From: Chelatococcus reniformis
GTDB lineage: Bacteria > Pseudomonadota > Alphaproteobacteria > Rhizobiales > Beijerinckiaceae
Assembly (NCBI RefSeq): GCF_014640075.1
Contig: NZ_BMGG01000002.1
Coordinates: 682,001-746,000 of the forward strand
Reading direction: 5' to 3'
DNA length: 64,000 nt
The stretch's first letter is position 1. Every line of letters starts with the position of its first letter. Positions 1 through 64,000 of the stretch are shown here, piece after piece. Position numbers and translations under genes: made by a program. The notes below the pieces were generated by a model. It was given only the letters and a program-made list of their open reading frames with translations. It searched no databases and was not told the origin of the DNA.

Positions 1-192
1 CGGCAGCATGCCGGGCATCGCCGCATCGACCAGCGAGACGTGGTCGTTCGGCTCGCCTCCAAACTCGGTCGAGGCGCCGGAGAACAGCTTGGACTGCGAG
101 GTGACCTGGGCGTGGATCTCCATGCCGATCACCACCTCCCAGTCGCCGGTGGCGCCCTTGATCAGCTTGGCGGAGCGCATGGGTGCATTCAT
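1..192 (-). CDS. gatB: Asp-tRNA(Asn)/Glu-tRNA(Gln) amidotransferase subunit B, N-terminal 64 residues (cut by window edge)
   Basis: Subunit B of GatCAB binds the mischarged Asp-tRNA(Asn) or Glu-tRNA(Gln) and activates the acyl group, which is then amidated with ammonia from GatA. The visible start gives [11 protein letters not shown] followed by [13 protein letters not shown] and SKLFSGAST, the signature beginning of the GatB catalytic cradle. The frame is open to base 1, so the gene runs off the left edge. It lies 56 nt downstream of queD on the same strand and is probably the last visible gene of a gatC-gatA-queE-queD-gatB transcript. The identity is secure although only the N-terminus is present. 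Confidence 0.93.
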
Positions 193-248
193 CGTCGCGG
201 TCCTCGCCGGCTCCCTCGCGAAGCCGTATGGTCATGGAATGGCGCAGC

Positions 249-617
249 TCAGGCGGCCGCGCCGAAATAGGTACACTTCTCGCCGTTGGAATCCCGGAAC
301 ACGGTGACGTGCGCCAGGCCGGGGCAGCTGGGCTCCACCTTGCGCCAGATCCACAGGGCCAAGTTTTCCATGGTGGCCGGCCCCAGGTCCGGCACCTCGT
401 CGAGAAAATGGTGATCGAGCCCGTCGCGCGCCGCGGCCAGTGCCCGCTCGAACAGCCCGAGGTCGATCAGCATGCCGGTCGCCGGATCGGGAACGCCGCG
501 GACGGTCACCTCGGCCCGATAGGAATGGCCATGGATGCGCCGGCTTCCCTCCGCCGCCACCTCGCGCTGGAGCGTGTGCGCCGCCTCGAAGCGGAATTGC
601 TTTGAGAGCTCGAACAT
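249..617 (-). CDS. queD: QueD/PTPS-family 6-carboxy-tetrahydropterin synthase-like protein, catalytic Cys position is Ser
   Basis: 122 aa, the usual size for the 6-pyruvoyl-tetrahydropterin synthase/QueD fold. QueD converts dihydroneopterin triphosphate to 6-carboxytetrahydropterin, the second step toward preQ0 and queuosine. Three zinc-ligand histidines are visible: H14 (FEAAHTL) and H29/H31 (RIHGHSY). The LDHHFLDE and PATMENLA stretches also match the family. In E. coli QueD the catalytic Cys lies four residues before the first His of HGH; here that residue is Ser25. The start ATG overlaps the stop of queE by one base (TGATG), so the two are translationally coupled. Family is certain. The exact reaction is less so because of the Cys-to-Ser change, although I recall similar proteins in other Rhizobiales. 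Confidence 0.85.
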   Translation of the reverse strand: MFELSKQFRFEAAHTLQREVAAEGSRRIHGHSYRAEVTVRGVPDPATGMLIDLGLFERALAAARDGLDHHFLDEVPDLGPATMENLALWIWRKVEPSCPGLAHVTVFRDSNGEKCTYFGAAA

Positions 618-1249
618 CAGGGAATGCCGATCACCTTGTGGGTCTGGACGCTCAGCCGCCAGCGGGGATTGGCCAGGCAGTAGTCGACGGCCGCCGCCGT
701 GTTCGAGGCTCTGGCGTCACCGTCCATCGGTTGCAGGTAGAAGTGAGCGAAATCAAGTCCCGCCACGGCCTCGGGCGGCAGTTCGGGCTGCGGATAGACG
801 AGCTTGAGCTCGTCGCCGCGGCGCAGCACCAAAGGAGCGCCCGCCTTGGGGCTGACGCAGATCCAGTCGAGCCCGGCCGGCGGCTCCATCGTGCCGTTGG
901 TTTCCACAGCGCAGGTGAAGCCGCGCTCATGGGCGGCATCGAGCAATTCCTCGTCGAGCTGCAACAGCGGCTCGCCGCCGGTGAAGACAATGAAGCGCCG
1001 CTCCAGGCCCCCTTCCCAAACGGCCTCGATGGCGTCGGCGAGGTCGTCGGCCGAGGCGAAGCGTCCTCCCCCTTCCCCGTCCAGGCCAACGAAATCCGTG
1101 TCGCAGAAACGGCAGACCGCCGTGGCGCGATCCGCCTCGCGGCCGCTCCACAGGTTGCAGCCGGCGAAGCGGCAGAACACGGCGGCCCGCCCGGCCTGCG
1201 CCCCTTCCCCCTGCAGCGTCTTGAAGATCTCCTTCACCGCATAGGCCAT
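617..1249 (-). CDS. queE: 7-carboxy-7-deazaguanine synthase (radical SAM)
   Basis: 210 aa. QueE is a radical-SAM enzyme that contracts 6-carboxytetrahydropterin to 7-carboxy-7-deazaguanine, the step after QueD in preQ0/queuosine synthesis. The N-terminus reads KEIFKTLQGEG, the family hallmark. The cluster cysteines are C31, C46 and C49 in a CX14CX2C pattern, as in the Burkholderia-type QueE rather than the plain CX3CX2C. FTGGEPLLQ follows as the SAM-binding GGE motif. It starts 19 nt after gatA and overlaps queD by one base. QueC and QueF are not in this window. Confidence 0.94.
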   Translation of the reverse strand: MAYAVKEIFKTLQGEGAQAGRAAVFCRFAGCNLWSGREADRATAVCRFCDTDFVGLDGEGGGRFASADDLADAIEAVWEGGLERRFIVFTGGEPLLQLDEELLDAAHERGFTCAVETNGTMEPPAGLDWICVSPKAGAPLVLRRGDELKLVYPQPELPPEAVAGLDFAHFYLQPMDGDARASNTAAAVDYCLANPRWRLSVQTHKVIGIP

Positions 1250-1268
1250 GACAGCCTCCCGGAGCGCG

Positions 1269-2750
1269 TCAACGCCACCACTGGGATGGTGGCACGAAAC
1301 TGCCGGCCGCCTCCTCGATCACCTGCCCGGCGGCGAACAGGGTCTCCTCGTCGAACGGCTTGCCGATCAGCTGCAGCCCGAGCGGCAATCCCTGGGCATC
1401 GCTGCCGGCCGGCACGGCAATGCCGGGCAGCCCCGCCATGTTCACGGTGACGGTGAAGATGTCGTTCAGGTACATCTCCACCGGGTCGGCCGCACCCTTC
1501 TCGCCCAGCGCGAAGGCCGCCGACGGGGTCGCCGGCGTCAGGATGGCATCGACGCCCTGTGCGTAGACCGCGTCGAAATCGCGCTTGATGAGTGAGCGCA
1601 GCTTCTGCGCCCTGAGATAATAAGCATCGTAGTAGCCGGCGGACAGCACGTAGGTGCCGATCATGATGCGGCGGCGCACCTCGCGGCCGAAGCCGGCAGC
1701 GCGTGTGTTCTCATACATCTCGACGATGTCGCGGCCGGGCACGCGCAGGCCGTAGCGCACACCATCGTAGCGGGCAAGGTTCGACGAGGCCTCTGCCGGA
1801 GCGACGATGTAGTAGGCCGGCAGCGCATATTTGGTGTGCGGCAGCGAGACCTCGACGACATTGGCGCCGGCGGCCTTGAGCCAGCCCGCGCCGCGCTGCC
1901 AGAGATCTTCGATTTCGCCCGACATGCCGGCGACCCGATATTCCTGCGGGATGCCGATGGTGAGGCCGGCCACGCCGCGGCCGACGGCAGCCTCGAAATG
2001 CGGCACCGGCAGGTCGACGGAGGTGGTGTCGCGGCGATCAAGCCCGGCCATGGACGACAGCAGGATGGCGCTGTCGCGCACCGTGCGCGCGATCGGGCCG
2101 GCCTGGTCGAGCGAGGAGGCGAAGGCGACGATGCCCCAGCGCGAGCAGCGCCCGTAGGTCGGCTTGATGCCGACCGTGCCGGTGAACGCCGCCGGCTGGC
2201 GTATCGAGCCGCCGGTATCGGTCGCCGTGGCGCCCAGGCACAGGCGGGCGGCCACGGCCGCGGCCGAGCCGCCCGACGATCCGCCGGGCACCAGCGGTGC
2301 ATCGGAGCCGCTGCGCCGCCACGGCGAGACCACCGGGCCGAAGGCCGAGGTCTCGTTCGACGACCCCATGGCGAACTCGTCGTTGTTGAGCTTGCCGAGC
2401 ATGACCGCGCCATCCGCCCACAGCTGGCTGGTGACGGTCGATTCGTAGGCCGGCACGAAGTCCGCCAGGATCCGGCTGCACGCCGTGGTGCGCACGCCTT
2501 CGGTGCAGAAGAGATCCTTGACGCCGAGCGGGATGCCCTCGAGCGGCCGCGCTTCGCCCCGCGCCAGCCGCGCGTCCGCCGCCTCGGCCATGGCGAGCGC
2601 CCGCTCCGGCGTCTCCAGGACGTAGGCGTTGAGCGCACGCGCCGCCTCCATCGCCTCCAGGTACGCGCCGGTCAGCTCGACGGAGGAAAAACGCCTGGCG
2701 CGGAGCCCTTCGCGCGCCTGCGCCAGGGTGAGATCGGTCAGCTCGGACAT
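1269..2750 (-). CDS. gatA: Asp-tRNA(Asn)/Glu-tRNA(Gln) amidotransferase subunit A
   Basis: 493 aa from the chosen ATG ([11 protein letters not shown]), the usual GatA length. An in-frame upstream start would add a 16-residue Arg-rich stretch and looks spurious. GatA is the amidase that hydrolyses glutamine and feeds ammonia to GatB. The amidase signature is intact: the catalytic Lys in GVKDLFC, and the Ser cis/trans pair in [14 protein letters not shown] and [13 protein letters not shown]. The C-terminal [14 protein letters not shown] is also typical. The gene lies 67 nt downstream of gatC and 19 nt upstream of queE on the same strand, which implies one operon. Confidence 0.97.
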
Positions 2751-2817
2751 CGATGTCTTTCGTCGCACATCACGGTTGCGGGCCGGGGGATCCGCCACGC
2801 GGCGGACGGCCGGTGAT

Positions 2818-3105
2818 CTATTCGACCACCTTGGGCACGAGGAAGAAGCCGTCCTCGCTCATCGGCGCATTGGCGACCACAGTGTCGCCATAGCCGCCAT
2901 CGGTCACCGCGTCGGCGCGCCGGCGCATGACCGTCGGCGACACCGACGTCATCGGCACGACGGAACCCACGTCCACCTGGTTCAGCTGCTCGACGAAGGC
3001 GAGGATGGCGTTGAGCTCGCCCGCCAGGTGAGGAACCTCGTCCTCGCTCACGGCAATGCGCGCCAAGTGCGCAATGCGTCGAACAGTGGTCGCATCGACG
3101 GACAT
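2818..3105 (-). CDS. gatC: Asp-tRNA(Asn)/Glu-tRNA(Gln) amidotransferase subunit C
   Basis: 95 aa, normal for GatC, the small clamp that stabilises the GatA-GatB complex. Family signatures are [16 protein letters not shown] at the N-terminus, [10 protein letters not shown] in the middle, and the [13 protein letters not shown] tail. A good Shine-Dalgarno (GGAGG) sits 4 nt before the ATG, and this is probably the first gene of the gatCA-queED-gatB operon. The upstream 120 nt separate it from the UPF0173 gene on the same strand. Confidence 0.95.
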
Positions 3106-3203
3106 GCCGCCTCCGGTGCTAGGGCCGATCGCGAACGTCCGGGCCCGTCGGGATATGGGGTGGGCGCCTCATAGCACCCGCCCCTTCCGCACGGCAAGCA
3201 AGT

Positions 3204-3220
3204 GGCCCGCGGGGCGGGCC
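3204..3220 (-). terminator. GC-rich hairpin after the UPF0173 gene
   Basis: A perfect 7-bp inverted repeat (GGCCCGC / GCGGGCC) with a 3-nt loop begins 7 nt past the UPF0173 stop codon on the minus strand. There is no clear U-tract, so it may be a weak intrinsic terminator or a stabilising 3' hairpin that separates this gene from gatC. Confidence 0.4.
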
Positions 3221-3227
3221 CTTGAAC

Positions 3228-3926
3228 TCAGGGCGCGAACGCCTTGTTCTTCTGCGCCACGAAGACCTTGGAGCCGGCGCCCTGCATGGCGGCGGTGAAC
3301 TTGCCCGCATCCGGATCGATGATCGGGAAGGTGCCGTAGTGGCACGGCACCACGGTCTTGACCGTCAGGAACTTCTTGACGGCGTAGGCAGCGCTCTCGG
3401 CGCCCATGGTGAAGCGGTCACCGATCGGCACGAAGGCGACATCCGGCTTGTAGAGATCGTTGATGAGCGCCATGTCGCTGAACAGGTCGGTGTCGCCCAT
3501 GGCATAGATCGTCGGCTCGCCGTCGGCGCGCACGATGATGCCGTTAGCGCTGCCGAGCGGGAAGTTGACGCCCACCTCGACCAGGCCGGCCGAGTGGTCC
3601 GCCCGCACCAGCGTCACGCGGAAGCCGCCCGCATCGACGGTACCGCCGGTGTTCATCGGACTGAAGTTCTTGAGCCCCTGCGCCGCCAGATACATGCACA
3701 GATCATAATTGGTGAAGACGGTCGCCCCCGTCTTGCCGGCGATGTCGACGGCATCGCCGATATGATCGCCGTGGCCGTGGGTGATCAGGATGTGCGAGAC
3801 CCCCTCGATGGCCTCGTCCTTGTTGCCGTCGAAGGCCGGATTGCCCGTGAAGAACGGGTCGACCAGCACCGAACGACCTGCAAAATCCAGCCGGAAAGCG
3901 GAATGACCGTACCACGTGATCTGCAT
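3228..3926 (-). CDS. UPF0173 metal-dependent hydrolase (metallo-beta-lactamase fold)
   Basis: 232 aa matching the UPF0173 family (YtkL-like). The N-terminal [13 protein letters not shown] is characteristic. The metal-binding motif THGHGDH lies at residues 49-55, with further His/Asp ligands in [15 protein letters not shown] and PCHYGTFP. The physiological substrate of this family is unknown to me. The protein has no signal peptide and should be cytosolic. It stands alone between gatC (same strand, 120 nt) and the divergent ruvX. Confidence 0.92.
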
Positions 3927-4205
3927 CGAGCTCTCCCAGAGGCCCCCACTCTCGCCGCGGCGGCGGCGGAGGGGTTGATGAAACCCGGGCGAGCTTTACG
4001 GCATGGCGCCGCGACGGTCACCCCCCTGTCGTCGCGGCCCCGCAACGCGGCGATCGCAACAGGCAGCGGTTTGGTCGGACGGCCGCGATCATCAGGTCAT
4101 TTGCGCGGCGCCGGCGGCCTTGGCCGTGCAGCTCTCCGGCCTTCGTACGCAAATCGATATGTGAGTTACTGAATTGCGAAAATAGAGCATATAGGGAAAT
4201 TCGAA

Positions 4206-4211
4206 TATAAT
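4206..4211 (+). promoter_or_regulatory. Perfect -10 hexamer (TATAAT) in an AT-rich patch just upstream of ruvX
   Basis: Bases 4150-4220 are strikingly AT-rich compared with their surroundings and contain TATAAT at 4206-4211. No good -35 hexamer lies at 16-18 nt. A transcript from this box would begin around 4218, only about 5 nt before the ruvX ATG at 4223, and no Shine-Dalgarno is visible there. The likely reading is a near-leaderless ruvX message. Confidence 0.45.
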
Positions 4212-4222
4212 CGGGTCGATCC

Positions 4223-4735
4223 ATGACTTCGACGCAAAAGCAGGCCTTCCATGTACCTCTGGCCGATCTCCTTGATCTACCCGGCAAGGCTCGGCTGCTC
4301 GGGCTCGACCTGGGCACGAAGACCATCGGCTTGGCGCTGTCCGATGTGACGCGGCGCGTGGCGTCGCCGCTGGAAACCATCCGCCGGACAAAGTTCTCGG
4401 CCGATGCGGCGCGGCTGCTCGACCTCGCGGAGCAGCACGGGGTGGGCGGGCTGGTCATCGGCTGGCCGCTGAACATGGACGGCTCCGAGGGCCCGCGCAC
4501 GCAAGCGACGGGCGCCTTCGTGCGCAATCTTGCGAAGCTGACCGCCGTGCCGATGGCCCTGTGGGACGAGCGCCTCAGCACCGTGGCGGTGACGCGGATG
4601 CTGATCGACGCCGATGCCTCCCGGGCGCGGCGCGGCGAACTCGTCGACAAGATCGCCGCGACCTACATTCTGCAGGGCGCTTTGGACCGCCTCGAAGGGT
4701 TACGGCGCGAGCGGCGGCCGGAGGAGGCCGACTGA
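4223..4735 (+). CDS. ruvX: Putative pre-16S rRNA nuclease / Holliday junction resolvase-like protein (YqgF/RuvX)
   Basis: 170 aa of the RNase H-like YqgF/RuvX family, implicated in 16S rRNA 5'-end maturation and earlier described as a Holliday junction resolvase. The first catalytic Asp lies in [17 protein letters not shown] (D29). The second acidic site is in LWDERLST and the third in [16 protein letters not shown]. The segment [15 protein letters not shown] is the conserved central loop. The roughly 26-residue N-terminal extension before the core is common in alphaproteobacterial members. No Shine-Dalgarno precedes the ATG, and a TATAAT box lies 11 nt upstream. Confidence 0.93.
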
Positions 4736-4835
4736 CGGGCTCCGACCGCCGGCCGCGCGTGCATCTAACCGGGACCTCGACTCGTATCGAAACCGGGGCC
4801 GTCCGGGCGCCCACGGACAAGGCGAGCTGATCACG

Positions 4836-5027
4836 ATGACAACCGACGCACCACCGGCAGGACCGCCACGGCCGGCGCCGACCCAAGGTGAGATCGCACG
4901 CCACGTGGAGCAGATGACGTTGGAGCTCTACCAATTGGCCCGGGCCGGGGAGTTGAACCTGCTCGCCTACCTCCTCAGCCTGGCCCATATGGAGGCTGGC
5001 GACCGCGGCCGCTTGACGGATCGATAG
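4836..5027 (+). CDS. Small protein of unknown function (63 aa)
   Basis: 63 aa: a Pro-rich N-terminus (about residues 5-16) followed by an acidic helix with VEQMTLELYQLARAGELNLLAYLLSLAHMEA. The helix looks amphipathic and could mediate protein interaction. It begins 100 nt after ruvX on the same strand, with a weak purine-rich ribosome site, and ends convergent with dprA. I recall short proteins with similar LAYLLxxAxxEA endings in other Rhizobiales, but I assign no function. Coding status rests on the helix-like composition and position. Confidence 0.6.
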   Translation: MTTDAPPAGPPRPAPTQGEIARHVEQMTLELYQLARAGELNLLAYLLSLAHMEAGDRGRLTDR

Positions 5028-5077
5028 CCGCACGCGGCACGTCCTCGGGCGAGCGCGCCGCTTCGCGACGGAGCCCA

Positions 5078-6274
5078 TCACACCGGGCGGCCGGGCGCCA
5101 ACGACACCGCTTGGGCGCCGTGGCGCTCGATACGGCCGCTCAGCTCCAGCTCAAGCAGCGCCACCTGCACGTCGCGCGCCGTCAGTTCCGAAGCCCGCAC
5201 GAGGTCGTCCACCGACACCGGCGCGCTGCCGAGTAACGCCAGGACCGTCTCGTGCGGTTGCGACGCCCTAGGGGCTGTCGGCATTACCGCCTCCAGGGGC
5301 AGCAGCCGGTCGGGCCGAGGGGGTGGCGCGGAGAAGACCTCCGCCTCGTCCCACAGCGACGCGGTCTGCGGCGCGCGATCGTCCAGGTGAGGGCGTGGCC
5401 CCTCCCGCAGCGGCGCCAGCACGGACAGCACGTGCTCGGGGTCGGCGCACAGCGTCGCGCCTTGGCGGATGAGGTCGTTGGTGCCGGCCGCGCGCGGATC
5501 TAGCGGCGAGCCCGGCACGGCGAACACCTCGCGCCCCTGTTCCAGCGCGAAGCGCGCGGTGATCAGCGATCCCGAGCGCATCGCCGCTTCGACGACGACG
5601 ACGCCGAGCGACAGGCCCGAGACCAGCCGGTTGCGGCCCGGGAAGTCCCGCCCGCGCGGCACCCACCCCATCGGCATCTCGCTGATCGCGGCCCCCCGTT
5701 CCAGCAACCCGGCCAGCAGCTTGCCGTGCTCGGGAGGATAGATGCGGTCGTGGCCGCCGGCCAGCACGGCAACGGTTCCGGTGTCGAGGCTCGACCGATG
5801 GGCCTGCGCGTCGATGCCCCGCGCCAGACCCGAGACCACCGCATAGCCGGCGGTCCCCAGCGCCCGGGCCAGCCGCTCGGCCAACGTCAGTCCCGCGGCG
5901 GAGGCGTTACGGGAACCGACGACCGCCGCCGCCGGCCCAGCGAGGGCGGCCACGTGCCCGCGCACGGCAATCAGCGGCGGAACCGAATCGATCACGCTCA
6001 GGGCCAGCGGGTAGTCGGCCTCCCCCAGGGCGACGTATCGCACTCCCAGCCGCGTCGCGGCATCGATCTCGCGGTCGACGGCAGCGGGATCCGCCGCCTT
6101 GATCGGCCGCCCTGTCCTGCGGGCGAGCTCCGGGAGCGCGGCGAGCGCGGCGGCGGCGCTGCCGTGCCGGGTGAGCATCACGCGGAAGTTGCGCGGGCCG
6201 ATGCCCTCGGAGCGCGACAACCGCAGCCAGTCACGGCGTTGGTTGTCGTCGAGGCGCAGCGGCGGGGCGGTCAT
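5078..6274 (-). CDS. dprA: DNA-processing protein DprA (DprA/Smf family)
   Basis: 398 aa. DprA loads RecA onto incoming single-stranded DNA during natural transformation and is widely conserved even in species not known to be competent. An N-terminal SAM-like helical region (DWLRLSRSEGIGPRNF) precedes the Rossmann core. The core shows VVGSRNAS, VSGLARGIDAQAH, FPGRNRLVSGLS and REVFAVPGSPLDPRAAGTN. A C-terminal DML1-like winged helix (about residues 335-395) follows a Pro-rich linker. It is followed on the minus strand, in transcription order after plsY, with only 27 nt between them. Confidence 0.96.
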   Translation of the reverse strand: MTAPPLRLDDNQRRDWLRLSRSEGIGPRNFRVMLTRHGSAAAALAALPELARRTGRPIKAADPAAVDREIDAATRLGVRYVALGEADYPLALSVIDSVPPLIAVRGHVAALAGPAAAVVGSRNASAAGLTLAERLARALGTAGYAVVSGLARGIDAQAHRSSLDTGTVAVLAGGHDRIYPPEHGKLLAGLLERGAAISEMPMGWVPRGRDFPGRNRLVSGLSLGVVVVEAAMRSGSLITARFALEQGREVFAVPGSPLDPRAAGTNDLIRQGATLCADPEHVLSVLAPLREGPRPHLDDRAPQTASLWDEAEVFSAPPPRPDRLLPLEAVMPTAPRASQPHETVLALLGSAPVSVDDLVRASELTARDVQVALLELELSGRIERHGAQAVSLAPGRPV

Positions 6275-6301
6275 GCCCGAACGGCCGGTGGGCGGGGCTC
6301 T

Positions 6302-6901
6302 CTATTTGGCACCGATGCGGCTCTCCTCGCCCGCCAACAGCCGGCGGATGTTGTCGCGATGCTTCCACCACAGCAGCGCGGTCAACAGCGCGAACAGGGC
6401 GGCGGAGTGCGGACTGCCAAGGGCCAGCAGCGCTACGGGCGTGAGCGCGCTCGCGACCAGGGCCGCCAGCGACGAGAACCGGGTGATGAAGGCAAACAGC
6501 AGCCAGACGAGGGCAAAGCCCAGAGCCGCGACGAACTCCACGGCGATCAGGCAGCCGAGGAAGGTGGCGACGCCCTTGCCACCGCGAAACTTGAGCCAGA
6601 CGGGAAAGAGATGGCCGAGGAAGGCGCCGAGCGCCGCGGCAAGGGCCGCACCTGTCCCCCAGCGCGCGCAGATGAGGACGGCGACCGTGCCCTTCAGGGC
6701 ATCGCCCAGCAAGGTTGCCGCCGCGAGCCCCTTGTGGCCGGTGCGCAATACGTTGGTGGCCCCGATATTGCCCGAGCCGACGCGCCTGAGATCCCCGAGG
6801 CCGGCGAGGCGCGTCAGCACGACGCCGAACGGAATCGATCCGAGCGCGTAGCCGATGGCCAGCGCGGCGGCCAGATAGGGCCAACCATCTCCGCCTAGCA
6901 T
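6302..6901 (-). CDS. plsY: Acyl-phosphate:glycerol-3-phosphate acyltransferase (membrane)
   Basis: 199 aa integral membrane enzyme that acylates glycerol-3-phosphate from acyl-phosphate, the first step of phospholipid synthesis in PlsX/PlsY bacteria. The three cytosolic PlsY motifs are present: [12 protein letters not shown] near residue 43, [10 protein letters not shown] near residue 104, and the [13 protein letters not shown] end. Between them are four to five hydrophobic segments. The partner plsX is not in this window. It lies between the pyrC'/pyrB pair upstream and dprA downstream, all on the minus strand. Confidence 0.97.
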
Positions 6902-7010
6902 TCACTCCCCCCGACGCGTCGTCAGCGCCTCTGCTCGCCGATCGGATGACGCCATCGATCGCACGACTGCCCCAGAGCGGCCTCGATGTCCGCCCCGCTT
7001 TGCGCCCGGC

Positions 7011-8318
7011 TCAGGCGGAAGCGTATTGATAGACCAGCTGCCCGGCAACGTAGGTGGCGAGCACGCGGCCCTCCAGGCGGGCCGCTTCGAACGGCGTGTT
7101 CTTGCAGCGTGACCACAGCGACGCCCGATCCAGGATGTAGGCGACGTCCGGGTCGACGATGATGAGATCGGCGGGCGCTCCCGCCGTCAGGCGCCCGGCC
7201 GGCAGCCCGAGCAACTCGGCCGGCCGCACCGTCAACGCGTGCAGCAGCCGCTCGAGGCGCACGCTGCCGCCGTTGACCAGTCGCAAGCCGCCGGCCAGCA
7301 GCGTCTCCAGCCCGATGGCGCCGTCGGCGGCCTCCGCGAACGGCAGACGCTTGGTCTCCACGTCCTGAGGATTGTGATCGGACACCACGACATCGATGAT
7401 GCCGGCATCGAGCGCCTCGGCCAGGGCCAGGCGGTCGTCCTCGTGCCGCAGCGGTGGCGACAGCTTGAAGAAGCTCCGGTAGTCGCCGATGTCGTTCTCG
7501 TTCAGCACCAGGTGGTTGATCGAGGCACCGCAGGTGACGGGCAGGCCCTCGGCCTTGGCCCGCTCGATCAGCTCGATCGACTGCGGCTGCGTGATCAGCG
7601 CCGCGTGATAGCGTCCACCGGTCATGCGCACGAGGCGCAGGTCGCGCTCGAGCACGATGGTCTCCGCCTCGCGCGGTATGCCCATCAGGCCCAGCCGGCT
7701 CGACAGCTCGCCCTCGTTCATCACGCCGTCGCCGACGAGATCGGCATCTTCCGTGTGATGCATGACCAGGGCGTCGAAGTCGCGGGCGTAGGTCAGCGCG
7801 CGGCGCATGACGCGGGCATTGCGGACCGATTTCACCCCGTCCGAGAACGCGAGCGCACCGGCCTCGCTGAGCAGGCCGATCTCGGTCATCTCTTCGCCGG
7901 CGATTCCCTTTGTCAGCGCCGCGGCCGGATGCACGTTGACGATCGCCGTGTCCCGCGCCCGCCGCTTGACGAAGTCGACGATCGCCGGGTCGTCGATCGG
8001 CGGATTGGTGTTGGGCATGCACAGCAGCGTGGTGACGCCGCCGGCGGCGGCGGCACGGCTGGCGGTGCGCAGGGTCTCGCGGTGCTCGGCGCCCGGCTCG
8101 CCGATGAAGGCACGCATGTCGATGAGCCCGGGCAGCAGCCAATGCCCGGCGCAATCGACGGTCTCGGCCCCCTCCGGCGCCGCGGGCGAGGCGGTGCCCC
8201 AGGCGATGTCGGCGATGGCGCCGTCCCGGATCAGCACGGCGCCGCGTTCCCGCCGGCCGCTGGCGGGGTCGATCAGCTCGGCGTTGGCAAGGAGCTGCGG
8301 ACGCACGGGGGGCCTCAC
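7011..8318 (-). CDS. pyrX: Dihydroorotase-like protein lacking the HxH zinc ligands (PyrC'/PyrX type)
   Basis: 435 aa from the GTG that overlaps the pyrB stop (GTGA). The amidohydrolase fold and DHOase signatures are present: [33 protein letters not shown] and [13 protein letters not shown]. The HxH ligands expected right after GLID are replaced ([10 protein letters not shown], residues 67-76). This is the pattern of non-catalytic PyrC' proteins, which in Pseudomonas-type systems form a complex with PyrB and are needed for carbamoyltransferase assembly. A true catalytic dihydroorotase should therefore be elsewhere. A longer upstream frame overlaps pyrB and is an artefact. Confidence 0.88.
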
Positions 8319-9265
8319 GAATTGGGCAGATGGCGCGCCAGCGCCTCGAGCACGGCCATGCGAACGGCGACGCCCATCTCCACCTGCTCGCGGATCAGCG
8401 ACTGGGCGCCGTCGGCGACGTCCGAGGCGATCTCCACGCCCCGGTTCATCGGGCCCGGATGCATGACGAGGGCGTCGGGCTTGGCATAGGACAGCTTCTC
8501 CTCGTCGAGGCCGAAGAAGCGGAAATACTCCTTCACCGAGGGCACGAAGGAGCCGTTCATGCGCTCGCGCTGCAGGCGCAGCATCATGATGATGTCGGCA
8601 CCGGCCAAGCCCTCGCGCATCGAGGTGAAGACCTCGACGCCGAGGCCGGCAATGCCGGCCGGCAGCAGCGTGGACGGGCCGATGCAGCGCACCCGCGCGC
8701 CGAGCGCTTGCAGCAGGATGATGTTCGACCGCGCCACGCGCGAATGCAGGATGTCGCCGCAGATGGCGACGACCAGCCCTTCGATGCGTCCCCGTCTGCG
8801 GCGGATCGTCAGCGCGTCGAGCAGCGCCTGGGTCGGATGCTCGTGGGCGCCGTCGCCGGCATTGACCACCGAGCATTCAACCTTCTGCGCCAGCAGCTTG
8901 ACCGCCCCGGCCTGGTGATGGCGGACGATGATGATGTCCGGCCGCATGGCGTTGAGCGTGATCGCCGTGTCGATCAGCGTCTCGCCCTTCTTCACCGACG
9001 AGGACCCGACCGACATGTTCATGACGTCGGCGCCCAGGCGCTTGCCGGCGATCTCGAACGACGACTGCGTTCGCGTCGACGGCTCGAAGAACAGGTTCAC
9101 CTGGGTGCGGCCGCGCAGCGTCGTCTTCTTCTTCTCGACCTGGCGGCTCACCTCGACGGCCTCGTCGGCCATGTCGAGCAAGAGCTGCATGTCGAGACGC
9201 GACAGCCCCTCGATCCCGAGCAAATGCCGATGCGGGAAGGCTGGGAGTGGTTGCGGAGCGCTCAT
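8315..9265 (-). CDS. pyrB: Aspartate carbamoyltransferase catalytic subunit
   Basis: 316 aa. Catalyses carbamoyl phosphate plus aspartate to N-carbamoyl-aspartate, the committed step of pyrimidine synthesis. The carbamoyl-phosphate loop [13 protein letters not shown] is intact. [17 protein letters not shown] and [15 protein letters not shown] follow, as does MLRLQRERM for aspartate binding and [12 protein letters not shown]. No regulatory pyrI gene is adjacent. It overlaps the zinc-ligand-less dihydroorotase gene by 4 nt (GTGA), consistent with stoichiometric co-synthesis of a PyrB-PyrC' complex. Confidence 0.97.
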
Positions 9266-9370
9266 GCTGAAGCGAGGGCTATAGGCGCAATGCCGGGGCT
9301 CGGCAAGCGTGGCCGGGCCCCGTCCACAGCTGCCGCGACCCCTCGCCGGCCGGTCGGCGTACCCAGGCGG

Positions 9371-10261
9371 TCATCGCCGCGGCTGCCCGATGAACGTCTC
9401 GAACGCCTCCTTGAACTGCGGGCGCCAGCGCGACAAGGCCGGCCGGTTCTCGATGATGTCGTCGGCTGTCCACTGCAGGCGGCGCTCGTCGAGCTCGCGC
9501 GGCACATCGTTGTCCGGGCACAGAACGTAGAAGTCGCCTCGGCCAAGGCTCGTCAGCATGAAGTCGACGACCTGCTGCGCCGTCCATGCCGACGGCGGCT
9601 TCTCCGCCACGGGCTTGCCGGAAGAGCTGGTCATGCCGGTGTAGGTATAGCCGGGAATCAGCAGATGCGCCGACAGCCGGCAATCGGGGGTGCGGCTGAA
9701 CTCGTAGGACAACGCCTCGGTGAACGTCCGCACGCCGGCCTTGGCCATGTTGTAGGCGTAGGCCCCGGGTGGATTGGTCAATCCCTGCTTGGAACCGGTG
9801 TTGATGACGAGGCCGGGCGCTCCCGTCGCCAGCATCGCCGGCACGAAGGCCTGCACGCCGTTGACGACGCCCCAGAGATTGACGTCGACGAGCCGCCGCC
9901 AGCGGTCGAGGCCCGTCCACGGCTCGCCGCTGAACCCGCCGACCGCGGCGTTGTTCATCAGCACGGCGACGTCGGCGTCGGCGAAGGCAAGGTCGCGCAG
10001 CCGGTCCAGATCCGCCGCGACGCTGACGTCGCATTGCAATGCGCGGATGCCGGCGCCCCCGCGGGCCGCTGCCCTCACCTCCGCCGCCGCCCGCTCCAGC
10101 GCCGCGCCGTCCACGTCGGCCAAGACCACGCCGAGCCCCTTGCCGGCGAAGGTCCTGGCGGCGGCGAGCCCGATGCCGCTCGCGCCGCCGGTGATGACGG
10201 CGGTGCGTTCGGCGACGATGGCAGGGTGGTCGGCGGTCGAAGGTGAAGGCGTGTCGGTCAT
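9371..10261 (-). CDS. Short-chain dehydrogenase/reductase (SDR)
   Basis: 296 aa from the ATG giving MTDTPSPSTADHP; an upstream frame extension is Pro/Arg-rich and unlikely. A classical SDR with the nucleotide-binding glycine motif ITGGASGIG, NNAAVGG after strand 4, and the catalytic region VINTGSKQG...YAYNMAKAG, with Ser, Tyr and Lys in place. Cofactor preference is plausibly NAD(H) because of the acidic VLADVDG after strand 2. The substrate cannot be inferred. The gene diverges from the aidB-like gene, with about 190 nt between starts. Confidence 0.88.
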   Translation of the reverse strand: MTDTPSPSTADHPAIVAERTAVITGGASGIGLAAARTFAGKGLGVVLADVDGAALERAAAEVRAAARGGAGIRALQCDVSVAADLDRLRDLAFADADVAVLMNNAAVGGFSGEPWTGLDRWRRLVDVNLWGVVNGVQAFVPAMLATGAPGLVINTGSKQGLTNPPGAYAYNMAKAGVRTFTEALSYEFSRTPDCRLSAHLLIPGYTYTGMTSSSGKPVAEKPPSAWTAQQVVDFMLTSLGRGDFYVLCPDNDVPRELDERRLQWTADDIIENRPALSRWRPQFKEAFETFIGQPRR

Positions 10262-10454
10262 GGGGGAACCTCGCTTGGCAATAAGGGGCCCGCATCCAGG
10301 TCCCGGGCGAGCCGCCGGAGCGTGGGGCGGGCGCGGCGCCGCGGCCCTCACTCTTACACCGCGAGGCGCTCGCAGGCATGCCGCCGGTCGCCGCTTGCGT
10401 CGGCGTCCGGCCGACCTATGGTTTAGTGATGAACCATTGGCAGGAAGCGCCCCG

Positions 10455-12128
10455 ATGACCGCCGTGACCCAGCCCGTCGCCCCGACCGCCTACGACACGC
10501 ACCAGGTATTCAACCAGGCGCCGCCATTCGTCGACGTCAACCTCGTCACGCTCGACCAACCCCTGCTCGACAATCTCGCCGCCAACGGCGTCGACCCGGT
10601 CGAGGACGGCCTCCTATCGTTCGGTGAAGCGTGGGGTTCGGCCGAGCGCCTCGACCTGGGGCGACTCGCCAATGAAAACCCGCCCAAGCTGAAGACTCAC
10701 ACCGCCCGCGGCGAGCGCGCCGATCAGGTCGAGTTTCATCCCGCCTATCACGCATTGATGGCGGCGAGCATGGAAGCGGGCCTGCACTCGTCGACGTGGG
10801 ACGCGCTCGAGGGCAGCAATAGGGGGCCGCGAGGCCACGTGGCCCGGGCCGCCAGGCTGATGGTGATCTCGGGCGTGGAGGCGGGGCACGTCTGCCCGCT
10901 CACCATGACGCATGCATCGCTGGCCAGCCTCGCGAACGCTCCCGAGCGCATGCGCGACTGGTTACCCCTGGTCCGCTCACGCACCTACGACCAGCGCTTC
11001 CTGCCGTTCTGGGAGAAGCGATCGGTCAATATCGGCATGGGCATGACCGAGAAGCAGGGCGGGACGGACGTCCGCGCCAACACCACGACCGCCGCTCCGC
11101 TGACCGGCGACGACTACGAGATTACCGGCCACAAGTGGTTCATGTCGGCGCCCATGTGCGATGCCTTCCTGGTGCTGGCCCAGGCGCCGGGAGGCCTGAC
11201 ATGCTTCCTCGTGCCGCGCTTCCGGCCCGACGGCTCGGTCAATGCCCTGCGCTTCCAGCGGCTCAAGGAGAAGCTCGGCAATCGGTCGAACGCATCCTCC
11301 GAGGTCGAGTTCACCGGTGCCTTCGGTTGGCGCGTCGGCGAAGAGGGTCGCGGGGTACGCACCATCATCGACATGGTGCAGTTCACCCGCCTCGACTGCG
11401 TCAGCGGCTCCAACGGGCTGATGCGCATGGCGCTGGCGCTCGCCGTCCATCACACCCGCCATCGTATGGTCTTCGGCCGCAAGCTGGCGGAGCAGCCGGC
11501 GATGGCGCTGGTGCTGGCCGATCTCGCGCTCGAGCTTGAAGCCGTCACCGCGCTGACGCTCAGGCTGGCGCGGAGCTTCGACGGCACGCTCGCCGACGAG
11601 CGCGAGGCCGCGTTCGCCCGCGTGGTGACCCCCGCGGCCAAGTTCATGACCTGCAAGGCGGCTCCCGGCTTCATCTACGAAGCCTTGGAGTGCCTCGGCG
11701 GCAACGGCTACGTCGACGAGGGCCCCATGGCGCGGCTCTACAAGGAGGCGCCGCTCAACGCGATCTGGGAGGGCTCCGGCAACGTCATGGCGCTCGACGT
11801 CCTGCGGGCGGCGGGCCGCGAGCCCCAGGCGGCCGCCGAGGTCGTAGCCGCCCTCGCGGCGGAGACGCGCGGCCTGCCCGGCGCGGCCGAAGCGGCGGCC
11901 GAGATCGGCGCGGCGGTGAGCGGTTCAGACGCGGAAGGGCGTGCCCGGCTCGCCACGGATCGGCTGGCGACGCTGGCCGCCGCCGCCGCCCTGCGCAAGG
12001 CGGCACCGCCCGAGATCGCCGACGCCTATGCGCGCACGCGGCTGGCGAGCCCCAGGCGCATCTGGGGCGCCAACGATCTGGGTGGACTGGCACCCCGCCT
12101 GATCGACCGGGCCCTGCCCCCGATCTAG
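10455..12128 (+). CDS. aidB: AidB-like acyl-CoA dehydrogenase family protein
   Basis: 557 aa, close to E. coli AidB along its whole length as I remember it: HQVFNQAPPFVDVNL at the N-terminus, GRLANENPPKL, MGMTEKQGGTDVRANTT, GHKWFMSAPMCDAFLVLAQ, KLGNRSNASSEVEF and NAIWEGSGNVMALDVLR. AidB is an FAD-containing acyl-CoA dehydrogenase homologue induced in the adaptive response to alkylating agents and able to bind DNA. The Glu of the IWEGSGN stretch is conserved. Start chosen at the first ATG before the conserved N-terminus; the open frame continues upstream into the opposite SDR gene but has no support there. No ada or alkB gene is nearby. Confidence 0.9.
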   Translation: MTAVTQPVAPTAYDTHQVFNQAPPFVDVNLVTLDQPLLDNLAANGVDPVEDGLLSFGEAWGSAERLDLGRLANENPPKLKTHTARGERADQVEFHPAYHALMAASMEAGLHSSTWDALEGSNRGPRGHVARAARLMVISGVEAGHVCPLTMTHASLASLANAPERMRDWLPLVRSRTYDQRFLPFWEKRSVNIGMGMTEKQGGTDVRANTTTAAPLTGDDYEITGHKWFMSAPMCDAFLVLAQAPGGLTCFLVPRFRPDGSVNALRFQRLKEKLGNRSNASSEVEFTGAFGWRVGEEGRGVRTIIDMVQFTRLDCVSGSNGLMRMALALAVHHTRHRMVFGRKLAEQPAMALVLADLALELEAVTALTLRLARSFDGTLADEREAAFARVVTPAAKFMTCKAAPGFIYEALECLGGNGYVDEGPMARLYKEAPLNAIWEGSGNVMALDVLRAAGREPQAAAEVVAALAAETRGLPGAAEAAAEIGAAVSGSDAEGRARLATDRLATLAAAAALRKAAPPEIADAYARTRLASPRRIWGANDLGGLAPRLIDRALPPI

Positions 12129-12350
12129 GCCGCCGGACCCAACGGGCACCCCCGCGGCGAAAATTCCGCCGCTCGAGCAAAGACATAGGGCGACCGCCCG
12201 AATGCCGCCTCCCCCGCAGCGCGAAATGGCCCCTTGCGGATCGCCGACCGGGGCCCATTTGACAGCGCCCGGGCTTTGACCCATTCATCGCGCCCCGAAT
12301 GACCCGGCGCGGCCGAGCCTTCGCCCCCCTTACCGAGCAGATCCCAGCCC

Positions 12351-15089
12351 ATGAAAGTCGTTGTCGTCGAGTCTCCGGCGAAGGCGAAAACCATCAACAA
12401 ATACCTGGGCAAGGACTACGAGGTCCTGGCCTCCTTCGGCCATGTCCGCGATTTGCCCGCCAAGGATGGCTCCGTCGATCCCGACGACGACTTCGCCATG
12501 ATCTGGGAGTTGGAGGACCGCGGGGCCAAGCGGGTCGCCGAGATCGCCCGCGCGGTCAAGGGCGCCGACAAGCTGATCCTGGCCACCGACCCGGACCGCG
12601 AAGGCGAGGCGATCTCCTGGCACGTCGTCGAGGCGCTCAACCAGCGCCGCCTGCTCAAGGGCATGCCGATCGAGCGGGTCACCTTCAACGCCATCACCAA
12701 GGATGCGGTGGAGGCGGCGATGGCCGCTCCGCGCATCATCGACCAGGCGCTCGTCGACGCTTACCTCGCCCGGCGCGCCCTCGACTATCTGGTCGGCTTC
12801 ACCCTGTCGCCGGTGCTCTGGCGCAAGCTGCCGGGCGCGCGTTCCGCCGGCCGCGTGCAGTCGGTCGCGCTGCGCCTCGTCTGCGACCGTGAGCGCGAGA
12901 TCGAGACCTTCGTCCCGCGGGAATACTGGTCGATCCTGGCGAAGCTGGCGACCAAGGCGGGAGCCGAGTTCGAGGCCCGCCTCGTCGGCGCCGACGGCAA
13001 GAAGATCACGCGCCTGGATGTCGGCACGGCGGCGGAAGCCGAGGCCTTCCGGCACGACCTCGACAATGCGACCTTCACGGTCGCCACCGTCGAGGCGAAG
13101 CCCGCCAGGCGCCACCCCTACCCGCCCTTCACCACCTCGACCTTGCAACAGGAGGCATCGCGCAAGCTCGGCATGGCGCCGGCGGTGACCATGCGCAATG
13201 CCCAGCGGCTCTACGAGGGCGTGGAGATCGGCGGCGAGACCGTCGGCCTCATCACCTATATGCGCACCGACGGCGTCGACATGGCGCCCGAGGCGATCGC
13301 CGCGACGCGCAGCGTCATCGGCGAGATGTACGGCGCACCCTACGTGCCTGCGGCACCTCGCAAATACACGGCCAAGGCCAAGAATGCGCAGGAGGCTCAC
13401 GAGGCGATCCGCCCGACCGACCTGTCGCGCAAGCCCGCCGACGTCGCCCGCGTGGTCGACCCCGAGCAGGCCAAGCTCTACCAGCTGATCTGGATGCGCA
13501 CGGTGGCGAGCCAGATGGAATCGGCCTTGCTCGAGCGCACCACGGTCGATATCGCCGCCAAGGCCGGCGCCCGCGACCTCGACCTGCGCGCCACCGGCCA
13601 GGTGGTCAAATTCGACGGCTTCCTCAAGCTCTACCAGGAAAGCCGCGACGACGGAGATGACGACGAAGAGAATCGGCGCCTGCCGCCGATGGAGGCCGAC
13701 GAGCGGCTGAGCAAGCGGTCCATCGCCGCGACCCAGCACTTCACCGAACCGCCGCCGCGCTACTCGGAGGCGAGCCTGGTCAAGCGCATGGAGGAGCTCG
13801 GCATCGGCAGGCCGTCGACCTACGCCTCCGTGCTGCAGGTGCTGAAGGATCGCGACTACGTCCGCATCGAGAAGACGCGGATGATGCCGGAGGACAAGGG
13901 CCGCATCGTCACCGCGTTCCTGGAGAATTTCTTCCGCCGCTACGTCGAGTACGACTTCACGGCCGGCCTCGAGGAGCAGCTCGACCGCGTCTCCAACAAC
14001 GAGATCGACTGGAAGGCGGTGCTGCGCGATTTCTGGCGCGATTTCATCGCCGCGGTCGACGACACCAAGGGGCTGCGCACGACCCAGGTGCTCGATGCGC
14101 TCAATGCCTATCTCGGGCCGCACATCTTTCCGGCCAAAGCGGACGGAAGCGATCCCCGCGGCTGCCCCGTGTGCGGCACGGGCCAGCTGTCGCTCAAGCT
14201 CGGCAAATTCGGCGCCTTCATCGGCTGCTCGAACTATCCGGAATGCCGCTACACGCGCCAACTCGCCCAGAGCAACGACGCGGAGAATGGCGGTGACGGG
14301 GCACGGCCCGGCGTGCGCAGCCTCGGCACCGATCCGGACAGCGGCCTCGAGGTGACCATCCGTGACGGTCGTTTCGGCGCCTATGCCCAGCTCGGTGAGG
14401 GAGAGAAGCCCAAGCGCCAGTCGGTTCCTCGCGGCACCGACCCACAGAGTGTCGATCTCGCCACGGCCCTCGCGTTGCTGTCGCTGCCCCGCGAAGTGGC
14501 GAAGCACCCGACCTCGGGCGAGCCGATCCTGGCCGGCATCGGCCGCTTCGGCCCCTACGTGCAGCACGCGAAGACCTTCGCCAACCTCGGCAAGACCGAG
14601 GACGTGCTGACCATTGGCGCCAATCGCGCCATCGATCTGATCGTCGCCAAGGAGCAGGGCGGCGGCCGCCGGTTCGGCGCCGCGGCCGAGCCCGGCCGCG
14701 AGCTCGGCACCGACCCGACGTCCGGCCAGACGATCACGGTGAAGGCTGGGCGCTACGGCCCCTACGTCACGGACGGCACGACCAACGCGACCCTGCCCAA
14801 GGACATGGCGCAGGACACCGTGACGGTGGAGCAGGCGATCGCCCTCATTGCGGCCCGCCGCGCCGCAGGCCCGGCCACGAAGCCGGCGCGCCGCACCGCT
14901 GCCAAGGGCGGGGCAGCCAAGAGCAGCACGGCCAAGAGCGCCACCGCCAAAAGCGCCGCCGCCAAAGGCTCCACAGCCAAGACGGCGTCGACCGGCAAGG
15001 CCGGGCCGAAGAAGGCGCCTGCCAAACGCAAGGCGTCGGCCAAAACCGCCACGACCAAGACCAAGGCAAAGGTGTCGACGGACGGCTGA
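12351..15089 (+). CDS. topA: DNA topoisomerase I with Lys/Ala-rich C-terminal tail
   Basis: 912 aa. Type IA topoisomerase that relaxes negative supercoils. The TOPRIM start MKVVVVESPAKAKTINKYLG and TDPDREGEAISWH are clear. The catalytic tyrosine is in GLITYMRTDGVDM. One four-cysteine zinc ribbon (CPVCG...GCSNYPEC) is followed by repeats containing GRFGPYVQH and GRYGPYVTDG. From about residue 845 the protein ends in a low-complexity tail of alternating Lys, Ala, Ser and Thr, resembling histone-H1-like tails, which probably binds DNA electrostatically. The region 12129-12350 before it has no gene. Confidence 0.98.
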   Translation: MKVVVVESPAKAKTINKYLGKDYEVLASFGHVRDLPAKDGSVDPDDDFAMIWELEDRGAKRVAEIARAVKGADKLILATDPDREGEAISWHVVEALNQRRLLKGMPIERVTFNAITKDAVEAAMAAPRIIDQALVDAYLARRALDYLVGFTLSPVLWRKLPGARSAGRVQSVALRLVCDREREIETFVPREYWSILAKLATKAGAEFEARLVGADGKKITRLDVGTAAEAEAFRHDLDNATFTVATVEAKPARRHPYPPFTTSTLQQEASRKLGMAPAVTMRNAQRLYEGVEIGGETVGLITYMRTDGVDMAPEAIAATRSVIGEMYGAPYVPAAPRKYTAKAKNAQEAHEAIRPTDLSRKPADVARVVDPEQAKLYQLIWMRTVASQMESALLERTTVDIAAKAGARDLDLRATGQVVKFDGFLKLYQESRDDGDDDEENRRLPPMEADERLSKRSIAATQHFTEPPPRYSEASLVKRMEELGIGRPSTYASVLQVLKDRDYVRIEKTRMMPEDKGRIVTAFLENFFRRYVEYDFTAGLEEQLDRVSNNEIDWKAVLRDFWRDFIAAVDDTKGLRTTQVLDALNAYLGPHIFPAKADGSDPRGCPVCGTGQLSLKLGKFGAFIGCSNYPECRYTRQLAQSNDAENGGDGARPGVRSLGTDPDSGLEVTIRDGRFGAYAQLGEGEKPKRQSVPRGTDPQSVDLATALALLSLPREVAKHPTSGEPILAGIGRFGPYVQHAKTFANLGKTEDVLTIGANRAIDLIVAKEQGGGRRFGAAAEPGRELGTDPTSGQTITVKAGRYGPYVTDGTTNATLPKDMAQDTVTVEQAIALIAARRAAGPATKPARRTAAKGGAAKSSTAKSATAKSAAAKGSTAKTASTGKAGPKKAPAKRKASAKTATTKTKAKVSTDG

Positions 15090-15494
15090 GGCACGGCGTC
15101 ACTCGCGGCGACGATTCGCTTCACAGGCGGTGCGTGCGTCGCCCCAGGCGCCGGGCTGCAAGCCAGGGCTGCGTTCCACATCGCCTGCGAGTCCGAGCAC
15201 GACGCCATCGCGCCCGCCTGCGCGGCGGAACGAACGTCTCCCGTCACGCCCCATCACGACCGTCGGCTGTCGTCTAGATTGACGTGGGGAGATGAAATTT
15301 CCTTATTCTTTCGAGCGTCTTGACGCCGCTCGGCGGAGCCTGGACGGTCGGCCTCGCGGCCCGATCCGCCAGCGCCGCCGGGAGGCTTTCATGGCAATCG
15401 ACCGCACGTCGCTCGCGACCGATCGCGAGAACAATGGACAGCGGCGTCGGACCCATCACGCACCGGCCACGCTGTCGCGCCGGGAGGCTCGGCA
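15090..15494. other. Intergenic stretch between topA and the binding-protein gene
   Basis: About 405 nt with no convincing gene. Short frames exist but have Arg-rich compositions typical of GC-rich noncoding DNA. It contains an AT-richer patch near 15275-15320 holding a promoter-like sequence described separately. I see no terminator with a U-tract for topA. Confidence 0.6.
15279..15309 (+). promoter_or_regulatory. Candidate promoter upstream of the sulfonate-type binding protein
   Basis: TTGACG at 15279-15284 resembles a sigma-70 -35 box, and TATTCT at 15304-15309 is a possible -10 with 19-nt spacing, longer than ideal. It lies in an AT-richer patch and would give a leader of roughly 180 nt before the GTG at 15495. 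Confidence 0.35.
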
Positions 15495-16463
15495 GTGAAC
15501 AGGTTCGTCTCCCGCCGCGGCATGCTCGATCTGGGCCTTGCCGTCCTTGGCGGCCTGGGGGCGGCGGCCCTGCCGCTGGCCGGCGCTCACGCGCTGGCCG
15601 ACAAAGGGCTTCGCGTCGGCAATCAGAAGGGCGGGCTGCGTTCCCTCCTGGAGGTCTCCGGCCAGGCCGCCGATCTGCCCTTCGCGCTGCGCTGGAGCGA
15701 GTTCCAGAGCGCGGCGCCGATCCTGGAGGCCCTGAACGCCGGCGCCCTCGATGTCGGCTACACCGGTGACTTCTCGTTCCTCACGGTCGCCGCCGCGGGC
15801 GCGCCGATCCGCGCCATCGGCGGCACGCGCTCCGGGCCGGCGACCCAGGCGATCGTCGTGCCCAAGGATTCACCGATCCGGACGGTCGCAGACCTCAAGG
15901 GGAAGACGGTGGCGGGAACGCGCGGCGGCTGGGGCCACTTCCTGATCCTGGCAGCGCTCAAGCAGGCGGGGGTGGATGCCGATGCGGTGAAGATCCGCTA
16001 TCTGGCGCCGCCCGAAGCGCTCCCGGCGTTCACCAGCGGCAACATCGACGCCTGGGCCATCTGGGAACCGTTCGTCTCCCAGGTGGTCCTGCGGGCCGGT
16101 GCCCGTGTCCTCGTCGAGGGCGGCGGCCTCACGCCCTCGGTGACGTTCCTCGTCGCCACGACCGAGGCGATCCGCGAGCGCCCGACCGAGCTCGCGCAGT
16201 TTCGGGCGCGCGTCGACAATGGCTTCGCCTGGGTCGACGACAACCGGGCCGCCTATGCGGCCTACAATTCAAAGCTGACGGGCATGCCCGAGGACATCGT
16301 GCAGCGCGCCTTCGACAACACGCGCGCCACGCCGATCGTCATCGACCAGGCACTGGCGACGGAGATCCAGGCAGCAGCCGACCTCGCGGCCTCCTTTGGC
16401 GTGCTGCCGCGGCAGATCGACGTCGCCGGGACGCTGGATACCTCCCTGCCGGCCGCCGGTTGA
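15495..16463 (+). CDS. ABC transporter substrate-binding protein, aliphatic sulfonate (SsuA/TauA) type
   Basis: 322 aa starting at GTG. The N-terminus has SRRGMLDLG followed by a hydrophobic run ending AGAHA, a likely export signal with a twin-arginine look. The mature part follows the SsuA/NMT1 pattern: LRVGNQKG, DVGYTGDFSFLTVAAAGAPIRAIG, VADLKGKTVAGTRGGWGHF, and IDAWAIWEPFVS. Such proteins bind alkanesulfonates, taurine or related molecules in the periplasm. No permease or ATPase gene is adjacent, so it must use a transporter encoded elsewhere or be a remnant. It separates topA from rnr, which are usually neighbours in related genomes. Confidence 0.87.
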   Translation: MNRFVSRRGMLDLGLAVLGGLGAAALPLAGAHALADKGLRVGNQKGGLRSLLEVSGQAADLPFALRWSEFQSAAPILEALNAGALDVGYTGDFSFLTVAAAGAPIRAIGGTRSGPATQAIVVPKDSPIRTVADLKGKTVAGTRGGWGHFLILAALKQAGVDADAVKIRYLAPPEALPAFTSGNIDAWAIWEPFVSQVVLRAGARVLVEGGGLTPSVTFLVATTEAIRERPTELAQFRARVDNGFAWVDDNRAAYAAYNSKLTGMPEDIVQRAFDNTRATPIVIDQALATEIQAAADLAASFGVLPRQIDVAGTLDTSLPAAG

Positions 16464-16559
16464 GGGCCGCGCCGCGGACAGGCCGCGGCCACGCCGCAGG
16501 AGGATGACTTTGGCGGCGATTGGGCCCATGTAGGGGCATTGGCCATCGAAGGCCCGGCG

Positions 16560-19040
16560 ATGGTGCGCGGGACCCCGGCTATCCCTGGATCCGTTTTGAC
16601 GAGCCGCCCGCGCAAGCACGCTCCCCCCGTACGCTCCCACAATGACCAGGCCGCCGAGGCGGCGCCGCGGCCGGAACGCGCGGGCGTGCCCACCCCTAGC
16701 CGCGATGACATCCTGGCCTTCATTGCGGCCGCCAAGGGCAAGGTCGGCAAGCGCGAGATCGCGCGCGCCTTCGGCATCGGCGGGGGCCAGCGCATCTGGC
16801 TGAAGCGGATGCTGCGGGAGCTGCAGGACGACGGCCACCTGGCCCGCCGCGGCCGCATCGTGCACCGGCCAGCCGAGCTGCCGCCGGTCGTGCTGGCAGA
16901 CATCGGCGGGCGTGACGCCGACGGCGAGCTGCTGGCGAGGCCGGCGGAGTGGGACGCCGACGAACTGGGGGACGCCCCCGTCATCCTCATCGCCACCCCA
17001 CGACGGCCGCGGCCCGGCCAGCCCACGCCGGGCGTGGGCGACCGCGCCCTGCTGCGGGTCGAGCGCGGCGATGGCGACGACGGCACGACCTACACGGGCC
17101 GCGTCATCAAGATCCTGGGCAAGGCGAAGTCTCAGGTGCTCGGCGTGTTTCGGTCCCTGCCCGATGGCGGTGGCCGCATCGAGCCGATCGACAAGAAGAG
17201 CCTCGGGCGCGAGATCGCCGTGCGGGCGGGCGACACCGGCGATGCCCGCGACGGCGACCTCGTGGCCGTCGCGGTGTCGCGGCCCGGGCGGCTGGGCCTC
17301 GCCTCGGCGCGGGTGCGCGAGCGCCTGGGCTCGCTGACCTCGGAGAAGGCCGTCAGCCTGCTCGCCATTCACGCTCATGCCATTCCACACGTCTTTCCGC
17401 CGGCGGTCCTGGCCGAGGCCGAGCGCGCCGAGCCCATCGGCCTCGCCGGGCGCGAGGACTGGCGGCAGCTGCCGCTGGTGACCATCGACCCGGTCGACGC
17501 CAAGGACCACGACGACGCCGTCCACGCGGAGCCGGACGATGACGCGGGCAACGCCGGCGGCTTCGTGCTCACCGTTGCCATCGCCGATGTGGCGGCCTAT
17601 GTGCGGCCAGGCGTCGCGCTCGATCGCGAGGCGCTGGAGCGTGGCAATTCCGTCTACTTTCCCGACCGCGTCGTGCCGATGCTGCCGGAGCGCATCTCCA
17701 ACGATCTCTGCTCTCTGCGTCCGCATGAGGACCGCCCGGCGCTGGCCGTGCGCATCGTCATCGATGCCCACGGCCGCAAGCTGCGCCACGCGTTCCACCG
17801 GGTGATGATGCGGTCGGCCGCCAAGCTGGCCTACCAGCAGGCTCAGGCGGCGATCGACGGCATGCCCGACGACGTCACCGGCCCCCTTGTCGAGCCGGTG
17901 CTGAAGCCCCTGTGGGCGGCCTATGCGGCGCTCGCCCGCGCCCGCGACCAGCGCGGCCCGTTGGCGCTCGACCTGCCGGAGCGCAAACTCGTGCTCGACC
18001 GGGAGGGCCGGCTCGAGCGCGTCCTCATCCCGCCCCGCCTCGACGCCCATCGCCTGATCGAGGAGTTCATGATCCTCGCCAACGTCTGCGCCGCCGAGAC
18101 GCTGGAGCGGACGCAGCAGCCGTTGCTTTACCGGGTGCATGACGAGCCCTCCATCGAGAAGATGAGGGCGCTGGGCGAGGTGATGGCCTCGATCGCTATT
18201 CGCCTCCCCAAGGCGGGCGCGCTTAAGCCGGAGTTGTTCAACCGCATTCTCGCCCAGGTCTCCGGCAGCGAGCACCAGACCTTCGTCAACGAGGTCGTGC
18301 TGCGCTCGCAGGCGCAGGCCGAATACGCGGCGGAGAACTATGGGCACTTCGGCCTAAACCTGCGCCGCTACGCGCACTTCACCTCGCCGATCCGCCGCTA
18401 TGCCGACCTGATCGTGCATCGGGCGCTCATTCGAGCGCTGAAGCTCGGGCGCGACGGCCTGCCCGAATCGACCACCACCGAAGTCCTGGCCGAGGTCGCG
18501 GCGCGCATCTCGACCGCGGAGCGGCGAGCCATGGTCGCCGAGCGCGAGACCGTCGACCGGTTGATCGCCCACCATCTGGCCGACCAGATCGGCGCCAGCT
18601 TCGAGGGCCAGATTTCCGGCGTGACCCGCGCCGGCCTCTTCGTGAAGCTCGCGGAGACCGGCGCTGACGGCTTCATTCCCGCCTCCACGGTCGGCGACGA
18701 GTTCTTTCGCTACGAGGAAGGGCTGCACGCTCTGGTCGGCAACCGCACCGGCGCCATGCACCGGCTCGGCGACGCGGTGCGCGTGCGCCTGGTGGAAGCG
18801 GCGCCCGTCGCCGGCGCCCTCCGCTTCGAACTGCTGACCGAGGGCCGGCGCGGTGCGCGCTCCGCGCGCCGCAGGCCCGGTGGCCCGGCCGGGCGCGCGG
18901 CCGAGCCGAAGCGCCGCCCGGCGAAGGGTGGTGGGCCGGGCCGGCGGGACGACAAGGCCAAGGAGGATCTCAAGGCGGCGGTGCGCGCGAAACGGACACC
19001 GCGGCCCACCACCCGGCCTGGACCGGCGGACAAATCGTGA
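16560..19040 (+). CDS. rnr: Ribonuclease R
   Basis: About 826 aa. A processive 3'-to-5' exoribonuclease that degrades structured RNA. Order: an N-terminal winged-helix region (RDDILAFIAAAKGKVGKREIARAFGIG), cold-shock domains, the RNB catalytic domain (TIDPVDAKDHDDAVHAE with the catalytic Asp cluster, VYFPDRVVPMLPERISNDLCSL), the HFTSPIRRYADLIVHR motif, an S1 domain (GQISGVTRAGLFVKLAETGADG), and an Arg/Lys-rich tail. The start is uncertain. The ATG at 16560 has a GAAGG upstream; a TTG at 16539 and a TTG near 16599 (giving MTSRPRKHAPP) are alternatives. The stop overlaps the DUF983 start (GTGA). Confidence 0.95.
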   Translation: MVRGTPAIPGSVLTSRPRKHAPPVRSHNDQAAEAAPRPERAGVPTPSRDDILAFIAAAKGKVGKREIARAFGIGGGQRIWLKRMLRELQDDGHLARRGRIVHRPAELPPVVLADIGGRDADGELLARPAEWDADELGDAPVILIATPRRPRPGQPTPGVGDRALLRVERGDGDDGTTYTGRVIKILGKAKSQVLGVFRSLPDGGGRIEPIDKKSLGREIAVRAGDTGDARDGDLVAVAVSRPGRLGLASARVRERLGSLTSEKAVSLLAIHAHAIPHVFPPAVLAEAERAEPIGLAGREDWRQLPLVTIDPVDAKDHDDAVHAEPDDDAGNAGGFVLTVAIADVAAYVRPGVALDREALERGNSVYFPDRVVPMLPERISNDLCSLRPHEDRPALAVRIVIDAHGRKLRHAFHRVMMRSAAKLAYQQAQAAIDGMPDDVTGPLVEPVLKPLWAAYAALARARDQRGPLALDLPERKLVLDREGRLERVLIPPRLDAHRLIEEFMILANVCAAETLERTQQPLLYRVHDEPSIEKMRALGEVMASIAIRLPKAGALKPELFNRILAQVSGSEHQTFVNEVVLRSQAQAEYAAENYGHFGLNLRRYAHFTSPIRRYADLIVHRALIRALKLGRDGLPESTTTEVLAEVAARISTAERRAMVAERETVDRLIAHHLADQIGASFEGQISGVTRAGLFVKLAETGADGFIPASTVGDEFFRYEEGLHALVGNRTGAMHRLGDAVRVRLVEAAPVAGALRFELLTEGRRGARSARRRPGGPAGRAAEPKRRPAKGGGPGRRDDKAKEDLKAAVRAKRTPRPTTRPGPADKS

Positions 19041-19471
19041 CCCTGCACATGACCTCTCATGGGCGCCGAAGCGTGTGGAGCGCCATCAAGCGCGGCTTCG
19101 CCGGCCGCTGCCCCGCGTGCGGCGACGGCCGCCTGTTCGGCCGCTTCCTCAAGGTCAACGACCACTGCCCGGCTTGCGGAGAGGCCTTCCACCACCATCG
19201 CGCCGACGATCTTCCCCCCTACCTGGTCATCGTCATCGTGGGCCACATCGTGGGCTCCGGTATTCTCGCAGCGGAAACCTATTCCGATTGGCCGGCATGG
19301 CTACACATGGCGCTCTGGCCTACGGTGACCGTGGTGCTGTCGCTCCTCCTCCTCCAGCCGGTGAAGGGTGCCGTCGTCGCCTTGCAATGGGCGAATGGCA
19401 TGCATGGCTTCGGTGGTGTCGACGAGGAGGCGCTGATGGCCGATCACGACCGCGCAGGCAAGTCGGACTGA
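19037..19471 (+). CDS. DUF983 membrane protein with two zinc-ribbon CxxC motifs
   Basis: 144 aa from the GTG overlapping the rnr stop (GTGA); an internal ATG at 19049 is an alternative. RGFAGRCPACGDGRLFGRFL and DHCPACGEAF form a pair of CPxCG zinc-binding knuckles at the N-terminus. Two hydrophobic segments follow (LVIVIVGHIVGSGIL and MALWPTVTVVLSLLLL). This is the DUF983 family of unknown function, normally found next to rnr and a Nudix gene in Rhizobiales, as here. Confidence 0.92.
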   Translation: MTLHMTSHGRRSVWSAIKRGFAGRCPACGDGRLFGRFLKVNDHCPACGEAFHHHRADDLPPYLVIVIVGHIVGSGILAAETYSDWPAWLHMALWPTVTVVLSLLLLQPVKGAVVALQWANGMHGFGGVDEEALMADHDRAGKSD

Positions 19472-19554
19472 CGGCGAGGCGCCGGCGCGACACAAGCAAC
19501 GAGACCCGAACCGGCGGCGAACACGCCGGCGGCAGGGGTGGGAGGATCGAGGCA

Positions 19555-20295
19555 TTGACGGAACACACGGTTGCGCTCACCACCAGCGAGAAGGATGAAC
19601 CGCGCTGGCCGACGATCCGGCCGCGCCACGCCGCAACGCTGATCATCATCGATCGGTCGGGCCGCGAGCCCAAGGTGCTGATGGGTCGGCGCCACGCCGG
19701 GCACAGGTTCATGCCGGGCAAGTTCGTCTTTCCGGGCGGGCGCATCGAGACCAACGACCGCTTCATGGCGGCCAGCAACCCCCTGCACCCCACCGTGGGC
19801 GAGAAGCTGCTGGCCCGCACCGTCAAGCCGTCGCTCACGCGCGGCCGCGCCCTGGCGCTCGCTGCGATCCGCGAGACCTTCGAGGAGACCGGGCTGCTGC
19901 TCGGCCGGCGCATCGACGGCGAGCGACCGAGCCGCGTTCCCGAGGGCCCGTGGAGCGAGTTCATCTCGCACGGCATCGTGCCCGACCTGGAGCCGCTGCG
20001 CTTCGTCGCCAGGGCCATCACCCCGCCGGGTCGGCCCAAGCGCTTCGACACGCGCTTCTTCGCTGTCGACGCCAACCAGATCGCGCACCGGGTCGACGGC
20101 ATCATCACGCCGGACAGCGAGCTGACCGAGCTCGTCTGGGTGGAGCTCGATCAGGCCCTCGAGCTGGAACTGCCCTCGATCACCACGGTGGTACTGAAGG
20201 AGCTCGACAAGCGCACCGAGGCAGGCTTCGGGCACGCTCTGCCGGTGCCGTTCTACTACGCCCGCGGCGGAGCCTTCCAGCGCGAGGAGCTGTGA
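19555..20295 (+). CDS. Nudix hydrolase
   Basis: 246 aa from a TTG start, chosen because a strong GGAGG lies 9 nt upstream and homologous sequence begins soon after. The Nudix box is present but split: FPGGRIE supplies its first half, and AAIRETFEETGLLLG the REx2EExG half, with about 40 extra residues between them. Such long-loop Nudix proteins are typical of this locus in Rhizobiales. The substrate, some nucleoside diphosphate derivative, is unknown. Its stop overlaps the GTG start of the MFS gene. Confidence 0.88.
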   Translation: MTEHTVALTTSEKDEPRWPTIRPRHAATLIIIDRSGREPKVLMGRRHAGHRFMPGKFVFPGGRIETNDRFMAASNPLHPTVGEKLLARTVKPSLTRGRALALAAIRETFEETGLLLGRRIDGERPSRVPEGPWSEFISHGIVPDLEPLRFVARAITPPGRPKRFDTRFFAVDANQIAHRVDGIITPDSELTELVWVELDQALELELPSITTVVLKELDKRTEAGFGHALPVPFYYARGGAFQREEL

Positions 20296-21515
20296 CCCCG
20301 GCCGAGCCACCGTCGAGCACCGCGCCTTTCCCTCCGAGCCTGTCGGGACGGTCCCCCGGGGCGGCGGGCGAGGCGCCGCTCAATATCCGCGCCATCTCCG
20401 CGGCGATCGTCATGGTGTCGATCGTCGGCGTGGGCCTGAGCCTGTCGATCCCGCTGCTGTCGCTCGAGATGGAGCGCATGGGCGTCTCGAGCGTCATGAT
20501 CGGCGTGAACACAGCGACGGCCGGCCTCGCCGCCATCGTGACGCTGCCGTTCGTGCCGCGGCTCGCCGCCCGCCTGGGCGTCGGGCGGTTGATCGCCGCG
20601 TCGATTGCGTTGTCGGCGCTCTCCCTACTCGCCTTCAAGGCGGTGCCCTGGCTGCCGGCCTGGTTCCTGTTCCGCTTCGTCTATTCGGCCGCGCTCGGCG
20701 CACTGTTCGTGCTGTCGGAGTTCTGGATCAACACGGCAGCCCCCGCCTCGCGCCGCGGATTCTTCATGGGTCTCTATGCCACCGTGCTGTCGCTGGGCTT
20801 CGCCGCCGGGCCGGCCGTGCTCGTGATGGTGGGAACCACGGGCTGGGCCCCCTACGCCATCGGCGCCCTGCTGTTCGGCGTCGCCGCCATCCCGCTCGCC
20901 GGTGCGCGCGGCGAAACGCCGATGCTGGAGACCCATTCCCGACACGGCACGCTGTTCTTCGTGCTCGCGGCGCCCGCCGCCACGGTCGCCGTCCTGGTCT
21001 TCGGAGCGGTCGAGACCGGCGGTTTCAGCCTTCTGCCGATCTACGGTCTGCGGCTGGGCTTTGGCCCGGCGGACGCGGCCTTCCTCGTCAGCCTGGTCGC
21101 GTTGGGCAGCGTGCTGCTGCAAATTCCGATCGGGCTGCTGTCGGACCGCATGAACCGCCGCGTGCTGCTGCTCGCCGTCGGGCTTGTCGGCACGCTCGCC
21201 ACCGGCCTGCTGCCCTGGGCGGCGGGTACGCCGCTCCTGTTCGAGGCCTTGCTGGTCATCTGGGGCGGCATCGGCACGGCGCTCTACACCGTGGGGCTGG
21301 CGCACCTGGGCGAGCGCTTTTCCGCACCGGAGGACCTCGCCGGGGCCAATGCAGCCTTCATCCTGCTCTACAACGTGGGACTGATGGTGGGTCCGCCCCT
21401 GGTTGGCTTCGGCATGCACCTGATGATGCCACACGGCTTTGCCGTGACCCTGGCCTTGCTGTTCGCGCTCTACGTTTTGGTGGCGGGCGTGCGCTTGGGC
21501 GTCGCCTCCAGGTGA
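20292..21515 (+). CDS. Major facilitator superfamily transporter
   Basis: 407 aa with about 12 hydrophobic segments. The start GTG overlaps the Nudix stop (GTGA); the first 30 residues are Pro/Ser-rich and cytosolic. Visible MFS features are RLAARLGVGRL and SDRMNRR between helices, as in motif A, and the duplicated six-helix organisation. It resembles drug/metabolite efflux MFS proteins, but the substrate is unknown. It is the last gene before rpmG in the conserved rnr-DUF983-Nudix-MFS-rpmG block. Confidence 0.9.
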   Translation: MTPAEPPSSTAPFPPSLSGRSPGAAGEAPLNIRAISAAIVMVSIVGVGLSLSIPLLSLEMERMGVSSVMIGVNTATAGLAAIVTLPFVPRLAARLGVGRLIAASIALSALSLLAFKAVPWLPAWFLFRFVYSAALGALFVLSEFWINTAAPASRRGFFMGLYATVLSLGFAAGPAVLVMVGTTGWAPYAIGALLFGVAAIPLAGARGETPMLETHSRHGTLFFVLAAPAATVAVLVFGAVETGGFSLLPIYGLRLGFGPADAAFLVSLVALGSVLLQIPIGLLSDRMNRRVLLLAVGLVGTLATGLLPWAAGTPLLFEALLVIWGGIGTALYTVGLAHLGERFSAPEDLAGANAAFILLYNVGLMVGPPLVGFGMHLMMPHGFAVTLALLFALYVLVAGVRLGVASR

Positions 21516-21664
21516 TCGGCCGCGCGACGCTTGACTTGCGCGGCTCAATACGGCATGTCCCTTGGCATCTTTCGGGCCGGTTCGCCGGCCCTTTTGCGTA
21601 GCGCGCGTGACACGGCCGTGACAGGCCCGGCTGCCGCGCACCGGGATCCTTCAGAGGTTCGATC

Positions 21665-21832
21665 ATGGCCAAGGCCGTCACCATCAAGATCAAGCTCGTG
21701 TCGACCGCCGATACGGGCTACTTCTACGTCACCAAGAAGAACACGCGTACGATGACCGACAAGCTGAGCGTCAAGAAGTACGATCCAGTCGCTCGCAAGC
21801 ACGTCGAGTTCAAGGAAACCAAGATCAAGTAA
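21665..21832 (+). CDS. rpmG: 50S ribosomal protein L33 (bL33)
   Basis: 55 aa: [20 protein letters not shown], then [20 protein letters not shown], ending [10 protein letters not shown]. It is a component of the large subunit near the E site. This is the cysteine-free (zinc-independent) form of L33: the CxxC pairs of the zinc form are absent. It is followed 34 nt later by a clear intrinsic terminator and preceded by a gap of about 150 nt after the MFS gene. Confidence 0.98.
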
Positions 21833-21865
21833 GGCGGTGCCAGCCGCCCGAATCGTCTCGAAAAG

Positions 21866-21885
21866 CCGCCCTGAGGGGCGGTTTT
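21866..21885 (+). terminator. Rho-independent terminator after rpmG
   Basis: A perfect 6-bp GC stem (CCGCCC / GGGCGG) with a TGAG loop followed by TTTT, beginning 34 nt after the rpmG stop. Confidence 0.85.
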
Positions 21886-21905
21886 GTCGTTCAGGAGGGC
21901 GCCCT

Positions 21906-22190
21906 GTGAGCAAGCTCGTCCCGCGATCTGGCGTGTGCGCCGCGGCGCTCGCCGCGGTCGTCGTCGCCGCCACGACCACGGCTTCGGCGGATGTCTGCGA
22001 CGACCTTTGGTATCAGCGCAACGCCATCTTCAAGGCGGCCGGCTATTGCTTCAAAACCAGCCGGGGCATCCGCGCCTTCGGCAACGCCGGCTGCGCCTAT
22101 GACGACGAGGCCGACGTGCCACTCTCGGCGCGCCAGAGCACCCGCGTACGACAGATCAAGGCCGACGAGCGCGCCCTCGGCTGCCGCTGA
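21906..22190 (+). CDS. Small secreted YARHG-type protein
   Basis: 94 aa from GTG. The hydrophobic segment AAALAAVVVAATTTASA is a signal peptide with likely cleavage before DVCDD. The mature part has four cysteines, starting CDDLWYQRNAIFKAAGYCF and containing AFGNAGCAYDD and a C-terminal CR, probably forming two disulfides. The arrangement LWxxRNxIxxxxGYCF matches the YARHG-like small envelope proteins I recall in Rhizobiales; their function is unknown. It starts only 21 nt past the rpmG terminator. Confidence 0.8.
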   Translation: MSKLVPRSGVCAAALAAVVVAATTTASADVCDDLWYQRNAIFKAAGYCFKTSRGIRAFGNAGCAYDDEADVPLSARQSTRVRQIKADERALGCR

Positions 22191-22206
22191 CGACCGGCAG
22201 ATGCCT

Positions 22207-22310
22207 ACAGCATTTCCGCGTTTCTTCGAATCACCGAAATACTCTATCTGTTTGATTTGCCGCGTTTTCTTCACGCGAACCGGCGTCCACTTCGCTCAAA
22301 AACGCTCTAG
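22207..22310. repeat. Dispersed two-stem repeat, copy A
   Basis: First of three copies (others at 59026-59122 and 61618-61723). It consists of a left palindrome (AGCATTTC ... GAAATACT) and a right one (GCGTTTTC ... AAAACGC) around the invariant core CTCTATCTGTTTGATTTG. This copy has more mismatches in the left stem. Its reverse strand carries an open frame beginning MKKTRQIKQIE, which is a repeat by-product rather than a gene. I recall near-identical intergenic repeats in many Bradyrhizobium-related genomes. Confidence 0.9.
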
Positions 22311-22416
22311 TCGACGCTGCCGATCGGTGCAGCCGCCCATCGTTCAGATTCTTGAGATTTGGAAGATGTCGGCCCGACCGGACGAATGGCATCCCGGTGG
22401 GGCAATCGTCCGTGCA

Positions 22417-22623
22417 TCAGCGGCGGACGGCAGCCTCGTAGGCACGCTCCAGCATCAACCGACAGGAATTGGCCTGCTCGCGCGTGGCGCTCGCCAGGGA
22501 CTGGCGCGCGATATCGCGCAGATCGCGAATGGCGACATCGACGGCGGTCACGAGATCGACCTCGGGGATCTCGTCGTCGTGATCCAGGGAAGGCCGCAGC
22601 CGAAATTGTACAACGTTGCCCAT
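22417..22623 (-). CDS. Hypothetical protein (68 aa)
   Basis: 68 aa: MGNVVQFRLRPSL, an acidic linker, then a single long helix with AVDVAIRDLRDIARQ and QANSCRLMLERAYEAAV. It is soluble, without signal or membrane segment. It resembles small Rhizobiales proteins of unknown function that start with NVVQFR. It stands where pleD would be expected in related genomes. A TTAA-N7-TTAG sequence lies 60 nt upstream. No function is assigned. Confidence 0.65.
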   Translation of the reverse strand: MGNVVQFRLRPSLDHDDEIPEVDLVTAVDVAIRDLRDIARQSLASATREQANSCRLMLERAYEAAVRR

Positions 22624-23056
22624 GCTACTCGTCCGGGTGCCGCGAATCGAAGCGATCGCAACGGCATTCGACACGGGCGAGGTTAACCGGGGCTTAGCGG
22701 TACGGCGCGGTCGCGCCGGCAACGTCCATACGGCGGGGAGCAGCAAGGTGGCCGGCCGGAGGCGGCGCCTGACGTACAGGCACACGCCTCCGGACCGGCC
22801 TAACCCCACGAAGCCAGGAGATGCGGCGGACCTAGCATCCGTAGGGCTGGGGCGTGGCATGCGGGTCGTGGACCCGCTGCGTCGCGACCAACCTAGCGGG
22901 CCTCGCAGCGAAAGCAATCGCCGGCCTGCGCCGCCCACAGGCAATGTGGCGTATGGTTAAGAGACGGTTGTCACCGCTCCGAGCGATTCCCGATCTCGCC
23001 AGCGGACCGCCATCCGAGCTCATCTAGCGGATGATCTCGCCCGATCACAGGATCGC
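22624..23056. other. Intergenic region between the 68-aa gene and divK
   Basis: 433 nt without a convincing gene on either strand. It carries a TTAA-N7-TTAG half-site at 22683-22697 that loosely resembles a CtrA box. I found no coding trace of pleD, no RNA gene and no repeat here. Confidence 0.6.
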
Positions 23057-23428
23057 CTAAGCCGGCCCGACGTAGTTCCGGACCGTCTCCAGGAACTTGC
23101 TGACCGAGATCGGCTTGGAGAGGTAGCCCTCGCAGCCGCCCTCGCGAATGCGCTCCTCGTCGCCCTTCATGGCGAAGGCGGTCACGGCGATGACGGGGAT
23201 GGCCTTGAGGTCCGGATCCTGCTTGAGCCAGCGCGTCACCTCGAGGCCCGACACCTCGGGCAGCTGGATGTCCATGAGGATGAGGTCCGGGCGGTCCGCG
23301 CGCGCCAGTTCCATGGCATCGATGCCATGGGCCGTCTTGAGCGTCCGATAGCCATGCGCCTCCAGCAGATCGCTGAAAAGCTTCATGTTGAGCTCGTTGT
23401 CCTCGACGATGAGGATAGTCTTGGCCAT
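23057..23428 (-). CDS. divK: Single-domain response regulator DivK
   Basis: 123 aa, a receiver domain only. [20 protein letters not shown] holds the acidic pocket, [21 protein letters not shown] the phosphoacceptor Asp, [21 protein letters not shown] the switch residues, and [10 protein letters not shown] the conserved Lys. The ELNMKLF and [11 protein letters not shown] phrases are specific to DivK, the regulator that controls cell division and polarity through PleC/DivJ/DivL and CtrA. Start MAKTILIV chosen; an upstream extension is Pro-rich and unlikely. PleD usually follows directly downstream but is missing here. Confidence 0.95.
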
Positions 23429-23593
23429 GGGACGATCCTTGGCACCGGCACCGAGGGGACAGGGGCGTCCGATCGGCACAGGTTCCGAACTGGCGCTTGC
23501 CGCCGGGTAACGCCACCCGCCGGGGACGCGCTGCTGACGGCGATTGCAACGGGATCGCCGCGACTCGCCGCTTGCCTTGCGGCATCCTCAGTT

Positions 23594-23608
23594 GAACATC
23601 TAGAGTTC
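23594..23608. promoter_or_regulatory. LexA-like operator candidate upstream of DUF3572-dinB
   Basis: GAAC-N7-GTTC at 23594-23608, extended by one matching base on each side (TGAAC ... GTTCA), about 24 nt before the DUF3572 start. Alphaproteobacterial LexA sites are known as direct repeats GTTC-N7-GTTC (or GAAC-N7-GAAC); this one has the right half-sites and spacing but inverted. DinB is a common SOS target, which makes it worth testing. Confidence 0.35.
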
Positions 23609-23631
23609 AGACGTCAACGAAACGCAAACCG

Positions 23632-23937
23632 ATGCAGACCGGACGCACGCGGACTCCGCCAAACCAGGCCTGGGCCGAGAACCTGGCCGTCTCCGCCCTC
23701 ACCTTCCTGGCGCAGGAGCCCGATCGAATCGGCCGCTTCCTGGCCCTGACGGGAATCGCCCCGCACGACATCCGGGCCGCCGCCGGCGAACCGGGCTTCC
23801 TGGCGGCCGTCCTGCAGCATCTGCTCGACGATGAAAGCCTGCTGCTTGCCTTCGCCGGTGCCGCCGAGGTCCGTCCCGAAGCCATAGCGCAGGCGCACGG
23901 CCTCCTGGCGGGCAGCAGGCAGGCTCACGAGCCGTGA
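23632..23937 (+). CDS. DUF3572 family protein
   Basis: 101 aa, soluble and helical, with AENLAVSALTFLAQEPDRIGRFLALTGI and FLAAVLQHLLDDESLLLAFA, the recognisable DUF3572 core. Function is unknown. In Rhizobiales it regularly sits between divK and dinB, as here. Its stop overlaps the GTG start of dinB (GTGA), so the two are coupled. Confidence 0.88.
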   Translation: MQTGRTRTPPNQAWAENLAVSALTFLAQEPDRIGRFLALTGIAPHDIRAAAGEPGFLAAVLQHLLDDESLLLAFAGAAEVRPEAIAQAHGLLAGSRQAHEP

Positions 23938-25232
23938 CCGGATGCGGGCATGCGCTTTGCCGCGATTGCCTGGCCGATGCCCCGCCCGCGCATCACGAGC
24001 GGTGCGCTGCCTGCGGCGGCCCTCGCCTGGTCATGCACGCCGAGCAGGCGGAGCTCGCCATCGCCCATATCGATTGCGACGCCTTCTATGCGGCCATCGA
24101 GAAGCGCGACGACCCTTCGCTCGCCGACAAGCCCGTCATCATCGGCGGCGGGCGCCGTGGCGTCGTCTCCACGGCGTGCTACGTGGCACGCACGTATGGC
24201 GTCCACTCGGCCATGCCCATGTTCAAGGCCTTGAAAGCGTGCCCCGACGCGGTGGTGGTCCGTCCGGACATGGCGAAATATGCCGACGTCGGACGCCAGG
24301 TGCGCGCCATGATGAGGGACCTGACGCCGCTGGTCGAACCGGTTTCGATCGACGAGGCGTTTCTCGATTTATCGGGCACGGAGCGCCTGCACCACGCGCC
24401 GCCCGCCACCACGCTGATGCGCTTTGCCCGCGATGTGGAGCGTGACATCGGCATCACCGTCTCCGTCGGGCTCTCCTACAACAAGTTCCTCGCCAAGGTC
24501 GCCTCCGATCTGGACAAGCCGCGCGGCTTCTCGGTGATCGGGCGGGCCGACGCCGTCGCGTTCCTCGGCCCACGCTCCGTCACCCTGATACCGGGAATCG
24601 GCAAGGCGGCGCAGCGGCGCCTGGCCGAGCGCGGGCTGCACACCATCGCCGACCTGCGGGCGCAGTCGCCCGCGGCGTTGATGGCGCTCCTCGGTAACGA
24701 GGGGGCACGGCTGTCGCGCCTGGCGCGCGGCATCGACGAGCGGCGCGTGGAGCCGGCGCGGGAGGCGAAATCGGTGTCGGCCGAGACGACCTTCGAGGAC
24801 GACATCCGCTCGCGCGAGCAGCTCGAAGCCGTCCTGTGGCGGCTCTGCGAACGGGTTTCGGCGCGGCTCAAGGCCGCCGGCCATTCCGGATCCAGCATCA
24901 CGCTCAAGCTCAAGACGGCGAGTTTCCAGCTGCGCACCCGCACGCGTTCGGGCCTGCCGCCGACGCAGTTGGCGCGCCGGCTGTTCGACGTCGGCCGCGA
25001 GTTGCTCGTCCAGGAGTGCGACGGGACGGCCTTCCGCCTGATCGGCGTCGGCGCGGGAGACCTTGGCCCGGGCGAACTCGCCGACCGGGGCGATCTCGCC
25101 GACACCACCTCGCAGCGCGACGCCCGGACCGAGCGGGCCATCGATGCGCTGCGCGGCCGCTTCGGCACCGAGGCGGTGATCCGCGGCATCGCGCTCAAGG
25201 ACCACACGGCCTTGAAGGCAAAGCCCAAATAG
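23934..25232 (+). CDS. dinB: DNA polymerase IV with N-terminal zinc-finger extension
   Basis: 432 aa Y-family translesion polymerase. The palm starts at HIDCDAFYAAIEKRDDP, with the second catalytic acidic pair in SIDEAFLDLS. LSYNKFLAKVASDLDKP and the HhH region GIGKAAQRRLAERG follow, then the little-finger domain. About 33 residues precede the core and contain C4, C9, C12, C24 and C27, an additional zinc-ribbon or RING-like module seen in alphaproteobacterial DinB. The start GTG overlaps DUF3572; without that start the cysteines would be lost, which supports it. A LexA-like site lies upstream of the operon. Confidence 0.95.
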   Translation: MTGCGHALCRDCLADAPPAHHERCAACGGPRLVMHAEQAELAIAHIDCDAFYAAIEKRDDPSLADKPVIIGGGRRGVVSTACYVARTYGVHSAMPMFKALKACPDAVVVRPDMAKYADVGRQVRAMMRDLTPLVEPVSIDEAFLDLSGTERLHHAPPATTLMRFARDVERDIGITVSVGLSYNKFLAKVASDLDKPRGFSVIGRADAVAFLGPRSVTLIPGIGKAAQRRLAERGLHTIADLRAQSPAALMALLGNEGARLSRLARGIDERRVEPAREAKSVSAETTFEDDIRSREQLEAVLWRLCERVSARLKAAGHSGSSITLKLKTASFQLRTRTRSGLPPTQLARRLFDVGRELLVQECDGTAFRLIGVGAGDLGPGELADRGDLADTTSQRDARTERAIDALRGRFGTEAVIRGIALKDHTALKAKPK

Positions 25233-25242
25233 GGCGGCCCGG

Positions 25243-26151
25243 TCAGCGCTGGCAGGTCTTCGAGGCTGACTTGAGATCGAGGGTCTTCATGTCGCCCTTC
25301 ACGACAAAGTCGCCGTAGTCGAGCTTGAGCGCGCCGCTGATGCCATTCTCGAACATGTCGAACGAGATCGCATAGATCGGCGTGCGTTCGCCCTCGCCTG
25401 GCGTGAAATAGGTGATCGTCACCGGCCACCGGGCGATCTTGTCCAGCCCCGCCTTGAGCGCCGCCGGCTCCAGGCCGTCGGAGCGGCCGGGTGCGATGCG
25501 CTTGCCGATGATGGAGAGGGTGTCGAACACCTTGCGCCCGTCGTCCGACCCGTCGAACACCTTCACCGCGAACGTGCTCTGGCCGGCTCTCGCCGCCTCG
25601 ATGAGGCGCTTCATATGCTGCGACGGGAACAGCACCTCGCCCTCGACGGTCTGACGCTCGCGCTTGGGCTTCGACAGCTCGATCACGGTGCGATCGCCGC
25701 CAGAGCGCTCGGCATGCCCATCGACGAGGTTGGCGGCTCTGGCTCCGGCCTGCGTCTCCTGCCGGAATTTGAAGCCGGAGCCGTCGCCCTCCTCGAAGGT
25801 CGTGCTGCGCAGATCGGAGAGGCGCGATTCGCCCTCGCTCGGCTCCACCACACTCACCTGGCGGAACGATAGGGGATAGCCCTCGCAGGCGTCGCCGCCG
25901 AAGTCGTAGGCGATGCGCCCGCGCACCGAGATCACCGAGCGCGCGCCTTTGCTCGATGCCAGCGACAGATCATAGACGGCCATGTGGCCGGCGAGCACGG
26001 CTGGCGGGGCCGGCACGGCGGCAGGCTGCGGCGTCCCGGCGTGTGCCGGGCCCACGGCCAGCGCGACCGCCGCGCACACCAGCACGGCCACGTGCGCCGG
26101 GGTCGTGCCCGGCCCTGCTTCACCCCGCACTCGACGCGATCCGGTCGTCAT
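25243..26151 (-). CDS. eipB: Periplasmic EipB family protein (DUF1849)
   Basis: 302 aa with an N-terminal signal (AVLVCAAVALAVGPAHA). DUF1849/EipB proteins form a beta-spiral in the periplasm and support envelope integrity in Brucella. Visible family features are the GHMAVYDLSL opening, GDACEGYPLSFRQ, SDLRSTTFEEGDG, the middle VLFPSQHMKRLIEAAR and the C-terminal GDFVVKGDMKTLDL. One Cys lies in GDACEGY and another in the extreme C-terminal SKTCQR, the expected conserved disulfide pair. A GGAG sits 5 nt before the ATG. It is convergent with dinB. Confidence 0.9.
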   Translation of the reverse strand: MTTGSRRVRGEAGPGTTPAHVAVLVCAAVALAVGPAHAGTPQPAAVPAPPAVLAGHMAVYDLSLASSKGARSVISVRGRIAYDFGGDACEGYPLSFRQVSVVEPSEGESRLSDLRSTTFEEGDGSGFKFRQETQAGARAANLVDGHAERSGGDRTVIELSKPKRERQTVEGEVLFPSQHMKRLIEAARAGQSTFAVKVFDGSDDGRKVFDTLSIIGKRIAPGRSDGLEPAALKAGLDKIARWPVTITYFTPGEGERTPIYAISFDMFENGISGALKLDYGDFVVKGDMKTLDLKSASKTCQR

Positions 26152-26247
26152 GCAATCTCCTCAGTTGCGGCGAAGGTAGAGGCCGTCTCGGCGGCTTGCA
26201 ACGGCCGCGCGACAGCTTGTCCAGCCGATGCACTGCAGGGGGCGAAA

Positions 26248-26718
26248 ATGAGTCAAATCGAGGCGAAACTGGCGGATGTCGGCATCCGGCTGCCGACACC
26301 GGCGGCGCCGCTTGCCAATTATCTCCCGTGCGTGCGCACCGGCTCGCTGCTCATCGTTTCGGGCCAGCTCTGCACCGGCGTCGACGGCAAGCTGTCCGAT
26401 GCGCACCGCGGCAAGCTCGGCGCCGAGGTGTCCCTGGAGGATGGCCAGGCGGCGGCGCGGTTGTGCGCGATCAATGTGCTGGCGCAGGCCAGGGCGGCCA
26501 TCGGCGATCTCGACCAGATCGCGCGCTGCGTCCGCCTCGGCGGCTTCATCAACGCGCTGCCCAACTTCAGCGCCCTTGCGGCGGTCATGAACGGCGCCTC
26601 GGACCTGATGGTGACAGCGCTCGGCGACCGAGGTCGGCACGCCCGCTCGACGATCGGGGTCGCGGAGCTGCCGCTCGACGCCGCGGTCGAAGTCGAAGCC
26701 ATGTTCGAGATCGCCTGA
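26248..26718 (+). CDS. RidA family protein (Rid/YjgF/UK114)
   Basis: 156 aa from ATG (MSQIEAKLADVGIRLPTPA). It is longer than archetypal RidA but typical of the YjgF-like COG0251 branch with VRTGSLLIVSGQL, DLDQIARCVRLGGFINALPNF and ARSTIGVAELPLDAAVEVEA. RidA proper hydrolyses reactive enamine/imine intermediates. In this longer subgroup the key Arg in the ARSTIGV motif is present, but the activity is unproven. It ends 3 nt before the GDPD gene, so the two are an operon. Confidence 0.87.
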   Translation: MSQIEAKLADVGIRLPTPAAPLANYLPCVRTGSLLIVSGQLCTGVDGKLSDAHRGKLGAEVSLEDGQAAARLCAINVLAQARAAIGDLDQIARCVRLGGFINALPNFSALAAVMNGASDLMVTALGDRGRHARSTIGVAELPLDAAVEVEAMFEIA

Positions 26719-26721
26719 GCG

Positions 26722-27471
26722 ATGACCGGCTGGCCGCACTGGCTCACCATACGGCCCGTCGCCCACCGCGGGCTGCACGGCCGTCCGAGCGGCTGCCTCG
26801 AGAATACGACGGCCGCGGCCGCGGCCGCCATGGCCGCCGGCTACGGCATCGAATGCGATGTGCAGCTGACGCGGGACGGCGAGGCCATCGTCTTCCACGA
26901 CGATACACTCGATCGCCTGTGCCGGGCCGAAGGCCCGGTCCGCGACCGCACAGCGGCGGAGCTGGGGTGCATCGCCTATCGGGACGCCCCTGATCAGGCC
27001 ATGCCGACGCTAGCTTCGTTTCTCGATGCGATCGGCGCCCGCGTCCCGGTGCTCGTCGAGATCAAGAGCCGCTTCGACGGCGACCTGTCGCTCGCCCGCC
27101 GCGTCGCCGCCATCGTGGCAGATGCGCCTGCCAACGTCGCGCTGATGTCGTTCGACGATGACGTCGTGGCGGCCTTGGGCGATCTGGCACCGACACGGCC
27201 GCGCGGCATCGTCGCTCAGGCCGACTACGACGAGGAGGAGTGGGATGGGTTGCCCACCGCGCGCCGATCACGACTCTCCGGGCTGCTCCATCTGGATCGG
27301 TCGCGTCCCGACTTTCTCGCCTGGCGCGTCCGCGATCTGCCGTCGCCGCCCACCACCGTCGCCCGCCATCTCGGCATGCCGGTTCTCGCATGGACGGTCC
27401 GCACGACGGCCGAACGCGAGCGAGCCGCCGACGGGGCCGATCAGATGATATTCGAGGGGTTCCGCCCTTGA
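26722..27471 (+). CDS. Glycerophosphodiester phosphodiesterase family protein
   Basis: 249 aa TIM-barrel enzyme. The GDPD motif is complete: AHRGLHGR, ENT, IECDVQLTRDGEAIVFHDDTLDRL with the catalytic Glu/Asp and His, and VLVEIKS for the third metal ligand. The C-terminal PVLAWTVRT is also characteristic. It would hydrolyse glycerophosphodiesters to glycerol-3-phosphate plus alcohol. There is no signal peptide, so it is cytosolic. It follows the RidA-like gene by 3 nt. Confidence 0.92.
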   Translation: MTGWPHWLTIRPVAHRGLHGRPSGCLENTTAAAAAAMAAGYGIECDVQLTRDGEAIVFHDDTLDRLCRAEGPVRDRTAAELGCIAYRDAPDQAMPTLASFLDAIGARVPVLVEIKSRFDGDLSLARRVAAIVADAPANVALMSFDDDVVAALGDLAPTRPRGIVAQADYDEEEWDGLPTARRSRLSGLLHLDRSRPDFLAWRVRDLPSPPTTVARHLGMPVLAWTVRTTAERERAADGADQMIFEGFRP

Positions 27472-27580
27472 GCGTGCCCGCCGCCCGGCCCGTGCGCCAA
27501 GACCCCGCATTGACGTGGCTCGACCGGGGCGCTGCACTGGGGGCCATGCTGCCGCTCACCCCGCCGGGACGCTCCGCCTG

Positions 27581-28822
27581 ATGGCTCGCGACGCGCCGCA
27601 GGCCTCGCCGTTTACGCCGACCGTCAAAGTGGCGACGGCGATCGAAGCTGTGTCCGCTGCGGTCTGGGATGCGTGCGCCATGCATCCGGCGACGACGCCC
27701 GCGCCCGCTCCATGCTCTGTCGATACATCAGAAGATCCGCGCAACCCGTTTGTATCGCACGCATTCCTGCATGCGCTGGAGTCCTCGGGCTCGGCCACGA
27801 AGCGAACCGGATGGGCGCCAATCCACCTGACGGTCGAAGACGGTGCCGGTACCATCGTGGCCGTCGCGCCCTGCTATCTCAAGTCCCACTCGCGCGGCGA
27901 GTACGTCTTTGACCAGGGCTGGGCCGATGCCTATGAGCGCGCCGGCGGGAGCTATTATCCCAAGCTCCAGGTCAGCGTGCCGTTCACACCGGCGACGGGG
28001 CCCCGCCTGCTGGTCAGGCCAGGCCCCCAGGCGGCGCTGGCGCGAAGCGCACTGATCAACGGGCTGCGAGCGCTGATGCAGCAAACCGGGGCGTCGTCCA
28101 CACACGTCACCTTCCTGCCCAGGGACGAATGGGAGGAGCTTGGAGCGGCAGGCTTCCTGCTGCGGCAGGACCAGCAGTTCCACTGGCTCAACGAGGGCTA
28201 TGAGAGCTTCGACGCCTTCCTGGAGGCGCTCGCCTCGCGCAAGCGCAAGGCGATCCGCCGGGAGCGGCGCGACGCGGTCGCCGCGGGTATCGACATCGAG
28301 CAGCTGACGGGCGCGGCCATCACCGAGGCGCATTGGGACGCATTCTTCGCCTTCTACCAGGACACCGGCTCGCGCAAATGGGGCCGACCCTACCTGACGC
28401 GCGCGTTCTTCTCGCAGATCAGCGAGAGCATGGCCGACCAGGTTCTCCTGGTCATGGCCAAGCGCGCCGGCCGCTATATCGCCGGCGCCATCAATTTCAT
28501 CGGTGCCAACGTGCTCTACGGCCGGCACTGGGGCTGCGTCGAGCAACACCCATTCCTGCATTTCGAGGTCTGCTACTATCAGGCCATCGACTTCGCCATC
28601 AGCCGCGGCCTGGCCAGGGTGGAGGCTGGCGCGCAGGGCGAGCACAAGCTGGCGCGCGGCTATCGCCCGGTGATGACCTACTCTGCCCACGACATTGCCG
28701 ATCCGTCGCTCAGGCGGGCTGTCGCCGACTACCTGAAGCGCGAGACCGCCTATGTGGGCGCCGTACAGGGCGAGCTGGAGGGCATGACTCCGTTCCGCCA
28801 TGTGGAGGTGGAGAAGGAGTAG
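27581..28822 (+). CDS. FemAB/GNAT-like acyltransferase family protein (DUF482)
   Basis: 413 aa from ATG (MARDAPQ). Contains PFVSHAFLHALE, APCYLKSHSRGEYVFDQGWADAYERAGGSYYPKLQ (in two adjacent parts), SRKRKAIRRERRDA, and the C-terminal AGAQGEHKLARGYRP motif that defines the DUF482 (COG3146) family. These proteins have a duplicated GNAT fold related to the peptidoglycan FemAB transferases; the exact substrate is unknown. A roughly 20-residue Pro/Ala-rich insertion lies before PFVSHAFL. It runs in the same direction as the GDPD and HIT genes. Confidence 0.85.
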   Translation: MARDAPQASPFTPTVKVATAIEAVSAAVWDACAMHPATTPAPAPCSVDTSEDPRNPFVSHAFLHALESSGSATKRTGWAPIHLTVEDGAGTIVAVAPCYLKSHSRGEYVFDQGWADAYERAGGSYYPKLQVSVPFTPATGPRLLVRPGPQAALARSALINGLRALMQQTGASSTHVTFLPRDEWEELGAAGFLLRQDQQFHWLNEGYESFDAFLEALASRKRKAIRRERRDAVAAGIDIEQLTGAAITEAHWDAFFAFYQDTGSRKWGRPYLTRAFFSQISESMADQVLLVMAKRAGRYIAGAINFIGANVLYGRHWGCVEQHPFLHFEVCYYQAIDFAISRGLARVEAGAQGEHKLARGYRPVMTYSAHDIADPSLRRAVADYLKRETAYVGAVQGELEGMTPFRHVEVEKE

Positions 28823-28983
28823 CTCGCTCGTGCCCCGGCGGCGGCGCAAGCCCGACCGGGATCGGCCGGCTCCGCCTCCACGCCCGCCATCCCTCGCCTC
28901 GTGAGTGATCAGGGTTGACCTGCTGCCCACGCCTTGCAAAACCGTGGGCAATCGTGCCCACTCGGGGGTGATGGGGATGCCGG

Positions 28984-29409
28984 ATGCCAACCTACGATCC
29001 CAAGAACGTGTTTGCAGCCATCCTCAAGGGACAGCTGCCGTGCCACAAGGTCTATGAGGACGAGCTGACGCTCGCCTTCATGGACATCATGCCGCGCTCG
29101 GATGGGCATGTGCTCGTCATTCCCAAGGCGCCGTCCCGCAATCTGCTCGACATCGAGCCTGAAGACCTCGCCGCGGTGGCTCGCACGATCAAAAAGGTGG
29201 CGCTCGCCGCCAAGGACACCATGAACGCCGACGGGATTACCATCGTGCAGGCCAACGAGACCGCGGGCGGACAGGTGGTGTTCCACACCCATTTCCACGT
29301 TCTGCCGCGGTGGAACGGCGTCGAGCTGCGTCCGCCGGCCCAGGAGATGGCGAAGCCGGACGTGCTCGCGGCCCAGGCCGATCAGATGCGCCAGGCGCTG
29401 CAAGGCTGA
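28984..29409 (+). CDS. HIT family protein
   Basis: 141 aa histidine-triad hydrolase. The triad HTHFHVLP is clear, preceded by CHKVYEDELTLAFMDIMPRSDGHVLVIPK. Hint-type proteins hydrolyse nucleoside phosphoramidates or related nucleotides. The C-terminus continues past the triad by about 35 residues, as is usual. It starts 161 nt after the FemAB/GNAT-like gene and converges on the epimerase gene. Confidence 0.94.
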   Translation: MPTYDPKNVFAAILKGQLPCHKVYEDELTLAFMDIMPRSDGHVLVIPKAPSRNLLDIEPEDLAAVARTIKKVALAAKDTMNADGITIVQANETAGGQVVFHTHFHVLPRWNGVELRPPAQEMAKPDVLAAQADQMRQALQG

Positions 29410-29499
29410 CCACGTCTACCCGATCCAAGCGGCGCCGGACTGCCGAGTCGCTCGCGCTCCGATCAACAATGGGCCAAATGCCTCGGCCTTCGAGCACGA

Positions 29500-30483
29500 T
29501 CAGTCCACCGGATACGGGCCATCGGCGAAGCGTTGGGCATGGTAGCCCTTGGCGCCGACGCGGCGCGCCAGTGCGCTTGCCGGCGCGCCGCCGGCAGCCA
29601 ACGCCTCGATGATGGCGCGGAAGTCGTACCGGGGCTGCCACCCCAGAAGGTCCCGCGCCCGCGCGTTGACGTAGACGCGGTCGATCGCGGGGAACATCTC
29701 CCAACCTCGGCTGGCATAGAGCTCCGCGTAGCCGGGCACGAGGCGGCGGACCACCGCGGGCGCATCGTGGCGCAGGGCGGCAAGATCAGCCGGAGCGAAG
29801 GGCGTCGTGGCGCTGATGATCAACCGGGCGAAGCCGATCGCGTGAGCCCGCCCGATGGCCAGAAGATGGGCGCTCACGACGTCCTCGAGATCGACGCGGC
29901 GGTAGAGATACTCGTTCACCTTGGCGTTGTCGGCGTCGTATCGTGCCCGCACCGCCCCGCTATCGTCGTCCTCGGGAAAGAACCGCGACGTCCGCAGCAC
30001 CAGGCAGGCAAGCCCGTGGCGGTGCTGGAACAGCTGGCAGAGATCCTCCGCGGCCGCCTTGGTCACGCCATAGATGTTCCTGGGGACGGGTGCGACGTCC
30101 TCGGTGACCCAGGCCGCAGGCTGGTCGTCGGCCGGTGTCAGCGCCCGGCCGAACACGCTGGTCGTGCTGGTGAAGACGAAAGCCTTGACGCCCGCGGCGG
30201 CGGCTTCTTCGAGAAGGGTCAGCGTGCCCGTGATGTTGGTGTCGACGAAGTCCTGGGGGCTATGCGTCGCGACGTGCGGCTTGTGCAGGCCGGCGGCGTG
30301 CAGCACCGCCTCGCAGCCGGTCACCGCCTCACGCACCAGCCGACGATCCGAGATCGAGCCGACCGCGTCGGTGAACGGCGTCGCCAGGCGATCGAGGCCG
30401 ACGGCGACATGGTTTGCGGCGCGCAGCGAGCGTACCAGCGCCTCGCCGAGATGGCCGGCGCTACCCGTGACGAGGACCTTCAT
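29500..30483 (-). CDS. NAD-dependent epimerase/dehydratase (extended SDR)
   Basis: 327 aa from ATG (MKVLVTGSAGHLGEALV); a TTG three codons upstream is an alternative. Rossmann motif VTGSAGHLG, Thr/Ser in FTSTTSVFG and YGVTK for the catalytic Tyr and Lys place it in the extended SDR superfamily. The C-terminal GWQPRYDFRAIIEAL is typical of sugar-nucleotide epimerases. The substrate is unknown. It is downstream of the 69-aa membrane protein gene on the minus strand. Confidence 0.88.
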   Translation of the reverse strand: MKVLVTGSAGHLGEALVRSLRAANHVAVGLDRLATPFTDAVGSISDRRLVREAVTGCEAVLHAAGLHKPHVATHSPQDFVDTNITGTLTLLEEAAAAGVKAFVFTSTTSVFGRALTPADDQPAAWVTEDVAPVPRNIYGVTKAAAEDLCQLFQHRHGLACLVLRTSRFFPEDDDSGAVRARYDADNAKVNEYLYRRVDLEDVVSAHLLAIGRAHAIGFARLIISATTPFAPADLAALRHDAPAVVRRLVPGYAELYASRGWEMFPAIDRVYVNARARDLLGWQPRYDFRAIIEALAAGGAPASALARRVGAKGYHAQRFADGPYPVD

Positions 30484-30542
30484 GCACGTCAAAACCCGTG
30501 GCGACGCCGCGCCCGGCCGAACCGGTCAGATCGCCACCGGGG

Positions 30543-30752
30543 TCACGGCTCGCGGCCGGAGACGCCCTTCGCCTGGATGGCCTTGGCCGCCGTGATCACG
30601 GCCATGGCCGGCTCCTTGAAGGTATCGTAGACGTAGGTGCCCCCCCACCACAGGCCCACGAGCATCGGCGGCACGACGATCCAGCCGACGATCTCCTCCA
30701 TCCGCCGCCGCCGCCGGCGACGGATGCGACGCTGCTCGGTCCACGTAGTCAT
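30543..30752 (-). CDS. Small single-pass membrane protein (69 aa)
   Basis: 69 aa with a strongly basic N-terminus (an Arg-rich stretch about residues 8-17), one hydrophobic helix (IVGWIVVPPMLVGLWWGGTYVY) and a short soluble tail. The positive-inside rule puts the N-terminus in the cytosol. It starts 14 nt after the clpA stop and is probably cotranscribed with clpS-clpA. I do not recognise a family. Confidence 0.7.
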   Translation of the reverse strand: MTTWTEQRRIRRRRRRRMEEIVGWIVVPPMLVGLWWGGTYVYDTFKEPAMAVITAAKAIQAKGVSGREP

Positions 30753-30766
30753 GCCCGAACTCCAGT

Positions 30767-33250
30767 TTACCCTTTGTTAAGGGGAACTTTTGGCACAGTC
30801 CGGACCGGCAAGCCATCGTTTGAGCGGCCACTTTCGCTGCTTTTGGGCTTGGGCTTGCCAATCGGCTTGGGCGCCGCCGCGGTCGTGACGCGCGGACGCC
30901 GCTTGATCCGCTTCTTGGCGGCGTCGACGACCACCTTCTCGGGCTTGGGCTGCACCGGCCCCTCGGGGAATTCAAAGCCGAGCGACTCCTTACCCGCCTC
31001 GTCCTTGGTGACGACGACACGGACCGCCCCACCACCCTTCAGCTTGCCGAACAGCACCTCGTCGGCCAGCGGCGTCTTGATGGTGGACTGGATCAGCCGG
31101 GCCATCGGCCGGGCTCCCATCGTCTCGTCGTAGCCGTTTTCCACCAGCCACTCGCGCGCCTCGTCGGCCAGTTCGATGGTGACATTGCGATCGGCGAGCT
31201 GCGCCTCGAGCTGGAGGACGAACTTGTCGACGACCTTGGAGACCACCTCCTTCGGCAGGTGTCCGAACGAGATGATCGAGTCGAGCCGGTTGCGGAACTC
31301 GGGCGCGAACAGGCGGCTGATCGCCTCCTGATCGTCGCCCTCGCGCTTCGTGCGGGTGAAGCCGAACGCCGACTTGGCGAGGTCGGCGGCGCCCGCATTG
31401 GTGGTCATGATGATGATCACGTTGCGGAAATCGACCTGCTTGCCGTTGTGGTCGGTGAGCTTGCCGTGGTCCATGACCTGCAACAGGATGTTGAACAGGT
31501 CCGGATGGGCCTTTTCGATCTCATCGAGCAGCAGCACGCAGTGGGGGTGCTGGTCGACCCCGTCCGTCAGCAAGCCGCCCTGGTCAAAGCCGACATAGCC
31601 GGGCGGCGCGCCGATCAGGCGCGACACGGTGTGGCGCTCCATGTACTCGGACATGTCGAAGCGGATCAGCTCGACCCCGAGCGAGGCCGCGAGCTGCCGC
31701 GCCACTTCGGTCTTGCCGACGCCCGTCGGGCCGGCGAACAGGTAGGAGCCGATCGGCTTCTCGGCATCGCGCAGACCGGCGCGCGCCAGCTTGATCGACG
31801 ACGACAGCGCCCGGATCGCCGTGTCCTGGCCGTAGACGACGCGCGCCAGCGTCGTCTCGATGTTCTGGAGCACCTCGGCATCGTTCTTGGAGACGGTCTT
31901 GGGCGGGATCCGGGCCATCTGGGCGATGGTCGTCTCGATCTCCTTGGTGCCGATCACCTTCTTGCGGCGTCCTTCCGGCACCAGCATCTGCGACGCGCCG
32001 GTCTCGTCGATCACATCGATCGCCTTATCCGGCAACTTGCGGTCGTGGATGTAGCGCGACGAGAGCTCCACCGCCGCCTTGATGGCGTCGTTGGTGTAAC
32101 GCAGGCGATGAAACTCCTCGAAGTAGGGCTTGAGCCCCTTCAGGATCTCGATCGAGTCCGGGATCGACGGCTCGGCCACGTCGATCTTCTGGAACCGACG
32201 CACCAGGGCACGGTCCTTCTCGAAATACTGGCGGTACTCCTTATAGGTCGTCGAGCCGATGCAGCGCAGCGTGCCCGAGGCGAGGGCCGGTTTGAGCAGG
32301 TTGGACGCGTCCATGGCACCGCCTGAGGTCGCGCCGGCACCGATCACCGTGTGGATCTCGTCGATGAACATGATCGCTTTGGGATGGGCCTCGATCTCCT
32401 TCATCACCTGCTTGAGGCGCTCTTCGAAATCGCCTCGGTACCGCGTGCCGGCGAGCAGGGTGCCCATGTCGAGCGAGAACACCGTGGCGCCCCGCAGCAC
32501 CTCCGGGACCTCGCCGGTGACGATCTTACGTGCCAACCCCTCGGCGATCGCCGTCTTGCCGACGCCGGGATCCCCAACGAGCAGCGGATTGTTCTTATGG
32601 CGGCGGCACAGCACCTGGATGGTCCGCTGGACCTCGCTCTCGCGGCCGATCAGCGGATCTATGCGGCCTTCCTTCGCCTTCTTGTTCAGGTTGACGCAGT
32701 AAGCATCGAGTGCGTCACCCTTTTTCTTGCGGGGCCCGTCGTTGTCCTCGCTTTGTCCCCTGATTTCGGCCTCCTCCTCGCCCCGCGGCGAGCGCTGCTC
32801 CGACAGGCCAGGACGCTTGGCGATGCCGTGGCTGATATAGTTGACCGCATCGTAGCGCGTCATGTCCTGCTCTTGCAGGAAATAGGCTGCATGGCTCTCG
32901 CGCTCCGCAAAGATGGCGACGAGCACGTTGGCTCCGGTCACCTCCTCGCGTCCCGACGACTGCACGTGGATCACGGCGCGCTGGATCACGCGCTGGAAGC
33001 CGGCCGTCGGCTTGGAATCCTCCCGGCCGTCGCTGACCAGGTTCATGAGTTCGGTGTCGACATACTCGGACAGGTTGCGACGCAGCGAGTCCATGTCGAC
33101 GTTGCAGGCACGCATAACTGCCGAGGCATCCTGATCGTCGATGAGCGCGAGCAGAAGATGCTCCAGCGTCGCGTACTCGTGCCGCCGCTCGTTGGCGAAG
33201 CCGAGCGCTCGGTGCAAGGCTTGTTCGAGGCTCCGGGAGAATGTGGGCAA
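30767..33250 (-). CDS. clpA: ATP-dependent Clp protease ATP-binding subunit ClpA
   Basis: 827 aa from a TTG start ([20 protein letters not shown]) with AGGGGA just upstream. Order: Clp N-domain repeats (residues 1-145), AAA-1 with Walker [14 protein letters not shown], and AAA-2 with Walker [14 protein letters not shown] and the IGF-like ClpP loop region. ClpA unfolds substrates for ClpP and takes N-degron substrates through ClpS. The C-terminus carries an unusual Lys/Arg/Pro-rich tail (about residues 765-827). It is 20 nt downstream of clpS. Confidence 0.97.
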
Positions 33251-33270
33251 AGGTATCCCCTATCCGCGGT

Positions 33271-33600
33271 TTACTTCTTCTCCATCACGCACTGCAGCGG
33301 ATGCTGATGCTTTCTGGCGAAGTCCATGACTTGCGTGACCTTGGTCTCGGCCACCTCATAAGTGAAAACGCCGCACTCCCCGACGCCGTTCTGATGAACG
33401 TGGTACATGATCCGTGTTGCGTCTTCGCGCGACTTGCTGAAAAACTGCTCGAGGACTTGAACGACGAACTCCATCGGCGTGTAGTCGTCGTTCAGAAGCA
33501 GCACCCGATACATGCTCGGTCGCTTCGTACGTGTGCGCGTGCGCGTCAGCAGCGCCGTACCCGAGCCGTCGCCGGCGCCACTCTTGCGGCGCTCCGCCAT
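33271..33600 (-). CDS. clpS: ATP-dependent Clp protease adaptor ClpS
   Basis: 109 aa from ATG ([10 protein letters not shown]). The N-degron adaptor delivers N-end-rule substrates to ClpA. The core [25 protein letters not shown] (shown here in pieces: [25 protein letters not shown]) and the binding-pocket region [21 protein letters not shown] are standard. A longer upstream frame exists but is not conserved-looking. Cotranscribed with clpA, 20 nt apart. Confidence 0.96.
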
Positions 33601-33946
33601 CAGTGTCGATGGAACGCCACCCACAAGGTCGTCCGGTGATGATGTCCACATCGGCGATCGTCGTCTCAAACCTTCCGGGGTCAGCGCGGGCGCGAAACCC
33701 GCGCACGAGGATCTTACACGCTAATTTAATGTCCGCGAGCAGCCTTCGCCAGTGTGGCGATATGGCCATTTGGGGGCCATGTGGGGCGTCGGCTGGCGCC
33801 GCGCCAACGGCTGAGCCTCCCCGCCGCCGACGTCCGGGCCGCCTCCCGTGCGTCAGCCGCGACCATTCGCCCACCGACGACGAAAAAAACCCGGCGCAAG
33901 GCCGGGTTTTCTTTGGGCGGAGAAGCCGCGCCAGCGCGGCGCCGGC
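33601..33946. other. Intergenic stretch between clpS and the phasin gene
   Basis: 346 nt; the only firm feature is a strong stem-loop at 33888-33910 described separately. The rest is GC-rich with no gene that I can support. It probably holds the clpS promoter. Confidence 0.6.
33888..33910 (-). terminator. Rho-independent terminator after the phasin gene
   Basis: A stem of about 8 bp (ACCCGGC / GCCGGGT) around a short loop, flanked by A7 on the left and T4 on the right, so on the minus strand it ends in a T-tract. It lies 37 nt past the phasin stop and looks bidirectional. Confidence 0.85.
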
Positions 33947-34333
33947 TCAAGCCGCGGTCTTGGCGACCTGGGCGTTCAGCGCCGAAATATTGGCCTCGGT
34001 GGCGGCCTTGGCGTTCGCGAACACGCCCTCGTACGGCTTGAAGACTTCCTTGGCGAGGTCCGAGTACAGCGCGCCGAGCTTGGTCGACTCGGCAACCAGC
34101 GCCTCGTACGAGGTCTTGATGTACTCCGACTGGATCTCCATCGCCTTCTCCACCGAACGGGCACCCACGAGCTTCTCCAACGTGGCGGTGCCTTGCTCGA
34201 AGCTGCGCTTGGAATAGTCGGCCAGTTCGGTAGCGATGGCCTGCGCGCCCTTCGACACGGAGCCGAACGACCTCAGCGCCGCATCCATCTGATCTTTGCC
34301 CAGTTTTTGGGCGGACTCGAATTGCTGCATCAT
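33947..34333 (-). CDS. Phasin family protein
   Basis: 128 aa, helical, starting MMQQFESAQKLGKDQMDAALRS (first part). Repeated amphipathic heptads such as GAQAIATELADYSKRSFEQG and EYIKTSYEALVAES fit the phasin_2 family. Phasins coat polyhydroxyalkanoate granules. The ATG is preceded by GAGGAGA, a strong ribosome site. There is a terminator downstream, so it is monocistronic. Together with the PHA-system protein at 45920 it suggests PHA storage. Confidence 0.92.
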   Translation of the reverse strand: MMQQFESAQKLGKDQMDAALRSFGSVSKGAQAIATELADYSKRSFEQGTATLEKLVGARSVEKAMEIQSEYIKTSYEALVAESTKLGALYSDLAKEVFKPYEGVFANAKAATEANISALNAQVAKTAA

Positions 34334-34626
34334 GATGATCTCCTCTCAGCGCACGAGAAGCTCATCCCCGGCGCACGACTGGGATTGCAGGCAACTGCGC
34401 CCAGCGCGGCCCGCCCCCACACCGCCAATTTGTGCACTGCAACATAAGCTGTCAAGTGCGGCGGCGCCAAAACAGTCAAGCAGCGCCTTAACCGCGGGCG
34501 GGGTATCGCGGATCGCACTTAACGCATCCGTAACTCCCGCTCCCGTAGCGTCTCACCCGCAGCTGGACAGGTCCGCACCGTCCGGCTGATCGACTGGGGC
34601 GATCGAGAAAGGCGGGGCTGAGGAAC

Positions 34627-36180
34627 ATGGCTTCAAGTGGCGTACCGATCCGTCGTCGTATATCGGGAGCGCTGTTCGTCACGCTCGGGCTGGTCGCGAC
34701 GTTTGCGCTGTCCACCCCGGCCGAAGCCCGCAAGCACAAGCACGGCAGGTCCCACCACGCCCGCCAGGCCAAGAGCGAGCCCTACCGTCCTGCCTTCGCC
34801 GCCTACGTCATCGACGTCAAGACCGGCAAGACACTCTACGCCAAGAGCGAAGACGAGATCCGGTATCCGGCCTCGATCACCAAGGTGATGACGCTCTATT
34901 TGTTGTTCGAGCAGCTCGACCGCGGCCGCCTGTCGCTCGACAGCCCCTTGCGCGTCTCGGCGAATGCCGCGTCCCAGGCGCCGTCGAAGCTCGGCGTCAG
35001 GCCGGGCAGCACGATCGAGGTCGAGGACGCCATCAAGGCCGTTGTCACCCGCTCCGCCAACGACGTCGCCGTCGCCATCGGCGAGAACCTCGCGGGGTCC
35101 GAACCGGCCTTCGCCCGCATGATGACCGCAAAGGCTCGCGCGCTCGGTATGGCGAGCACGGTCTATGTCAACGCATCCGGCCTGCCGGACGAGCGCCAGG
35201 TCACGACGGCCCGCGACCTCAGCATCCTCGCCCGGGCCATCCAGGATCGCTTCCCGCGCTACTACGGCTATTTCTCCACCCGCTCCTTCCGCTACGGCGG
35301 CCGCGTCATCGGCAACCACAACCGCCTGATCGGGCGCGTGGAGGGCGTGGACGGCATCAAGACCGGCTATACGCGCATGTCCGGCTTCAACCTGATGACC
35401 TCGGCCAAGGCGAACGGCCGGCATGTCGTCGGCATCGTCCTCGGCGGACGCTCGGGCGCCATACGCGATCGCATCATGGCATCGCTCATCGAGGACAGCA
35501 TGCCGCGGGCGTATGCAGGCGCCCGCCAGACGCCGATGGTCGGTGAGGGCGCCCCCGTGGCGATGGCGGCCGCAGCCCGCGATGCGGAGCCGGAGGTCGC
35601 GCCCAGGGAGGCGACCCGCGAAGTGCCAAAGCCGGCGCGGGCTCAACTCGCGCCGCGCCGCGCCGACATCCGCCCGGTGGTCGCCTCGGCGAATTCGCTG
35701 TCGACGACAACGCCATCGGCCTTCCGCTGGGTTGCCCCGCGCCAGGAGCGTGTCGCCGAATCCCAGGCGCTTGCCCGCCTCGCCTATGCGCCTGACACCA
35801 AGACCAGGTCCGATGTCCGGGCGCTGGGACAGCTGGTCAAGGCGACCGACGACAAGTCGGGCTCCGGTCAGTCGAGCGTAGCCAAGACGGCGTCCAAGGC
35901 GGCCGAACGGGCCGACGACGACAAGGGACGGCGATCGACAGGCGGCTGGGTGATCCAGCTCGGCGCGACCGAGGACGAGGCGGAGGCCGAAAAGCTCCTC
36001 GCCAGTGCAAAGGGCGCTTCGGCAGCCCTCAAGGGCGCATCCCCCTTCACCGAAAAAGTGGTGCGTGGGAGCGCGACGCTGTACCGGGCCCGGTTCTCCG
36101 GCTTCGACCCGGACGCCGCTCAGGCCGCGTGCAAGAGCCTGAAGCGAAGCGGCTTTGCCTGCTTCGCCATCAAAAGCTGA
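34627..36180 (+). CDS. D-alanyl-D-alanine carboxypeptidase (S11) with C-terminal SPOR domain
   Basis: 517 aa. N-terminal signal (GALFVTLGLVATFALSTPAEA). The S11 penicillin-binding triads are S83-I-T-K86, S143-A-N145 and K245-T-G247. The catalytic part ends by about residue 290. A long Ala/Pro-rich linker follows, then a SPOR domain (about 435-517, GGWVIQLGATEDEAEAEKLL) that binds denuded glycan at the division septum. It would trim the stem pentapeptide of peptidoglycan in the periplasm. The stop lies 67 nt before the convergent J-protein gene. Confidence 0.94.
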   Translation: MASSGVPIRRRISGALFVTLGLVATFALSTPAEARKHKHGRSHHARQAKSEPYRPAFAAYVIDVKTGKTLYAKSEDEIRYPASITKVMTLYLLFEQLDRGRLSLDSPLRVSANAASQAPSKLGVRPGSTIEVEDAIKAVVTRSANDVAVAIGENLAGSEPAFARMMTAKARALGMASTVYVNASGLPDERQVTTARDLSILARAIQDRFPRYYGYFSTRSFRYGGRVIGNHNRLIGRVEGVDGIKTGYTRMSGFNLMTSAKANGRHVVGIVLGGRSGAIRDRIMASLIEDSMPRAYAGARQTPMVGEGAPVAMAAAARDAEPEVAPREATREVPKPARAQLAPRRADIRPVVASANSLSTTTPSAFRWVAPRQERVAESQALARLAYAPDTKTRSDVRALGQLVKATDDKSGSGQSSVAKTASKAAERADDDKGRRSTGGWVIQLGATEDEAEAEKLLASAKGASAALKGASPFTEKVVRGSATLYRARFSGFDPDAAQAACKSLKRSGFACFAIKS

Positions 36181-36247
36181 GCCGGCGATGGCCGCCGACG
36201 CAGCCGAATGTGAGCCTGCCCCCTTCCCGGAACCTGCGTGTGGAGTA

Positions 36248-36946
36248 TTAGCGATGCCGGGCCAGCAGAACATCCTTGGCTTGATTGACGCGGGCAGCGA
36301 GGTAGGTCGTACCGCCGAGGTCTGGATGGAGCCGCTTTATCAACGCGCGGTGAGCGGCAGCGACCTCCTCGTCGGACGCCCCCGGAGCAAGGCCCAGGAC
36401 CTCGTAGGCCTCCTGTTCCGTCATCGCGCCAGGGGGCGCCTGACCGGCCCGCGCGTCTGCGTCACCCTGAGCGTCTTTACGCCATCCGGGCGTCCGGCGG
36501 TCGAGATAAGCCTCTAGCAAGCGGGCGCCGTCGAAGTCGCTGGCCCGACACTGCCGCAGCAGCGCGAGCAGCCCGCCCCGATCCAGCGTGTCCAGCTCGG
36601 TTCCGGCCAGCGGCCCGGCAAGGACGCGCCCGCGCAACGCGCCCGTTGCGGCATCGAGGTCCATTTCGATCATCGCCGAACGCACCTTGGCGACACGGGC
36701 CGGACCGCGCTGAAACGGATTGGGCAGCCCGAACGGCATACCGCCGTAGAGCCAAGCGCCGCCGCCCGCCACCAGCACCGCCATGTCGAGGCGGCCGCGC
36801 AGCAGCAGCAAGCCCGCAAAGCCGAAGGCCGTCGCCCCCGCCACCTTGCGCAACGTGGCCGCCAGAGCTTTGGGATCGGACTTCGTATAGTTCGAGAGCA
36901 GCCACCAGAGCAGGGCGAGGGCAACGACGCCAGCGAGCAATGCCAT
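36248..36946 (-). CDS. Membrane-anchored J-domain protein
   Basis: 232 aa from ATG (MALLAGVVALALLWW); the longer frame adds an unlikely 35 residues. Two to three hydrophobic segments occupy the first 80 residues. A soluble linker follows, with a C-terminal J domain (residues about 178-232) containing EVLGLAPGASDEEVAAAHR and the KRLHPD motif that stimulates Hsp70. It resembles the DjlA/Tim14-like DnaJ proteins of Rhizobiales. The client is unknown. Confidence 0.88.
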   Translation of the reverse strand: MALLAGVVALALLWWLLSNYTKSDPKALAATLRKVAGATAFGFAGLLLLRGRLDMAVLVAGGGAWLYGGMPFGLPNPFQRGPARVAKVRSAMIEMDLDAATGALRGRVLAGPLAGTELDTLDRGGLLALLRQCRASDFDGARLLEAYLDRRTPGWRKDAQGDADARAGQAPPGAMTEQEAYEVLGLAPGASDEEVAAAHRALIKRLHPDLGGTTYLAARVNQAKDVLLARHR

Positions 36947-37083
36947 TAGCGAACCATCCCTGCAAAGGACGGTCGGCACCCCGCGCTTTGCCCTTGATGC
37001 TCCGACGTCAATCCCGACACGGCCGTCTCCCCTGTCACCGGCTTCGTACATGGGCGTGCAGGGCGGCCGATGGCAAGGCGGGT

Positions 37084-37129
37084 TTTGTCGCCTCGCGCGC
37101 GGTCTGTTTGTCGCCTCTCGCGCGGTCTG
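37084..37129. repeat. Two tandem 23-bp units upstream of panC
   Basis: TTTGTCGCCTCGCGCGCGGT plus CTG at 37084-37106 is repeated at 37107-37129 with a single mismatch at the twelfth base. It lies about 80 nt before the panC ATG. No function is evident. Confidence 0.8.
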
Positions 37130-37207
37130 CTAGAGCGCTGGCGCACGGCCGCGCGGGAGCTCGTGGGCGCGTCGCGCCCGGGCGGCAAGGTCGGCAGGAG
37201 GGAGCCA

Positions 37208-38056
37208 ATGGTTGACATCGCGCAGGTCACGACGGTCGCAGCCCTGCGCCAAGCGGTCGCCGCCTGGCGCAACGCCGGCCAACGGGTCGCATTGGTGCCC
37301 ACCATGGGGGCGTTGCACAAGGGCCATTTGTCGCTGGTCGAGCTGGCCCGCTCGCGCGCCGACCGCATTGTCGTCTCGATCTTCGTGAACCCGACGCAGT
37401 TCGCGCCGAATGAGGACTTCGCCCGCTATCCGCGCGTGCTGGAGCAGGACACCGCCCAGCTCGCGGGCGCCAGCGCCGACCTCGTCTATGCGCCGCCGGT
37501 CGAGGTCATGTACCCGGACGGCTTCGCCACCACCGTGTCGCTCGGCGGTCCGGCGACGGCGGGCCTCGATGACGTCGTGCGGCCGACCCATTTCGCCGGC
37601 GTCGCGACCGTCGTGTCCAAGCTCTTCATCCAGGCAATGCCCGACGTCGCCGTGTTCGGCGAGAAGGACTACCAGCAACTCAAGGTCATCACCCGTATGG
37701 TCCACGATCTAGACCTGCCCGTCGAGATCGTGCCCGCGCCGACCTTGCGCGAGAGCGACGGTCTCGCCCTCTCCTCGCGCAACCGCTACCTCAGCACCGA
37801 AGAGCGGGCGCTTGCGCCGGCGATCTCCCGCGTGCTGATCGAGAGTGCGCGGCGGCTGCGCGCCGGCGAGCCGGTTGCGACGGTTGCCGCCGAGGGCCGG
37901 CAGACCCTGGCCGCCGAAGGCTTCGAGGTCGATTATCTGGAAGCCCGCCATGCCGACACGCTGGCGTCGGTTTCCGGGACGGCTGAGGGCCCGCTCCGGT
38001 TGCTGGCGGCGGCCCGTCTCGGGCGCACGCGGCTGATCGACAACATGGCCGTCTGA
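37208..38056 (+). CDS. panC: Pantothenate synthetase (pantoate-beta-alanine ligase)
   Basis: 282 aa from ATG (MVDIAQVTTVAAL), with GGAGGGAG upstream. Joins pantoate and beta-alanine using ATP in coenzyme A synthesis. Motifs are VPTMGALHKGHLSL, SIFVNPTQFAPNEDF, FGEKDYQQL, and the C-terminal SSRNRYLS. PanB and panD are not nearby. It abuts the convergent 91-aa gene with no bases between their stops (TGATCA). Confidence 0.96.
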   Translation: MVDIAQVTTVAALRQAVAAWRNAGQRVALVPTMGALHKGHLSLVELARSRADRIVVSIFVNPTQFAPNEDFARYPRVLEQDTAQLAGASADLVYAPPVEVMYPDGFATTVSLGGPATAGLDDVVRPTHFAGVATVVSKLFIQAMPDVAVFGEKDYQQLKVITRMVHDLDLPVEIVPAPTLRESDGLALSSRNRYLSTEERALAPAISRVLIESARRLRAGEPVATVAAEGRQTLAAEGFEVDYLEARHADTLASVSGTAEGPLRLLAAARLGRTRLIDNMAV

Positions 38057-38332
38057 TCAGCGGGCGTAACCGGCGCTGAAGCTCGCCCGGCCGCCGATCC
38101 GCATCTCGGTATCGCCGAAGCGCATGGTGCCGACGTCCCGTCCGGCGCCGAGCCGCGTGTCCAGGCGCTCGCGCGGCAACACCGTTGGCGGACAATTCCT
38201 GAGGGCCTTGCCCCGCTCCTGCCTGGTGCCGGGCGCCTTGCACGGCGCAGACGCCGCGTCCGATGTCGCAGCGCCGGCCGACAGCAGGATTGCCGTCAGC
38301 ACCAGACGTCCAGCCGAACCCAATCTCGCCAT
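38057..38332 (-). CDS. Small secreted protein of unknown function (91 aa)
   Basis: 91 aa with a signal-like N-terminus (AGRLVLTAILLSAGAATSDAAS). The mature part contains two Cys (PCKAPGT and NCPPTV) that may form a disulfide, and ends with an Arg/Gly-rich segment (MRFGDTEMRIGGRASFSAGY). It converges on panC with stop codons sharing the palindrome TGATCA. I do not recognise a family. Confidence 0.6.
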   Translation of the reverse strand: MARLGSAGRLVLTAILLSAGAATSDAASAPCKAPGTRQERGKALRNCPPTVLPRERLDTRLGAGRDVGTMRFGDTEMRIGGRASFSAGYAR

Positions 38333-38515
38333 GGCGACCGCTCCCGTCGACGAGCCATGATCCTATAAGCTCAACCGAGTGAATCCGACCCTTTTGAGCG
38401 GATGGACGCTCGGGTCAAGTCCGATGGCGGCGATGCGCTCGGGGGGCCTCTGTTCCCGATACCCTGGTCGGGCTTACCCCCGGACCGTACCTCCGTCTTC
38501 AGGACCCACACCGGC

Positions 38516-38950
38516 TCAGAGCAGGCCGAGGGCCGCCAGGTCGCGCCGCATGTCCTCGGGCATCGCCTCGAGGCCGGCGCCGCGGGCAGCCAGATCCGGC
38601 GGCGCGTCCGCCCCCGCCAGATAGCGCCAGCCCTGGAACGGACGGCTCGGCCGCGGCTCCACCGGCACGACACCCTGATCGAGCACGAGGTGACACCGTC
38701 CGATGCCGTCCCCGTCGGTGAATGGCCGCACCGCGACCAGACGCTGGCGACAGGCGACCTGGCCGCGGATCACCCAGAACAGGGAGCCGCCGTCGAGCTC
38801 GCCGACGCGTTTTGGCACCATGCGCGTCGTGTGCAGTTGCTCGTAGACCCGACCGGTGCGGCGGGCGAGCGCCGCCCGCTCGGCGATCCATTGCTCGAGT
38901 TCGCCGATCGAATCGCAGCCCACGCAAAGTTTGACCAGATTGAGCGCCAT
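38516..38950 (-). CDS. DUF1489 family protein
   Basis: 144 aa, soluble. MALNLVKLCVGCDSIGELEQW and HTTRMVPKRVGELDGGSLFWV-like stretches, then GIGRCHLVLD and FQGWRYLAG, are the DUF1489 (COG5458) landmarks. It is almost confined to alphaproteobacteria. Function is unknown. It stands between the secreted 91-aa gene and the carboxylase alpha gene on the same strand, separated by 92 nt from the latter. Confidence 0.88.
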   Translation of the reverse strand: MALNLVKLCVGCDSIGELEQWIAERAALARRTGRVYEQLHTTRMVPKRVGELDGGSLFWVIRGQVACRQRLVAVRPFTDGDGIGRCHLVLDQGVVPVEPRPSRPFQGWRYLAGADAPPDLAARGAGLEAMPEDMRRDLAALGLL

Positions 38951-39042
38951 GCCCGGTTGTAGCGTTGCGCACGCGGCCGGCCAAGCCGCACCGCCGGGGC
39001 CATCCCCAGCTTGCCGCGCCCGCCTCCGCCGGCGCCCAAGCC

Positions 39043-41046
39043 CTACTCGTCCTCGTGCAGCACCACGATCGGCGCGCCCTCCGCCACCTGCTGTCCGGCT
39101 GCGGCGCGCACGTCCGCGACGGTTCCCGCCCGCGGTGCGACGAGTGCGTGCTCCATCTTCATGGCCTCGACCACCGCCAGGCGCTGGCCCTTGGTGACGG
39201 CTTCGCCGGCGGCGACCAGGATGGCGACCACCTTGCCGTGCATCGGTGACTTGACGGTACCACCGGCTTCCCCGATGTGCTCCAGATCGACGGCGAAGGG
39301 ATCAAAAGGGGCGACCGTAACCTGACGGCCGTCGCGGAGCGCGATCAAGGCCCGTCCTGCCGCGATGACGATGGTGCCGTCGCCGAATGCGGCCGGGATA
39401 TCGTCGACCTCCGACAGGAGATCCGCCTCGGTCGCCTCGGCGCCCTTGTAGCTGACGGCCACGCGACCATCCGGAAACGACTGGGCGGCCGCGTCGCGCT
39501 CGCCGTCGACCAGCAGCGGGATCTCGACGTGGCGCTCGCCCAGGAGCTGGAAGCCGTGCTCGCTGGCCCACGGGTCGGTGAAGGCGGGGGCCGCGGGGGT
39601 CGCCGTCGCGCCGCGCTGCGCCTGGCGCTGCAGCATCAGGGCGGCCGCGGCCACCGACTGGCCGAAGGGCGGCTGCTCCACCGCGCCCAGTTCGTCCAGG
39701 CGTGCGTCGATGTAGCCCGTATCGAAGCGGCCGGCCCGGAAATCGTGGGACTCGGCGATGCGCTTGAGGAAGGCGAGATTGGTCTTGGGCCCGGCCACCA
39801 GCGTGTCGCCCAGGGCCTCCGCGAGCCGATCGAGCGCCTCGCCGCGGGTCGGCGCGTGGGCGATGATCTTGGCAAGCATGGGGTCGTAGAACGGACTGAC
39901 GCGCCCGCCGCTCTCCACGCCGCTGTCGATACGGACCCCGTCGACCTCCGGGAAATCCAGCAGCCAGATCTGCCCCGTGGACGGCAGGAAGCCCTTCTCA
40001 GGATCCTCCGCATAGAGCCTAGCCTCGACGGCATGCCCGTGGAGGCGTAGGTCCTCCTGGCTGAACGGCAGCGCGTCGCCGGCGGCGACGCGGAATTGCA
40101 GCTCGACCAGATCGAGGCCGGTGATCGCCTCGGTCACCGGGTGCTCCACCTGCAACCGCGTGTTCATTTCCATGAAATAGAAGCGGTCGGGCTTGAGGCC
40201 CTCCCGCCCGTCGGCGATGAACTCGACGGTCCCGGCGCCGACGTAGCCGACCGCGCGCGCGGCCTCGACGGCGGCCTTGCCCATCGCCTCGCGCACCTCC
40301 GCGGTCATGCCCGGCGCCGGTGCCTCCTCGATCACCTTCTGATGCCGTCGCTGCAGCGAGCAGTCGCGCTCGAACAGATGCACCACGTTGCCGTGGGTGT
40401 CGGCGAAGACCTGGATCTCCACATGCCGGGGCGCCAGGATGTATTTTTCCACCAGCACGCGCGCGTCGCCGAAGGCGCTCTGCGCCTCCCGTTGAGCGCC
40501 CTCGAGCGCGGCGTCGAAGTCAGAGGCCTTGTCGACGCGGCGCATGCCCTTGCCGCCGCCGCCGGCAATCGCCTTGATCAGGACGGGATAGCCGACCTCG
40601 TAGGCCTTCTGGCGCAGGAATTCGGCCTCCTGCTTCTGCCCGTGATAACCCGGCACCACCGGCACGCCCGCCCGCTCGGCCAGGGCCTTCGCCGCATCCT
40701 TCAATCCCATCGCCCGCATGGCCGCAGCCGGCGGGCCGACGAGCGTTACGCCGGCCGCCGCGCAGGCGTCAGCGAATTCCGCGCGCTCGGACAGGAAGCC
40801 GTAGCCCGGATGGATGCACTGGGCGCCCGAGGCCTTGGCCGCCTCGATGATGCGGCCGATGACCAGGTAACTTTCCGCCGCCGGCGCCGGCCCGATCAAC
40901 ACCGCCTCGTCAGCCTGGCGAACGAACAGAGCGTCGCTATCGACGTCCGAATGGACGGCGATGGTGCGCATGCCGAGCTCGCGCGCCGTGCGGATGATGC
41001 GGCAGGCGATCTCGCCGCGGTTGGCGATCAAAACGCTCTCGAACAC
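39043..41046 (-). CDS. mccA: Biotin-dependent acyl-CoA carboxylase alpha subunit (biotin carboxylase + BCCP), probably 3-methylcrotonyl-CoA carboxylase
   Basis: 667 aa from GTG (FESVLIANRGEIACR); an upstream extension of 15 residues is unsupported. Domains: biotin carboxylase (residues 1-445, with KAIAGGGGKGMRRV ATP loop and FMEMNTRLQVEHPVTE), a BT linker, and a C-terminal biotinyl domain with VVEAMKMEH, where K630 is biotinylated. It carboxylates biotin and passes it to a carboxyltransferase subunit. The best partner is the MccB-like gene at 48886. Propionyl- or acetyl-CoA carboxylase alpha are alternatives, but the paired beta subunit points to leucine or isovalerate catabolism. Confidence 0.85.
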   Translation of the reverse strand: MFESVLIANRGEIACRIIRTARELGMRTIAVHSDVDSDALFVRQADEAVLIGPAPAAESYLVIGRIIEAAKASGAQCIHPGYGFLSERAEFADACAAAGVTLVGPPAAAMRAMGLKDAAKALAERAGVPVVPGYHGQKQEAEFLRQKAYEVGYPVLIKAIAGGGGKGMRRVDKASDFDAALEGAQREAQSAFGDARVLVEKYILAPRHVEIQVFADTHGNVVHLFERDCSLQRRHQKVIEEAPAPGMTAEVREAMGKAAVEAARAVGYVGAGTVEFIADGREGLKPDRFYFMEMNTRLQVEHPVTEAITGLDLVELQFRVAAGDALPFSQEDLRLHGHAVEARLYAEDPEKGFLPSTGQIWLLDFPEVDGVRIDSGVESGGRVSPFYDPMLAKIIAHAPTRGEALDRLAEALGDTLVAGPKTNLAFLKRIAESHDFRAGRFDTGYIDARLDELGAVEQPPFGQSVAAAALMLQRQAQRGATATPAAPAFTDPWASEHGFQLLGERHVEIPLLVDGERDAAAQSFPDGRVAVSYKGAEATEADLLSEVDDIPAAFGDGTIVIAAGRALIALRDGRQVTVAPFDPFAVDLEHIGEAGGTVKSPMHGKVVAILVAAGEAVTKGQRLAVVEAMKMEHALVAPRAGTVADVRAAAGQQVAEGAPIVVLHEDE

Positions 41047-41119
41047 CCCTGGGCCCTCCCGCGGCACTTTCCATTCGGCTTGCAACGACACTCAAACCAT
41101 AGCGCGGCAGAGGACGCTA

Positions 41120-41166
41120 GAGCGCTTCGCCCTGGGCTGGAAACACCGCCGTGCAAAGAAGCGCTC
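41120..41166. repeat. Second palindromic repeat unit between mccA and the SDR gene
   Basis: Perfect 9-bp arms GAGCGCTTC (41120-41128) and GAAGCGCTC (41158-41166) enclose a 29-nt loop. The flank continues AGATTCAAAGGATTATAAGC. It begins CTAGAGCG like the larger dispersed repeat, suggesting a related but distinct intergenic element. Confidence 0.65.
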
Positions 41167-41214
41167 CAGATTCAAAGGATTATAAGCCTTTCGCGCAGCC
41201 CCTACGGTCGGCGA

Positions 41215-41970
41215 TCAGCCGCGGCCCACGAACGGCATGGTGGTCGCCATCACAGTCATGAACAGCACATTGGCCTCGAGTGGCAGGCGTGCCATGGCGA
41301 GCACCGCCTCCGCCACGTGCGCCACGTCCATCAGCGGCTCGCTGCGCAGCGAGCCGTCGGCCTGCGGCACGCCGGCCGCCATGCGGCCGGTCATCTCCGT
41401 CGCGGCGTTGCCGATGTCGATCTGGCCGCAGGCGATGTCGAAGGCGCGCCCGTCGAGGGCCGTCGAGCGGGTCAGCCCCGTGATGGCGTGCTTGGTCGCC
41501 GTGTAGGGCGCCGAGTTGGGCCGCGGCGCATAGGCCGATATGGAGCCGTTGTTGATGATGCGCCCGCCGCGCGGCTGCTGTGCCTTCATCAGCCGGAAGG
41601 CCTCGCGCGTGCACAGGAACGGGCCGGTGAGGTTGGTGTCGACGACGGCCTGCCATTGCGCCACGCTGAGTTCATCGATGGGCACCGGCGGCGCCCCGAT
41701 GCCGGCGTTGTTGAACAGCACGTCGAGCCGGCCGAAGCCGATGCGGGCCGCCTCGAACAAGGCGTGCACGGAGCCGGCATCGCCGACGTCGGTCGGCACG
41801 CACAGCACCCGGTCGCCGCCGACGGCGCCCTGCTGGGCGGTCTCCGCGAGGGCCGCCGCCCGCCGGCCGGCCAGCACCGTCCGGTAGCCTTCGGCCATGA
41901 AGGCCAGGGCCACGGCCCGGCCGATGCCGGATCCCGCGCCGGTCACCAGAGCAACCCTGTCGTCCGCCAT
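41215..41970 (-). CDS. Short-chain dehydrogenase/reductase (SDR)
   Basis: 251 aa classical SDR. The glycine motif is VTGAGSGIG, with NNAGIG, catalytic Ser in [10 protein letters not shown] and YTATK for Tyr/Lys. The GRR after strand 2 suggests NADP(H) preference. It lies on the same strand as the carboxylase alpha gene, about 170 nt upstream of it in transcription order, with a palindromic repeat between. The substrate is unknown, although the neighbourhood suggests acyl-CoA or hydroxyacyl metabolism. Confidence 0.88.
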
Positions 41971-42187
41971 CCGTCCCTCCCCGTGTTGCCGTCAGGGCGC
42001 TCACCATAGCCGATGCCGCCGGGCGGCCAACCCGAGGGCCGACGCCGGCCGCCCCGGCGGAAGGGCTGTCAGCAATCTCTCACATATGCTGCTAATGCCT
42101 TGAAATTACACGCGTTTGAACAATATGAGGCTTGCGGGACTCAACGCTGCATCGCCATCATCGACGATCCTTGATCGGAGGAGCACG

Positions 42188-42454
42188 ATGACGCCGGACT
42201 TTCAGAAACAGCTTCAGGGCTATGGGCTCACCACGGCGACGATCCTGTATCGGATGCCCGACCACCCGCGCCTGCTGCAGACATTCGTCTGGCAGGAATA
42301 CGATGTGGCACCGCGCTTTCCCATCCTGAACAAGTTCCTGGAATTCTGGCAGGCCTCGCTGGACGGCCCGGTGCATTCGGTCACCGTCGCGCATGCAAAG
42401 CTCATCAAGGCGACCGAGTACCGCGCGGTCGACGGAGTCTTCGCCATTCACTGA
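42188..42454 (+). CDS. usg: Usg family protein
   Basis: 88 aa from ATG (MTPDFQKQLQGYGLTT), with GGAGG 6 nt upstream. ILYRMPDHPRLLQTFVWQEYD and FPILNKFLEFWQASLDGP are the Usg family core. Usg was first described beside the trp operon of Caulobacter and its function is unknown. It is the first plus-strand gene after the SDR and is followed by a strong hairpin just before exoD. Confidence 0.92.
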   Translation: MTPDFQKQLQGYGLTTATILYRMPDHPRLLQTFVWQEYDVAPRFPILNKFLEFWQASLDGPVHSVTVAHAKLIKATEYRAVDGVFAIH

Positions 42455-42510
42455 CCCCCCGGAGCCGAGGTGGGTCGCCCGCCCCTTGGCCCTGAGGCCG
42501 CCGTAAGTTA

Positions 42511-42540
42511 AGGAGAGCGGATCGAGCGCCCCGCTCTCCT
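42511..42540. repeat. 10-bp perfect inverted repeat in the exoD leader
   Basis: AGGAGAGCGG (42511-42520) and CCGCTCTCCT (42531-42540) form a 10-bp stem with a 10-nt loop, ending 11 nt before the exoD TTG. It may terminate the usg transcript or mask exoD translation initiation. No U-tract follows. Confidence 0.7.
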
Positions 42541-42551
42541 GGCCCCGGTCT

Positions 42552-43154
42552 TTGTCAGATATCCAGCGCACGTCCGACGTCCTGATCGCACTCGCCGCCG
42601 GCGACAATGATCGGGTCAGCGTCGGCGAGATTGTCAGCAGGCTGCATCACCAGGCCTTTGCCTTGCTGGTCGTCGTCCTCGCCCTGCCCAACTGCCTGCC
42701 GATGCCGCCGCCGATCCCGTTGATCAGCGGCCTCCTGCTGGGCTTCGTCGCCATCCAGATCATCCTGGGCCTGCACACGCCCTGGCTGCCGCCGCGGCTC
42801 CTGGCGAAGACCGTCGCACGGGCCGATGTCGCGAAGGCCGTGGATCGAGCGCTGCCGGCCGTGCGCCGCCTGGAGCATATCTCGCGCACGCGCCTCGCCG
42901 TCTTCAACACGCCGATCGGCATGCGCGCCACGGGCGTGATCCTCCTCGTGATCGCCCTCGGCCTGCTGGCGGCACCGCCGTTCGTCGGCCAGATCCCGCT
43001 CGGCTTCGCCGCCTGTCTGGTCGGGCTCGGGCTGGTGGAGCGCGACGGGGCGATCGCCGGGGTGGGTATCGCCTTCGGCGCGCTCGGTGTCGCGCTGAGC
43101 TTCAGCTTCGTGGTCGCGATCGTCTCCGGCATCGAGGCCCTGGCCGGGTCGTAA
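42552..43154 (+). CDS. exoD: ExoD family exopolysaccharide synthesis protein
   Basis: 200 aa with four or five hydrophobic segments. SVGEIVSRLHHQAFALLVVVLALPNCLPMPPPIPLISGLLLGFVA (in overlapping parts) and RRLEHISRTRLAVFNTPIGMRATG match ExoD, a membrane protein linked to exopolysaccharide synthesis and nodule invasion in Sinorhizobium. The start TTG at 42552 is the only candidate giving a full N-terminus. There is no visible Shine-Dalgarno, and a strong hairpin precedes it. Confidence 0.85.
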   Translation: MSDIQRTSDVLIALAAGDNDRVSVGEIVSRLHHQAFALLVVVLALPNCLPMPPPIPLISGLLLGFVAIQIILGLHTPWLPPRLLAKTVARADVAKAVDRALPAVRRLEHISRTRLAVFNTPIGMRATGVILLVIALGLLAAPPFVGQIPLGFAACLVGLGLVERDGAIAGVGIAFGALGVALSFSFVVAIVSGIEALAGS

Positions 43155-43269
43155 TACGGCTGGACGCTCGAGACCTGGGGCTTCACATTGCGCGGAGCCG
43201 CCGCCCCGAACGTCCGACCTGCGTCGGCCCGAGGGCCGCCCGAAATCCGGCCCGTCACCAGGAGGAGAC

Positions 43270-44535
43270 ATGAGCGGTTGGCTCGCCCCCTATCGTGCCG
43301 TTGATTTGACCGACGAGCGCGGGCTGCTGGCCGGCCAGATGCTGGCCAAGCTCGGCATGGACGTGATCCAGGTCGAGCCGCCGCGGGGCTCCCACGCCCG
43401 GCAGGTCGCTCCATTCGACGAGGCAGGACGCTCGTTCTACTGGTCGGCCTTCGCCGCTGGCAAACGAGGGGTGACGCTGGATGTCGAGCAGCCCGACGGC
43501 CGCGAGCTGCTGCTGCGCCTCGTCGACCGCGCGGATTTTCTGTTCGAGACGGCCCGCCCCGGACGGCTCGCCGAGCTCGGCCTCTCCTACGACATTCTGC
43601 GCGTCCGCAATCCGCGGCTCGTCCACGTCTCGATCACGCCCTTCGGATCGGACGGGCCCAAGCGCGACTATGCCGATGCCGAGCTCATTCTATGGGCCGC
43701 CGGCGGCCCGCTGGTGCCGAACCGCGACGCCGAGGGACAGCCGCTGCGGATCAGCGTGCCCCAGGCCTATCTGCACGGCGCGGCAGACGCGGCGGCCGGC
43801 GCCATGATCGCTCACTTTGCCCGCCTGCAATCCGGACGCGGGCAGCACGTCGACATCTCCGTCCAGCAGAGCGTCACCCAGGCGACGCTCGCCAGTCACC
43901 TGGCCGCCGCCGTCGGTCACCCCGACTTCTCGTTCACGCCCGCCATCCGCCCGGCAAACGGGCCCAAGGCGCTCGACCTCTCGGGCAGCGGCGCGCGCAC
44001 GCGGCGTTCGAAGTGGATCGTACGCGACGGCCTCGTCGAGATGCACCTGGGCCTCGGCCCGGCCGCCGGCGACAAAGCCAACAATTTCTTCGCCTGGATG
44101 AAAGAGGAAGGCGCCCTCCCGGCCGCGCTGCACGACTGGGACTGGGTCAAGGCGCCGCAGCGGATCATGGCGGGCGAGGCCAGCGAGGACGACCTCGATC
44201 TCGCCCGCGCCGCCGTGGCCGAGTTCCTCGCCCATCGCAGCAAGGCGGACCTGCTGGCCGAGGCGCTGAAGCGGAGGGTACTGCTCGCGCCGATCAACGA
44301 CATCGGCGACCTCCTGGCGAGCGAGCAACTCGCGGCGCGCGGGTTCTTTGTCGCCGTCGAGGAAGACGGCCGGCCGCGCACCCTGCCCGGCGCCTTCGCC
44401 TTCGGTGCAGCGGACATGTTCGCGCCGCCCAGGGGCGCGCCGACGCTCGGGCAGGACAACGAGTCCGTCTTCGGCGAATTGCTCGGCGTCGAGGGCGCCA
44501 CGCTCGCCGGGCTCCGGCAGAGAGGCGTGATATGA
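43270..44535 (+). CDS. CaiB/BaiF family III CoA-transferase (first of a pair)
   Basis: 421 aa. Family III enzymes move CoA between acyl groups through a covalent Asp intermediate. The catalytic Asp is D173 in LHGAADAAAGAMIAHF. FETARPGRLAELGLSY and GQHVDISVQQSV are further family features. MSGWLAPYRAVDLTDERGLLAGQML is a typical N-terminus. Its stop overlaps the start of the second CoA-transferase (ATGA). Substrates cannot be told from sequence. Confidence 0.9.
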   Translation: MSGWLAPYRAVDLTDERGLLAGQMLAKLGMDVIQVEPPRGSHARQVAPFDEAGRSFYWSAFAAGKRGVTLDVEQPDGRELLLRLVDRADFLFETARPGRLAELGLSYDILRVRNPRLVHVSITPFGSDGPKRDYADAELILWAAGGPLVPNRDAEGQPLRISVPQAYLHGAADAAAGAMIAHFARLQSGRGQHVDISVQQSVTQATLASHLAAAVGHPDFSFTPAIRPANGPKALDLSGSGARTRRSKWIVRDGLVEMHLGLGPAAGDKANNFFAWMKEEGALPAALHDWDWVKAPQRIMAGEASEDDLDLARAAVAEFLAHRSKADLLAEALKRRVLLAPINDIGDLLASEQLAARGFFVAVEEDGRPRTLPGAFAFGAADMFAPPRGAPTLGQDNESVFGELLGVEGATLAGLRQRGVI

Positions 44536-45743
44536 CCGGGATGAAGCCCCTCGGCGATCTGAAGGTGCTCGACCTCGCCTGGGTCGTGGCGGGGCCGGCC
44601 ATCGGCCGCGCGCTGGCCGACTACGGCGCGACGGTCGTGCGCGTGGAGTCGTCTGTGCGCATCGAGACGGCGCGGCTGATGGGCCCCTACCCCGGCGGCA
44701 AAAGCGACCCGCAGCGCTGCGCCCTCTACGACACCTACAATTCCGGCAAGCTGGGACTGGCCCTCGACCTCGGCCAGCCGGCCGGGCGCGAGGTGGTCCG
44801 CGACCTTGCGCGCTGGGCGGATGTGCTGGTCGAAAGCTTCGCCCCGGGCCGGATGGCCCTCTGGGGCCTGGGCCCCGAAACCCTCCGTGCCGACAACCCG
44901 CGCCTGATCGGCGTCAGCACATCGCTGATGGGCCAGACAGGCCCCCTTAGGTCTTTTGCCGGCTTCGGCAACATGGGGGCGGCCATGGCGGGGTATCAGC
45001 TGCTGGTCGGCCGTGAGGGCGCCCTCCCGGTCGGTCCCTTCGGGCCCTACACGGACTTCGTCGGCCCGCGGTTCGGCCTCGTTGCCCTGCTTGCGGCGCT
45101 GGAGCACCGCCGCCTCACCGGCGAAGGCTGCTGGCTTGATATTTCCCAGGCCGAGGCCGGCGTCCAGTTCCTGGCGCCGCAGGTCGCCCACGGCGCGGCC
45201 ACCGGCCGCTTTCCGGCCGCCGCCGGCAATCGCGACCCGCAGTTCGCGCCGCACGGCGTGTTCCCCTGCCAGGGTGATGACGAGTGGGTGGCGATCGTGG
45301 CCCGCACCGACGCCGAATGGTCGCGTCTCGCCGCGCTCATGGGGGGGGACGCGCTGGATGCAGCCTTCGCGACCCTCGCGGGCCGCAAGGATCAGGAACA
45401 GCGGCTGGAGGCCATCGTGGCCGCGTGGACGCGCCGTCGCCATGCGCACGACGTCGAAGGGGCACTGCAGGCGCTGGGCGTGCCGGCGCACCAGGCGAGC
45501 ACCTCCGCCGACATAGTCGCCGACCCCCAACTCGCGGCACGGGAGCACTTTGTGCATCTGCCGCACGAACTGGGTGGCGAGAGCATCGTCGATGCGAGCC
45601 GGTATCGGCTGTCCGAGACGCCGGCGACCTACGACCGGGCGGCCCCGCACTTCGGCCGCGACGCCGGCTATGTCCTTGGCGATCTCCTGGGCTATGACGC
45701 CGGTCGCATCGAGAAGCTCAATGAGGCCGGCGTCCTCAGGTAA
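44532..45743 (+). CDS. CaiB/BaiF family III CoA-transferase (second of a pair)
   Basis: 403 aa, start ATG overlapping the previous stop (ATGA). The catalytic Asp is D175 in GPYTDFVGPRF. VLDLAWVVAGPAIGRALADYGA, YNSGKLGLALDL and ESFAPGRMALWGLG are family signatures. Both members of the pair keep the active-site Asp. Adjacent coupled pairs are known to form heteromeric CoA-transferases (for example BbsEF or SmtAB types), so a heteromer is likely but not proven. Confidence 0.9.
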   Translation: MTGMKPLGDLKVLDLAWVVAGPAIGRALADYGATVVRVESSVRIETARLMGPYPGGKSDPQRCALYDTYNSGKLGLALDLGQPAGREVVRDLARWADVLVESFAPGRMALWGLGPETLRADNPRLIGVSTSLMGQTGPLRSFAGFGNMGAAMAGYQLLVGREGALPVGPFGPYTDFVGPRFGLVALLAALEHRRLTGEGCWLDISQAEAGVQFLAPQVAHGAATGRFPAAAGNRDPQFAPHGVFPCQGDDEWVAIVARTDAEWSRLAALMGGDALDAAFATLAGRKDQEQRLEAIVAAWTRRRHAHDVEGALQALGVPAHQASTSADIVADPQLAAREHFVHLPHELGGESIVDASRYRLSETPATYDRAAPHFGRDAGYVLGDLLGYDAGRIEKLNEAGVLR

Positions 45744-45919
45744 GCGCTGAATGGCTTGGAGCGCGGCTCCAGGCGAACACCGGCCCTTCGTCGGCCAACG
45801 GCAGCATGTCGGGTGTGACTGTGTTGACGTCTTTCGGCAGCGGCCGCTTCGAGCAAGGGACAGCCATCATCGACGGCATGTCGCCGCGCGCAGGCCCCCT
45901 ACCTATGAAGGAAGTCCGG

Positions 45920-46240
45920 ATGGCCATTCTCCTCGACGTCCGCGTGCCGCATGCGCTGGGCGGCGCTGCCGCCAGGCGCCTGATCGACGCGCGCATGAGC
46001 GATATCGAGGCAGCCCTGCCGCCGTTCGTCCGCGACGCTCGCGGCGAGTGGCACGACGATGTCTTCGCCTTCGGCATGACCGCTTTCCGGGAGCAGATCT
46101 CCGGCACGATCTCGATCCTCGAGACGGGCATCCGGGTGGAGGCCACGCTGCCCGCCCTCGCCGCGCCGTTCGAGCGCACCATCGCCGATGCCATCCGCGT
46201 CCATCTGGAAACGCTTATCTCGCCCAGAAAGCCTGCATGA
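45920..46240 (+). CDS. Polyhydroxyalkanoic acid system family protein
   Basis: 106 aa from ATG (MAILLDVRVPHALGGAAARR), with AAGGAAG just upstream; an upstream ATG at 45905 is an alternative. HALGGAAARRLIDARMSDIE and FRVEATLPALAAPFERTI-like phrases (here IRVEATLPALAAPFERTIAD) match the PHA_gran_rgn family, small proteins encoded near PHA genes or granule regulators. The phasin gene 12 kb away fits PHA storage. Function of the family is not well established. Confidence 0.82.
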   Translation: MAILLDVRVPHALGGAAARRLIDARMSDIEAALPPFVRDARGEWHDDVFAFGMTAFREQISGTISILETGIRVEATLPALAAPFERTIADAIRVHLETLISPRKPA

Positions 46241-46291
46241 GATGTCGCGGCGATGCCGAGGCGCCAAACCCCGGCGCATCCATTGCCGCTC

Positions 46292-46996
46292 TCACGCCTC
46301 CAGCAGCCGCAGGCCGCGCAGGCTTGCATGGCCGTCGCGGCCGACGACGATGTGGTCGTGCAGCGCGATCCCCAGGGACTTGGCGATCGTCGCGATCTCC
46401 TTGGTCATGCGCACGTCCACCGACGATGGCGTCGGATCGCCGGAGGGATGGTTGTGCACCAGGATGATGGCGCTCGCCGACAGCTCGAGTGCGCGCTTGA
46501 CGACCTCGCGTGGATAGACCGGCGTGTGATCGACGGTGCCGCGCTGCTGCTCCTCGTCGGCGATCAGGGCATTGCGCTTGTCGAGGAACAGCACACGAAA
46601 ATGCTCGCGCTCGGCGAAGGCCATGGCGCTGCGGCAATATTCGATCACCTGGCCCCACGATGAGAGCACCGGGCGCTTGGCGATCGAGCCGCGTGTCAGC
46701 CGCCGGGCCGCGGCCTCGACGACCTTGAGATCGATCGTGATCGTCTCGCCGACGCCGTCGACCTCGCGCAGCCGCGCGACCGGGGCCGCGAGCACCTCGG
46801 CAAAGGAGCCGAAGCGCTTGATCAGGGCCTTCGCCAACGGCTTCACGTCACGCCGCGGCACGGAGCGGAACAGCAGCAGCTCGAGCAGCTCGTAGTCCGG
46901 CAGCGCCTCGCCGCCGGCGTCACGAAAGCGGGCGCGCAACCGATCCCGATGGCCGACGTGGTGCGGCGGTTCGGGATCTGGCCGCGTCTCGGTCAT
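46292..46996 (-). CDS. radC: RadC family JAMM metalloprotease-like protein
   Basis: 234 aa from ATG ([20 protein letters not shown]). An N-terminal HhH ([16 protein letters not shown]) precedes the JAMM domain with the zinc motif [34 protein letters not shown] is the conserved strand. RadC was named for a repair mutation later assigned elsewhere, and its true role is unclear. The start ATG overlaps the stop of map (ATGA), so they are coupled. Confidence 0.94.
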
Positions 46997-47823
46997 GCGC
47001 CGGAGGTGTGCGGCGGCTTGTCGAGCCCGTTCGGTGACTGGGTGAAGATCTCGACGCCGGTCTCGGTCACGCCGACCGTGTGCTCGAACTGCGCCGACAG
47101 CGAGCGGTCCCGCGTCACGGCAGTCCACCCGTCGGAGAGCACCTTCACCGGCGGCCGGCCGAGGTTGATCATCGGCTCGACCGTGAAGAACATGCCGGGC
47201 TTCAGCGCCGGGCCCTCGCCGCGGCGGCCGAAATGCAGGATGGCGGGCGCATCATGGAAGACGCGGCCGAGGCCGTGGCCGCAAAAGTCCCGGACCACGG
47301 CGCATCGCTCGCCCTCGGCGAATTCCTGGATGGCGGCGCCGATGTCGCCCGTGGTCGCGCCCGGCTTGATGACGGCGAGGCCGCGCAGCAGGCACTCATA
47401 GGTAACGTCGATCAGCCGGGCCGCGCGGCGTGGGATCTCGCCCACCCCATACATGCGGCTGGCGTCCCCGTGCCACTCGTCGACGATGAAGGTGACGTCG
47501 ACGTTGACGATGTCACCTTCCCTGAGCGGCTTGTCGTTCGGCATGCCGTGGCAGACGACGTGATTGACCGACGTGCAGGACGAGAAGCCGTAGCCGCGGT
47601 AGTTGAGCTGCGCCGGATAGGCGCCGCGCGCCAGCCCGAAAGCGAGCACCCACTGGTCGATCTGCTCGGTGGTGGTACCCGGCTCGATGCGGCCCACCAG
47701 CATGTCGAGACACTCGGCCGCAACCCGACCGGCGCGCCGCATGCCTTCGAAATGCTGCGGCTCGTGCAGCTTGATGTGTTCGGTGCGCCGTCTCTCGGTA
47801 GCCGCCGTCCCGCCGTTCGTCAT
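46993..47823 (-). CDS. map: Type I methionine aminopeptidase
   Basis: 276 aa from ATG ([16 protein letters not shown]). Removes the initiator Met from nascent proteins. The metal ligands are in [18 protein letters not shown] (two Asp), [10 protein letters not shown] (His), FFTVEPMI (Glu) and [11 protein letters not shown] (Glu). The approximately 20-residue N-terminal extension before the core is common in alphaproteobacteria. It is divergent from the FkbM gene (180 nt between) and overlaps radC (ATGA). Confidence 0.97.
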
Positions 47824-48002
47824 GCCGTTACCCTGTTTTCCGCGCTGCCCTCGATCGCTCGCGGCCGGGGACGACGCACGTAGGCGGCGAACCGATCCGA
47901 TGCAATCGGCCTGTCGGTTCATCCTGCCAGAAAACGGCGCCGCCTTCCAATGGCGGCGGCCGCTGCGGACCGCGCGACTTTGCGTCCCGCGGCGCTCGGT
48001 GT

Positions 48003-48896
48003 ATGGACGCGGCCTCCGCACACATTGCTTGGATCATGGCCCAGACGTCCGCCCCGGATCGAGATACCTTCGGCGCCTTCGCGCCCACGCCGCTGATACG
48101 CGCGGCCATCGCCGTCACCCGCACCCTGCCCGAGACCTGGCTCGGCCGCCGGGTGGCGCTGGCACTGCGGCAGCTCGCCATCCGCCGCCTCGACGGCGCG
48201 CCCGTCGACATCGAGGTGCTCGGCGCGCGCATGCGGCTGTTCCCCTACAAGAACATCTGCGAAAAGAAGGTGCTGTTCACGCCGCAGTTCTTCGACGCCG
48301 AGGAACTGGAGATTCTGGCCAGACGTGTCGAGGCCGCCCGCGACCGTGACGAGGGCTTCAACTTCCTCGATGTGGGCGCCAATGTCGGCGCCTATTCGGT
48401 GTTCGTGGCGGCCAAGGCCGGGCCGCGGGCCCGCATCCTGTCGATCGAGCCGCAGCCGGATGTCTTCGAGCGGCTGGTGTTCAACGTCCGCCAGAACCAG
48501 TGGCCGACCGTGAAGGCGATCGCCTGCGCTGTCGCCGACAAGTCGGGTGAGCTCACCCTGTTCCTCGATCCGGACAACAGCGGCGAGTCGAGCCTCAAGA
48601 TTCTCGGCTCGAGCGACGCCACGCCGATCCGGGTGCCGGCGAAGACGCTGCATCAGCTGGCCTATGAAGAGCGCTTCGAGCATATCGACGCGGCCAAGCT
48701 CGACGTGGAGGGTGCGGAGGATCTGATCCTGGAGCCGTTCTTCCGCACCGCGCCGCGATCGCTCTACCCCAAGCTCATCATCCTGGAGGACGGCTCGGGC
48801 CGCTGGCAGATTGACCTGCCCAAGCTGATCGAGGACACCGGCTACAAGCTGCTGGTGCGCACGCGACTCAACTTCGTCTTCGAGCTCACATCCTGA
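48003..48896 (+). CDS. FkbM family SAM-dependent methyltransferase
   Basis: 297 aa (297 from ATG at 48003; MAQTSAP at 48036 is an alternative). [21 protein letters not shown] and [17 protein letters not shown] form motif I and the SAM acidic pocket. [13 protein letters not shown] and [10 protein letters not shown] are FkbM landmarks. Family members methylate small molecules or sugars. The target is unknown. Its last 11 bp overlap the end of the mccB gene on the other strand. Confidence 0.87.
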
Positions 48897-50493
48897 AGAC
48901 GCCGAAGGCGGTCTTCTCGACCGGCGCGTTGAGGCAGGCGGAGAAGGCGAGCCCCAGCACGTCGCGGGTCTCCGACGGCATGATGATGCCGTCGTCCCAA
49001 AGCCTGGCGCTGGCGAAGTAGGGATTGCCCTCCACCTCGTACTGCGCGCGGATGGGCGCCTTGAAGGCCGCCTCCTCCTCCGTCGGCCACGAGCGCCCCT
49101 CCGCCTCGATGTTGTCGCGGCGCACGGTCGCCAGGACGCTGGCTGCCTGCTCGCCGCCCATCACCGAGATGCGGCTGGACGGCCAGGTGAACAGGAAGCG
49201 CGGCGAGTAGGCGCGTCCGCACATGCCGTAGTTGCCGGCGCCGAACGAGCCGCCGACCAGAACGGTGATCTTGGGCACGCGCGCGGAGGCGACGGCGGTC
49301 ACCAGCTTGGCGCCGTCCTTGGCGATGCCGCCCGCCTCGTACTGGCGGCCGACCATGAAGCCCGAGATGTTCTGAAGGAACAGCAGCGGAATGCGGCGTT
49401 GGCAGCAGAGCTCGATGAAGTGGGCGCCCTTGAGCGCGCTCTCCGAGAACAGGATGCCGTTGTTGCCCAGGATGCCGACCGGGATGCCGTGGATGCGGGC
49501 GAAGCCGGTGACCAGGGTGGTGCCGTAGAGGCGCTTGAACTCGTCGAACTCCGAGCCGTCGACCAGGCGCGCGATCACCTCGCGGATGTCGTACTGCTTC
49601 TTGAGGTCGGTGGGCACGAGGCCGTCGAGCTCGGAGGGATCGAGGAGCGGCGGCGCCGACGCGGCGAGGTCGATGTCGGCCGTTTTGACATTGTTCAGCG
49701 TGCCGACGATGCGCCGGGCGATGGCCAGCGCGTGCACGTCGTCGGTCGCGTAATGGTCGGCGACGCCCGACAGGCGGGCATGCACGTCGGCGCCGCCCAG
49801 ATCCTCGGCCGAGACGACCTCGCCGGTCGCCGCCTTCACCAGAGGCGGCCCGCCCAGAAAGATCGTGCCCTGGCGACGCACGATGACAGTCTCGTCGGAC
49901 ATGGCGGGCACATACGCACCGCCCGCCGTGCAGGAGCCCATCACCACCGCGATCTGCGGGATGTCGCGCGCCGACAGGTTGGCCTGGTTGTAGAAGATGC
50001 GGCCGAAGTGCTCGCGGTCCGGGAAGACCTCCGTCTGGTGCGGCAGGTTGGCGCCACCCGAATCGACCAGATAGATGCAGGGCAGGCGGTTCTCGGCGGC
50101 GATCTCCTGGGCGCGCAGGTGCTTCTTCACCGTCATCGGGTAATAGGTGCCGCCCTTGATGGTCGAATCATTGCAGACGATCATCACATCGCGGCCGGCG
50201 ACCCGGCCGATGCCGGTGATCAGGCCCGCGCCGTGGATGTCTTCGCCATACATGCCGAGGGCCGCGAGCGCGCCCACCTCCAGGAACGGCGCGCCGGGAT
50301 CGAGCAGGCGCGTAACCCGGTCGCGCGGCAGCAGCTTGCCGCGGCCGACATGGCGCTGGCGGGCCTTGGCCGGGCCGCCCGCGAAGACCGCCTTGCGGCG
50401 CGTGGCAAGCTCCGCGCCCAGCTCGCTCCAGGCTTGCGCATTGGCGCGGAACTCATCCGAACGTGGATCGACGGCGGTCTCGATGATCGGCAA
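48886..50493 (-). CDS. mccB: Methylcrotonyl-CoA carboxylase carboxyltransferase (beta) subunit
   Basis: 535 aa from TTG, with a GGGGAGGGG ribosome site, which matches the family length exactly. N-terminal [20 protein letters not shown], then [54 protein letters not shown], and the C-terminal [16 protein letters not shown] typical of MccB. It transfers carboxyl from biotin to 3-methylcrotonyl-CoA in leucine degradation. The alpha subunit is 8 kb away rather than adjacent. Confidence 0.92.
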
Positions 50494-50647
50494 GCTGGCC
50501 CCTCCCCCCACGGCGCGGCGCGCCGGTCGACGCGCCGGACTATACAAGCCGACGTGCGCTGGTCGAGGGGGAAGCACGCTTGCCGCTGGCGCGGCTCGCG
50601 GATCGCGGGGGCGAATGCGCGGGCATCGTGCTCCCCCGCGGCAGTGC

Positions 50648-51835
50648 CTATGCCGCGTGCTTGACGTCACCCAGTCCTGCGTAGATCCCACTCTCGAAGG
50701 CGGTGAAGGCCTCCAGGCATGCCGGATCGGCGAAGGGCAGCACCTGCATGAAGATGACGCCGGTCACGTCACGGGCCGGATCGATCCAGTAGTAGGTGTT
50801 TGCCAGGCCTGCCCAGGCGAGACTGCCGGCGCTGCGCCCCTCCGGTGTTTCGGCCGTGTTGATCATGAAGCTCAGGCCCCACTTCTTCACGATGCCGGGG
50901 AAGAGGTCGACGTCGTTGCTGGCGAACGCCACGGCGGCCGTCATTTTGGTCACGGCGAGATCGCCGATGTGGTTCTGCGCCATGCTCGCCACGGTCTCCG
51001 GCTTCAGCACCTGCTGGCCATCGTGCCGTCCTTTGTTCAGGATCATCCTGGTGAAGGTGAGGTAGTCCCGGGCGGTGCCGTAAAGGCCACCGCCGCCCAT
51101 GTGGAATTCTGGGTCCTGTTCGATCTCGAACGGAATGGGCGCCAGCGACCCGTCCGCGCCGCGCGTGTGCACGGCAACCAGGCGGGTCCGCTGCGCCTCG
51201 CTCAGCTTGAAGCTCGTATCGGACATGCCCAGCGGGGCGAGCAGGTGGTCGCGCAGGTAGGCGTCGAGCCGCTCACCGCTCGCCGCCTCCACCGCCTTGC
51301 CGACGAAGTCGATGCTGGTGCCGTATTCCCAGCGGCTGCCCGGATCGGACATGATCGGCGTCCTGAGCGCCGCATGCCGGCACGAGGTGATCCCCGGCGT
51401 GCCGGTTTTCGCCAGGTATTGGACCATGGCGTCGTTCCACATGTCGTAGCAGAAGCCGGCGGTATGGGTCAGCAGCTGGCGCAGGGTGATGTCCCCCTTG
51501 GCGGGCCGCAGGATCGGCTCGCCGGCGCTATCGAAGCCCTCGAGCACCTGGGGGGCCGCGAGGTCGGGCAGCAGCGTCCCGATCGGCCCGTCGAGCGACA
51601 GCTTGCCCTGCTCGACCAGTTGCATGGCCGCCGCAGCGGTGATCGCCTTGGTCATCGAGGCGATCCAGAACACGCTGTCGGGCGTCATCGGCGCCTCCTG
51701 GGACAGGTCGCGCCGGCCGAAGGCACCCTCGTAGATCACCTCGCTCCCGCTCGCCGCCATGGCTACGACACCAGGAATCTCCCTGGCCTCAGCCCTCTGA
51801 CGCAACGCGCTATCGATTTGAGACTGGCTCAGCAT
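50648..51835 (-). CDS. Serine hydrolase, beta-lactamase family (class C/EstB-like)
   Basis: 395 aa, no clear signal peptide. S60-M-T-K63 is the SxxK nucleophile, [12 protein letters not shown] holds the conserved Tyr (Y171), and [17 protein letters not shown] the third motif. [20 protein letters not shown] is typical of EstB-type esterases. These enzymes hydrolyse small esters; beta-lactamase activity is unlikely. It is on the same strand as mccB, upstream of it. Confidence 0.88.
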
Positions 51836-51987
51836 GGTCGTCCTCCCGCTTGTTGTCGTGCCCGCGTCTTGAGCGCCGGCACGCGCAGCCTGACTCGCTT
51901 CGGGAAGGCCCGCAACGCATGCGTCGTCGACAATGACGCCTCTCGCTCCACGACCGAACGGGCTTTCGGCCCCGGGGGCGAGACCCT

Positions 51988-52944
51988 CTAGGGATCCTCA
52001 CCCAGGCGCGGCAGGAGACGCATGTAGACGAGCTCGCTCAGCAGCTCCACCAGCGTCTGGGCGACGATGACGGCCGGCAGGAGCGGCCCGGCGCCGGGCA
52101 CCGCGAGGCCGAGCGGCAGCACGACGAGCGAGTTGCGGGTCGCGGCGCTGAAGGCAACGGCGCGCGAGCCCGCCGACGGCAACCGGAACAGCCTGCCGAC
52201 GGCAAAGCCGACGAACGGCGCGATGGCCGCGAAGGCTACGTAGACCGGCAGCGCCTGCATGGCGTGAGCGCGCGCGGCGTCGAGCTGGGGCATGACCGAG
52301 CCGACGACGACGAAGAGCACCAGCGCGGTGGCCGGCACAGGAAGCAGGCCGAGGTAGTCGCCCACGCGCGTCCCGGTCGCGCTGCGGCGCGCCCAGGCCT
52401 GAGTCAGACTCGCTAGCAGCAGGGGCACGGCGATCAGCCAGACGAACGCATGGATGAAGGGCGCGATACGGATCAGGGTCCGGCCGGTCTCGCCAAGGAA
52501 AAGCCCGAGATAGGCCGGCAGCAGCAGCATCTGCGCCCCGAGCAGCAGCGGCGTTGCCGCGAGCAGGGCGCGCGCGTCGGCCCGGCCGAGATGTGCGAAG
52601 GTCACGACATAATCGATGCAGGGCGCCAGCAGGACGATCAGCACGCCGAGGCGGAGCAGCGGATCGGGCGGCAAGAGCGGCATGAGCCCGCTCACCAGCG
52701 CGGGTATGGCAATGAAGTTGGCCACGAGGAGCGCTGCCATGAAGCGCACCTGCCGCAGCGCCTTGCGCAGGTCCATGAGCGGCACCTGGAGAAACGTCGC
52801 AAACAGCATCACCGCCAGCGCCGGGCTGATCATCGCCGCCAGGCCATCGAGGACGGGCACCGCCGCCGCGGTGGCCACGGCCGCGACGACCGCGCCGAGG
52901 TAGATCGAGACCTGATGGCGTTCGAGGACATGGCGCAGGCTCAT
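51988..52944 (-). CDS. Bile acid:sodium symporter (BASS)/arsenite-type transporter
   Basis: 318 aa with about ten hydrophobic segments. MISPALAVMLFATFLQVPL and VLIVLLAPCIDYVVTFAHLGRADA are typical of the BASS fold, which includes ACR3 arsenite exporters. AATRNSLVVLPLGLAVPG matches the C-terminal half-repeat. No ars regulator or reductase is near. The ATG is almost at the -35 of the divergent crcB promoter. Substrate unknown. Confidence 0.83.
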   Translation of the reverse strand: MSLRHVLERHQVSIYLGAVVAAVATAAAVPVLDGLAAMISPALAVMLFATFLQVPLMDLRKALRQVRFMAALLVANFIAIPALVSGLMPLLPPDPLLRLGVLIVLLAPCIDYVVTFAHLGRADARALLAATPLLLGAQMLLLPAYLGLFLGETGRTLIRIAPFIHAFVWLIAVPLLLASLTQAWARRSATGTRVGDYLGLLPVPATALVLFVVVGSVMPQLDAARAHAMQALPVYVAFAAIAPFVGFAVGRLFRLPSAGSRAVAFSAATRNSLVVLPLGLAVPGAGPLLPAVIVAQTLVELLSELVYMRLLPRLGEDP

Positions 52945-52973
52945 TGACTATGCTCCCGCAAGCCTCGTACCTT
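52944..52973 (+). promoter_or_regulatory. Probable promoter for the crcB riboswitch transcript
   Basis: TTGACT at 52944-52949 and TACCTT at 52968-52973 are separated by 18 nt, giving an expected start near 52980, exactly at the riboswitch 5' end. The -35 shares a base with the initiation codon of the divergent transporter. Confidence 0.5.
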
Positions 52974-52980
52974 CGGCCTG

Positions 52981-53035
52981 ACGATGGGGATGGGGTCCCC
53001 CGAAACCGCCGCACAGGCTGATGACTCCTACCAGG
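52981..53035 (+). promoter_or_regulatory. Fluoride riboswitch (crcB motif)
   Basis: Conserved aptamer elements in order: ACGATGGGG, TCCCCC, GAAACCGCC, GGCTGATGACTCCTACC. They match the fluoride aptamer (compare GGCGAUG ... GGCUGAUGGCCUCUAC). It lies on the crcB strand ahead of two crcB genes, which fits its known role of switching on fluoride export. Confidence 0.93.
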
Positions 53036-53054
53036 CGTATCGAGCGCGGTAGGA
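53026..53054 (+). promoter_or_regulatory. Alternative hairpin overlapping the riboswitch 3' strand
   Basis: TCCTACC (53026-53032) pairs perfectly with GGTAGGA (53048-53054), extended inside by GCG/CGC with a 2-nt bulge. The first arm is the 3' strand of the aptamer, so aptamer and hairpin exclude each other. This is the expected geometry for an expression platform; the following T content (ATTCCATTGTCT) is weak. Confidence 0.6.
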
Positions 53055-53192
53055 TTCCATTGTCTCCCAACTGCTCCACCTTTCGGATGTGCCCGGCGCC
53101 GTCGCCGCGATCCCTGCGCGAGGGTGACGCGCAGCCGCCGCGATGCAATCTCCGGCGCGGGCGCTTTGGTCGATATCCTTGTGGCCGACGTT

Positions 53193-53213
53193 CTGACGGA
53201 GCCGGCCCGTCAG
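53193..53213 (+). terminator. Second leader hairpin before crcB
   Basis: CTGACGG (53193-53199) and CCGTCAG (53207-53213) form a 7-bp stem with a 7-nt loop, 83 nt before the first crcB ATG. No U-tract; possible attenuator or structural element. Confidence 0.35.
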
Positions 53214-53295
53214 CTTCAACTCTTTGTCTCAATAGTGGAATCTCACCAAGCTTGGGGTCCAACCCTGGCCTCCGAGCGATCGCGAAGGTGGGCCC

Positions 53296-53688
53296 ATGAA
53301 TATCGAAGCCTGCATCCTCGTGCTGCTCGGCGGCTTTCTCGGCGGCGTGGGCCGATTCTTCGTGTCGCGCGTCGTCGGCCGCCGCGTCGGCGAGACGTTC
53401 CCGTGGGGCACGCTGGTGGTGAACGTTTCCGGGGCGCTCGCCATCGGCGCCTTCGCCGGAGCGGCGCGGATCGCCGGCGGACCGGTCGCCAGCGACATGC
53501 TGCGCAGCTTCATCGTCGTCGGCGTCTTCGGCGGCTATACGACGGTGTCGTCGTTCTGCCTCCAGACCTTGAACCTGGCGTTCGGGGGGGAGATGTCACG
53601 GGCCGCGTTCAACATCGTCGCATCGGCGGGACTATGCGTTCTTGCGGTCGGCGCCGGCTTCTGGTCGGTCGTCCGGCTCGCCGGGTGA
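53296..53688 (+). CDS. crcB: Fluoride exporter CrcB/Fluc, first copy
   Basis: 130 aa with four hydrophobic helices. PWGTLVVNVSGALAIG and GVFGGYTTVSSFCLQT are the Fluc signatures (Asn/Thr/Phe lining the pore). Fluc channels export fluoride as dual-topology dimers. The start ATG has AAGGTGGG upstream. It is under the fluoride riboswitch, 260 nt upstream, and has a second crcB 6 nt after it. Confidence 0.95.
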   Translation: MNIEACILVLLGGFLGGVGRFFVSRVVGRRVGETFPWGTLVVNVSGALAIGAFAGAARIAGGPVASDMLRSFIVVGVFGGYTTVSSFCLQTLNLAFGGEMSRAAFNIVASAGLCVLAVGAGFWSVVRLAG

Positions 53689-53694
53689 GCCGCG

Positions 53695-54111
53695 ATGCAG
53701 ACGGTCGACAAGCGGGATGCCGCCCTGCGGCTCTACCTGGCCGTCGGGTGCGGGGCGGCGATCGGCTCGCTACTCCGGTTTCTGGCGGGCGTGGTCATCG
53801 TCTCGACGCTGGGGCAGAGCGCGCTGCTGGCGACGGGGTTCGTCAACGTCGTCGGATCGTTCGTCATCATGCTCTTCGCAACGCTCACCGGACCGGATGG
53901 GCGGCTGTCCGTCGGTCCCGCCGGGCGGCAGTTCGTCATCGGCGGCCTCTGCGGCGGTTTCACCACCTTCTCGGCCATGAGCCTCGACGCATTCATCCTG
54001 CTCCTCGATGGCGACCTGCCGCTCGCCGCGATCTACCTCGCGACTGTCATCCTCGCTTCGCTGGCGGCTGCGTTGCTCGGTCACGGCCTGGCCGCGCGGC
54101 TCAACAACTAG
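53695..54111 (+). CDS. crcB: Fluoride exporter CrcB/Fluc, second copy
   Basis: 138 aa with four hydrophobic helices. Motifs are diverged but intact: [30 protein letters not shown]. Starts 6 nt after the first copy. Two adjacent crcB genes commonly encode heterodimeric Fluc, in which each has fixed, opposite topology. It ends 26 nt before the convergent lipB stop. Confidence 0.94.
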
Positions 54112-54137
54112 CGGGAGCATCGTCCCTCAAGGGCGCT

Positions 54138-54896
54138 TCAGATGCGCACCGTCGGGCCGAAGACGGCCTCGAAGCTGTCGCGCAGCACCGAATCGACCTC
54201 AGGCATGGCCACCGGAATGCCGAGATCGACGAGGCTGGTCACTCCATATTCGCGGATGCCACAGGGAACGATGCCGGAGAAATGCGCCAGATCCGGCTCC
54301 ACGTTGAGGCTGATGCCGTGGAAGGTCACCCAGCGCCGCACGCGGATGCCCAGCGCCGCGATCTTGTCCTCGGCCATAGCACCGGTCGCCAGCGGCGGCT
54401 TGTCCGGGCGGCGGACCCACACGCCGATCCGGTCGGCGCGCCGCTCGCCGGACACGTTGAACGCTGCGAGCGTGCCGATCAGCCAGTCCTCCAGCGCGAC
54501 GACGAAGGCGCGCACGTCTTGCCGCCGCCGCTTCAGGTCGAGCATGACGTAGGCCACGCGCTGGCCCGGTCCGTGATAGGTGAACTGGCCGCCCCGGCCC
54601 GTGCGAAACACAGGCAAGCCCCCGGCGTCGACAAGGTCGCCATCCCTTGCAGAGGTGCCGGCGGTGTAGAGCGGCGGGTGCTCCAGCAGCCACACGCGCT
54701 CGCGAACATCGCCCTGGGCGAGTGCCGCGGCGTGGGCCTCCATAGCGGCCAAGGCGGTATCGTACGCGATGGGCTGATCGGCGACCGTCCATTCGACCGG
54801 CGGCGAGCCCGCGGCGGCCGGAAAGTGGTGCGCCGGCCAGCGGCCGCCCGGGGCGACAACGCGGCGGCCCGCCGCCATCTCTGCATCCATAGTCAT
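54138..54896 (-). CDS. lipB: Octanoyl-[acyl carrier protein]:protein octanoyltransferase
   Basis: 252 aa. Transfers octanoyl from ACP to lipoyl domains, the first step of lipoate synthesis. The [12 protein letters not shown] core motif is intact, followed by [17 protein letters not shown] (catalytic Lys) and GIVPCGI with the acyl-thioester Cys. An N-terminal extension of about 35 residues precedes the core. The partner lipA is not in the window. Converges on crcB. Confidence 0.96.
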
Positions 54897-55111
54897 GACC
54901 GTTCATGTCGTCCTGCGAGGCCTGCGACGCAAGCATCCGCCGCGAGAGGCGCGCCCGGTCCATCAGCAGCGGCGCACCGCCCTGTGGAACGACACGGCAG
55001 CGGCCTTGTGGAGCGGCGAACCATCTGCTACATCGCGCCGCTCCGATGGGCTCGTCCCTCGGACAATCCTTACCGACGAATACGGCAAGGCATCCCCTCG
55101 GGGGACCACGA

Positions 55112-55197
55112 GCGGTCGTGGCGGAATGGTAGACGCGCTAGCTTGAGGTGCTAGTTGGGTAACACCAGTGGAGGTTCGAATCCTCTCGACCGCACCA
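55112..55197 (+). tRNA. tRNA-Leu (anticodon GAG)
   Basis: 86 nt with the 3' CCA encoded. Acceptor GCGGTCG pairs with CGACCGC. The anticodon stem CTAGC/GCTAG holds loop TTGAGGT with anticodon GAG at 55145-55147. A long variable arm (TTGGGTAACACC) marks a class II tRNA, and the T loop is TTCGAAT. Reads CUC/CUU codons. Lies between lipB and the ABM gene. Confidence 0.98.
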
Positions 55198-55405
55198 CCC
55201 CCTCTGCGGGTGGTCAATGTCTCTGACGGGCGGAGCGTGCATGCGGCGCTGTCCTCGTCCGAGACAGGATGTTCATGTCGGCCCATCCCCCGACGCACCT
55301 CGCCGCCTGCGAGACGCGGACATCACCGCCCCAGCTTGACATCGAGAATTGGGGCCTAGGTGCTAGGGTGAGCTGCGGCCGTCGGCCGCGCGAGCGGAGC
55401 GCGCC

Positions 55406-55714
55406 ATGTCCAAGTTTGCCCTCTACGTGCCGCTGAAGGCCAAGCCCGGCAAGGAACAGGAGATTGCGGAGTTCCTCCGCTCCGCCTTGCCGCTCGTGGA
55501 CGCCGAGGGCGGCACCGTCTCCTGGTATGCGATCCAAGAGGGGCCCTCCTCGTTTGCGATCTTCGACACCTTCGATGACGAAGCCGGGCGCGAGGCCCAT
55601 TTGAACGGCAAGGTCGCCGCGGCCTTGATGGCCAAGGTCAAGGACGGCGACCTGTTTGCCGAGCCACCGCAGATCTACAAGCTCGACATCATCGCCAACA
55701 AGCTGCCGGCCTGA
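55406..55714 (+). CDS. Antibiotic biosynthesis monooxygenase (ABM) domain protein
   Basis: 102 aa, a ferredoxin-like dimeric fold: MSKFALYVPLKAKPGKEQEI, FLRSALPLVDAEGGTVSWYA, FAIFDTFDDEAGREAHLNGK. The ABM family includes cofactor-free monooxygenases and many uncharacterised stress proteins. Function not assigned. About 210 nt after the tRNA-Leu; the intervening DNA shows no gene. Confidence 0.88.
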   Translation: MSKFALYVPLKAKPGKEQEIAEFLRSALPLVDAEGGTVSWYAIQEGPSSFAIFDTFDDEAGREAHLNGKVAAALMAKVKDGDLFAEPPQIYKLDIIANKLPA

Positions 55715-55746
55715 GCTGCGCTCATGGCGTGCCCGCCGAGGTCTGC

Positions 55747-56697
55747 TCAAGCGGCCCCGGCCGCCGCCAGCTGCGCACGCGGGTCATGGCGTGCCAGCCG
55801 TGCAAGCAGCAGCTCGATCTCCGCCTTCGCCGCCGCCGACAGGCCGGCGGCCGGCTTGCGCTGGACGTCGGAGGCCAGGATGCCCCGGCGCATGAGCACG
55901 TATTTGCGTACGGCCAAGCCGACGCCCTGCTGCTGTTCATAGCGCAGCAGCGGCAGGTGGGCGTCGAACAGATCATGGGCCGCCTCGCGCTCGCCGCGCC
56001 GCGCGTGCGCCACCACGTCGACCAGCATGTCCGGAAAGGCGTAGCCGGTCATGGCGCCATCGGCGCCGCGCTCCATCTCGAAATCGAGGAACAGGCCGCC
56101 GTTGCCGCACAAGATCGAGATCGGCCGCAACTTGCCGTCCTTCTGGAAGGCGCGCAGCGCCGAGATCTTCTCCAGGCCCGGCCAATCCTCGTGCTTGAGC
56201 ATCACGCAGGAAGGATTGTCGCCGATGATTCGGGCGATGACGGCGGGCGTCATGACGACGGTCAGGGTCAGCGGATAGTCCTGCAGCACCCAGGGCACAT
56301 CGTCGCCGATCGCCTCGACGGCCTGCCGGAAATAGGTGACGATCTGATCGTCCGTCCTCAGCGTCGGCGGCGGCGCGATCATGACGCCGGCCGCCCCCGC
56401 CTCCATGACTGCCGTGGCCAGGCTGCGCATGGCGGCAAAGCCCGGCGCGGAAACGCCGACGACGATGGGCAGCGTCGACCGGCGGATGACCCGCCGCGCG
56501 ACGTCCAGAGCCTCGGCCGCGTCGAGCTTGGGCGCTTCGCCCATGATCCCGAGCACGGTGATCCCCGTGCAGCCGACCTCGGCATAGAAATCGGTCAGCC
56601 GATCGAGAGACGCATCGTCGATCCCCCCGTCCTGCCGAAATGGGGTCGGCGCGATGGCATAGACGCCATTCGTCTGTTCAGTCAGCTTCCGTGGCAC
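55747..56697 (-). CDS. DapA-like (dihydrodipicolinate synthase family) aldolase/lyase
   Basis: 316 aa from GTG (VPRKLTEQTNGVYAI). Class I aldolase TIM barrel: GIMGEAPKL holds the GxxGE-like substrate loop, VLQDYPLTL the Tyr and VMLKHEDWPG the Schiff-base Lys. It resembles 5-keto-4-deoxy-glucarate or N-acetylneuraminate lyase-like members more than true DapA. The substrate is unknown. Converges on the ABM gene with 32 nt between. Confidence 0.87.
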   Translation of the reverse strand: MPRKLTEQTNGVYAIAPTPFRQDGGIDDASLDRLTDFYAEVGCTGITVLGIMGEAPKLDAAEALDVARRVIRRSTLPIVVGVSAPGFAAMRSLATAVMEAGAAGVMIAPPPTLRTDDQIVTYFRQAVEAIGDDVPWVLQDYPLTLTVVMTPAVIARIIGDNPSCVMLKHEDWPGLEKISALRAFQKDGKLRPISILCGNGGLFLDFEMERGADGAMTGYAFPDMLVDVVAHARRGEREAAHDLFDAHLPLLRYEQQQGVGLAVRKYVLMRRGILASDVQRKPAAGLSAAAKAEIELLLARLARHDPRAQLAAAGAA

Positions 56698-57019
56698 GCC
56701 CGCTCTCCGATGTGTCGCGGAGAAGCTTACAGGAGGACGGCGGACCCGTCGCCCAGGGGGCCCGCATACACCCCCCCGATGCCGCCGGCGAAGGCCTGCC
56801 CTCGCTTGTATGTGGTGGCATTTGGTCCTATTCCTCGCGCCGTCCCGTTCGAGCAGGTTCCGCCAGGATGGTCGCCGGCCCCAGCGGGGCGGTCGTGCTC
56901 GCGCGTCCAAGGCCGAGTTCGGGTGTTCGGACAGCGCACGGGATGAGGGCAGATGTGCGCGGGTTCGTGGCGTTGGATCGGGCCTTCCAGCATCACCATG
57001 ACGAAGCGCCCCGAGGAGC
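56698..57019. other. Intergenic region between the DapA-like gene and the CapD-like gene
   Basis: 322 nt of divergent promoter region without a gene I can support. Overlapping short frames on both strands have no recognisable features. Confidence 0.55.
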
Positions 57020-58948
57020 ATGATGGCATCGCGACGCGCGATCAGGACGATACTGGTCAACCTCATCGCCGATCTAGCGGCCACCTCCTGCGCCGTCGTC
57101 GCGTCGTTCTACCTCCGCTTCCAGGACGAACGCCTCGCCGCGTACCTGGATGAGCTGCCGCTCATCCTGGCCGTCCTGCTGCCGGTGGCGGCCGCCATTT
57201 TCCTTGCCGTGCGGCTGCCGGAGTCCAAATGGCGATTCGTCTCGCTGCCGGACGTCATCAAGATCGGGCGAACGACGCTCATGCTGGCGCTCGTCATCCT
57301 CGTCTTCGACACGGTCGTCTCGCACCCGGCGCTTCTCGGCCACAACTACTTCGGCCGTGCCTGGATCCTGCTGTTCCTGCTGCTGGAGATCCTGTTCCTG
57401 GCTGCGCCGCGCGTGGCCTACCGCGCCTTCAAGCAGCGGCAGGTGGCCGCCCAGGTGCCGCGCGAGGCACGGGAGGCGGCGCTGCTCGCCGGAACCGGCG
57501 TGGAGCTCGAGGCGCTGCTGCGGGCAATCGAGTCGGGGCCCCTCTCACGCCTGCGGCCGATCGGCCTGCTGACCCGCCGCACTGCCGACATCGGCCAGTC
57601 GATCCGAGGCGTCACGGTGCGCGGCGGCATCGCCGATCTGGCCACCGTGCTGCAGGATCTGGCGCGCGGAACGCCGCCCTCGGTCGTCGTCGTGGCGCCG
57701 TCGGCCATGGCGCCGGAGGCCAACCCCGGGATGGTCCTGAGCGTGGCCCGGCGCTTCGGCGTGCAGGTGATGCGTACCAATGCGCTCGACGCCGATGAGA
57801 TCGAGAGCGGCGCGGCCCAGCTGGCGCCCCTGTCGATGGAGGATCTGCTGCTGCGCCCGACGGTCACCGTCGACGAGGCCACGCTGACAGCGCTCGCCAG
57901 ACACCGCCGCATCGCCATCACCGGCGGCGGCGGCTCGATCGGCGGCGAGCTGGCGCGCCGCCTCGCCCGCTTCGGCGCGGGCGACATCCTGATCCTGGAG
58001 AATTCGGAGCCGGCGCTGCACGCCATCCTGGAGGATCTGTCGCGCGTCCCCACCTGCCGCGCCACCGGCCGCCTGTGCGACGTGCGTGACAGGGACCGGC
58101 TGTTTGCCATCCTCGCCGAGTTCGGGCCGCAGGTGGTCTACCATGCCGCGGCGCTGAAGCACGTGCACTACCTGGAGAAGGACTGGGGCGAAGGCATCCG
58201 CACCAACGTCTTCGGTGCCATGAACGCGGCGGATGCCGCGGTCGCGTGCGGTGCGGCGGCATTCGTCATGATCTCCACCGACAAGGCGGTGAAGCCCGTC
58301 TCCATTCTCGGCGCCACCAAGCGCCTGGCGGAGATGTACGTCCAGGCCAAGGATGCGGCGCTCACGCGCCGGACCAACGGCGCGGCGGCCACCCGTCTCG
58401 TCGTCGTCCGCTTCGGCAACGTGCTCGGCTCGAACGGCTCGGTCGTGCCCAAGTTCCGCGAGCAGATCGACAAGGGCGGTCCGGTCACCGTCACCCACCC
58501 GGACATGGTGCGCTTCTTCATGACCATCCCGGAGGCGTGCGATCTGGTCGCCGTCGCCTCCTTCCACGCCATCGACGATCCGGCCAAGGCGACGTCGATC
58601 TACGTGCTGAACATGGGCCGGCCCGTCAAGATCCTCGATCTCGCCACGCGCATGATCGAGCTCGCCGGCCTGAAGCCGGGCGAGGACATCCGCATCGAGT
58701 TCAGCGGCATGCGGCCGGGCGAACGCCTGGAGGAGATCGTGCTCGACGACAGCGAGGCGACGCACCAGGTCAACCTGCCGGGCATCATCGCCGCCGACCC
58801 GAGCTTCCCCGATGTCGCCGTGCTCGAGCGCTGGCTCGATGCGCTGGCGGCCGCCCTTGCCAGCGGCGACCAGATCAAGGTCTACGGGGTGATCAACGCC
58901 GCGCTGCCCACCTTCCCCACCACTCCCAAGGACATGCACGCGGCCTGA
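57020..58948 (+). CDS. CapD/FlaA1-type nucleoside-diphosphate sugar 4,6-dehydratase (membrane)
   Basis: 642 aa (second ATG at 57023 also possible). Four hydrophobic segments in the first 130 residues, a CoA-binding-like Rossmann region, then the extended SDR catalytic domain with ITGGGGSIGGELARRL, YHAAALKHVHYLEKD, STDKAVKPVSILGATKR and FGNVLGSNGSVVPKFR. Family members invert or dehydrate UDP-GlcNAc-type sugars for surface polysaccharide synthesis. No glycosyltransferase cluster is adjacent. Confidence 0.93.
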   Translation: MMASRRAIRTILVNLIADLAATSCAVVASFYLRFQDERLAAYLDELPLILAVLLPVAAAIFLAVRLPESKWRFVSLPDVIKIGRTTLMLALVILVFDTVVSHPALLGHNYFGRAWILLFLLLEILFLAAPRVAYRAFKQRQVAAQVPREAREAALLAGTGVELEALLRAIESGPLSRLRPIGLLTRRTADIGQSIRGVTVRGGIADLATVLQDLARGTPPSVVVVAPSAMAPEANPGMVLSVARRFGVQVMRTNALDADEIESGAAQLAPLSMEDLLLRPTVTVDEATLTALARHRRIAITGGGGSIGGELARRLARFGAGDILILENSEPALHAILEDLSRVPTCRATGRLCDVRDRDRLFAILAEFGPQVVYHAAALKHVHYLEKDWGEGIRTNVFGAMNAADAAVACGAAAFVMISTDKAVKPVSILGATKRLAEMYVQAKDAALTRRTNGAAATRLVVVRFGNVLGSNGSVVPKFREQIDKGGPVTVTHPDMVRFFMTIPEACDLVAVASFHAIDDPAKATSIYVLNMGRPVKILDLATRMIELAGLKPGEDIRIEFSGMRPGERLEEIVLDDSEATHQVNLPGIIAADPSFPDVAVLERWLDALAAALASGDQIKVYGVINAALPTFPTTPKDMHAA

Positions 58949-59025
58949 GGCGCGCCGGCACCCTCGCGCATGATTCCAAGAAAGGCGGCCGCCGGTCTTG
59001 GATAAATTCTGCTCGAACAAAGACT

Positions 59026-59122
59026 TAGAGCGTTTCCGCGTTTCTTCGAATCGCCGGAATGCTCTATCTGTTTGATTTGTCGCGTTTTCTTCACGCGAGC
59101 CGGCGTCGCTCGAAAACGCTAG
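59026..59122. repeat. Dispersed two-stem repeat, copy B
   Basis: Same element as at 22207 and 61618: left stem TAGAGCGTTTC ... GGAATGCTCTA, core TCTGTTTGATTTGTCGCG, right stem GCGTTTTC ... GAAAACGC. It lacks 8 nt (CCACTTCG region) relative to copy C. The end CTAG of the repeat is the stop codon (TAG) of the downstream minus-strand molybdenum subunit gene. Confidence 0.9.
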
Positions 59123-61518
59123 GGGCCGGGAGCGTCCGGGCCGGCCATGCGACGGCCCTGCCACGACGCGGCGGCGAGCGGGCGCAGCAGGTTGTCGTCC
59201 CAGGCGGTGGCGATATGCGGAAAGTCGAGCGGCAGGCCACGCCCCAGCAGCAGTTCGAGCACGCGCGGCGGCGTCAGCGGGAGCTCCTGCACGCGCCGTC
59301 CCGTGGCATTGGCAACGGCACAGGCGATGGCCGCGGCGACGTTGAGAATCGGCACCTCGCCGGCGCCTTTGGTCCCGAGCGGCCCGATCGACGGGGCCCC
59401 CTCGAACAGGCTGATCTCCACCGGCACCACGTCCTGCGCCAGCGGCACGCGGTAGGTCTCAAAGCCGCTCTGGCGGATGCTTCCGTCGGCGCCGATCGAG
59501 ATCTCCTCGTGCAGCGCATAGCCGAGCCCTTGGGTGACGCCGCCCTGGATCTGCCCGTAGATGGCACGTGGATTGAGCGCGCGTCCGACATCCTGCACGA
59601 CGGCGTAGCTCAGCACCTCCACATGACCCGTGTCGGGGTCGACCGCGACCTCGCATTCGTGCACGGCAAAGACCGGGATATCCAGCGCATCGATGAAGTG
59701 CCCGGCGGCGCAGCCCGGCATGGCGGCGACGCCCGGCCCGGTGAACGAGCCGCTGCCGGCGATAGGGCCGACGAGTTTCTGTGCCTGGACGGCAACCTCG
59801 GCGATACTCGCTCCCGTTCCCGGCCGCCCGGCGATCTCGACGCGGCCGTTTGCCAGGGTGAGGCCTTCTGGCGGCGTCTGCAGCATGCCCGAGGCGACGT
59901 CCAGCAGCTTTCGGCGCACCTCGCTCGCCGCGGCCATGCTCGCGGCGCCGAGCGAAACCGTGGTGCGGCCGCCGCCGACGCCGACGTCATAGCCGCCGGC
60001 GTCCGTGTCCGCGGCGCGGACCACGACGTCCTGCGGCTTGAGGCCGAGCGTGTGAGCGACGATCTGCGGCAGGCCCTGCATCATCGAGCCCGAGCCGATC
60101 TCGACCCCCGACGTCACCAGCGTGGCGCTGCCGTCCGCATTGAGGTTGACCGTTGCGGCGGACGGCCCGACGAAGACGAACCAGGTGCCGACCGTGGTGG
60201 CGCGCCCATAGAGGCGGTCGCCGGCCTGCGCCTGCTTCGACGGCCGCGCGGCCCGCAACCCGGCCATGCGGTCCAACATCGGACCCAGCACGTCGCCTTC
60301 GAAGATCTGGCCGGTGGCGCCCAGATTGCCGTCGCCGAGGACATTGCGCCGGCGAAACTCCAGCGGATCCATGCCGATCGCCTCACAGATCTCGTCGGTG
60401 TGCCGCTCCAGCGCAAAGGTGTTGTAGGTGCCGTTGCAGGCCCGGAACGCGCCATTGGGGGCGGTGTTCGTGTAGACCGCGCGGCTCGCCAGGCGCACGG
60501 ATCCGAGCTTGTAGTTGCCGCCGAGAGTGTGCGCGGTCATCGTCGTCAGGAAAATCTGCTCGCCGCCGTAGGCGCCGCAATCCATCAGCACGACGGCCTC
60601 ACGGCCGGCGATCTCGCCGTCCTTGGTCACCGCCGAGCGGATGCGGATCTCCGCGTTTTCGCGGCTGAGGCAGGTCAGCATCTCCTCCTGACGGGAATTG
60701 ACCAGACGGACCGGGGCCTCGGCATGGCGCGCCAGCAGGGCGGCATAGGGCTCGAGCGCGCAATCGAACTTGAGGCCAAAGCCTCCGCCGACCGCGGGCA
60801 CAGTCACCCGCACCGCCGACGGCAGTACATCGAGCAGATGTGCGGTCACGTTGCGCACCGTCCAGGGCGCCTGGGTCGAGGTCTCGATGTGGCAGCGCCC
60901 GTCCTCGAAGGCGGCGATCGCCGCGCGCGGCTCGAAGGACAGGTGGTTCTGCCGCCCCACGCGGAACAGGCTCTCGACCACGGTCACGTCCGCACGCGCA
61001 AACGCCGCCTCCGGGTCGCCGCGGAGCACGGTCGCCTCCCAGGCGACGTTGCCGCCGTGCGCACCGCCTTCCACCAGCACCTCGTAGTCGCGCCAGTCCG
61101 GGTGGACCAGCGACGCGCTCGGCCCCAGCGCCTCGGCCATGGTGATGACGGCGGGCAGCGGCTCGAGCTCGACGACGATCGCCGCGGCGGCGGCCTGCGC
61201 CTGGGCAAGCGTATCGGCGGCCACAGCCGCCATGGGCTCGCCGTGGTAGCGGACGCGGCCTGCGGCGAACAGCGGATGATCCGCAATGCCGATGCCGTGC
61301 CGGCCCGGCGCATGCTCCGCGGTCACCACCGCGCGCACGCCCGGCATGGCGCGCGCCGCCGCCGTGTCGATGCGCAGAATGCGCGCCGACGGCACCGGGG
61401 CGCGCAGCAGGGCTGCGTGAAGCACGCCCGAGACGTCCCGGTCGATCGTATAGCGCGTGCGCCCGCGCAGCTTGTCGCGTGCATCGCGCCGCGGGAAGTT
61501 GAGGGTCACCTCGGCCAT
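59119..61518 (-). CDS. Xanthine dehydrogenase family, molybdopterin-binding large subunit
   Basis: 799 aa. Molybdopterin-binding subunit of a CoxL/XdhB-type hydroxylase. The N-terminal a/b-hammerhead domain (RRDARDKLRGRTRYTIDRDV) leads to the Mo domain with VPAVGGGFGLKFD, NTAPNGAFRACNGTYN, GVEIGSGSMMQGL and GTKGAGEVPILN, whose Glu (about E721) is the usual catalytic base. The GAFRACNG loop departs from the more common GAFRG form, so substrate is uncertain. The stop codon is provided by repeat copy B. Confidence 0.92.
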   Translation of the reverse strand: MAEVTLNFPRRDARDKLRGRTRYTIDRDVSGVLHAALLRAPVPSARILRIDTAAARAMPGVRAVVTAEHAPGRHGIGIADHPLFAAGRVRYHGEPMAAVAADTLAQAQAAAAAIVVELEPLPAVITMAEALGPSASLVHPDWRDYEVLVEGGAHGGNVAWEATVLRGDPEAAFARADVTVVESLFRVGRQNHLSFEPRAAIAAFEDGRCHIETSTQAPWTVRNVTAHLLDVLPSAVRVTVPAVGGGFGLKFDCALEPYAALLARHAEAPVRLVNSRQEEMLTCLSRENAEIRIRSAVTKDGEIAGREAVVLMDCGAYGGEQIFLTTMTAHTLGGNYKLGSVRLASRAVYTNTAPNGAFRACNGTYNTFALERHTDEICEAIGMDPLEFRRRNVLGDGNLGATGQIFEGDVLGPMLDRMAGLRAARPSKQAQAGDRLYGRATTVGTWFVFVGPSAATVNLNADGSATLVTSGVEIGSGSMMQGLPQIVAHTLGLKPQDVVVRAADTDAGGYDVGVGGGRTTVSLGAASMAAASEVRRKLLDVASGMLQTPPEGLTLANGRVEIAGRPGTGASIAEVAVQAQKLVGPIAGSGSFTGPGVAAMPGCAAGHFIDALDIPVFAVHECEVAVDPDTGHVEVLSYAVVQDVGRALNPRAIYGQIQGGVTQGLGYALHEEISIGADGSIRQSGFETYRVPLAQDVVPVEISLFEGAPSIGPLGTKGAGEVPILNVAAAIACAVANATGRRVQELPLTPPRVLELLLGRGLPLDFPHIATAWDDNLLRPLAAASWQGRRMAGPDAPGP

Positions 61519-61562
61519 GGGCTGCTCCTGCGGGCTGAAGCATCGGACCCAAGACGTGAACG

Positions 61563-61599
61563 CGGGCTCTTGGAAGAATCCGGGCTCTTGGGATGAATC
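61563..61599. repeat. Tandem 18/19-bp repeat between Fe-S and Mo subunit genes
   Basis: CGGGCTCTTGGAAGAATC (61563-61580) is followed by CGGGCTCTTGGGATGAATC (61581-61599). It lies next to repeat copy C and resembles the sequence preceding copy B, so it is probably part of the same element. Confidence 0.6.
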
Positions 61600-61617
61600 G
61601 ATGCTGAGACGAAGGGG

Positions 61618-61723
61618 CTAGAGCATTTCCGCGTTTCTTCGAATCGCCGAAATGCTCTATCTGTTTGATCTGGCGCGTTTTCTTCACGCAAACCGGCGTC
61701 CACTTCGCTCGAAAACGCTCTAG
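61618..61723. repeat. Dispersed two-stem repeat, copy C
   Basis: The most complete copy: TAGAGCATTTC pairs perfectly with GAAATGCTCTA (11 bp) and GCGTTTTC with GAAAACGC. It lies between two cotranscribed genes. Its terminal CTAG supplies the stop codon (TAG, 61720-61722) of the upstream Fe-S subunit gene on the minus strand. Confidence 0.92.
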
Positions 61724-62166
61724 AGAGAAAGCACCGCGTCGATGATCCGCTCGTAGCCGGTACAGCGGCACACGTTGCCGCTCAGCGCGGCCTTCACCTC
61801 GTCGCGCGTCGGACGAGGCGTGACCGCAAGGAAGCCGCTCAGGCTCATCAGCATGCCTGGAAAGCACATGCCGCATTGCACGACGTCGTGCTCCTCCATC
61901 ACCTGCTGCAAAGGCGAGAGCGCCCCATCGGGCGCGAGCGACTCGACGGTGCGTATGCGGGCACCGACGGCGAGACCCGCCGGCAGCAGGCAGGCCATGA
62001 CCGGGTGGTCGTCGAGCAACACCGTGCAGGCCCCACAGAATCCTTCCCGGCAGACCGGCTTGGCCCCTTTGAGGTGGAACTCGTCGCGCAGGACATCGAC
62101 GAGCGGCGTCATGGCGCCGTGGCCGCTGGTGCGGTCCTCGCCGTTCACGGTGAGCAGCAGCGCCAT
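61720..62166 (-). CDS. Xanthine dehydrogenase family, 2Fe-2S small subunit
   Basis: 148 aa. The electron-transfer subunit with two 2Fe-2S clusters: N-terminal plant-type CREGFCGACTV ... VMAC, and C-terminal CGMCFPGM ... CRCTGYERI. It passes electrons from molybdenum to FAD. The last four residues (VLSL) precede a TAG contributed by the repeat, where the family normally has a few more residues. It follows the FAD subunit by 19 nt. Confidence 0.94.
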   Translation of the reverse strand: MALLLTVNGEDRTSGHGAMTPLVDVLRDEFHLKGAKPVCREGFCGACTVLLDDHPVMACLLPAGLAVGARIRTVESLAPDGALSPLQQVMEEHDVVQCGMCFPGMLMSLSGFLAVTPRPTRDEVKAALSGNVCRCTGYERIIDAVLSL

Positions 62167-62185
62167 GGCTGACCTCGTCCTCCGT

Positions 62186-63052
62186 TCAGCTGTGCGGTAG
62201 AAGGGCTTGCGCGGCGCGCCGCACAAGGCTGGGCAGCACCGCCAGGCGATACCAGCCGGCCGCCTCGACGCCGTCGCGGGCTACGAAATCGTCGAGACAA
62301 CGGCCGGCGAGCGCGGCGGCCGCCTGCGGATCGAGCGGCCGGCCGACGAGGCCGGCCTCCAGCGTCTCCCAACGGCGCGCCACGACCTCGACCGAACCCA
62401 CGGCGGCGCGCGCGGTCAGCACCGTGCTGTTCTGCCCGAGCTTCACGGCCAGGCTGACGATCGCGACGGGATAGTCGCCGGACCTGCGCAACGGGAGGCG
62501 GACGTGCGCGGAACCGCAAGCGGTGCGCGCCACGACGATGCGCGACAGCAGCGTGCCGGGGGCGAGTTCGGAACGCCGGGCGAGGAAGCGCTCCATCGAG
62601 ATCCGTTCGACGCCGTCAGGCGACGTCAGCTCGACGTTGGCGGCAAGACAGATCAGCGCCGGAACCAGATCAGCGGAGGCGAAGTCCCAGGCGCAGAGAT
62701 TGCCGCCGATCGTCGCGACTTGCCGGACCGCCGGATTGGCGGAACTGGCGGCCGCCTGCACCAGGGCGGCACAGCCGTCGATGTGCGCGAGGGCCGATGC
62801 GAGCGCCGCATGGGTGACGCAGGCCCCGATGGTGATGTCGCGCTCGCCGATCTCGACCCGACGCAGTTCGTCGATCCGCGAGAGCGCCACATAGGAGCGG
62901 TCCTGCTGGGGCCCGCCGCGCAACGGCGCACGCATGATCCACGTCGCCCCGGCGAGCGGGGCGCCGGCGTGGCCGCGATCCGCCAGCGCCGCCACCGCGC
63001 CGTGCAGCGTCGTTGCCACGTGGAAGGTGTCTGCTCCCGTCTTCATGCGCAT
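62186..63052 (-). CDS. Xanthine dehydrogenase family, FAD-binding medium subunit
   Basis: 288 aa (ATG at 63052; MKTGA at 63046 also possible). PLAGATWIMRAPLR and VATIGGNLCAWDFASADL are the FAD-binding motifs, though the first deviates from the usual AGGTDL. It transfers electrons from the Fe-S subunit to an acceptor. First gene of the FAD-FeS-Mo operon (coxMSL order). Confidence 0.93.
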   Translation of the reverse strand: MRMKTGADTFHVATTLHGAVAALADRGHAGAPLAGATWIMRAPLRGGPQQDRSYVALSRIDELRRVEIGERDITIGACVTHAALASALAHIDGCAALVQAAASSANPAVRQVATIGGNLCAWDFASADLVPALICLAANVELTSPDGVERISMERFLARRSELAPGTLLSRIVVARTACGSAHVRLPLRRSGDYPVAIVSLAVKLGQNSTVLTARAAVGSVEVVARRWETLEAGLVGRPLDPQAAAALAGRCLDDFVARDGVEAAGWYRLAVLPSLVRRAAQALLPHS

Positions 63053-63177
63053 GCATCATGCATGTTCCGGACCAGCCGGGCGTGTGGTGTGTCGCGCCGG
63101 AGCGACAGACCCGGGCGCCTCGGTATCCCGCCGCTGACGCCCTCGGGTTGGGCGACGGAGGCGATCCGCCAAAAGCG

Positions 63178-63999
63178 CTAATATTCCCACTCGGCGCCCA
63201 CGCCGACCGAGGTATTGCCCGTCGCGCCGACCAGGCCCTGCACGCGGATGTGGCGCGTCACGTCCACGTCGACGGCGAGGCCTGTGGTTTCCGGGCTCGT
63301 GCCCGGCCGTACGTTGACGCGCACGCGGTTGCCGAGCGCGCGGCTCAGGTTGCCCAGCGGGCCACGGTCGCCGCTGCCCGACACGTCCGAGCCGCTGAGC
63401 CCCAACGACTGCCGCAACTGGTCGAACGCGCTGTCGCCCGCGCCTGAGAACTGTCCGGCGATCTGTGCCAGCTGGATTGCCTGGAAGGCCGAAAGCTGGC
63501 CGGCCGGCAGACCAAAGAGGATGCGGGAGATCACCTCTTCCTGCGGCAAGTCTGGGCTCGAGGAGAAGGTGAAGACCGGCTCGGCCGCCGGGCCGGAAAC
63601 CGCGATGCGCGCGGTGACACCGGCAGACTGGTTCTCCGCAATGAAATCGAGCTCGGGGCTGAGCGTGCCGGAGAAGACCACACGTCCCCTGGTGAAGTTC
63701 AGCGTCTGCGAGCCGAGGTCGAAGCGCCCCCGCTGCAACTCGAATGCGCCCTGCGGCGTCGGTGCCGACAGCAGCCCCGTGACCATCAGCTGCCCGCCGA
63801 GATCGGCGCTGATGCCGCGGCCGTGCACGTAGATGCGGCCCGGGGAGGTCACGCTGATATTGAGGACCGCGTCGAACGGCGTCGCGCGCTTGCCGCGTGT
63901 CTTGGCCTTGGCGGCCACCGCCAGGCGCGCTCTGGCCTGCGGTGACGGATTGATCTGGCGGGTGCCAGGTATGGGCTTCAGGGTGTTCGGTAGCTGCTC
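63178..63999 (-). CDS. tamB: TamB C-terminal part (translocation/assembly module, DUF490), cut at the right edge
   Basis: Partial, C-terminal 273 residues visible, open past base 63999. Beta-helical repeats rich in LxxGxxxF phrases: GGQLMVTGLLSAPTPQGAFELQ-type strands, VRGRVVFSGTL-like region, then FTFSSSPDLPQEEVISRILFGL and the last strands TRHIRVQGLVGATGNTSVGVGAEWEY (in parts). This is the C-terminal domain of TamB, the inner-membrane partner of TamA in outer-membrane protein and lipid transport. The N-terminus lies outside the window. Confidence 0.9.
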   Translation of the reverse strand, partial: EQLPNTLKPIPGTRQINPSPQARARLAVAAKAKTRGKRATPFDAVLNISVTSPGRIYVHGRGISADLGGQLMVTGLLSAPTPQGAFELQRGRFDLGSQTLNFTRGRVVFSGTLSPELDFIAENQSAGVTARIAVSGPAAEPVFTFSSSPDLPQEEVISRILFGLPAGQLSAFQAIQLAQIAGQFSGAGDSAFDQLRQSLGLSGSDVSGSGDRGPLGNLSRALGNRVRVNVRPGTSPETTGLAVDVDVTRHIRVQGLVGATGNTSVGVGAEWEY

Positions 64000-64000
64000 G

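Follow-up and report, generated by a model that had tools for sequence, protein, structure and literature searches.

In the stretch of Chelatococcus reniformis DNA analysed here (the window, 64,000 nucleotides), two consecutive molybdenum-hydroxylase genes end exactly at the boundaries of two copies of one short repeat. This arrangement raises the question whether the repeat has cut the genes short or has settled at stop codons that already lay there. A first-pass annotation had proposed insertion at gene 3' ends, truncating or replacing the native stops. The features concerned are:

22205..22310, plus strand: copy A of the repeat, including target bases; its left-end GAGC has C as first base
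59025..59122, plus strand: copy B, including flanking target bases (outer T 59025, TA 59026–59027, element 59028–59119, TA 59120–59121, outer G 59122); 6 nt are missing from the right arm and 2 nt close to the right end
59119..61518, minus strand: molybdenum-hydroxylase large (Mo) subunit gene, 799 codons
61618..61723, plus strand: copy C, lying between the Fe-S and Mo genes and given here with its flanking target bases (outer C 61618, left TA 61619–61620, element 61621–61720, right TA 61721–61722, outer G 61723)
61720..62226, minus strand: molybdenum-hydroxylase Fe-S (2Fe-2S) subunit gene, 168 codons from TTG (148 codons by our own gene caller)
62186..63052, minus strand: gene of the same operon which, by recognition, we take to be the probable FAD-binding subunit

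Results and Discussion

Both stop assignments were confirmed. The TAG of the Mo gene at 59121–59119 is composed of the target TA and the final base of copy B, and the TAG of the Fe-S gene at 61722–61720 lies on the right end of copy C, the right TA of which (61721–61722) forms the first two bases of this minus-strand stop. The rebuilt empty site of copy C is CTAG; that of copy B is TTAG, corresponding to a minus-strand TAA stop turned into TAG. Copy A does not lie on a stop: the TGA of an open frame, read by eye at 22188–22190, precedes it by 14 nt. The occurrence of two consecutive genes with repeat-borne stops is real, yet unremarkable, because about half of the copies lie on stops (see below). 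A DNA search in 36 relatives, with no more than eight scored candidates each, yielded no empty site specific for the operon; it returned only repeat matches or short partial ones, which does not imply absence of the operon. The strong double hairpin that had been proposed inside the operon was found for copy C, with −37.2 and −43.2 kcal/mol on the two strands (z −4.7 and −5.0), and is less pronounced in copy B (z −3.0 and −2.2). Copy A folds on one strand only (z −0.6 and −3.1). A terminator scan of 58900–62300 gave 2 sites compared to 1.6 expected from shuffles, none of them inside copies B or C and one among the final bases of the Fe-S gene.

The structure of the element was derived from 134 distinct copies for which at least 71 query bases could be aligned and 60 bases of flank were available. 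It extends from GAGC to GCTC between two TAs, inside a CTAG/YTAR target. In 107 of the 134 copies its length, counted with TAs and outer bases, is 106 bp. The consensus termini are GAGCATTTCCG on the left and, as reverse complement, GAGCGTTTTCG on the right, so that terminal inverted repeats are present. With its short length, high copy number and lack of a coding gene the repeat resembles a MITE, and with two arms and a linker in ∼110 bp it resembles CIR repeats; GANTC lies within the first arm in 115/134 copies. The right-end pattern was found at 229 places, its reversed control at none. No Rfam family was matched by the repeat at gathering score. CTAG itself is rare in the window (29 versus 66.8 expected from shuffles).

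The boundary between element and target was judged from the 42 youngest copies (0–2 core mismatches). The outer base was C in 35 on the left and G in 27 on the right, the first inner base G in 41 on the left and C in 42 on the right, and the TA itself was intact in 37 and 38, respectively. Among 96 copies with both TAs (91 such copies were used in one of the analyses), outer-base variants amounted to 34/192 compared to 6/192 for the inner bases (p 3e-6). On this variation in young copies, CTAG as part of the element was rejected. The outer C and G behave as target bases, and the TA repeated at both ends points indirectly to a target-site duplication. The flanks were used to reconstruct the target, as no true empty site was seen within this species. 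Stacked repeats at four loci have one TA between neighbours (GCTC-TA-GAGC or a near variant), as does a tandem pair in Xanthobacter. GAGC or GCTC directly adjoined the right end in 12 and the left end in 9 of the 134 copies, with TA intact in 9 and 8 of these, the left-flank count not exceeding that of other GC-rich tetramers; few certain cases stand behind the stacking argument. A search for paralogous empty sites in the fetched sequence of this genome gave six spanning matches, all to the repeat itself or to the same locus.

Profile searches of the genome with PF13358 (3 matches), PF13586 (4) and PF01797 (1) revealed no transposase with matching ends. An IS5-like element was also located within CTAG with TA, its ends (GAGGCTGTT) having only GAG in common with the repeat.

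The genome holds a few hundred copies of the repeat. The fetched copies were drawn mainly from three pattern searches (best 100 places) and one DNA search (best 40), so that the set lacks the most divergent ones. Genes were called with our own codon-usage script rather than a published gene finder. An in-frame stop of a gene lies at a copy end in 83 of 185 fetched copies. Of these, 119 have both ends intact (66 with a damaged end were left out), comprising 61 on a stop, 55 intergenic and 3 intragenic, a stop fraction that is biased upward since selection keeps stops intact, the 83/185 being less affected. Copies thus do not lie at random distances from genes. Unoccupied CTAG sites in 464 kb served as baseline, with 18 at stops, 84 intergenic and 49 intragenic, and the stop to intergenic ratio of 61:55 for intact copies clearly exceeds the 18:84 of these sites (Fisher p 6.5e-8). 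An independent batch of 51 copies contained 12 on stops, 15 intergenic, 1 internal and 23 not intact. Counted by ends, 63 of 220 intact ends lie in the stop frame compared to 3 in the other two frames, by which random-frame insertion was rejected. The rebuilt empty site has a stop at 62/62 gene ends counted (53 TAG, 9 TAA), a count that is weak alone because the rebuilt stop is also the recognition criterion.

In relative terms, CTAG sites are most often occupied at stops and up to 40 bp downstream of them, seldom upstream of genes and least often within genes, which supports the proposed insertion at gene 3' ends. Since occupancy at stops is not significantly higher than 1–40 bp downstream (p 0.30), the data do not single out stops other than as CTAG sites at the ends of genes. 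Convergent genes surround 28/61 stop sites and 19/55 other copies, compared to 3/18 and 14/84 for baseline CTAG. The end facing the gene is more often the right than the left one, 59 versus 25 in the 185 copies (p 3e-4) and 43 versus 18 in the intact copies.

Stop overlap also occurs in other genomes. In genome G017, an end coincides with a stop in 6 of 11 copies, four times the right end and twice the left, the latter two being copies that match only in part. In genome G007, which belongs to another genus, this holds for 9 of 26 copies (places aligned over at least 86 bases). In this element T follows the left-end TA in 25/26 copies, so that this end is unable to rebuild a stop, whereas the right end gives TAA in 21/26 and TAG in 2. 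All nine stops are provided by the right end and none by the left, compared to 8 to 6 for 3' neighbours without stop overlap, a difference that is only just significant (Fisher p 0.048); the 22 intact copies taken alone give 7 to 0. Among 25 places examined in other genomes, three lay outside G017 and G007, all without stop overlap. On plasmids (8 of 198 records examined, two without annotation at the repeat), three of six annotated places were on stops, in Xanthobacter, Shinella (both ends) and Methylovirgula; calls of "not on a stop" are weak here because the plasmid gene table is incomplete.

The C-termini of the affected proteins were then compared with orthologues. For five recognisably conserved genes, hand-picked from 50 stop-site genes, orthologue ends were at most 2 residues away in 47 of 48 comparisons, in a set that favours like-ended relatives because the DNA query included the gene's last 150 bases. 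Alignments were kept if they reached within 25 residues of the C-terminus; one MurA row shows no stop. No repeat copy was found at these orthologue loci. The five genes thus have the same or nearly the same C-termini with and without the repeat, a result that argues against truncation but leaves insertion untouched. For 40 of the 50 stop-site proteins, those longer than 150 residues, NCBIfam models were searched; nine proteins gave a match above cut-off, and the model end was reached within 0–2 positions with the exception of Tgt (9). The two genes of the operon differ from each other. The Mo subunit is 15–28 residues longer than its four closest orthologues and longer than 24 of the 25 listed, and has therefore lost nothing. 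The Fe-S stop lies 5–8 codons before those of the four closest orthologues (among 25 listed), and the gene is 2–16 codons shorter than all 20 listed orthologues with a stop in reach, five further rows being without one. A slight truncation of the Fe-S gene may thus have taken place.

Proposed Mechanism and Alternatives

We consider it probable that the repeat is a non-autonomous, MITE-like element of the CIR/RIME kind, whose insertion at the TA of YTAR rebuilds the stop while selection spares gene ends. An element of ∼100 bp with two hairpin arms, a linker and GANTC in one arm would be mobilised in trans by a TA-target transposase, either IS630/Tc1-like or IS5/IS427-like, and would enter a YTAR site, in most cases CTAG, at its TA, which would be duplicated. 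With G as the first base after TA at both element ends, a TAG or TAA stop would be rebuilt as TAG in the same codon and the protein would remain unchanged. Selection would remove insertions in genes or promoters, those at gene 3' ends and stops would persist, and about half of the surviving copies would consequently be found on a stop. The right-end excess counts against this model, since both ends can rebuild TAG here, and so do the short Fe-S gene and the failure of the profile searches to find a transposase with matching ends.

That genes are as a rule truncated, or their stops replaced, by insertion near 3' ends, as the first-pass annotation suggested, appears very improbable. It agrees with the short Fe-S gene and with the final base of the stop, which does derive from the element, but it was rejected on the orthologue ends at element-free loci and on the NCBIfam model ends; the Mo subunit is too long for it, and chance insertion near gene ends predicts all three frames instead of 63 to 3. 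Improbable as well is a REP/BIME-like unit with CTAG as its own tag, moved by a RAYT (Y1) transposase and supplying the stop entirely from this tag. Both inverted hairpin arms do start with CTAG; the outer C and G, however, already vary among the youngest copies, the certain stacked cases have one common TA and not CTAG-CTAG, and the RAYT profile PF01797 gave a single marginal and partial match in the genome (23.6 bits, cut-off 23).

The two remaining alternatives concern the position at 3' ends. Retention of the element for a function there, such as transcription termination or stabilisation of mRNA 3' ends, with positive selection setting position and orientation, has a modest chance of being correct: good folding of copy C on both strands, the 3' bias with the excess of convergent genes and the right-end bias at stops would all fit. 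The terminator scan, with no site within copies B or C, does not support it, nor does the lack of a significant orientation bias at 3' neighbours without stop overlap, and survival of neutral insertions would give an identical map. Rather unlikely is a transposase that actively favours gene 3' ends, for example terminator hairpins or a DNA state, beyond YTAR. Occupancy raised up to 40 bp from stops, and not on stops alone, points in this direction, while the orientation in G007 suggests sorting after insertion by rebuilding of the stop.

Beyond the insertion model for the present repeat, a wider reading seems tenable, if somewhat short of probable: alphaproteobacterial CIR-type repeats may use stops as safe landing sites, the base after TA deciding the outcome, so that ends would evolve to be "stop-safe" and unsafe ends would be shut out. 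If so, about one third of the C-TAG stops of this genome would be occupied, a rough estimate from 288 unconfirmed repeat candidates, the stop share of copies and the unoccupied C-TAG stops. Such a stop-codon rule would account for hundreds of copies spreading in a gene-dense genome with little harm. For annotation it means that a stop which a repeat seems to have created can still occupy its native place.

Relation to Known Systems

CIR repeats were reportedly described by Chen and Shapiro (2003) and Bru-RS by Halling and Bricker (1994), and RIME1, the Rhizobium-specific intergenic mosaic element (Osteras 1995), is said to be a palindromic intergenic repeat of ∼105 bp in Hyphomicrobiales. CIR and RIME1 resemble the present repeat by description. 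RIME1 and Bru-RS share with it the palindromic structure, intergenic position and similar size. Bru-RS is likewise a palindromic intergenic repeat of Hyphomicrobiales, of 103–105 bp according to the section on it in PMC2267715.

The palindromic GTAG REPs lie near 3' ends, mostly between convergent and unidirectional genes, and their termini often provide the TAG stop of flanking ORFs, so that stops given by REP termini are already known from the relevant part of PMC3733652. GTAG REPs, as described there, are 20–40 bp long and carry their own tag, whereas in the present repeat a conserved GTAG at one end is replaced by a CTAG context with variable outer base, its C and G are target-like and only TA is repeated. 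The MIRU of mycobacteria, as the portion of PMC12548453 devoted to it reports, is a mobile repeat whose codon re-use at the insertion site spares gene expression; it inserts at start codons with translational coupling, the present repeat at TAG/TAA stops. RUP of Streptococcus pneumoniae, in the account given of it in PMC2229807, is a MITE of 107 bp inserting at TA, with stops in all six frames and IS630-Spn1 as proposed partner, neither of which was found for the present repeat.

The present repeat further resembles CIR, the Caulobacter CcrM-associated intergenic repeats, which the sections on them in PMC2229807 and PMC10969869 report as strictly intergenic. Like CIR as portrayed in these sections, the present repeat occurs in alphaproteobacteria, measures ∼110 bp, ends in TA and consists of a linker and two inverted-repeat arms, one of which carries GANTC in or close to its loop. 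CIR has multiple stops in all six frames in the account of the 2007 review (PMC2229807), whereas three of the six consensus frames are without stop here. The TA duplication in CTAG proposed for the present repeat and its positions on stop codons receive no mention in the CIR sections of these two sources; in the open-licence literature we found no description of stop-codon landing or TA-in-CTAG insertion for CIR/RIME repeats. For CIR, whose mobility was unexplained as of the corresponding section of the 2007 review (PMC2229807), insertion at a TA inside CTAG would offer a concrete and testable mechanism.

Results and Discussion

Two consecutive molybdenum-hydroxylase genes were proposed by the first-pass annotation to owe their stop codons to repeat elements, and this was confirmed: the ends of copies B and C coincide exactly with both TAG codons.

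22205-22310 (+), copy A of the ~100-bp repeat
59025-59122 (+), copy B of the ~100-bp repeat, its end forming the Mo-subunit gene stop
59119-61518 (-), Mo-subunit gene, TAG stop at the end of copy B
61618-61723 (+), copy C of the ~100-bp repeat, its end forming the Fe-S gene stop
61720-62226 (-), Fe-S subunit gene, TAG stop at the end of copy C

The fold of copy C comprises two arms and a linker. A terminator scan returned two sites, about the number obtained after shuffling; none lay within copy B or C, and one fell in the final bases of the Fe-S gene. The repeat is open in three of its six frames, which yields spurious peptides such as VKKTRQIKQIEHFGDSKKRGNAL (window 61506-61703 and 59059 onward, in other frames) and represents an annotation trap. 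About 435 bp from copy A, the small RNA EcpR1 (Atu_C6; RF02500, 62.4 bits) was found at 22745-22849 (-). A fluoride riboswitch (RF01734, 56.8 bits) lies at 52977-53037 (+); the open frame downstream of it, at 53695, resembles CrcB by recognition.

Pattern searches revealed a few hundred copies in the 6.81 Mb genome. The right-end pattern with up to three mismatches matched 229 places (reversed control 0), the middle pattern 182 and the left-arm pattern 191 (controls 0 each). A first DNA search gave 288 candidates, 40 of them scored. In total, 185 copies were retrieved, 134 distinct ones in a first batch and 51 in a second.

Element boundaries and target

The copies usually read xTAGAGC...GCTCTAx, with a near-constant TA and varying outer bases; the 91 copies that have both TAs were flanked by C..G in 60 cases, C..A in 14, T..G in 6 and other pairs in 11. 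The 42 youngest copies have near-invariant inner bases (41/42 and 42/42), with C in 35/42 and G in 27/42 as the outer bases. Since the inner bases are so constant and the outer ones vary, the element is taken as GAGC...GCTC with a duplicated TA; the outer bases are assigned to a YTAR target, which is mostly CTAG. In the stretches that certainly have a second copy or a different repeat as neighbour (L038, L044, L059 and L071), a single TA separates the two, and a tandem pair on a Xanthobacter plasmid is built likewise. A wider count of GAGC/GCTC beside the ends (12 right and 9 left of 134 copies, with an intact TA in 9 and 8) is less telling, because the left figure does not exceed that of other GC-rich tetramers.

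On the right flanks in L044, L059 and L071 the neighbour belongs to another palindromic repeat family sharing one TA with the element; in L044 it reads GAGCATTTCTCGATCAG...GAAATGCTC, and parts of this family recur elsewhere in the genome. A short IS5-like element of the same genome (L311, 961-1771, ends GAGGCTGTTA...TAACAGCCTC) occupies a CTAG and is flanked by TA at either end. It shares the kind of target with the repeat, but the ends differ and have only GAG in common. CTAG is scarce in the window, with 29 occurrences versus 66.8 expected from shuffles.

Position relative to genes

Empty sites were rebuilt from the flanks and genes were called by a codon-usage script. The 91 intact copies of the first batch, with both TAs present, fell on a stop codon in 49 cases, between genes in 40 and inside genes in 2; for the 28 of the second batch the numbers were 12, 15 and 1. 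As a baseline, unoccupied CTAG sites were counted over 464 kb, made up of the window plus twenty 20-kb stretches spaced apart: 18 were at stops, 84 intergenic and 49 inside genes. The ratio of occupied to unoccupied CTAG in the first batch, meaningful in relative size only, was 1.9 at stops, 0.8-1.0 up to 40 bp downstream of them, 0.3 at 41-120 bp downstream, 0.1-0.2 upstream of or far from genes and 0.04 inside genes. With both batches, occupancy at stop and near-3' sites did not differ significantly (p 0.30); pooled, they were occupied more often than the remaining non-coding sites (p 1e-9), and intragenic sites were depleted (p 9e-7). Without demanding that both ends be intact, 83 of the 185 copies carry a stop at an end, so that the overlap seen in the window recurs at other genomic copies. 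The copy-on-stop pattern is real and general.

Both ends rebuild TAG in this genome, yet the gene-facing end is the right one in 59 and the left one in 25 cases among the 185 copies. Intact copies on stops gave 43 right versus 18 left, against 25 versus 27 for non-stop 3' neighbours (Fisher p 0.02). The right-end strand has additional in-frame stops at a distance of 12 and 21 codons, and the left-end strand has none over 33 codons; these stops might conceivably bear on the right-end excess.

Right-end matches occurred in 19 of 60 genomes, our own included, many being single matches and no more than in the reversed control; the two congeners gave 7 and 0. In the genome G017, a stop coincided with an end in 6 of the 11 copies looked at, four times on the right and twice on the left, the latter in partly matching copies. 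The element of genome G007 starts with TA-TAGC and ends with GCTT-TA, so only its right end can rebuild an in-frame stop (TAA). Among its 26 copies, right ends carried nine stops and left ends none (22 intact: 7 versus 0), against 8 versus 6 for non-stop 3' neighbours (Fisher p 0.048). Matches were also found in 198 plasmid records. Eight places were opened and six were annotated. Three of these lay on a stop, by the right end in Xanthobacter, by both ends in Shinella and by the left end in Methylovirgula, and three lay off stops (two Bradyrhizobium, one Agrobacterium). In Shinella, convergent genes have stops that, read by eye, overlap in one CTAG of the rebuilt site; both are kept.

Effect on the encoded proteins

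At a TAG or TAA stop, insertion into the TA would leave G after TA and thus restore TAG. On this reading copy C would have entered a TAG and copy B, with its outer T at 59025, a TAA. The truncation of native C-termini suggested earlier was not seen in five other, hand-picked conserved stop-site genes, named by recognition and NCBIfam scan: orthologues ended within two residues in 47 of 48 comparisons (MurA 24/25, UrtD 7/7, KdsD 5/5, NadC 10/10, CoA transferase 1/1), in loci found with a query that took in each gene's final 150 bases, which favours like-ended relatives. The sole exception is a MurA row (L279) without visible stop, and the repeat was absent from all those relatives' loci. The orthologues mostly stop with TGA; under the model, the five genes would therefore have acquired a TAG or TAA ahead of the repeat's insertion. 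In the NCBIfam scan 9 of 40 stop-site proteins matched a model above cut-off (thymidylate synthase, PurU, NadC, RfbA, MurA, UrtD, KpsF/KdsD, Tgt and a TonB C-terminal domain), eight ending 0-2 positions from the model end and Tgt 9, with 10 residues left in the protein.

The two molybdenum-hydroxylase genes diverge more from their orthologues at this end. Residue loss is conceivable for the Fe-S gene, which ends 5-8 codons ahead of its four closest orthologues among those listed and is 2-16 codons shorter than all 20 listed with a stop in reach. The Mo subunit is 15-28 residues longer than its four closest listed orthologues (window 59119-59180) and longer than 24 of the 25 listed; an earlier stop may have disappeared prior to insertion of the repeat.

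Comparison with known repeats

For GTAG REPs it is published that the termini often provide TAG, and sparing insertions are described for MIRUs, according to the parts of PMC3733652 and PMC12548453 consulted. What the present analysis appears to contribute is the TA-in-YTAR boundary of this repeat, its excess relative to the sites on offer, the comparison of C-termini and the test of orientation. By description, the repeat resembles CIR and RIME1. As far as the consulted part of PMC2229807 describes it, the anatomy of CIR matches that of the present repeat except for the open frames of the latter.
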